The notes under the pieces: model-generated | Database searches by the model: none | What the model was told of the DNA's origin: nothing | The model's input: the letters and a program-made list of their open reading frames with translations, nothing else | In this document: in pieces, positions 1 through 20,978 of the stretch | How positions within the stretch are numbered: the stretch's first letter is position 1 | Layout of the letters: the number at the start of each line of letters is the position of its first letter | Program-made: the position numbers and the translations under genes | IMG/VR virus record: IMGVR_UViG_3300006332_000267 | Coordinates: 1-20,978 of that record | Source: a virus | Strand: one strand, 5' to 3' | Length of the DNA: 20,978 nucleotides

Positions 1-2
1 TG

Positions 3-284
3 CCCAACCCTGACGACTGCTTGGCTAATCCGGAGACAGCGCCGGTGCCTGACAAGTCTAAGCCGTCAGTACTGTACGCCCTAGTGGGCAGCCTGGCTCA
101 CCGAGCCAAGCCGTCAACGGCTGAAGGGCTGGTCACATACCTTGCACGAATCCCTGCAGAGTTCGGGGTGATGTGCATGAAGGATGCACTATTCCGCACC
201 AACAAGGATACGAAGTTCCGAAACACAGGGGCGGTAACCAAATGGTGCGTCAACAACGCCGAGCTAATGAGCGCGGCACACTAA
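3..284 (+). CDS. MoxR-like AAA+ ATPase, C-terminal end (5' partial)
   Basis: The reading frame is open to the left edge of the window, so only the last ~93 residues are seen and the real start lies outside; the TTG at 21 is probably not the start. The visible part carries a helical stretch (TYLARIPAEFGVMCMKDALF) and then a short charged tail, which fits the C-terminal lid of phage MoxR-family AAA+ ATPases. No Walker motif lies in this fragment, so the call rests on that tail and on the next gene, four bases downstream, which encodes the VWA-type partner usually found beside MoxR ATPases. Such ATPases are thought to act as chaperones or remodelling factors with their VWA partner. The family call is an inference; that this is the end of a gene translated together with the next is clear. 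Confidence 0.6.
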   Translation, partial: PNPDDCLANPETAPVPDKSKPSVLYALVGSLAHRAKPSTAEGLVTYLARIPAEFGVMCMKDALFRTNKDTKFRNTGAVTKWCVNNAELMSAAH

Positions 285-288
285 TCAA

Positions 289-1479
289 ATGAAGAAGAGC
301 ACTAAAATAGAAAAAGGGGTGGCCATGCTCATTGCGGGCCAGCCCTTTTTCGCATCAATACTGCTCGGGATGGAGAGGGTAGAGGATGAGAGCATCCCCA
401 CTATGGCAACGGACGGGACGCGCCTCTACTACAATCCCGAGTTCTCAAACAAGCTCACGATTGCGGAGCTTGAAGGCGTGCTGTGCCACGAGGCACTGCA
501 TCCAGCCTTCTTGCACCACACCAGAAGGAATGGGCGTGAGCCTGTTAAATGGAACATGGCGTGTGACTACGCCATCAACCCTGTTGTCCTAGATGCCGGC
601 CTTACGTTGCCTGAAGGCGCGCTCATCGACCGACAATATAGCGGTATGTCTGCTGAAAAGATATACGACCTGATGCCCGACCCGCCCATCGACCTTCCTA
701 TCGGAAGTGAGGGAGGGGAGGGCACGGGAGGCAATCAAAAGCCGAACTCAAGCACAGGGCATTTTGATAAGCCCTGCCCTTGGGGGATGGTGAATGATGC
801 AGAGAACCCTGACGGCTCGGCTAAGACTGATGCCCAGAAGAAGGAGATTGAGCAACGCTGGAAGGTGAAGCTCAAGCAGGCGGCCGCAACTGCCAAGCGG
901 CAGGGCAAGCTGCCAGCAGGGATGCAGCGACTGATTGACGAGCTGATGGAGCCCAAGCTTGATTGGAGAACTATCCTTTCCCGCTGGGCTGGCGAGCTGT
1001 CACGGTGTGACTACTCCTTCCGGTTTCCCAACCAGCGCTATGCACAAGGCGGCTTCATGCTGCCATCGCTACGCAAGGAGACCATCGGCAAGGTTGTGTT
1101 CGGAATGGACACGTCTGGCTCGATGGGCGGAGACCAGTTGAGAGAGATCATTAGCGAAGTATATGGCGCTATGCAGGAGTACGAGAAGGACGGGGTATCC
1201 CCTGAGTTGACCGTGCTTTGGTGTGACACTGAAGTGCATGAGCAGCAGGTGTCCGACCCCAGTGAGTTCAATCCAGTTGGAGGCGGAGGGACGCTGTTCA
1301 AGCCGGTGTTCGACCACATAGCCGATCATGTTGATAACCCACGGGCAGTGGTGTACTTGACTGATGGGTACTGCGACGACTTCGACTACACCCCCTCCTG
1401 CCCAGTGCTATGGGGTCTTACTGAGCGCAACGACACCTTCAATCCACCCTTCGGGGAGGTAATGGTGATCAATCAATGA
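289..1479 (+). CDS. Metallopeptidase-like / VWA-like (MIDAS) protein, partner of MoxR ATPase
   Basis: This 396-residue protein has two parts. Residues ~1-130 resemble the putative metallopeptidase domain of the DUF2201 family. They include the zinc-site motif HEALH at 67-71 and a conserved acidic context around D93 (ACDYAINP). A Gly/Pro-rich linker at ~135-175 leads to a basic helical segment. From ~266 on there is a VWA-like domain with a MIDAS motif, DTSGS at 274-278, a Thr in GGGGT (~335) and an LTDG motif near 357-360. MIDAS sites bind a divalent metal and a protein partner. With the upstream MoxR-like ATPase it probably forms an ATP-driven remodelling or chaperone pair whose substrate is unknown; whether HEALH is proteolytically active cannot be told. 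No Shine-Dalgarno is evident before the ATG, so translation may be coupled to the upstream gene. Confidence 0.85.
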   Translation: MKKSTKIEKGVAMLIAGQPFFASILLGMERVEDESIPTMATDGTRLYYNPEFSNKLTIAELEGVLCHEALHPAFLHHTRRNGREPVKWNMACDYAINPVVLDAGLTLPEGALIDRQYSGMSAEKIYDLMPDPPIDLPIGSEGGEGTGGNQKPNSSTGHFDKPCPWGMVNDAENPDGSAKTDAQKKEIEQRWKVKLKQAAATAKRQGKLPAGMQRLIDELMEPKLDWRTILSRWAGELSRCDYSFRFPNQRYAQGGFMLPSLRKETIGKVVFGMDTSGSMGGDQLREIISEVYGAMQEYEKDGVSPELTVLWCDTEVHEQQVSDPSEFNPVGGGGTLFKPVFDHIADHVDNPRAVVYLTDGYCDDFDYTPSCPVLWGLTERNDTFNPPFGEVMVINQ

Positions 1480-1721
1480 CCCCATTGTTCGACAGCGGCC
1501 GGCCGCCAAGTTCTGACGAGGTGGCTGATATGTATATGCAGATCTCCAGAGAGCTTAACACCCTGCGAGCAGCGCAAATGGTGGCCAGCATGAAGTCTGG
1601 AGACAGGAAGGCAGTGGCTACATCTATCGGCATACTGATGATGATAGCAAAGCTTGGCCCTGAAATGGAGAGGGCCATAGATAGAGAAGAGGAGGAACAG
1701 AAAAAGTTAATTAGAAACTGA
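1476..1721 (+). CDS. Hypothetical small helical protein
   Basis: This 81-residue protein is not recognised. Its ATG overlaps the stop of the VWA gene in an ATGA arrangement, so it is probably translated by re-initiation. A GGGAGGTAA stretch lies ~15 bases upstream, rather far for an ordinary ribosome site. The protein looks almost entirely helical: residues ~12-40 hold SSDEVADMYMQISRELNTLR, and the C-terminus is a highly charged run rich in Glu and Lys (REEEEQKK). No cysteines, signal peptide or membrane segment are visible. Its position directly behind the ATPase/VWA pair makes an accessory role for that pair possible, but nothing in the sequence shows it. Confidence 0.7.
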   Translation: MTPLFDSGRPPSSDEVADMYMQISRELNTLRAAQMVASMKSGDRKAVATSIGILMMIAKLGPEMERAIDREEEEQKKLIRN

Positions 1722-1722
1722 C

Positions 1723-2136
1723 ATGAGTAACGAAGAGATCACAAAAGGAAAGGTCTTAGCCGCACTGGAGGGCAGGCCTAAGGAGCTGATTAAAGCGATA
1801 GATGAGTTAAGGAAGATAACCCCAACCGCTGCCGTAGTGGAGTGGAGCATCGTGTTTGATAACGACGAAGGTGTCATGCGTGAAGTAGACGTTTATGATA
1901 AGGACGGCAATATATGCAAGGATGAGTGGCATTGGACTCAACTAGAAAACATTCTTTACGAATTATCCGAGGCGTTTGGTGACCCGTACGGAATGTTTAA
2001 GCTCGACTTGGCTAACTGCGTTGCCGCCCAGGTTGGCGAGGCTTGGGTAACAGAGCCGGAATACGGGGAGCACCCGTGGCTGAGAGAAAATTACAACACC
2101 CTCGGAGACACTCCGTGGTTCCTGGAGGATGAATAG
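1723..2136 (+). CDS. Hypothetical acidic protein
   Basis: The gene starts one base after the preceding stop and encodes 137 residues, strongly acidic, with several aromatic/Glu clusters near the end (EPEYGEHPWLRENYN, TPWFLEDE). The middle part (VVEWSIVFDNDEGVMREVDVYDKDGNI) alternates hydrophobic and polar residues as in beta strands, and the next part is helical. I do not recognise the family. The last codons, CTG GAG GAT GAA TAG, double as the ribosome site of the next gene. This resembles, more loosely, the junctions of the small-gene array further right. The AT-rich, AGG-containing region before its own ATG (GAGGAGGAAC at ~1689-1698) is a possible distant ribosome site. Confidence 0.72.
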   Translation: MSNEEITKGKVLAALEGRPKELIKAIDELRKITPTAAVVEWSIVFDNDEGVMREVDVYDKDGNICKDEWHWTQLENILYELSEAFGDPYGMFKLDLANCVAAQVGEAWVTEPEYGEHPWLRENYNTLGDTPWFLEDE

Positions 2137-2138
2137 GA

Positions 2139-2552
2139 ATGGCGCACCCATACCACCACTCAGTTAGCTCTGCCCGTAAGTGGGGCGGAGAGCCTGATGA
2201 TTACATCAGCATTCACCAATGGTTTGACGAGAGCAAGCGGTCAATAGCCGACGCCCGACACCGTGCCTTAAGGCACCATGCTGAGGGCATATTCGCTTGC
2301 GAGGAAAAGTTCGGCACCACAATCACCAACAGCAGCGGCACGACTGTGCCGGTGCGGCTCATCGGAGAGCAGCACGTCAGGGAAGATCTTGGAGGAATCC
2401 CATCCATGGCTGATTGGTTTAAAAATATAAAGATAGAGAAGTGGATGGCCGCCAAGGCAGAGAAGCTAAGCAGGACGCTGGGCGCTCCTGCCGTAGGCCA
2501 ACTCAAATTCAATCACGCACGGGAAGAGTTAACCGTGAACGGAAAGGAGTAA
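2139..2552 (+). CDS. DUF6915-like protein
   Basis: This 137-residue protein matches my recollection of the phage and proteobacterial DUF6915 family. Its hallmarks are the N-terminal MAHPYHHSVSSARKWGG, an IHQWFDESK block at ~25-33, RHRALRHHAEGIF at ~41-53, and ITNSSGTTVPVR followed by IGEQHVREDLG at ~62-88. The many conserved His, Asp and Glu residues could form a metal site, but the family has no assigned function that I know. It is a soluble, probably cytoplasmic protein. The GGAGGAT ribosome site lies inside the last codons of the gene before it, with a two-base gap between stop and start. Family identity is from memory of conserved motifs, not from a search. Confidence 0.75.
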   Translation: MAHPYHHSVSSARKWGGEPDDYISIHQWFDESKRSIADARHRALRHHAEGIFACEEKFGTTITNSSGTTVPVRLIGEQHVREDLGGIPSMADWFKNIKIEKWMAAKAEKLSRTLGAPAVGQLKFNHAREELTVNGKE

Positions 2553-2556
2553 CACC

Positions 2557-3216
2557 ATGCCAGTAGGAACCAATACTGAGGTTGCCATGGCCTTCGCAAG
2601 CGGTAGTGAGAGAGAGTGGCGCTCGGCTGGGAACAGAATGTTCACAGGCGGAGATCGCCTTTATTCCTACGGGACTCATTTCACTATAGCCAAGCGAGAG
2701 AGGCTGGCACCGGACAAGTACGTGTATCTGGTCGCTGAGAAAGGGCCGTCCATATCAACAAACGGACACATAGGCCTAGCAAAAAGTGCGCTCAACGCAT
2801 GGATTTCCTCGCTCTCAGCCCAACGCAGCCAGCTCAGGCGCTTGATAGCCACCGATAAGATGCCAGCGCCTCGTGTAGCCGTTGCCCCAGACCCTGATTG
2901 CGTGAAGTCCTCGGTAAAGAAACTCATTCTTAGGTGGGACAAGCTGGTGGATAAAGCCTTAAGGGCAAGGGCCTGCTTCGGTTGGAGGGTGAGAGAGATG
3001 GAGCACACAGCTGTAAAGCTGGCAACTATTGAGGCGTTGTTTCGCCTAAGGCGCACCCATCTCAGCGACAGGATTCCAGACAAGCTTACTGCGCGCGGTG
3101 TGCAGTATGGCTTAACTGAACAAATGGATAAGCCTTATCCACAACACGAATGGACGAACTTAATAAGGAGGTTGCATGAACTCAGAGACACGAGAAAAGT
3201 TAAAAAAGAAGCATAG
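2557..3216 (+). CDS. Hypothetical protein with phage-type N-terminal domain
   Basis: The protein has 219 residues. The start is well supported by AAGGAG seven bases upstream of the ATG. The N-terminal ~75 residues (SYGTHFTIAKRERLAPDKYVYLVAEKGPS) look like a small beta-rich module seen at the start of various phage proteins of unknown function, where a 'GN.MFTGG..LYSYGTHF.IA' pattern precedes a strand pair. This resemblance is from memory. The rest is helical and basic (SAQRSQLRRLI, KLILRWDKLVDKALRARA), which could bind nucleic acid. No catalytic motif is visible. Its 3' end overlaps the next gene by 41 bases. No specific role can be given. Confidence 0.72.
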   Translation: MPVGTNTEVAMAFASGSEREWRSAGNRMFTGGDRLYSYGTHFTIAKRERLAPDKYVYLVAEKGPSISTNGHIGLAKSALNAWISSLSAQRSQLRRLIATDKMPAPRVAVAPDPDCVKSSVKKLILRWDKLVDKALRARACFGWRVREMEHTAVKLATIEALFRLRRTHLSDRIPDKLTARGVQYGLTEQMDKPYPQHEWTNLIRRLHELRDTRKVKKEA

Positions 3217-3955
3217 CCTGAGGATCAACTCGCTGGAAGGCTTTGGCAGCAGCATAGCAAGCGGCAGGGCGGGCAACCTGTCGGTCGGCATTCACTTCAA
3301 CGGTAAGAAGTTTATAGAACCCCTTTCCAATCTGGAGCTAGGCGTATTGTTCTGCTCGAAATTTTCACATAATTTCTCAGACAATGCCCCAATAAAAAAG
3401 CATTACAGGATTGTATGGAACACTGACGCCCAAACCGAAATGACAGATACCATGAGGCTTGGCACTGGCTCAGGCTGGTATGGCAACTGCGAGCATTATG
3501 ACGACCTGTGTACCTCGACAAGGGAGGTTCTAGAAGAAGCCATTGATGATGACGAGGCAGTAGAACGCGTTGATGAGGTCCAACTTAATGAAGAAAATTA
3601 TAAGTCGGTACTCGCCGGCGCGCTCAATGCGGGTGGCCAAGATCGCCTGAAAACGGTTGCTGAGTGCGTTGAAAAGTCCAAAAAGGCTATTAAGTACTGC
3701 TGCAGTGAGCTTTCCGAAGCAACGTACGAACTGGAGTGCCTGGCAAAGTGGTCTGGGTTTATCGGGTGCAGCTACCCACAGCTCAAGCTTCACCCGAAGT
3801 TCATTGCAAAGGTTATGTCCCGCATCCTGTCACCAAAGGATCACGAGGAGGGTGACGCTGGGTATTATGGAGAGCGGGCCAGAGAGGTTCTCAGGATGTG
3901 CAGTGTTCTGTCCGACCCTGATGCCGTGAATGAAAGGCGGGAGGTGATTATTTGA
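3176..3955 (+). CDS. Hypothetical protein
   Basis: This gene encodes 259 residues and is not recognised. Despite the 41-base overlap with the gene before it, the start is convincing: AAGGAGG at 3165-3171 sits four bases before the ATG. The N-terminus is basic, the middle (VLEEAIDDDEAVERVDEVQLNEENY, described here by its composition as a strongly acidic helix) lies near residues 120-145, and a Cys-containing helical segment follows (CVEKSKKAIKYCCSELSEA at ~162-180). No membrane segment or signal peptide is seen. It is the last of the larger hypothetical genes before a run of very small ones. Its own stop overlaps a TTG start. Confidence 0.7.
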   Translation: MNSETREKLKKKHSLRINSLEGFGSSIASGRAGNLSVGIHFNGKKFIEPLSNLELGVLFCSKFSHNFSDNAPIKKHYRIVWNTDAQTEMTDTMRLGTGSGWYGNCEHYDDLCTSTREVLEEAIDDDEAVERVDEVQLNEENYKSVLAGALNAGGQDRLKTVAECVEKSKKAIKYCCSELSEATYELECLAKWSGFIGCSYPQLKLHPKFIAKVMSRILSPKDHEEGDAGYYGERAREVLRMCSVLSDPDAVNERREVII

Positions 3956-4125
3956 GGAACCGCTATGGCAAACGAAAGAGGATTCATAAGAAAGCTAAAG
4001 CTGCTGTGGGAACTGTTTTGGCGGACAAACATATTCTAAACCAAGTGTACTCATCGTGGGACATCCACGGCGGTGCGCTGCCAATCGAAAAAGAGAGCAA
4101 TGCTGATAAGAAAGAAGCAAGTTAG
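3952..4125 (+). CDS. Small basic protein with TTG start
   Basis: This 57-residue gene starts with TTG, which overlaps the stop of the previous gene (TTGA). Directly before it is GGAGGTGA at 3940-3947, close to a perfect anti-16S match at four bases spacing, which makes TTG the likely true start. The protein opens with a very basic segment (RNRYGKRKRIHKKAKAA) and continues with AVGTVLADKHILNQVYSSWDI, probably a helix. Its end overlaps the next gene by 26 bases. A competing ATG at 3965 in another frame yields only 24 codons. The basic start suggests nucleic-acid or ribosome contact, but that is inference. It belongs to the size class that automatic callers often drop. Confidence 0.6.
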   Translation: MRNRYGKRKRIHKKAKAAVGTVLADKHILNQVYSSWDIHGGALPIEKESNADKKEAS

Positions 4126-4282
4126 AGAGTTCCTGCTGCAGATCTCGAAAGAGAAGAGAGGCGGCAAGTTCACAAGAGTGTCTGATGAGGTGTACGACCA
4201 CGCTGAACACATACTCAGAACTGGATTGATAAAATTCGTACACTCACACCCCAGCGTAGGGAAAACGCTTAAGTCTGATTAA
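4100..4282 (+). CDS. Small helix-loop-helix basic protein, possible DNA-binding
   Basis: This is a 60-residue protein. I choose the ATG at 4100 over the in-frame GTG at 4073 because GAGAG lies just upstream of the ATG and the longer form overlaps the preceding gene further. The layout is helix (KKQVREFLLQISKEKR), loop (GGKFTRVSDEV), long helix (YDHAEHILRTGLIKFVHSH), loop (PSVGKTLK). That order loosely recalls the first two helices of a histone fold, and the protein is basic, so DNA binding is possible. It is too short for a full three-helix histone fold and I would not assign it to that family. A family of short phage proteins ending in HPSVGKTL exists to my recollection. Confidence 0.65.
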   Translation: MLIRKKQVREFLLQISKEKRGGKFTRVSDEVYDHAEHILRTGLIKFVHSHPSVGKTLKSD

Positions 4283-4298
4283 GCGCAACCCATTAATA

Positions 4299-4562
4299 AT
4301 GAGCACAGCAAACACAACCAAACAGGACGCCGTGATTGGACACTCAGTAGTGGACATACGGCGCATGACTGAAGCCGAGCTAAGTATGGAGGGATGGGAT
4401 GCGTCCCCTTTCGACATACCAACATGCTTGGTGTTTGACAACGGGACAAAGCTATACGCATCGAGAGATGCGGAAGGCAATGGCCCAGGAGTTCTATTCG
4501 GAACAGAGCAGAGAGGCAGGACGTTCCTGCTAATGGAGCATACAGAAGTAAATGAAACTTAG
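4299..4562 (+). CDS. Conserved phage hypothetical protein (GNGPG motif)
   Basis: This 87-residue protein has the recurring pattern IGHSVVDIRRMTEAELSMEGW near 13-33, then LVFDNGTKLYASRDAEGNGPGVLFG near 44-68. I remember this pattern from many phage and environmental proteins: a small beta-rich unit with a conserved 'DNGT.L..SRD.EGNGPG.LFG' core. No function is known to me. No clear ribosome site is visible before the ATG; the 16-base gap is AT-rich. The 3' end overlaps the next gene by 11 bases. Because of the conserved core, the coding call is safe while function stays open. Confidence 0.75.
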   Translation: MSTANTTKQDAVIGHSVVDIRRMTEAELSMEGWDASPFDIPTCLVFDNGTKLYASRDAEGNGPGVLFGTEQRGRTFLLMEHTEVNET

Positions 4563-5109
4563 ATCAATGATGAACCCGTCAGTTGACAGCAGCCGGCCCG
4601 AATCGAACGGGCAGCGCACTGTCAGTGAGACAACCGTGAGGCCCAAGGAGGCGGCACGTAGACTATACGGCATGGTGAACAAGGAGAAGCGCCCCAACGG
4701 GGAGCTTGTGTTCCCAAGCGAACTACATCTCCAGCAAAACCTGACCAAGGCTTTCCGCAACGGTCACATTGCTGGCAACCGAACAAGCCCGAGAGCTTTT
4801 TGGTTAAACCTTAACGACGCGCTTGAGTACGTTAACCGGTACATAAGCGCAGCCAAGGAGAACAACCGCGTTTACATGCGGCCAACTCGTCACACCTCAA
4901 GGGAGTGCAACGTGCTCTCGCCTGCGGAGCCTGACACAAGTGTGAGTAACACCACTGGCAGCACGTATGTGCTGGCAATGGGCAGCAAGATCGAGGCTCT
5001 GGAGGAGTTCCAAACGGACGCGCAAGCAGCACTTGCAGCGCTCCACCAACTCGGCGCAGGACTGTACCGAGTTGACTCCAAGAACGGAACCTGGGCAGAG
5101 GTTAAGTAA
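4552..5109 (+). CDS. Hypothetical protein
   Basis: This is a 185-residue protein of unknown family. The first ATG overlaps the previous gene by 11 bases; ATGs at 4567 and 4570 are alternatives, and none has a strong ribosome site (GGAG lies 13 bases before the first). The sequence has a helical basic block (TTVRPKEAARRLYGMVNKEKRPNGELVFPS at ~28-57), which could be a DNA-binding unit. A block FWLNLNDALEYVNRYISAAKENNRVYM follows at ~83-109, then a Ser/Thr-rich linker, and a C-terminal helix plus strand (GAGLYRVDSKNGTWAEV). No catalytic motif is visible. It is separated from the next gene by a TAATG overlap. Confidence 0.68.
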   Translation: MKLRSMMNPSVDSSRPESNGQRTVSETTVRPKEAARRLYGMVNKEKRPNGELVFPSELHLQQNLTKAFRNGHIAGNRTSPRAFWLNLNDALEYVNRYISAAKENNRVYMRPTRHTSRECNVLSPAEPDTSVSNTTGSTYVLAMGSKIEALEEFQTDAQAALAALHQLGAGLYRVDSKNGTWAEVK

Positions 5110-5762
5110 TGTCTGCCAGCCGCGCGGAGCGGGTCTTAACAGGCCCGCTCCGCCTTGAAGATCTCTCGCCTGAAGTAAGGAGAGAGGTGCTTGATAACCA
5201 CCGGGAAATCAACATCAATGACCAAGAAGGATTGTGGCACAGCCAAACCGACAAGTACCGCGAAGAGCTTGAGGGCGTTGGCCTGCACTCCGCATTATTC
5301 GACTTAGACTGGGAGCCGTGGGACAGCAAGTTTTCAGTGAGAGTGAAGTCGGTGCTTCCCGCGCTAAGCAGGTTTACCGTACCTGAATCAGTGCTGGCAG
5401 CGCAAACGCAGTGGGTAATCGAGACGGGCCTACCCCTTCCAAGAAAGAGAACACACACCTTCCACGCAGCCCGATGGGCTAGGCGGCCGAACATCGCAGC
5501 CACAGGCTGGCTCGACTTTGAGTACGGCTGGTATGACGTGAAAGAATGGGCCGTCAAGGAGCTGCTCCTTGAAGCCTACTATGACTGGAGGTCCGACATA
5601 ACGAGCCAGATGGTTGATGAGATCACGGAGATGGAGTCCTCGTTTTCTGAAAGGGCTAACAAGCTTTATCAAGGGCTAACCTCAGACGAGGCCGTGGCAG
5701 ATACACTAACATGGGGCTACCGCTTCGACGAATGGGGCGGCAGCTTAAAATTGGAGGATTAA
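5109..5762 (+). CDS. Hypothetical phage protein, 'LSPEVRREVLDNHREIN' family
   Basis: This gene encodes 217 residues and starts within the stop of its neighbour (TAATG), with AGAGGT about seven bases upstream. The N-terminus, LEDLSPEVRREVLDNHREININ at ~16-37, followed by a charged helix and the block GLHSALFDLDWEPWDSKFSV, resembles a common phage protein family with the pattern 'LS.EAKE.AL..YRDINVD...W...'. Databases sometimes label that family antitoxin-like without evidence. The C-terminal half is rich in Trp, Tyr and Asp/Glu (YDVKEWAVKELLLEAYYDWR). The last codons TTG GAG GAT TAA are the first copy of the junction element of the small-gene array and give the ribosome site for the next gene. 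Function is unknown. Confidence 0.72.
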   Translation: MSASRAERVLTGPLRLEDLSPEVRREVLDNHREININDQEGLWHSQTDKYREELEGVGLHSALFDLDWEPWDSKFSVRVKSVLPALSRFTVPESVLAAQTQWVIETGLPLPRKRTHTFHAARWARRPNIAATGWLDFEYGWYDVKEWAVKELLLEAYYDWRSDITSQMVDEITEMESSFSERANKLYQGLTSDEAVADTLTWGYRFDEWGGSLKLED

Positions 5763-5765
5763 ATG
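5751..5765 (+). repeat. Junction element copy 1 (TTGGAGGATTAAATG)
   Basis: This is the first copy of a repeated gene junction. Its bases encode the upstream C-terminus Leu-Glu-Asp, the TAA stop, the GGAGG ribosome site and the abutting ATG of the 59-residue gene. The preceding TTAAAA is shared with copy 3. Confidence 0.75.
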
Positions 5766-5942
5766 GAAGTAATTCTATGGAACGGAAGATGGAGTGGTAT
5801 TTGGGTTGTTAAAGAGAACGGCGAGTACCACGCTTGTAGGGATAAGTGTAATGGCGCAGGGCATCATATTGATTATTTGTTTCATTCTGATTCCCTTGAA
5901 GAAGTAATTGCTTACGGAGAGCGAGAGGAGGCGAGAGCATAA
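5763..5942 (+). CDS. Small hypothetical protein, first of the AT-rich array
   Basis: This 59-residue gene directly follows the stop of its neighbour, with GGAGG six bases before the ATG. It encodes a Trp-rich N-terminus (MEVILWNGRWSGIWVVKENG), a His/Cys-bearing middle (YHACRDKCNGAGHHIDYLF) and an acidic helical tail ending in EREEARA. The two Cys and three nearby His residues could bind a metal, but the spacing matches no zinc finger I know. The tail codons contain GAGAGGAGGCGAG, which serves as ribosome site for the next gene through a TAATG overlap. The continuous tiling between two coupled genes is the main evidence that it is real. Confidence 0.7.
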   Translation: MEVILWNGRWSGIWVVKENGEYHACRDKCNGAGHHIDYLFHSDSLEEVIAYGEREEARA

Positions 5943-6142
5943 TGCTAGTATTAAGTAGCGAGGCAGATTCCGAACTAAAAGAAGGTTCGCACTGGATGAC
6001 GGTTGGAAACATTAGCGTTTACATCAGGAAAGAAGATGAAGGCGTTGCAGTTGATTTATACCCAAGAGGTGATGAGGCGAGAGACGCCCTGGCCGGAACT
6101 TGGCTCACTTTTGCGGAAGCCAAAGAAGAATTGGAGGACTAA
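5942..6142 (+). CDS. Small conserved phage protein (TVGNISVYIRKEDEGVAVDLYP)
   Basis: This 66-residue protein has a core, WMTVGNISVYIRKEDEGVAV followed by DLYP (~18-41), that I recognise from many small phage proteins of unknown function. In those, a 'W.TVG..SVYI.R.DEGVVVD.YP.G.E' strand-rich unit is followed by an acidic tail. The expected fold is a small beta sheet with a C-terminal helix. Its start is within the preceding stop (TAATG) with GAGGAGG upstream, and it ends in Glu-Leu-Glu-Asp encoded by the second junction element. Probably it is an early or accessory protein; no molecular role is known. Confidence 0.78.
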   Translation: MLVLSSEADSELKEGSHWMTVGNISVYIRKEDEGVAVDLYPRGDEARDALAGTWLTFAEAKEELED

Positions 6143-6145
6143 ATG
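6131..6145 (+). repeat. Junction element copy 2 (TTGGAGGACTAAATG)
   Basis: Second copy, differing from copy 1 by one base (GAC for GAT). It again encodes Leu-Glu-Asp-stop for the upstream gene and supplies the ribosome site and abutting start of the downstream one. Confidence 0.75.
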
Positions 6146-6337
6146 AAATACAAAATTGGAGACGAAGTATATTGGAATGACCCCGACGAGGGAAAATGCT
6201 CAACCTTTGGGCGCGTAACAAGCATCCCTTTCTGGAGCTATAAAACAATGACAAGAAAAGGTACGGGGGACGATATTTATATCATTCAAACCGAGAGAAA
6301 AGGCGAAGTAGAAGTATTTGAACACGAATTGAGTTAA
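6143..6337 (+). CDS. Small SH3-like beta-barrel protein (predicted)
   Basis: This 64-residue protein begins MKYKIGDEVYWNDPDEGKCS and continues with RVTSIPFW and DDIYIIQTERKGEVEVFEHEL. The alternation of short strands, the GDEVYWNDPD turn and the final 'E.E....EL' pattern recall the small SH3/KOW-like barrels common among phage accessory proteins. This is fold inference from pattern, not an assigned family. The start abuts the preceding stop and uses the junction-2 ribosome site. Unlike its neighbours it does not end in LED: its TAA falls just before junction 3, so that copy of the element is mostly untranslated spacer. Confidence 0.72.
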   Translation: MKYKIGDEVYWNDPDEGKCSTFGRVTSIPFWSYKTMTRKGTGDDIYIIQTERKGEVEVFEHELS

Positions 6338-6339
6338 AA

Positions 6340-6354
6340 TTGGAGGACTAAATG
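6340..6354 (+). repeat. Junction element copy 3 (TTGGAGGACTAAATG), not coding for the upstream tail
   Basis: Third copy. The upstream gene already stopped at 6337, so here the element is intergenic, yet it keeps the same bases and the preceding TTAAAA of copy 1. Conservation is therefore at the DNA or RNA level and not only due to the LED tail. Confidence 0.75.
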
Positions 6355-6552
6355 AAAACATACGAAGTAGAATTCAAATCAACAACCTATCGCCACTACA
6401 TTGTGGAGGCTCCGAGCAAAAAGTTTGCAGAAGAGGCAGCGATAGAAGAATTACAAATGGATACCGAAGTTAGTAACGCTTGGGTTGAGAACGCAGAAGT
6501 TTCCGCTATCACCGCAGATGTGGATGTGTTTGGTAACAAATTGGAGGATTAA
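6352..6552 (+). CDS. Small conserved phage-type protein (MKTYEVEF...)
   Basis: This 66-residue protein has an N-terminal strand pair (MKTYEVEFKSTTYRHYIVEAPS), a helix (KKFAEEAAIEELQMD) and a further strand region (SNAWVENAEVSAITA). This beta-beta-alpha-beta arrangement, with 'YEVE....TY..Y.VEA.....AEE.A', is typical of many short phage proteins of unknown role. Start: ATG at 6352, immediately after junction copy 3 with GGAGG six bases away. It ends in Lys-Leu-Glu-Asp encoded by junction copy 4. No Cys, no membrane segment. Confidence 0.72.
   Translation: MKTYEVEFKSTTYRHYIVEAPSKKFAEEAAIEELQMDTEVSNAWVENAEVSAITADVDVFGNKLED
6541..6552 (+). repeat. Junction element copy 4 (TTGGAGGATTAA)
   Basis: Fourth copy. 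It encodes Leu-Glu-Asp-stop. The next ATG is four bases further on (ACAAG-like spacer) instead of abutting, so spacing differs from copies 1-3. Confidence 0.7.
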
Positions 6553-6556
6553 CAAG

Positions 6557-6721
6557 ATGAACGACTACGAAAAATTGGAACACATTCATTGCACAATTCA
6601 AGAGGCGATGAATGGCAACTATGACCATAAAGAGCATTGCAATATGCTAGGTGAATCCTTGAAGTTTGTTGAAGAAATTAGAGAGAAACATCCACAAGCA
6701 CCTTGGAATATGGAGGACTAA
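6557..6721 (+). CDS. Small helical hypothetical protein
   Basis: This 54-residue protein uses the ATG at 6557, which lies at good distance from the GGAGG of junction copy 4. A longer in-frame extension to 6485 would overlap the preceding gene by more than 60 bases and is unlikely. The protein is helical and charged, with two Cys and several His residues (EHIHCTIQEAMNG, DHKEHCNMLGESLKFVEEIREK), and it ends in Asn-Met-Glu-Asp encoded by junction copy 5. The His/Cys content may allow metal binding but no known motif is present. Function unknown. Confidence 0.68.
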   Translation: MNDYEKLEHIHCTIQEAMNGNYDHKEHCNMLGESLKFVEEIREKHPQAPWNMED

Positions 6722-6726
6722 ATATG
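6710..6726 (+). repeat. Junction element copy 5 (ATGGAGGACTAA + TATG)
   Basis: Fifth copy, with ATG in place of the leading TTG, encoding Met-Glu-Asp-stop. It is followed two bases later by an ATG that opens only a 17-codon frame, so this copy seems to have lost its downstream gene. Confidence 0.65.
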
Positions 6727-6788
6727 AGTGGGGGGAGATTCATGCAAACTCTGTGCCCTTTGATACATACGAAGTAGAGGAGGGCTGA
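6723..6788 (+). pseudogene. Remnant of a gene end in front of the HNH gene
   Basis: Between junction copy 5 and the HNH gene no full gene fits. One frame without a start reads YEWGEIHANSVPFDTYEVEEG and then stops at the TGA directly before the HNH ATG. Its composition looks like a normal protein C-terminus, and its last codons (GTA GAG GAG GGC TGA) contain the ribosome site of the next gene, as at the neighbouring junctions. I read it as the tail of a gene whose body was lost, perhaps when the HNH gene arrived. The ATG at 6724 in another frame gives only 17 codons. Evidence is suggestive only. Confidence 0.35.
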
Positions 6789-7691
6789 ATGAAGAAGTTA
6801 ACTAAGCAGATAGTTTGCGAGGACTGCGGGTGCAAGGAGACAGTTAAGTTTTGGAACCACAGATCGACCCGATGCAAAAAGTGCCAGAGTAAAATTGATA
6901 GGGAGCGGAGCCGATTAAGCTCCCAACGGTTCCACGATAAAAAAAGAAAAGAAGCACTTAAGGATCACCAATTAGTAAACGGAAATGTACCGATCACTCA
7001 CAAGCTAATGATCTGTAAGATGTGTGGAGAGGGGTTTGCGGGCAGGAAAAACATGCAGGTCTTTTGTGCTCCCTGTGGCAAGGTGAACCGCGAAGAATAC
7101 CTTTCTAAATACAGCAAGTCGAAATGGAAAGAGGTTCTGGCAGACCCAGTGCTGCACGCAAAGCACAAATCAGCTGCCAATAAATACAGAGATAAAAACA
7201 AGGATGCAATCAACAAGAGAAAGAGGGAGGAAAACTCAACCCCGGAAGGCAAGGCCAAGCAAAAAGTAAGAAGCGATAGGTGGAACCAAAACAATCCTGG
7301 GGCTGCTGCCAAAAGAATGACTGAATGGATTAAGAATAACAGGGAGAGGCACAATAAGGCTGCAAGGGAGAGAGGCAAAAGGCAAGGCTACCCCCATCAA
7401 CGGAAGCATCAAGTAAGAAAGCGTGAAGCCTTGATAAGGACTTCATGTGATAAATCAATTAAAGCAATCTACAAAAAGTGCAGAGCCATCACTGAGGAAA
7501 CAGGCATTGACCACCATGTTGACCATATTATTCCACTAGCTATCGGGGGCGCACACCATCAAGACAATTTAAGGATCATCACTGCTAAGGAAAACTTGAG
7601 AAAACACTCGAATTATGACCCCGCCCTCGGGGGCGTATGGGCTGACAATGAGTTGGCAAAAACAAACCAGAAGGAATGGAGGGTTAAATGA
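6789..7691 (+). CDS. HNH endonuclease with two N-terminal zinc-binding cysteine pairs
   Basis: This 300-residue protein ends with a clear HNH domain at ~241-275: HHVDHIIPL, then G-hxHH-QDNLRI and ENLRKHSN, with H246, H257, N260 and N269 as likely active-site or metal residues. Upstream are two treble-clef or zinc-ribbon-like units, Cys pairs at 10/13 and 29/32 and at 76/79 and 93/96, and a long very basic helical middle (~100-215), suited to DNA binding. This build is typical of free-standing HNH homing endonucleases of phages, which cut DNA at a target and spread by repair. The ribosome site GAGGAGGG precedes the ATG. The gene is visibly AT-richer than flanking modules. Its last codons form a variant of the junction element. 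Confidence 0.88.
   Translation: MKKLTKQIVCEDCGCKETVKFWNHRSTRCKKCQSKIDRERSRLSSQRFHDKKRKEALKDHQLVNGNVPITHKLMICKMCGEGFAGRKNMQVFCAPCGKVNREEYLSKYSKSKWKEVLADPVLHAKHKSAANKYRDKNKDAINKRKREENSTPEGKAKQKVRSDRWNQNNPGAAAKRMTEWIKNNRERHNKAARERGKRQGYPHQRKHQVRKREALIRTSCDKSIKAIYKKCRAITEETGIDHHVDHIIPLAIGGAHHQDNLRIITAKENLRKHSNYDPALGGVWADNELAKTNQKEWRVK
7677..7690 (+). repeat. Variant junction element (TGGAGGGTTAAATG)
   Basis: One base different from the corresponding part of copy 1 (TGGAGGATTAAATG). Here it is read in another frame: it encodes the HNH C-terminus Trp-Arg-Val-Lys with an ATGA stop-start overlap. Confidence 0.5.
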
Positions 7692-8107
7692 ATACACATA
7701 CACTACAAAAAGCATACGAAAGACTTCACAGCATGACGCTGCAAGACTATCAAAGACTTGATAAAATGCAGAGCGATCTCGATGAAGTGGTTCGCTTTAT
7801 AGAAGAGGCGGGGTTAGTGCAAACACTCGGCCCTCACGTTAACGGAGTTAAAGTTTATTATGGAAATATAATGAATTATGAGGACATGGGTTACGGAGAT
7901 ATAATAGAAATGGCCGAGGCCGCAGGGTTTGATGAGCGGGCAGCCGAAGCCAGGGGCTTGGATAACCTGAGGGACATTTACGACAACCCCTCACTAGCCT
8001 ACGACGACCTGGAGGAGCATGATAAGTGCGACATTGCAGACGGACTTGAGAGTGCCGCCATCGAGCACATAGATTCATGCGTTAAATACCTTAGTCAATC
8101 CCCGTAA
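7688..8107 (+). CDS. Acidic hypothetical protein
   Basis: This 139-residue protein overlaps the HNH stop by an ATGA and uses GGAGGG five bases upstream of its start. The first ~45 residues are helical (QKAYERLHSMTLQDYQRLDKMQSDLDEV). The rest is acidic, with FDERAAEARGLDNLRDIYDNPSLAYDDLEEHDKCDIADGL at ~78-117 as its most distinctive part. No known domain is recognised. It closes the small-gene block; after it comes the longest early intergenic gap and a candidate promoter. Confidence 0.7.
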   Translation: MNTHTLQKAYERLHSMTLQDYQRLDKMQSDLDEVVRFIEEAGLVQTLGPHVNGVKVYYGNIMNYEDMGYGDIIEMAEAAGFDERAAEARGLDNLRDIYDNPSLAYDDLEEHDKCDIADGLESAAIEHIDSCVKYLSQSP

Positions 8108-8120
8108 AAGCGGAAAGGGG

Positions 8121-8150
8121 TTGACAGTCTATACATTTATTGTAGGTTAT
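8121..8150 (+). promoter_or_regulatory. Candidate sigma70-type promoter before the packaging module
   Basis: In the 77-base gap after 8107 a perfect TTGACA lies at 8121-8126. Sixteen bases further on is TAGGTT (8143-8148), a weak match to a -10 box. The ATG of the next gene is at 8185, leaving ~30 bases of leader, which contains a CGTTCGTTCGA stretch. The -35 match and the position at the head of the integration/packaging block support a promoter; the poor -10 box means it may need an activator or be chance. Confidence 0.4.
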
Positions 8151-8184
8151 CGGGCACGTCGTTCGTTCGATGAGCTGAATAGAT

Positions 8185-8532
8185 ATGTTTTGGACCCGTC
8201 TTAACCGCTATCCACCCGTCCTCTGTAGGCTTCTCGCAAGGGAAAAACGAGGACGCCCCCTGACAACGGTGGAGATTGCCGAACGCAGCGGCCTACCCCC
8301 GGCCAAAGTCGAGGCAATCTCCGCCAGCGTCAGCTGGGAGGGCGTTGAAGCCTTGGAGATGATGAGGTTCATACAGGCCTGTGGCTGTGATTTTGACGCA
8401 CAGAAGGACATGCGCCGAGTCGAGGACTACCTAAGGAAACGCCCCAAATTTACGTACTTAAGGCGGTCTCCTCAGTGGAAGAACTACTACTACCCATTGG
8501 TGGTTAAATGGATGGAGACCCGTGAAGTTTGA
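8185..8532 (+). CDS. Helix-turn-helix phage protein
   Basis: This 115-residue protein has an HTH-like stretch at ~26-62: RPLTTVEIAERSGLPPAKVEAIS, then a helix containing WEGVEALEMMRFIQACGCDF. The pattern 'eIAerSGLp...V..Is...sWegv....m..F...Cg.DF' occurs in small phage proteins near packaging genes, as I recall. The C-terminus is basic and aromatic (YLRRSPQWKNYYYPLVVKW). It could regulate the downstream operon or bind DNA during packaging. No ribosome site is evident before the ATG. The next gene begins inside its end with a GTG overlapping by 11 bases. Confidence 0.75.
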   Translation: MFWTRLNRYPPVLCRLLAREKRGRPLTTVEIAERSGLPPAKVEAISASVSWEGVEALEMMRFIQACGCDFDAQKDMRRVEDYLRKRPKFTYLRRSPQWKNYYYPLVVKWMETREV

Positions 8533-8929
8533 CGAAGTGCCAGAGCAAGACCTGCAATCGGCGTACGCCAATGACAGGCCACTGCAGCGACTAGCCGAGC
8601 AGCGCCTTGAGGTGCTGGCCAGGTTTGAGAAGGAGGAGGAAGTGAGGCGCGAAAAAGCAGCCAAGCTGAGAGAGGAGGCCAACGAGATCAAGAAGGATTG
8701 GACTGAGCTGGGGAGGCAGATCAAGGCGCTCAGGGCTAGGGCGAATAGGCTGGCGAAGAAGCGTCAGCCACCAAGGATGACCGAGATAAACCGAAGGGTC
8801 AGGAGAAGGCAGGGAATCGTCAGGGAACAGGCCTTAATGAAGTACCTAAGGAGCCAGAAGAACGTGTTCCTTAAGCACTGGAACAAGAAGCAGAAGGATA
8901 ACAGTCATGAAGATAGTGAAGAAGCCTAA
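8522..8929 (+). CDS. Basic coiled-coil protein
   Basis: This 135-residue gene starts with GTG, supported by GGAG four bases upstream. Residues ~28-85 form a long charged heptad-like helix (RFEKEEEVRREKAAKLREEA, then IKKDWTELGRQIKALRARANRLAKK), a probable coiled coil. A basic Arg/Lys-rich segment follows (NRRVRRRQGIVREQ), and the tail is acidic. Its strong charge and position between an HTH gene and the integrase suggest a DNA-associated or assembly role, but no family is recognised. The 3' end overlaps the integrase by 23 bases. Confidence 0.7.
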   Translation: MKFDEVPEQDLQSAYANDRPLQRLAEQRLEVLARFEKEEEVRREKAAKLREEANEIKKDWTELGRQIKALRARANRLAKKRQPPRMTEINRRVRRRQGIVREQALMKYLRSQKNVFLKHWNKKQKDNSHEDSEEA

Positions 8930-9965
8930 CGGGTATTACTACGCTCGTTTCAAGGGCGGAGACGGCCGCCAGAAAGAGGTGTCAACGAGAGTTAAAAACA
9001 AAGCGCGAGCAGAGGCAGTGGTGAGGGAGTCAAACCTTGAATCCCTTGAGCTGGCCGCCCAAGCGCAGGTGCTTACGGCTGACGCAATCACCAGAATCGT
9101 CGCAGGAAAGAAGGTCACTCTCTCAGAGGCCCTTGAGAAGTGGGGCGACAGGCTCCGCGACCAAGGCAGGTCAGACAAGACGATACATAATAAGATTCAG
9201 TGTGTTACTGGGTGGGTGAATGCGAAGGGGCTCGGATCGCGCCCCCCTGCATTTGTTAACATGAGGCACGTTTCCAGCTATGTGAACGACCCATCAAAGG
9301 GAACTAAGGCTTCCTCACGAAAGACTGTTTTGTCGTCAATCTCCACGTTTCTAGAGTTTTGTTGCTCTGAGGGGTGGGCGGTGGGCAACCCAGCCAAAGG
9401 GATTGAGGTGTCTTTAGACAGCCTCAGCCACAAGCAAAAGGAACCGAGGAAGGTTAATTTATTTCTGGAAAGCGAGGTGGAGCTGATTGAGTTAAACTCA
9501 GGCAAGCCCTTCTGGGCTTTCGCCGCTAGGCTTAGCTACGAAACCGGCCTCAGGCTGGGTGATATATGCCAGCTTGAGTGGGACAGTGTTGGCGAAGAGG
9601 GCATTGTCGTCTGGACGGACAAGCGCAACAAGAGGGTAGGCCCATTCCCAATGTCTGAAAAACTGGCATCACTGCTTGCCAAGGTTCCAGCTAAATCAAA
9701 AAGGTACATATTCCCCGAGCAGAGGAACATATACATATCTACCACTAGGAGAGCCCTTCTCTCTGTGCAGTTTAAGAACCTGTGCGCCCAGCTTGGCATT
9801 GAGGGTAAGACATTTCATAGCTTGCGCCACACCTATGCCTCACGTACTTATAAGGAGGAGAAGGAGAGCTTAATAGCCCGACTTCAGAAGGAACTGGCAG
9901 AGCTTTCCGTTGCGGAAAACCTTGGCCATTCAGGCACAAAGACCACAAAGGGGTACATCCATTAG
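8907..9965 (+). CDS. int: Tyrosine recombinase / phage integrase
   Basis: This 352-residue protein joins phage and host DNA at att sites by strand exchange through a tyrosine-DNA intermediate. An N-terminal arm-type binding region (MKIVKKPNGYYYARFKGGDG) is followed by a SAM-like core-binding domain at ~70-160. The catalytic domain then shows all expected residues: R216 (TGLRLGD), the beta-hairpin Lys (K239 or K242), H304 and R307 in HSLRH, H341 in LGHSG and the nucleophile Y350 in KGYIH, two residues from the end. The gene seems intact. AAGGA lies nine bases before the ATG. Its last 56 bases overlap the putative small terminase gene, an unusual place for an integrase; attP may lie at or near this end. 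No att repeat can be identified within this window. Confidence 0.95.
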   Translation: MKIVKKPNGYYYARFKGGDGRQKEVSTRVKNKARAEAVVRESNLESLELAAQAQVLTADAITRIVAGKKVTLSEALEKWGDRLRDQGRSDKTIHNKIQCVTGWVNAKGLGSRPPAFVNMRHVSSYVNDPSKGTKASSRKTVLSSISTFLEFCCSEGWAVGNPAKGIEVSLDSLSHKQKEPRKVNLFLESEVELIELNSGKPFWAFAARLSYETGLRLGDICQLEWDSVGEEGIVVWTDKRNKRVGPFPMSEKLASLLAKVPAKSKRYIFPEQRNIYISTTRRALLSVQFKNLCAQLGIEGKTFHSLRHTYASRTYKEEKESLIARLQKELAELSVAENLGHSGTKTTKGYIH

Positions 9966-10695
9966 CCCAGAGCTTAAATCTAAGATTGATTCAGCAATCC
10001 GCGAGACCGGCAGTATGCGCCGCGCAGCGGAGCTGCTTGGGCTTACGTACGGAGGCCTGAGGGGAATGGTACACAAAGATCCAGAGCTCAGGGCAAGGTA
10101 CACCAAGCCCAATAAGGGCAAGAAAGGTGCCGCTAAGGAGGCAGCCAGGCTGGACGAGCCTGTCTCTGCTGACCTTGTTGAGTTGGGTAGAGAGCAGGAT
10201 ATTAAACCCGTGGAGGGCGAGGTTCTTATCACTGACAAGCGTGTGTCTGAGGCGCTGGCCAGAGAGGATGCCAACCTGAGCGAGGGCCTTGAGGCCATCG
10301 GACTGTCGCCCTCTGCTGTTAAGTCCGCGCAGGCACTGCAGGAGTTTCATGGCACCCACTTCACCAAGGCAATAGAGATCATTGGGGGCGGCATGACTAA
10401 GACATTTGTCGAGATCATGGCAGAGGTGAACCACCTTAATGCTCGGCTAGAGGAGGGAGGGCTGACGCTTGAAGAGGAGCAGATGCTGCGTCAAGACCGC
10501 TCCAGGCTGCTGGAAATACAGGGGCGTACGTACGACCGAGCCCAGAAAGCAGCCATGACACAGGCAGTAATCAAGCACAAGCTGTCCGAAACGTCCGAGG
10601 GCGGGGCGAAGCGAGGCAAGCCTGGGTTCAGCCCCATAGTGAACGCCATCAAGATCGAGGCGGAAAACGTAAAGGTAACACCTGATGAGGGCTGA
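9910..10695 (+). CDS. terS: Putative terminase small subunit
   Basis: This gene is directly upstream of the large terminase. The first ~65 residues contain a helix-turn-helix (ELKSKIDSAIRETGSMRRAA, then ELLGLTYGGLRGMVHKDPEL) that fits the DNA-recognition domain of small terminases. The centre has long helices (AVKSAQALQEFHGTHFTKAI) suited to ring formation. The start is uncertain: TTG at 9910 or 9922 within the integrase end, neither with a good ribosome site. The first ATG, at 10015, would cut away half of the HTH, so an upstream non-ATG start is likely. The protein would be ~261 residues. It recognises phage DNA for packaging if the call is right. Position and fold pattern support it; sequence motifs alone would not. 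Confidence 0.65.
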   Translation: MRKTLAIQAQRPQRGTSISPELKSKIDSAIRETGSMRRAAELLGLTYGGLRGMVHKDPELRARYTKPNKGKKGAAKEAARLDEPVSADLVELGREQDIKPVEGEVLITDKRVSEALAREDANLSEGLEAIGLSPSAVKSAQALQEFHGTHFTKAIEIIGGGMTKTFVEIMAEVNHLNARLEEGGLTLEEEQMLRQDRSRLLEIQGRTYDRAQKAAMTQAVIKHKLSETSEGGAKRGKPGFSPIVNAIKIEAENVKVTPDEG

Positions 10696-12196
10696 GACTG
10701 AGATTGATGCAATGGTGGCAGCACTGGATGTGCATGAGCCGCCAGCCAAGAAGCCAGCCAAAGTGGATGGCGAATGGTACCCCGATCTAAACGAGACTCA
10801 GGATAAGATTTTCAGGGACGACTCCAAGTTCATACTCGCATATGGCGAGAAGGGCTCAGGCAAAACCCTTGGCCTATTGTTTAAGCTGGTGCGACATTGT
10901 TATGAGAACCAAAACGCACTGGCGCTGATTGTATCCCCCTCAATCCGAACCGGTAAGGAGGGCGTGTTACATGACTTGGAAACACTTGTATTGCCGAAAT
11001 GGGGCGACGGCATGGGGCTCGAATACACCCAGGCTAAGCTTGACCCCAACACCAAAGATCGGCATTTGTGGATTGGTAACAGGTTTAATGGCTGGTCCAA
11101 AGTGCTGCTCGTATCCATCCCCTATGCCGAGGCGGTCGAGCCCCGCATCAAGGGCATGTCCCCATCCTTCATCTACGTCGACGAGCTTACTAACTGTAAC
11201 GGACGGGAGTACTTCATGTATCCCGCCGCGCAGCTAAACCGGCGGGCCAACATCATTGGGCCGCAGCAATACACTGCGTCATGCAACCCAGAAGGGCCAT
11301 CCAATTGGGTGTACAGGGTGTTCTTTGAGGACGTACTGGATGAGGATACGGGCGAGGCTGATGAAGATTTCTCTGTCTATCATGTGCCTATAAGTGAGAA
11401 CACCCACCGACTTCCGCCCACCTACATAGAATCCCTTAAGCAGATTCTGAAGAATGACCCTGTTGAGCAGAGGCGCTTACTGCTGGGGGAATGGATCGAC
11501 AGGCCGTCAGGCGAGGCATTGTTTAAGGAGTACTTCACTAAGGAGGTGCATGTGCGGGGCGATGCCTTAAGTGGTAAGGGGCTAATCCCCATCAAAGAGC
11601 ACCCTATCATTGTCGGCTACGACTTGGGCCAGGTCTACTCAAGCGTCACATTCATGCAGTGCCTACCCCTGGAGAAGGGCACAACGTGGACGGTTATTGA
11701 TGAGGTGGACTACCTCGGAGAAAAGATTTTGTATAAAAACCTCGTAAGGGAAATATGTAAGAGAATGGATTACTGGTCTAGGCGAGCGGACCACGACTTC
11801 AAATACCACCATATATCAGACAGCTCGGCTATTAACCAATGGCATCCAGGCGGCGAAGGTAGCTACGATGCCTGGGATGTAGAGAGGTACTCAGAGGGGC
11901 GCATCAAGCTCGTCGGCTGCCCTAAGGGGCCCGGCTCTGTCGAGGCTCGCGTTCGACTCCTCTCCAACAAGTTGTTCCAAGAAGAGTTCTACGTTTCCGA
12001 TACCTGTCGGAATGCGGTTGAGATGTTGCTGCAGCTTAGCGGAGACAGGAACAACCCATCGAAACCCAAGAGATCACGGTACATCCACAAGTTTGATAGC
12101 GTGACCTACCCGATGTTCCGCATGGAACTCTCAGGCAGAAATTACTTGCCCGTTAGGGAGATTCGTCCAAACTTGATAAAGTGTGGCGTTGGTTAA
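10685..12196 (+). CDS. terL: Terminase large subunit
   Basis: This 503-residue packaging motor couples ATP hydrolysis to DNA translocation into the procapsid and cuts the concatemer. The Walker A motif GEKGSGKT is at 54-61, and Walker B FIYVDE at 162-167 with the catalytic Glu following Asp. A coupling-type motif (TASCNPEG) is near 198-204. The C-terminal RNase H-like nuclease carries acidic residues in GYDLGQ (D313), ISDSSA (D379) and HKFDSVTYP (D471). Length is normal for the family. The start ATG has AAAGGTAA upstream and overlaps the preceding gene by 11 bases. A 25-base AT-rich leader separates it from the next gene. Confidence 0.95.
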   Translation: MRAETEIDAMVAALDVHEPPAKKPAKVDGEWYPDLNETQDKIFRDDSKFILAYGEKGSGKTLGLLFKLVRHCYENQNALALIVSPSIRTGKEGVLHDLETLVLPKWGDGMGLEYTQAKLDPNTKDRHLWIGNRFNGWSKVLLVSIPYAEAVEPRIKGMSPSFIYVDELTNCNGREYFMYPAAQLNRRANIIGPQQYTASCNPEGPSNWVYRVFFEDVLDEDTGEADEDFSVYHVPISENTHRLPPTYIESLKQILKNDPVEQRRLLLGEWIDRPSGEALFKEYFTKEVHVRGDALSGKGLIPIKEHPIIVGYDLGQVYSSVTFMQCLPLEKGTTWTVIDEVDYLGEKILYKNLVREICKRMDYWSRRADHDFKYHHISDSSAINQWHPGGEGSYDAWDVERYSEGRIKLVGCPKGPGSVEARVRLLSNKLFQEEFYVSDTCRNAVEMLLQLSGDRNNPSKPKRSRYIHKFDSVTYPMFRMELSGRNYLPVREIRPNLIKCGVG

Positions 12197-12221
12197 GCCT
12201 ATACTTTAAAATTAAATTATC
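12197..12221 (+). promoter_or_regulatory. AT-rich leader shared with the gene after the capsid
   Basis: The 25 bases before the ATG at 12222 begin GCCTATACTTTAAA and have no Shine-Dalgarno. The 25 bases before the ATG at 18412 begin GCCTTAACCTTAAA, matching at 11 of 14 positions at the same distance. This may be a promoter or translation element; function unknown. Confidence 0.3.
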
Positions 12222-12512
12222 ATGACTCAGAACGACAAACTCATATTGGACATCTCAGATGACACCGAGATGAAGGACTACCTTGGCACCAAAGGGGCCG
12301 GTGACGAGTGCAACTTCACCCTGACAGTAAGCCTGGACGAGCAGACAGATGATCAGGCCGTGTTCAGTGTGCGTAAAATAACAGTTAACTCCTACCGAGA
12401 AGCGCCGGCCAGTGAGGAGGGAGCTGAGGGGCCCAAGGGAGGCGAGGGGGCAATGCCGGTCATGATGATCATGGCCAAGGCCAAGCCCAAGGGAGATGCC
12501 AAGTCATACTAA
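12222..12512 (+). CDS. Hypothetical protein between terminase and portal
   Basis: This 96-residue acidic protein begins with MTQNDKLILDISDDTEMKDYLG and continues with beta-like segments (CNFTLTVSLDEQTDDQAVFSVRKITVNSY). A Gly/Glu-rich linker follows and then a hydrophobic Met-rich tail (AMPVMMIMAKAKPKG). Not recognised. The Met/Lys-rich end could be a membrane- or partner-binding helix, but it is too short for a confident transmembrane call. No ribosome site is seen; the leader is AT-rich. Its end overlaps the next gene by 17 bases. Its place between large terminase and portal fits small accessory packaging genes, nothing more. Confidence 0.65.
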   Translation: MTQNDKLILDISDDTEMKDYLGTKGAGDECNFTLTVSLDEQTDDQAVFSVRKITVNSYREAPASEEGAEGPKGGEGAMPVMMIMAKAKPKGDAKSY

Positions 12513-12804
12513 AACAGCACTGCACCGTCTGGAAACGGGCGGCTCAATATCACTGAAGCGATACTATGATCGACATGGAATACCAGGTGACTGGGATAGC
12601 GGAAGGGTTCTCCGTCTGTGCAAGCTGATGAAGCTGTCCGACTACGAATTAGCCACCATGTTCTGCATAGAATACAACTACATGAAACGCTGGATGAGGG
12701 CGGACAAGTTCCCTCCTTATGTGGCTCTTCACTTTGCACTCCTGGAAAACTGGGTCGCCCAGCAGCGCATTGGAAACCAGGACCCTGTCATTGAGTTCCC
12801 ATGA
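12496..12804 (+). CDS. HTH-like small protein next to the portal gene
   Basis: This 102-residue protein has a probable HTH region at ~37-72: GRVLRLCKLMKLSDYELATM, then FCIEYNYMKRWMRADKFPPYVAL. It is followed by a hydrophobic helix (HFALLENWVAQQ). Similar 'l.klmklt..ElA.l......Wlr...fP..v.l.l.l.e' proteins occur beside phage portals or terminases to my recollection. Possible roles are regulation of late genes or help in packaging. The overlap of 17 bases upstream and an ATGA overlap downstream show tight translational coupling. Function is inference. Confidence 0.68.
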   Translation: MPSHTKTALHRLETGGSISLKRYYDRHGIPGDWDSGRVLRLCKLMKLSDYELATMFCIEYNYMKRWMRADKFPPYVALHFALLENWVAQQRIGNQDPVIEFP

Positions 12805-15095
12805 TTGATTACGAAATCCTAAAGGAAGCCGGCACAACCAACGAGCGCCTGCGCCAAGTCCTCACCAACAAAGAGCCAGAGTCCAAGGACGGCAAGATCC
12901 GCCAAAAGATCGAAGACCTTGTGGGCTCTCGGATTTCCGAGCACGTCACCTACTCGCTGCGTAACCACCACCTATATAGTGCTGTGGACTTGGCCTGGGA
13001 CTCGTCACCCATCAACAAGACCACGCTCCCCCTTGTGATGTACGCCCAGAAGCGCATCGACGCCAAGGCCTGCATCAGGGAGCTTGAGAAAACTAGCTCC
13101 ACCTCCGGATCTTCTATTGGCAAGTACCTCAAGCGCGATGAGTCGGGCAAGGTGACTGACATCGACCTGCCCAAGTTCTTTGAGGTGAACGTCAACCTGG
13201 TGCGCTCCTTTGTGACCCGCCGTCTGGCTGCTCAGGTCAACAAGTACAATAACCTTTACCCATTCTTTAAATACGAATCACGCACCACTGGCCAGATAGG
13301 AAAACTCAGGGCCGACGCCCTGTCTCAGCGCATGGACATCATGGCTGACCAGTATGACTACCGGCACTTCCAGACCCAAGCGATCCGCGACATGTTCCTG
13401 TACGGGCACTCAGTCGCCTTCCCGCGAGCCTCGTGGGAGAGAGAAGTGCAGTGGACCAAGGACCCCGTGGCGCAAGAGTTCAAGGTGGACGGAAAGTTTC
13501 CTGGCAAAATCCCCAAGACGGCCCAAATCACCAAGGAAGGGGTGGGGTGGGTTCTGCCTCACCCGTCCAGAGTGTTCTGGGACAATAGCTCCCCGCTGGC
13601 CAGCCTGAACACTGACACCGGCTGCAACTACTGCGGCTTTTGGGATGTCGTCCGGTACTCTGACATCGCCAGCAACTCGGCCTACTTTAACAGGGATACC
13701 ATCGGGTTTAGCCAAGCATCCGACTCGCTATACAGCACCTTCTCTGACTACTTTAATCAGCACTACTCAAAGATCACACCGGCCTCGGCCGTGGCTGACC
13801 CCTCTGCATTTAATGACCGAGCCAATCAGATTGGCCGCTACTCAGGGCAGATGGGCGAGGCTTCGGTCATGGTCGGGGAATACTTCTGGAAGATCGTCCC
13901 ATCGGAGTGGGGGATAGGCGACTACCCGCATCCGGTTTGGGTACACCTTAAGGTGGCTGGAGACAGTACGGTTATCTTTGCTGAGATCATGCCTTCCTCG
14001 CCTGCTGCTGTGTTCTCCTTCAACGAGAACGACTCGCGGCTACTTAACCTGTCAGTAGCACACGAGCTGATGCCTTACCAGGACCAGCTCACCAACCTAA
14101 CGTCCCAGCTTCTTGAAACAGCCAAGGCCGACCTCTTTAGCGTGGCTATTTTAAACTCGGACATATTCCCAGACACCGACGAAGGGAGAGAGGTCCTCGA
14201 AGACTTCCGGAAAACGATGTCTGGGAAGAATTTCTATGCCACTACCAACGTACTGGAAGCATCCTTCCAGAAACTGCGTGACCTTGGCATTGACCCGAGA
14301 GCGGACAACGTATTCAAGGTTGTGCGCTCGACGCCCAACACCCAACTGACTGCGATCTTCCAGTCCATGGCCAACCTTCTGGCGATGGCAGAAAGATTGA
14401 TGGCGCTTTCGCCGCAAGAGCAAGGCCAGCCAGCGCCACGGGAAACGTCAGCCACAGAGGTCACCATCATTAATAACACAACTGAGTCGGTGTACAGCTA
14501 CATTTCGGAGGCCATTGATGAGGCTCGCGCTGCCATGAAGCGTATGTGCTACGAGTCAATGGTGTCCTTGGGCTCAACAAAAGTCTACCTGCCGGTGGTC
14601 AACCGTTACACTAATGATGTAATCCAACGCGCTGGCTTTGAGTACGTGCCGGACGAGGACGAGGCCATGAACTCTGTTGGCACTCGGCGCACCATTGTCG
14701 GCACCACATCCAACCTTGTTCACGACTATGTATTCACTAGCCGTGACGGCTCTGAGCGCTCCCTCAACACCATGAGCGCCCAGAACCTTATACAGTTGTT
14801 CCAAATCATCACCCAGTCGCAAGTACTGCTACCAAGCATACCGAAGGAGAAGCTGTTCGAGATCGTGAACGAAATCTTTAGGCTGCTTGGGGCCACTGAC
14901 CTCAGGCTTCAGGCCCCGCCAGGAGAGGAGGGCGAGTCGGTGATGCCTGGCATGGATCAGGAGATGCAGGCCGCCTTCCAGCAGCTTGCCGCCGCCGTGC
15001 AGCAGAACTCAAGTGACATACAATCTATCGTCGGGGCCGTCTCCCAGAACCAGCCCGGCGCACCTCAACCCCAAGAACCCGTACAACAACTATGA
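12801..15095 (+). CDS. Portal protein (probable)
   Basis: This 764-residue protein occupies the portal position, between terminase and scaffold/capsid. It is long, like portals of podovirus type, and mostly helical, with a beta-rich middle (~230-420). It has the usual Gln/Ala-rich acidic C-terminus (PGMDQEMQAAFQQLAAAVQQ), a feature of portal tails. Regions such as FFEVNVNLVRSFVTRRLAAQ and YDYRHFQTQAIRDMFLYGHS resemble portal stem and wing helices, as does the long helix near LMPYQDQLTNLTSQLLETAK. No short diagnostic motif exists, so the call depends on synteny and architecture. The dodecameric portal forms the DNA gate of the head. Start by ATGA overlap with its neighbour, without a ribosome site. 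Confidence 0.78.
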   Translation: MIDYEILKEAGTTNERLRQVLTNKEPESKDGKIRQKIEDLVGSRISEHVTYSLRNHHLYSAVDLAWDSSPINKTTLPLVMYAQKRIDAKACIRELEKTSSTSGSSIGKYLKRDESGKVTDIDLPKFFEVNVNLVRSFVTRRLAAQVNKYNNLYPFFKYESRTTGQIGKLRADALSQRMDIMADQYDYRHFQTQAIRDMFLYGHSVAFPRASWEREVQWTKDPVAQEFKVDGKFPGKIPKTAQITKEGVGWVLPHPSRVFWDNSSPLASLNTDTGCNYCGFWDVVRYSDIASNSAYFNRDTIGFSQASDSLYSTFSDYFNQHYSKITPASAVADPSAFNDRANQIGRYSGQMGEASVMVGEYFWKIVPSEWGIGDYPHPVWVHLKVAGDSTVIFAEIMPSSPAAVFSFNENDSRLLNLSVAHELMPYQDQLTNLTSQLLETAKADLFSVAILNSDIFPDTDEGREVLEDFRKTMSGKNFYATTNVLEASFQKLRDLGIDPRADNVFKVVRSTPNTQLTAIFQSMANLLAMAERLMALSPQEQGQPAPRETSATEVTIINNTTESVYSYISEAIDEARAAMKRMCYESMVSLGSTKVYLPVVNRYTNDVIQRAGFEYVPDEDEAMNSVGTRRTIVGTTSNLVHDYVFTSRDGSERSLNTMSAQNLIQLFQIITQSQVLLPSIPKEKLFEIVNEIFRLLGATDLRLQAPPGEEGESVMPGMDQEMQAAFQQLAAAVQQNSSDIQSIVGAVSQNQPGAPQPQEPVQQL

Positions 15096-16597
15096 GCGAA
15101 GAAGCCACCCCCACAGCTGAGCCGCAAGCAGAAGCGCAACCCCAAGAGCAAGTCCAAGTAACTGAACCAATCAGCCCGATGGCGGCCCGAGTCAGAGAGG
15201 CTCAGCCACCCCCTGATGCGCCGGCCAGCGAGGAGGAGGACACCGGCCTGAAGGACATGATGGTCAAGCGCCTCTACGACGATATTGGTCTCATTCTCGA
15301 CGAGGAGGAGCAGTCGGACAAGCCCGTGCCCGAGGAGGAGGTGGCTAAAAAGGTCGAGCAAGAGTCGGCTGCTGAGCCAGAAGCTAAAGCTGAGCCGTCC
15401 ACTGAGCCCGAACCGGAGCCAGAGACTAGGCCGAGGACTGTCGTGCAGGACAGAGATGAGTTTGCTAAGGACTTTGTTGATTCCCTGCGTGAGGTCGTCC
15501 GCACTGAGGTGCGTCAACCCACCACGCAACAGCCAGAGCCAGTGGTACAACCAGAGCCTGAGATTGTTGATGACACTGAGGGCTTAATGGATGAGCAGAA
15601 GTTTGAGCTTGAGCTTATGGAGGCCGCTGAAAAGGCAATGCCGGACAAGTACAAGGGGTACAGGAGCCGGTCCCTTAAGTTCTACAAGGACATGGAGGCC
15701 TGGGTAGATGAGCAGGCCTCAAGAGACCCAGACTTCGGGCCGGAGAACAATCAGAGAGAGATCTCAGAATACGTGGCAAAGAATAAGCCCGTGATTGACA
15801 AGATTGACGAGCGCCGTATTGAGCGCGGCCTCATCCGTGACCAGGCATTGCGCGAGTTCGAGGAGAAATCCTCCGAGAAATTCAGGGCGCTTGAGCAGAA
15901 GACGCGCTCCATCGAGGAGCGGCCCCGCATCCAGAGGGAAGTTGAGGAGTTTCGGGGCGCGTCTCTAGAGGGGGACATTGAGGCCCTAAAGCTCATCTCG
16001 GAAGGCAAGCCCGAGCAGGCGTCTGAGAAGTACCCAATGGAATCATCTGTTGCTAGGCAGGTGTCGGACCACGCGTCCCAGATCTACCAAGACTTCCTTG
16101 AGTACAACCGTGGGCTCTCCTCCTTCCATGAAAAGAAGGAGTCCATGGACTTCCTAGACAAGTTCCTTGAGGACCAAGGGAAGTTCTTTCACCAGAATGG
16201 AGGGGAATCTAGGAACCGAGAGGGAAGGCAGTTCCTCCCTGTGGCGGACTACAATCTTGAGGTGTCAAGGGACGCCAGCGCTTCCTCAAGGTACTGGACA
16301 TTTGATGCTGCGGATGTGCGAGAATTACTTGCCGCAAGCGCTCGCTCGCAAATAAAACAGCAAATTTCCGACATGGAAAAACAGATCGCACAGTACGGTT
16401 ACACCAGAAGTGCGCCTCAATCCGAGCCTCAGCGGAAAGAAGAGGCCCAGCCGACCGCTGTTAATCCACCAATAGCAGCCACCACCCCTTCGCCGGGCCC
16501 CGCAAGCAGCTCTGAAATACAGGACCCATCTCACCCAGGGCTCAATGTAATTGACGCGCTTGGCCTTGGTGGAGAAATCCCACGAGTTGTGGAATAA
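15092..16597 (+). CDS. Scaffold-like protein, acidic N-terminus
   Basis: This 501-residue protein lies between portal and capsid, the usual place of the scaffolding protein. The first ~145 residues are extremely rich in Glu and Pro with repeated short units (EPEAKAEPSTEPEPEPETRP). The centre has long charged helices (KKVEQESAAEPE; EEKSSEKFRALEQKTRSIEE) likely to coil. The C-terminus is Pro/Ser rich and then ends IDALGLGGEIPRVVE. A disordered acidic N-terminus and coiled-coil core are normal for scaffolds that shape the procapsid and are later expelled or cleaved. No protease motif is seen. Start overlaps the portal stop (ATGA). It is not recognised by any conserved motif. Confidence 0.65.
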   Translation: MSEEATPTAEPQAEAQPQEQVQVTEPISPMAARVREAQPPPDAPASEEEDTGLKDMMVKRLYDDIGLILDEEEQSDKPVPEEEVAKKVEQESAAEPEAKAEPSTEPEPEPETRPRTVVQDRDEFAKDFVDSLREVVRTEVRQPTTQQPEPVVQPEPEIVDDTEGLMDEQKFELELMEAAEKAMPDKYKGYRSRSLKFYKDMEAWVDEQASRDPDFGPENNQREISEYVAKNKPVIDKIDERRIERGLIRDQALREFEEKSSEKFRALEQKTRSIEERPRIQREVEEFRGASLEGDIEALKLISEGKPEQASEKYPMESSVARQVSDHASQIYQDFLEYNRGLSSFHEKKESMDFLDKFLEDQGKFFHQNGGESRNREGRQFLPVADYNLEVSRDASASSRYWTFDAADVRELLAASARSQIKQQISDMEKQIAQYGYTRSAPQSEPQRKEEAQPTAVNPPIAATTPSPGPASSSEIQDPSHPGLNVIDALGLGGEIPRVVE

Positions 16598-16676
16598 AGA
16601 AAACCGACACATATCTAGGCCTGAATACAGGTAATTCGTGGATGATATTGCGTAGCAGGGTATATCTTGAAGTGTT
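16598..16676 (+). other. Gap before the capsid gene
   Basis: A 79-base gap without a gene and without a clear ribosome site next to the capsid ATG. It contains a small palindrome (CCTGAATACAGG at 16621-16632) and TATATC at 16661-16666, which could be a -10-like box but has no good -35 partner. A capsid-specific promoter is possible but unproven. Confidence 0.3.
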
Positions 16677-18338
16677 ATGTCAACAACGTTTCCTACAAAT
16701 AACTGCGACCCACGGCTGATAGTCGTGGACGACTCGACCGGTTGCACGCTCACGCGTGCCAACATTCGGGCGTTCACTCGCCAGGACTTTGAGGATCAGG
16801 CTTTCAAGGAAGTGGGCATGGATCGAATCATTGCTCAGACCAAGGAAGCCCGCCTCGCTGGCGTAAAGGAACGCACTCTCACAGACCTATTGTTATCTCG
16901 CCATGTGGCTCTTAAGGAGTCCAGTGCTGGTGGCAATCAGTCCGTCATCGCGCCTTACACATTGGTGCCTCGTCGGAATGTCGTAAATGCTTCGTACTTT
17001 TTGATCGAGGCTGGCGCGGCTAACTCCAACGCTGGCTCAGGCTCGAATCATGCAGGCCTGTTTGACATCACTGTCAATACTGGCGTTTCCCAGTTCAAGA
17101 GCAGCCTGAAGTCTCTTGAGAATTACTTCCTGCCAGGAATGTATATTCTCGTGGAGAACCTAGACGGCAGCAGCAACGCGCAAACCGCTCAGTTCGAGAT
17201 TGTGTCAGCCGCTAACGCTAACGCAGGCGGCGTTGAAAAGGCCACGATCACTGTGCAGCCAAACATTACTACGGCTGCGTTTGCGGCCCTCACCTCAGGA
17301 CAGCAAGCTGCCTACCAGCCTGCCAGTGGAACGGTGACCCTGCTTGCTAACAGCGTGAGTGACTACGAGTCCTGGTGCCACCAGGGCCCGGCGGTCAACG
17401 ACCTCACCTTGCTTGAGTACTGGCAGCAAACCACGCGCTGGACCCATCAATACAACGATGAGTACCTGAAGGCGTTAGGTGCGCCGCTCACAAGCAACTT
17501 CTTCAAGAAGTTCCGCCAACTGCCGCTCGCCCAACAGCGCAAGCAGCAGGAGCAGATGATGGAGAAGGCCTTCTACAACACCGTGTTCTACGGGCAGGAG
17601 ATCAACGAGAAGCAGACCGTTGAGCTGCACACCTCGCTCCCGCAAGTAATGGACCCGGCAAACACCAGCTGCCCGCTGGAGTTCAAGGCTAACACCTTGG
17701 GCATCCGCACTCAGCTGGCCCGTTGCGGCAAGGTCTCTGATAAGCAAAACCAAGCACTTAGCTTGGATTCGATCTTCGAGTCCTGCTACCTGCTCAAACG
17801 CTACCGCGAAACCACCAGTGGTTCCATCGAGGTAATCGACGCCATGACCGACCGCTTCACGGCGGCCAAGGTGCGCGACCTGATGATGAAGTACTACAAC
17901 ACCAAGTACAGCTCGTCCTCGACGCTGTTCTACCAGCCTGGTCAAAAGATCACGCACAATGGTGTGACAGTGCTGGAGTACAACGTGTACGACCTGCCGG
18001 ACCAAGGAGTTCAGCTGGCCGTGTTCACGGACCCGTACTTCGACGACCGCATTGGTGCCTTCGACACCGCCAACAAGAGCCGCAGTCGCGCGTTCTGGAT
18101 GGTGGACTGGAGCGACATCGCAATCAACGTGCTTCGCACCAACAGTGCCAAGCGCCAAACCAACACGGCCGATAACCTGTACAACTGCGTTATCACGCCG
18201 AATGTTACCCACTACCAGCTCAACTCGAAGACTTTCGAGGTGCGCGTTGGCGATACCAACCGCCACGCCATCCTTGAGAACTTCAGTGATGCCTGCCCGA
18301 CCGTGACTGCAACTAACTGCACCGTTACGACGAGCTAA
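16677..18338 (+). CDS. Major capsid protein (probable)
   Basis: This 553-residue protein follows portal and scaffold, the standard place for the major capsid protein. The N-terminal ~100 residues have a long helix region (FTRQDFEDQAFKEVGMDRII). A beta-rich domain at ~125-225 (GMYILVENLDGS, FEIVSAANANAGGVEKATIT) looks like an inserted barrel between the capsid core regions. The rest is a mixed alpha/beta core with an Asp/Tyr/Phe-rich segment (VFTDPYFDDRIGAFDTANKS). The codon use (frequent AAC, CTG, GCC) looks like a highly expressed gene. No signature residues exist to prove the HK97 fold. It is followed by a GC-rich hairpin. Alternatives (another abundant structural protein) are less likely because of the context. 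Confidence 0.75.
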   Translation: MSTTFPTNNCDPRLIVVDDSTGCTLTRANIRAFTRQDFEDQAFKEVGMDRIIAQTKEARLAGVKERTLTDLLLSRHVALKESSAGGNQSVIAPYTLVPRRNVVNASYFLIEAGAANSNAGSGSNHAGLFDITVNTGVSQFKSSLKSLENYFLPGMYILVENLDGSSNAQTAQFEIVSAANANAGGVEKATITVQPNITTAAFAALTSGQQAAYQPASGTVTLLANSVSDYESWCHQGPAVNDLTLLEYWQQTTRWTHQYNDEYLKALGAPLTSNFFKKFRQLPLAQQRKQQEQMMEKAFYNTVFYGQEINEKQTVELHTSLPQVMDPANTSCPLEFKANTLGIRTQLARCGKVSDKQNQALSLDSIFESCYLLKRYRETTSGSIEVIDAMTDRFTAAKVRDLMMKYYNTKYSSSSTLFYQPGQKITHNGVTVLEYNVYDLPDQGVQLAVFTDPYFDDRIGAFDTANKSRSRAFWMVDWSDIAINVLRTNSAKRQTNTADNLYNCVITPNVTHYQLNSKTFEVRVGDTNRHAILENFSDACPTVTATNCTVTTS

Positions 18339-18362
18339 CATCCTAGGGGGTGGAGACACAAT

Positions 18363-18389
18363 GGCGGAGGGGGCTTAGCCCTCTCCGCC
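18363..18389 (+). terminator. GC-rich hairpin after the capsid gene
   Basis: Arms GGCGGAGGGGGC (18363-18374) and GCCCTCTCCGCC (18378-18389) pair over 12 positions, with one G-U pair and a TTA loop. The stem lies 24 bases after the capsid stop. No T-run follows (TTAACCTTAAAT), so it is an imperfect intrinsic terminator; it may reduce read-through, stabilise the capsid mRNA, or serve as a processing site. Confidence 0.6.
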
Positions 18390-18411
18390 TTAACCTTAAA
18401 TAGATACTGAA

Positions 18412-18852
18412 ATGGCGAAGAAATATTACACCACCGCAAACTGCAACCGCCTGATCGAGGTGGACGGAGAGCCAATCCCTTTTGAGCCATACATCATGCT
18501 GGCAGGGGTCTGGTACGGCCTGTATGAGACCGAGGACAAGAAGGAGCAGGAATCCCTAGGAAAACAGGGCAACATACACGAGATCTCCAAGGAGGAGTAC
18601 GAGGAGGAGCTCAAAAAAAAAGCGAATCTCTCCACCGAGTTCAATCCCTTACAAATACATTCGTCAGCCAAGGCCAACCAGGCGGGACCAACATTGGTGG
18701 AGGATGTGGGAGCTGTGCAAAGCGTGCTGCAGCAGCAGTCTAAAGAGGCTGAAAAAGCTGCTGAGGCTGAGAAAATGAGCCTAGATGCAGCCCTGCAGGT
18801 AGGGCCTACAGACAAGGCCACTAAAACTAAAGGCGGCAGACGCAAGAAATAG
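18412..18852 (+). CDS. Hypothetical protein after the capsid, with A9 run
   Basis: This 146-residue protein begins with a compact beta-rich unit (MAKKYYTTANCNRLIEVDGE) and a Trp/Tyr segment (LAGVWYGLYETEDKKEQE). An acidic helix follows, then Lys-rich and Ala/Glu-rich stretches (EAEKAAEAEKMSLDAALQ), and the end is basic (KTKGGRRKK). It sits directly behind the capsid, where head-decoration or head-completion proteins are often found, but I recognise no family. Its middle contains nine consecutive A residues (18613-18621) with a GAGGAGGAG stretch just upstream, which may allow frameshifting. The ATG has no ribosome site but has the 25-base leader also seen before 12222. Confidence 0.68.
   Translation: MAKKYYTTANCNRLIEVDGEPIPFEPYIMLAGVWYGLYETEDKKEQESLGKQGNIHEISKEEYEEELKKKANLSTEFNPLQIHSSAKANQAGPTLVEDVGAVQSVLQQQSKEAEKAAEAEKMSLDAALQVGPTDKATKTKGGRRKK
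18601..18622 (+). promoter_or_regulatory. Candidate slippery site: GAGGAGGAG followed by A9G
   Basis: GAGGAGGAG at 18601-18609 stands three bases before a run of nine A and a G. Shine-Dalgarno-like bases before A-rich heptamers promote ribosomal frameshifting (as known for dnaX), and A9 runs also cause transcriptional slippage. The -1 frame stays open for about 40 codons and the +1 frame for about 60 codons past the run. Confidence 0.35.
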
Positions 18853-18861
18853 CTTGCCGCC
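18832..18861 (+). terminator. Weak hairpin at the end of the post-capsid gene
   Basis: GGCGGCA (18832-18838) can pair with TGCCGCC (18855-18861) around a 16-base loop that includes the stop codon. No T-run follows. A weak terminator or RNA stabilising element is possible; chance cannot be excluded. Confidence 0.3.
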
Positions 18862-18889
18862 ATCTCGATAAAGCCTAAATTTAAGGTAT

Positions 18890-19684
18890 ATGACGTGGGC
18901 GGAATTTAAAACCGCTGTCCGGGTGTACCTGACCGTGGACGGCAATCGAATTAACATTCAGGATTACATCGACCGTGCAATTCTCGCAACGGTCATCGAC
19001 ATTCAGTCATTCGTGCCTCATTACCGAGTGCATTCTTCAACCACCTACAGCCGCAATGGCACTATTCGTGACTCCGAGCCCTTGGCTGATGACCAAAAGG
19101 CATCAGTCGGGGCCTTGGAGGGCGATGTGCGGATTACGGACGCTTATTTTGTAGATGGAACAGAGGACTACGACTGGCAGGATGATATATCGGAGTCGGC
19201 TGACTCAAACTGCGAGTGTTACAGGGCCCCGCTAACCACATGGCCGTGGGCCAACAGGCACGACCTCCTGTGCGGCATGGCTACGGACAACCACGCCATG
19301 TCCATACACCCTAACGGGATCAACTTCATCGTGTTCCCCCAGGTGACATCCACGGATAAGGTGGAGATATTCTACCAGTCAATTAAGCGGGCATTCACCG
19401 ACGCAGATGTTATTCCGTTCGGTGATGAGGAGGTGGTTCAGGCGGTCGCTGAGGGAGTGAAGGCTCGCCTCGCTCGTGAGATTGACCGCGACCTTGCGAT
19501 GCACAAGAGCTACTTCCTTGACTACCAGAAGCTCCGGCAACGCATCTACCTGGACACACGTGACCGCAAGAGAATCCTGTGGAGCACGCCTTCACCAATG
19601 TCGGACGCCGCATCAAGGCAGTCTACCCCGGCCTGCGACACGACAAGCACGTCCTCCACTACCACTTTAACCAACAACTGCTGA
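18890..19684 (+). CDS. Probable head-tail adaptor / connector protein
   Basis: This 264-residue protein starts MTWAEFKTAVRVYLTVDGNR and later has a helical region near residues 178-225 (DEEVVQAVAEGVKARLAREI, then YFLDYQKLRQRIYLDTRDRK). This resembles adaptor (gp4-/tail tubular protein A-type) proteins that sit below the portal: N-terminal helices, a beta middle (DNHAMSIHPNGINFIVFPQV), and C-terminal helices. The identification is by overall pattern and gene order, not by a unique motif. The last ~30 residues are a low-complexity Ser/Thr/Cys tail (TSTSSTTTLTNNC), unusual for this class. Only a weak AAGG lies before the ATG. Confidence 0.6.
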   Translation: MTWAEFKTAVRVYLTVDGNRINIQDYIDRAILATVIDIQSFVPHYRVHSSTTYSRNGTIRDSEPLADDQKASVGALEGDVRITDAYFVDGTEDYDWQDDISESADSNCECYRAPLTTWPWANRHDLLCGMATDNHAMSIHPNGINFIVFPQVTSTDKVEIFYQSIKRAFTDADVIPFGDEEVVQAVAEGVKARLAREIDRDLAMHKSYFLDYQKLRQRIYLDTRDRKRILWSTPSPMSDAASRQSTPACDTTSTSSTTTLTNNC

Positions 19685-19688
19685 CACC

Positions 19689-19991
19689 ATGAGCATAATT
19701 GTTTCCAATGATAAGTCTAACGGCGACCCAAATGTGCCAAACGCTACTGAGACCCCCAAGTGGAAGTCGTACATGTGGCGCAGAAACACCACCGGCTCTG
19801 ACGTAAACCTCTACCTCTGGGACGACACTGCAACGTCAGACGCCACTTACCTTAAGTGGAAGAAGATCGGCAACTTCATGCAGTTTGACCAGCTTGGAGA
19901 CTATGCCAACGACACTGCCGCTGCTGCGGGAGGGGTTATGGTGGGGGCTATGTATCACACCGGCGGAACGCTTAAGATCCGGCAATCCTAA
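19689..19991 (+). CDS. Small structural protein, paralog of the next gene's N-terminus
   Basis: This 100-residue protein begins MSIIVSNDKSNGDPNVPNAT and contains KWKSYMWRRN and LYLWDDTATSDATYLKWKKIGNF. The next gene starts with the same scheme: VVSNDRSDGTPNVP, KWRTKLWRRN, IYVWDDALSTSDPTLLKWRPVG. So this is a stand-alone copy of a ~65-residue N-terminal domain, followed by its own short C-terminus rich in Ala and Gly (DTAAAAGGVMVGAMYHTGG). It is likely a virion or tail component that attaches through the same site as the fibre-like neighbour. No ribosome site is visible; the start is four bases after the previous stop. Role is inferred from the paralog. Confidence 0.7.
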   Translation: MSIIVSNDKSNGDPNVPNATETPKWKSYMWRRNTTGSDVNLYLWDDTATSDATYLKWKKIGNFMQFDQLGDYANDTAAAAGGVMVGAMYHTGGTLKIRQS

Positions 19992-20978
19992 TGTCCGCAT
20001 TCGTTGTCAGCAATGACAGGAGCGACGGCACCCCCAACGTGCCTGACGCAAATGCTAATGGCAAATGGAGGACCAAGCTTTGGCGCAGGAACAGAGAGGC
20101 GGGGCATGGCACCGGAACATCCATCTACGTCTGGGATGATGCACTATCCACCTCCGACCCCACCCTCCTGAAGTGGAGGCCTGTCGGGACCTTCATTGGT
20201 GAATCAACCTTATCTTCCCTGCAATCGGGCTCTACTAGACTGAGCATCACCCCCTCGGGAGGGAATGTTTATTTTGATGTCGTTGAGTCGAACCTGGTTC
20301 TAGGGAACATATCCGGAAACTTGCCAGGTTCGAAGCTCCCCTCGAACGTGGCCCTCACTGACGCCGCCAACACCTTCACCCTCCACACCCAGTTTCCCTC
20401 AGGCCTCACCGGCACCCTCACCGGCAATGCCGACACCGCCACCACTTGGGCCGCCTCTCGCACCGTCACCCTCACTGGGGACGCCACTGGCAGTGCTTCA
20501 GGGCTAGATGGTTCGGCAGACCTGACAATTAACACAACAGTTACCCACCAGGCCGTTGGCTCCGCATCCCCGTACTGGAACGCTAGTCACTTCATGTCAC
20601 GAGTGCTGACGAATGATGTTCCTACTGACGGGCAGGCTTACGTTTACGAGGCTAGTACAGGGAAGTGGAAACCAGGGTTCCCGGTCGTCTCCCTGACCGG
20701 GAGAACCACCGACGAGCTGATCGAAGGCTCAACCAACCTTTACTACACAGATGCCCGGTTCGACACCCGGCTGGGGACAAAGGATACAGACGACCTGTCA
20801 GAGGGCGCGACTAACCTATATTTCACAGACTCAAGGGCCAGGTCTTCGCTCACCTCAAGCAGCAACACCAACGGCACAGTCCTACAGTCGTATGATAACT
20901 CGAACGGCACCTTTGCCACGGTAGACCTAGACAACAGATACCTACAGTCGTTCACTGAGACGGACCCAACCGTTCCTT
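19991..20978 (+). CDS. Tail-fibre-like or structural repeat protein (3' partial)
   Basis: The frame is open from the ATG at 19991, which overlaps the previous stop (TAATG), to the right edge: at least 329 residues. The N-terminus is the domain shared with the preceding gene, probably the attachment part. Then come Ser/Thr/Gly-rich strands (GNLPGSKLPSNVALTDAANT), a segment with LTGNADTATTWAASRTVTLTG and DATGSASGLDGSADLTIN of the sort common in phage tail fibres, and two copies of a 26-residue repeat (20711-20851). The end of the visible part contains YLQSFTETDPTVP, also a usual fibre pattern. It probably continues to a receptor-binding tip outside the window. Confidence 0.78.
   Translation, partial: MSAFVVSNDRSDGTPNVPDANANGKWRTKLWRRNREAGHGTGTSIYVWDDALSTSDPTLLKWRPVGTFIGESTLSSLQSGSTRLSITPSGGNVYFDVVESNLVLGNISGNLPGSKLPSNVALTDAANTFTLHTQFPSGLTGTLTGNADTATTWAASRTVTLTGDATGSASGLDGSADLTINTTVTHQAVGSASPYWNASHFMSRVLTNDVPTDGQAYVYEASTGKWKPGFPVVSLTGRTTDELIEGSTNLYYTDARFDTRLGTKDTDDLSEGATNLYFTDSRARSSLTSSSNTNGTVLQSYDNSNGTFATVDLDNRYLQSFTETDPTVP
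20711..20851 (+). repeat. Two 26-residue (78-base) repeats in the tail-fibre-like gene
   Basis: Starting at 20711 and 20789, the protein repeats with patterns EGSTNLYYTDARF and EGATNLYFTDSRA in equal positions. The DNA copies differ at many third positions, so the repeat is old and held at the protein level. Such units usually form stacked strands in trimeric fibres. Confidence 0.7.

Follow-up and report, generated by a model that had tools for sequence, protein, structure and literature searches.

The left edge of the window, which is a whole virus record of 20,978 bases, carries two adjacent genes, one for a MoxR-like AAA+ ATPase and one for a DUF2201 protein in which a zincin-like metallopeptidase domain is fused to a VWA domain. 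With a probability of roughly 0.45, we read this pair as an ATP-driven AAA+ remodelling machine with its own peptidase, working in the replication phase inside the infected cell, rather than as a part of the virion. The MoxR-family ATPase would form a ring and hydrolyse ATP, the VWA domain of the partner would grip a client protein through its MIDAS metal and dock it on the ring, and the zincin domain at the partner's N-terminus would cleave or trim what is presented there; the client would be a phage or host protein complex, acted on during the DNA-replication phase. The domains and motifs, a near-invariant HExxH (one viral exception), the N-x3-D motif, a complete MIDAS, the linkage of the two genes and the predicted structure support the machine, and the middle transcripts of phage N4 (PMC4193335, in excerpt) and replication and nucleotide neighbours support the replication phase; weak zincin matches, variants without the glutamate and, in several phages, the proximity of virion genes count against it. 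The features of the pair in the window are the following.

3..284, + strand: MoxR-like AAA+ ATPase, C-terminal 93 residues, cut by the contig edge (PHROG 1297 'ATPase', phrog_1297, profile positions 266-354 of 356, E 1.5e-11; 48/92 residues identical to the L026 ATPase).
289..1479, + strand: DUF2201 protein of 396 aa that combines a zincin-like metallopeptidase domain with a VWA-like domain (PF13203, E 8.8e-50; PF09967, E 1.2e-17; phrog_1314, E 9.8e-102; AlphaFold mean pLDDT 85.6).
487..501, + strand: HEALH, residues 67-71, putative metal site and catalytic Glu (in a predicted helix, 58-73; HExxH conserved).
553..579, + strand: N89-x-A-x-D93-x-x-I-N97, candidate third metal ligand, with D93 favoured and N89 as the alternative (in the next helix, 85-102; a similar motif in viral CobT).
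1108..1122, + strand: MIDAS motif DTSGS, residues 274-278 (conserved; VWA fold at about 265-396, Z about 13).
1291..1293, + strand: T335, further MIDAS residue (identical in 18/18 and 81/81 sequences).
1363..1365, + strand: D359, further MIDAS residue (identical in 18/18 and 81/81 sequences).
1476..1721, + strand: 81-aa ORF, its start codon overlapping the VWA gene's stop (phrog_1368, a weak match, E 0.0038).

The ATPase frame runs off the contig on its 5' side, leaving only its C-terminal 93 codons in the window, and its Walker motifs are outside the view because the record ends at the left edge. Alignment with the C-terminal part of the 338-aa ATPase of L026, a viral contig in which this gene is complete, gave 52% identity and a score of 251, against 56 for the best of 200 shuffles; the DUF2201 protein of L026 is 60% identical to that of the window, and further small genes are common to both. 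A gap of 4 bases separates the two genes of the pair, and the VWA stop and the next start overlap in the ATGA at 1476-1479, so the 81-aa ORF is possibly co-translated with the VWA gene. Pfam-A assigned the 396-aa protein to DUF2201_N (putative metallopeptidase, 170.2 bits, cut-off 23.2) and to the VWA-like DUF2201 domain (64.6 bits, cut-off 26.4).

A preliminary description, drawn from the letters and open reading frames of the window, had proposed a MoxR-like ATPase end next to a protein with HEALH at residues 67-71 and DTSGS at 274-278, both parts being probably functional. The two motifs lie exactly there in the 396-aa ORF, and the partner was borne out by the PHROG match together with the identity to the L026 ATPase. 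Conservation was read in a diverse set of 18 sequences (the window protein and 17 relatives, from 15 phages and 2 IMG/VR contigs), in which H67, E68, H71, N89, A91, D274, S276, S278, G334, T335 and D359 were identical in 18/18, and D93 in 17/18; the exception is the 641-aa relative from Staphylococcus phage S6 (L013:3753-5678), where His, another metal ligand, replaces the candidate Asp. In the larger viral set N89, D93, T335 and D359 were each found in 81/81. T335 and D359 are presumably the further MIDAS residues of the window protein and would complete, with D274, S276 and S278, the MIDAS set of the VWA domain.

Across the kept viral loci HExxH was present in 79/80 and DxSxS in 80/80, the one exception being HSVMH in L031; both halves of the protein are conserved. 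Among the kept loci from GTDB genome contigs the counts were 74/80 for HExxH and 79/80 for DxSxS; one exception begins at the motif (L182) and another is apparently frame-broken in its VWA part (L171). The Glu was lost with both His kept in the viral L031 and in the genome contigs L106, L107, L108, L176 and L185 (HSVMH, HLVMH, HIAMH, HLAMH, HLVLH and HLVTH), and two of these variants belong to archaeal contigs, L176 and L185, in which by eye the Asp at the D93 position is kept and the Asn at the N89 position is lost. Natural loss of the Glu with both His retained suggests that peptidase activity is not always needed.

An AlphaFold model of the whole 396-aa protein, built with 46 sequences, had the mean pLDDT listed above, and its C-terminal part shows a clear predicted VWA fold, with residues from about 265 to 396 resembling VWA and integrin I domains. 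The Foldseek matches of the whole model included a solved structure of a NorQ-NorD VWA complex (PDB 9qh8). By description, ATV p618/p892, RavA-ViaA and NorQ-NorD all combine a MoxR-type ATPase with a VWA partner, as in the window; none of them is known to have a fused zincin domain. Since VWA domains filled the whole-model search, the N-terminal half (262 residues) was predicted alone (pLDDT 87.2), with HEALH in the helix at 58-73 and D93 in the helix at 85-102. Foldseek returned 16 chains at E <=10 for this half, 10 of them zincins; the first seven were selecase and jannalysin, the best E was 0.3 (selecase), which is weak, and 6/16 chains were unrelated proteins with a probability of <=0.04. 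VIA-align compared 50 chains, 28 of which had Z >=2, and the best Z was 5.6, again weak (Z under 8); the entries listed were zincins in 19/19 cases, including minigluzincins, an M48-type peptidase, ArdC, a DNA-protein-crosslink protease, MATCAP and PprI. Some of these zincin assignments follow the titles of the entries. The family profile also matched the M48 peptidase 3c37 around HExxH (E 0.0075), and those of the top matches among viral models that bear a name are metallopeptidase, VWA-like or uncharacterised proteins. The HExxH half thus weakly resembles zincins in its predicted fold, and the possibility raised in the preliminary description that HEALH might prove not to be a metal site did not come true in these searches, all of whose zincin matches are weak.

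The DUF2201 protein was found by tblastn in 596/50,697 phage records at E 1e-5, each at <60% identity, and in 761 at E 1e-3. It was also present in 117/72,556 plasmid records, in at least 597 IMG/VR stretches among the 599 matches listed, and in 102/182 matched GTDB stretches (genome contigs, in which the genes may be chromosomal or belong to prophages). PF13203 scored above its cut-off in 16/17 of the relatives' records, Staphylococcus phage S6 being the exception, versus 2/14 named control genomes. The phrog_1297 profile matched in 17/17 of the relatives' records but also in 14/14 cell controls, so that only the position of the match, not the match alone, is specific evidence.

For linkage, a profile was built from 14 viral ATPases, one of which (L026) also belongs to the tested set. 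An ATPase lay upstream on the same strand in 72/80 viral loci, the remaining 8 having <=2,078 bases upstream, and in 69/69 of the loci with >2.1 kb upstream, although some viral loci are near-identical and these counts are therefore not all independent. Absence of an AAA+ gene upstream had been named beforehand as the outcome that would speak against the pair; the closest relative, L026, has a complete AAA+ gene upstream, as have all 69 viral loci with enough sequence. In the GTDB loci the nearest ATPase match was on the same strand in 73/80, and 6/7 misses have <=355 bases upstream; L176 is a true miss for a nearby same-strand ATPase. The two genes are about 3.7 kb apart and divergent in two vequintavirus loci (L012, L014), and about 4.4 kb apart in phage G. 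Strict patterns recovered Walker A in 65/72 and Walker B in 67/72 of the relatives' ATPases, the Walker A variant of L026 being missed by the pattern. The ATPase gene of phages Pollock and JA-1 is interrupted, in both at the same two positions of the profile, and Rfam places a group I intron at the first of these breaks in each phage.

L006:5747-6099: group I intron (RF00028) in the MoxR gene, Pollock.
L016:2203-2447: group I intron (RF00028) in the MoxR gene, JA-1.

A third gene near the pair was matched by its profile in 34/80 viral and 9/80 GTDB loci, and in L026 it lies upstream; its name, DUF3150, is the annotation of one record. It had no match in PHROG, NCBIfam or PADLOC, and the L002 copy had none in Pfam either. 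In 5/7 inspected loci that lack this gene, the gap holds a different gene of about 226-235 codons. Examples of the third gene are given below.

L026:2645-3505, third gene.
L002:8436-9290, third gene.
L003:2009-2896, third gene.
L007:2987-3859, third gene.

The preliminary description had implied that the pair was new, and this part did not stand, in contrast to the partner, the MIDAS, the zincin-like domain and the conservation: the pair is of an already known kind, published for N4-like and for jumbo phages. The genes gp24 and gp25 are described as core genes of 25 N4-like phages and as middle transcripts in N4 (PMC4193335, in excerpt), and a 2020 analysis has both in a table, with gp25 shared by one of its three methods (PMC7650795, in excerpt). 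In jumbo phages a MoxR chaperone has been reported whose vWA co-chaperone carries a metallopeptidase at its N-terminus, and a part in virion assembly was proposed (Iyer 2021, PMC7824862, in excerpt). N4 gp24/gp25 and their Schitoviridae orthologues belong to the same two families as the window pair and have the same order; gp25 matches DUF2201_N and DUF2201, and gp24 matches phrog_1297 (E 2.8e-138), although gp25 is 29% identical to the window protein; in gp25 the motif is HELWH, at 75-79 with the Glu at 76, and the MIDAS Asp is residue 261. The window phage may not be N4-like and has an integrase and a terminase downstream. By description, the group 2.2 jumbo phages share the architecture and the partner, but they have large genomes, and the role proposed there is virion assembly (PMC7824862, in excerpt). 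The pair is a core pair of a large phage group that includes N4, and the open-licence PubMed Central literature yielded no published demonstration of its function, by experiment or biochemistry. A CRISPRi-ART paper has no gp24 hit, and its gp25 hits belong to another phage (PMC11879866, in excerpt); another source, in excerpt, describes an HExxH motif in the N4 vRNAP itself (PMC12633501). N4 grows on laboratory E. coli, so the role of the pair is directly testable.

In N4, gp24/gp25 lie between the RNA polymerase subunits on their upstream side and the dCTP deaminase, rII, helicase and polymerase genes on their downstream side, in a region that also holds gp17, annotated as head decoration. 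Genes annotated for virion proteins are close neighbours of the pair in CBB, S-TIM5 and Av-05, where they encode tail and internal head proteins in the last, and are separated from it by some genes in N4 (gp17), ort11 and the Dinoroseobacter phage. A scan of neighbours covered 150/421 ORFs of >=120 aa in the viral loci, taken in random order after exclusion of duplicates and of ORFs >600 aa. The commonest named PHROG families, among the best 25 of 105 families, were primase/helicase, primase and DnaB (3 each), followed by exonuclease, methyltransferase and ParB-like (2 each), with 0 structural families among the same best 25; in Pfam, a nucleotide-modification domain was the commonest (6 neighbours), and DnaB was found in 3.

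The main rival explanation makes the pair a chaperone of virion assembly whose peptidase would process structural proteins; we regard it as rather unlikely but as the alternative to be taken most seriously. It is the role proposed for the jumbo phages (Iyer 2021, PMC7824862, in excerpt), it has a precedent in ATV p618/p892, a pair described without a peptidase and inferred from interactions (PMC4124505, in excerpt), and it agrees with the annotated virion genes that adjoin the pair's region in CBB, Av-05 and S-TIM5 or lie further off in N4, ort11 and the Dinoroseobacter phage. Replication and nucleotide genes, however, also surround the pair in N4, phiFa, ort11 and the Dinoroseobacter phage, and the scanned neighbours contained no structural family among the best 25 of 105. 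Phage RPP1 enters on both sides: a second structural module with mid-phase expression lies near its gp24/gp25 homologues, so that middle timing is compatible with a virion role, whereas the virion proteins of RPP1 and RLP1 are described near, not as, the gp24/gp25 homologues (PMC4193335, in excerpt).

The middle position in N4 would also suit host takeover or counter-defence, in which the pair would attack a host complex or protect the phage from one and the zincin would cut a host protein; the structural neighbours include a zincin with an antirestriction role, ArdC (Z 4.8). A range of phage hosts from Thermus to Vibrio, together with genome contigs and plasmids, is unlike a host-specific weapon, and PADLOC, which covers defence and not counter-defence, gave 0 matches; this explanation is judged improbable. 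Still lower in our estimate stands a dead peptidase domain, kept as a metal-binding or structural scaffold in a pair that would be a pure chaperone: in its favour, L031, L106, L107, L108, L176 and L185 have naturally lost the catalytic Glu while retaining both His, but 79/80 viral and 74/80 genome-contig proteins have an intact HExxH. Least probable is a CobS/CobT cobaltochelatase-like pair that boosts host vitamin B12. The AAA+/VWA plan is the same, and such a role has been published for viral cobST (PMC8651126, in excerpt) and for a 'CobS' of a Schitoviridae phage (PMC11705849, in excerpt); against this, the window protein has no NCBIfam CobT match, its profile resembles that of true CobT only at the MIDAS stretch (probability 1.6), and true CobT has no HExxH.

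The comparison with CobT was extended to the viral proteins of that name. According to PMC8651126 (in excerpt), cobST is widespread in tailed viruses, cyanophage cobT is usually mis-annotated as a peptidase, and a B12 role was proposed. Viral CobS/CobT were tested from the cyanophages Syn19 and Mae-Yong1326-1, SSU5, Vibrio JPW and Gordonia FlyingTortilla. In 5/6 fetched AAA+ loci the neighbour carried HExxH, then N-x3-D-x2-I-E, then a C-terminal MIDAS; in the crAss-like phage cr118_1 (L024) no HExxH/MIDAS neighbour was found within 8.4 kb. HExxH, N-x3-D-x2-I-E and the MIDAS residues of viral CobT were invariant in a 16-sequence alignment, and in the cyanophage sequence at its head the spacings from the first His (22 and 26) are the same as in the window protein, the SSU5-type spacings being longer. 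Relatives of two viral CobT proteins, which as kin of two phages are not independent, had HExxH in 51/54 and the MIDAS in 52/54, and in the three without HExxH the match starts at or after the motif.

True CobT, detected through PF06213 in 27/41 alphaproteobacterial genomes, had HExxH in 0/22 proteins read. Reading of the matched frame gave 0/25 loci, 18 of them with the MIDAS DNSGS, and strand-aware reading added L192, L195, L196 and L206, again with 0; the count leaves out L194 and L201 (unread) and L210 (partial). Profiles of viral and true CobT were joined via the VWA half (E 9e-28), those of DUF2201 and viral CobT matched weakly and in the HExxH region only (P 5e-4, probability 31), and those of DUF2201 and true CobT showed nothing beyond the MIDAS stretch. 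The NCBIfam CobT model (cut-off 759) gave 1002 bits for one true CobT and 84 for SSU5, and it did not match the cyanophage and window proteins.

Viral CobS/CobT resemble the window pair in having an AAA+ gene next to one whose product carries HExxH, N-x3-D-x2-I and, towards its C-terminus, a MIDAS, and differ in that viral CobT is longer and has a CobT-like VWA half; bacterial CobT (TIGR01651, PDB 9uka) shares with the window protein the AAA+ partner and a VWA domain with a MIDAS (DNSGS in CobT), but it has no HExxH. The CobT name has some basis for the viral proteins, yet these keep a peptidase-type site that is absent from true CobT, a contrast that we did not find stated in the open-licence PubMed Central literature. 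As the viral 'CobT' keeps HExxH and true CobT does not, the B12 reading of viral cobST is cast into doubt and deserves a test. It is conceivable, though we hold it only tentatively, that a single machine spread across viruses has two branches, the DUF2201/MoxR pairs and viral 'cobST'; in it, an AAA+ ring together with a zincin-VWA partner would remodel and cut a replication- or transcription-stage complex. On this view viral cobST, a 'vitamin B12 auxiliary gene' that is core in T4-like cyanophages, would be mainly this machine, and bacterial CobT would descend from it or be its sister, with a decayed peptidase site.

Other identities were tried and rejected for the window pair. A cobaltochelatase was discarded, with no NCBIfam match at E 0.01 (TIGR01651 equivalog cut-off 759 bits) and no CobT profile similarity beyond the MIDAS, as was a defence component, with no PADLOC match at E 0.01 for 5 proteins. 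Both phrog_1314 and RefSeq records call the protein an HNH endonuclease, but neither the window protein nor N4 gp25 has an HNH Pfam match at E 0.1, and the name is apparently a mistake that has been passed on. Among the matches listed, 'HNH endonuclease' stood on 9/9 RefSeq (NC_) rows at E 1e-5 and on 12/12 at E 1e-3.

Further right, the window has a terminase, a weak Pfam match to an SU10 adaptor and an integrase. The latter is a tyrosine recombinase at 8907-9965 (Phage_integrase, E 9e-14), suggesting that the window phage may be temperate, and a possible HNH/endonuclease VII-like protein of 300 aa is encoded at 6789-7691 (phrog_1035, E 8.3e-8; Pfam HNH slightly below the cut-off).
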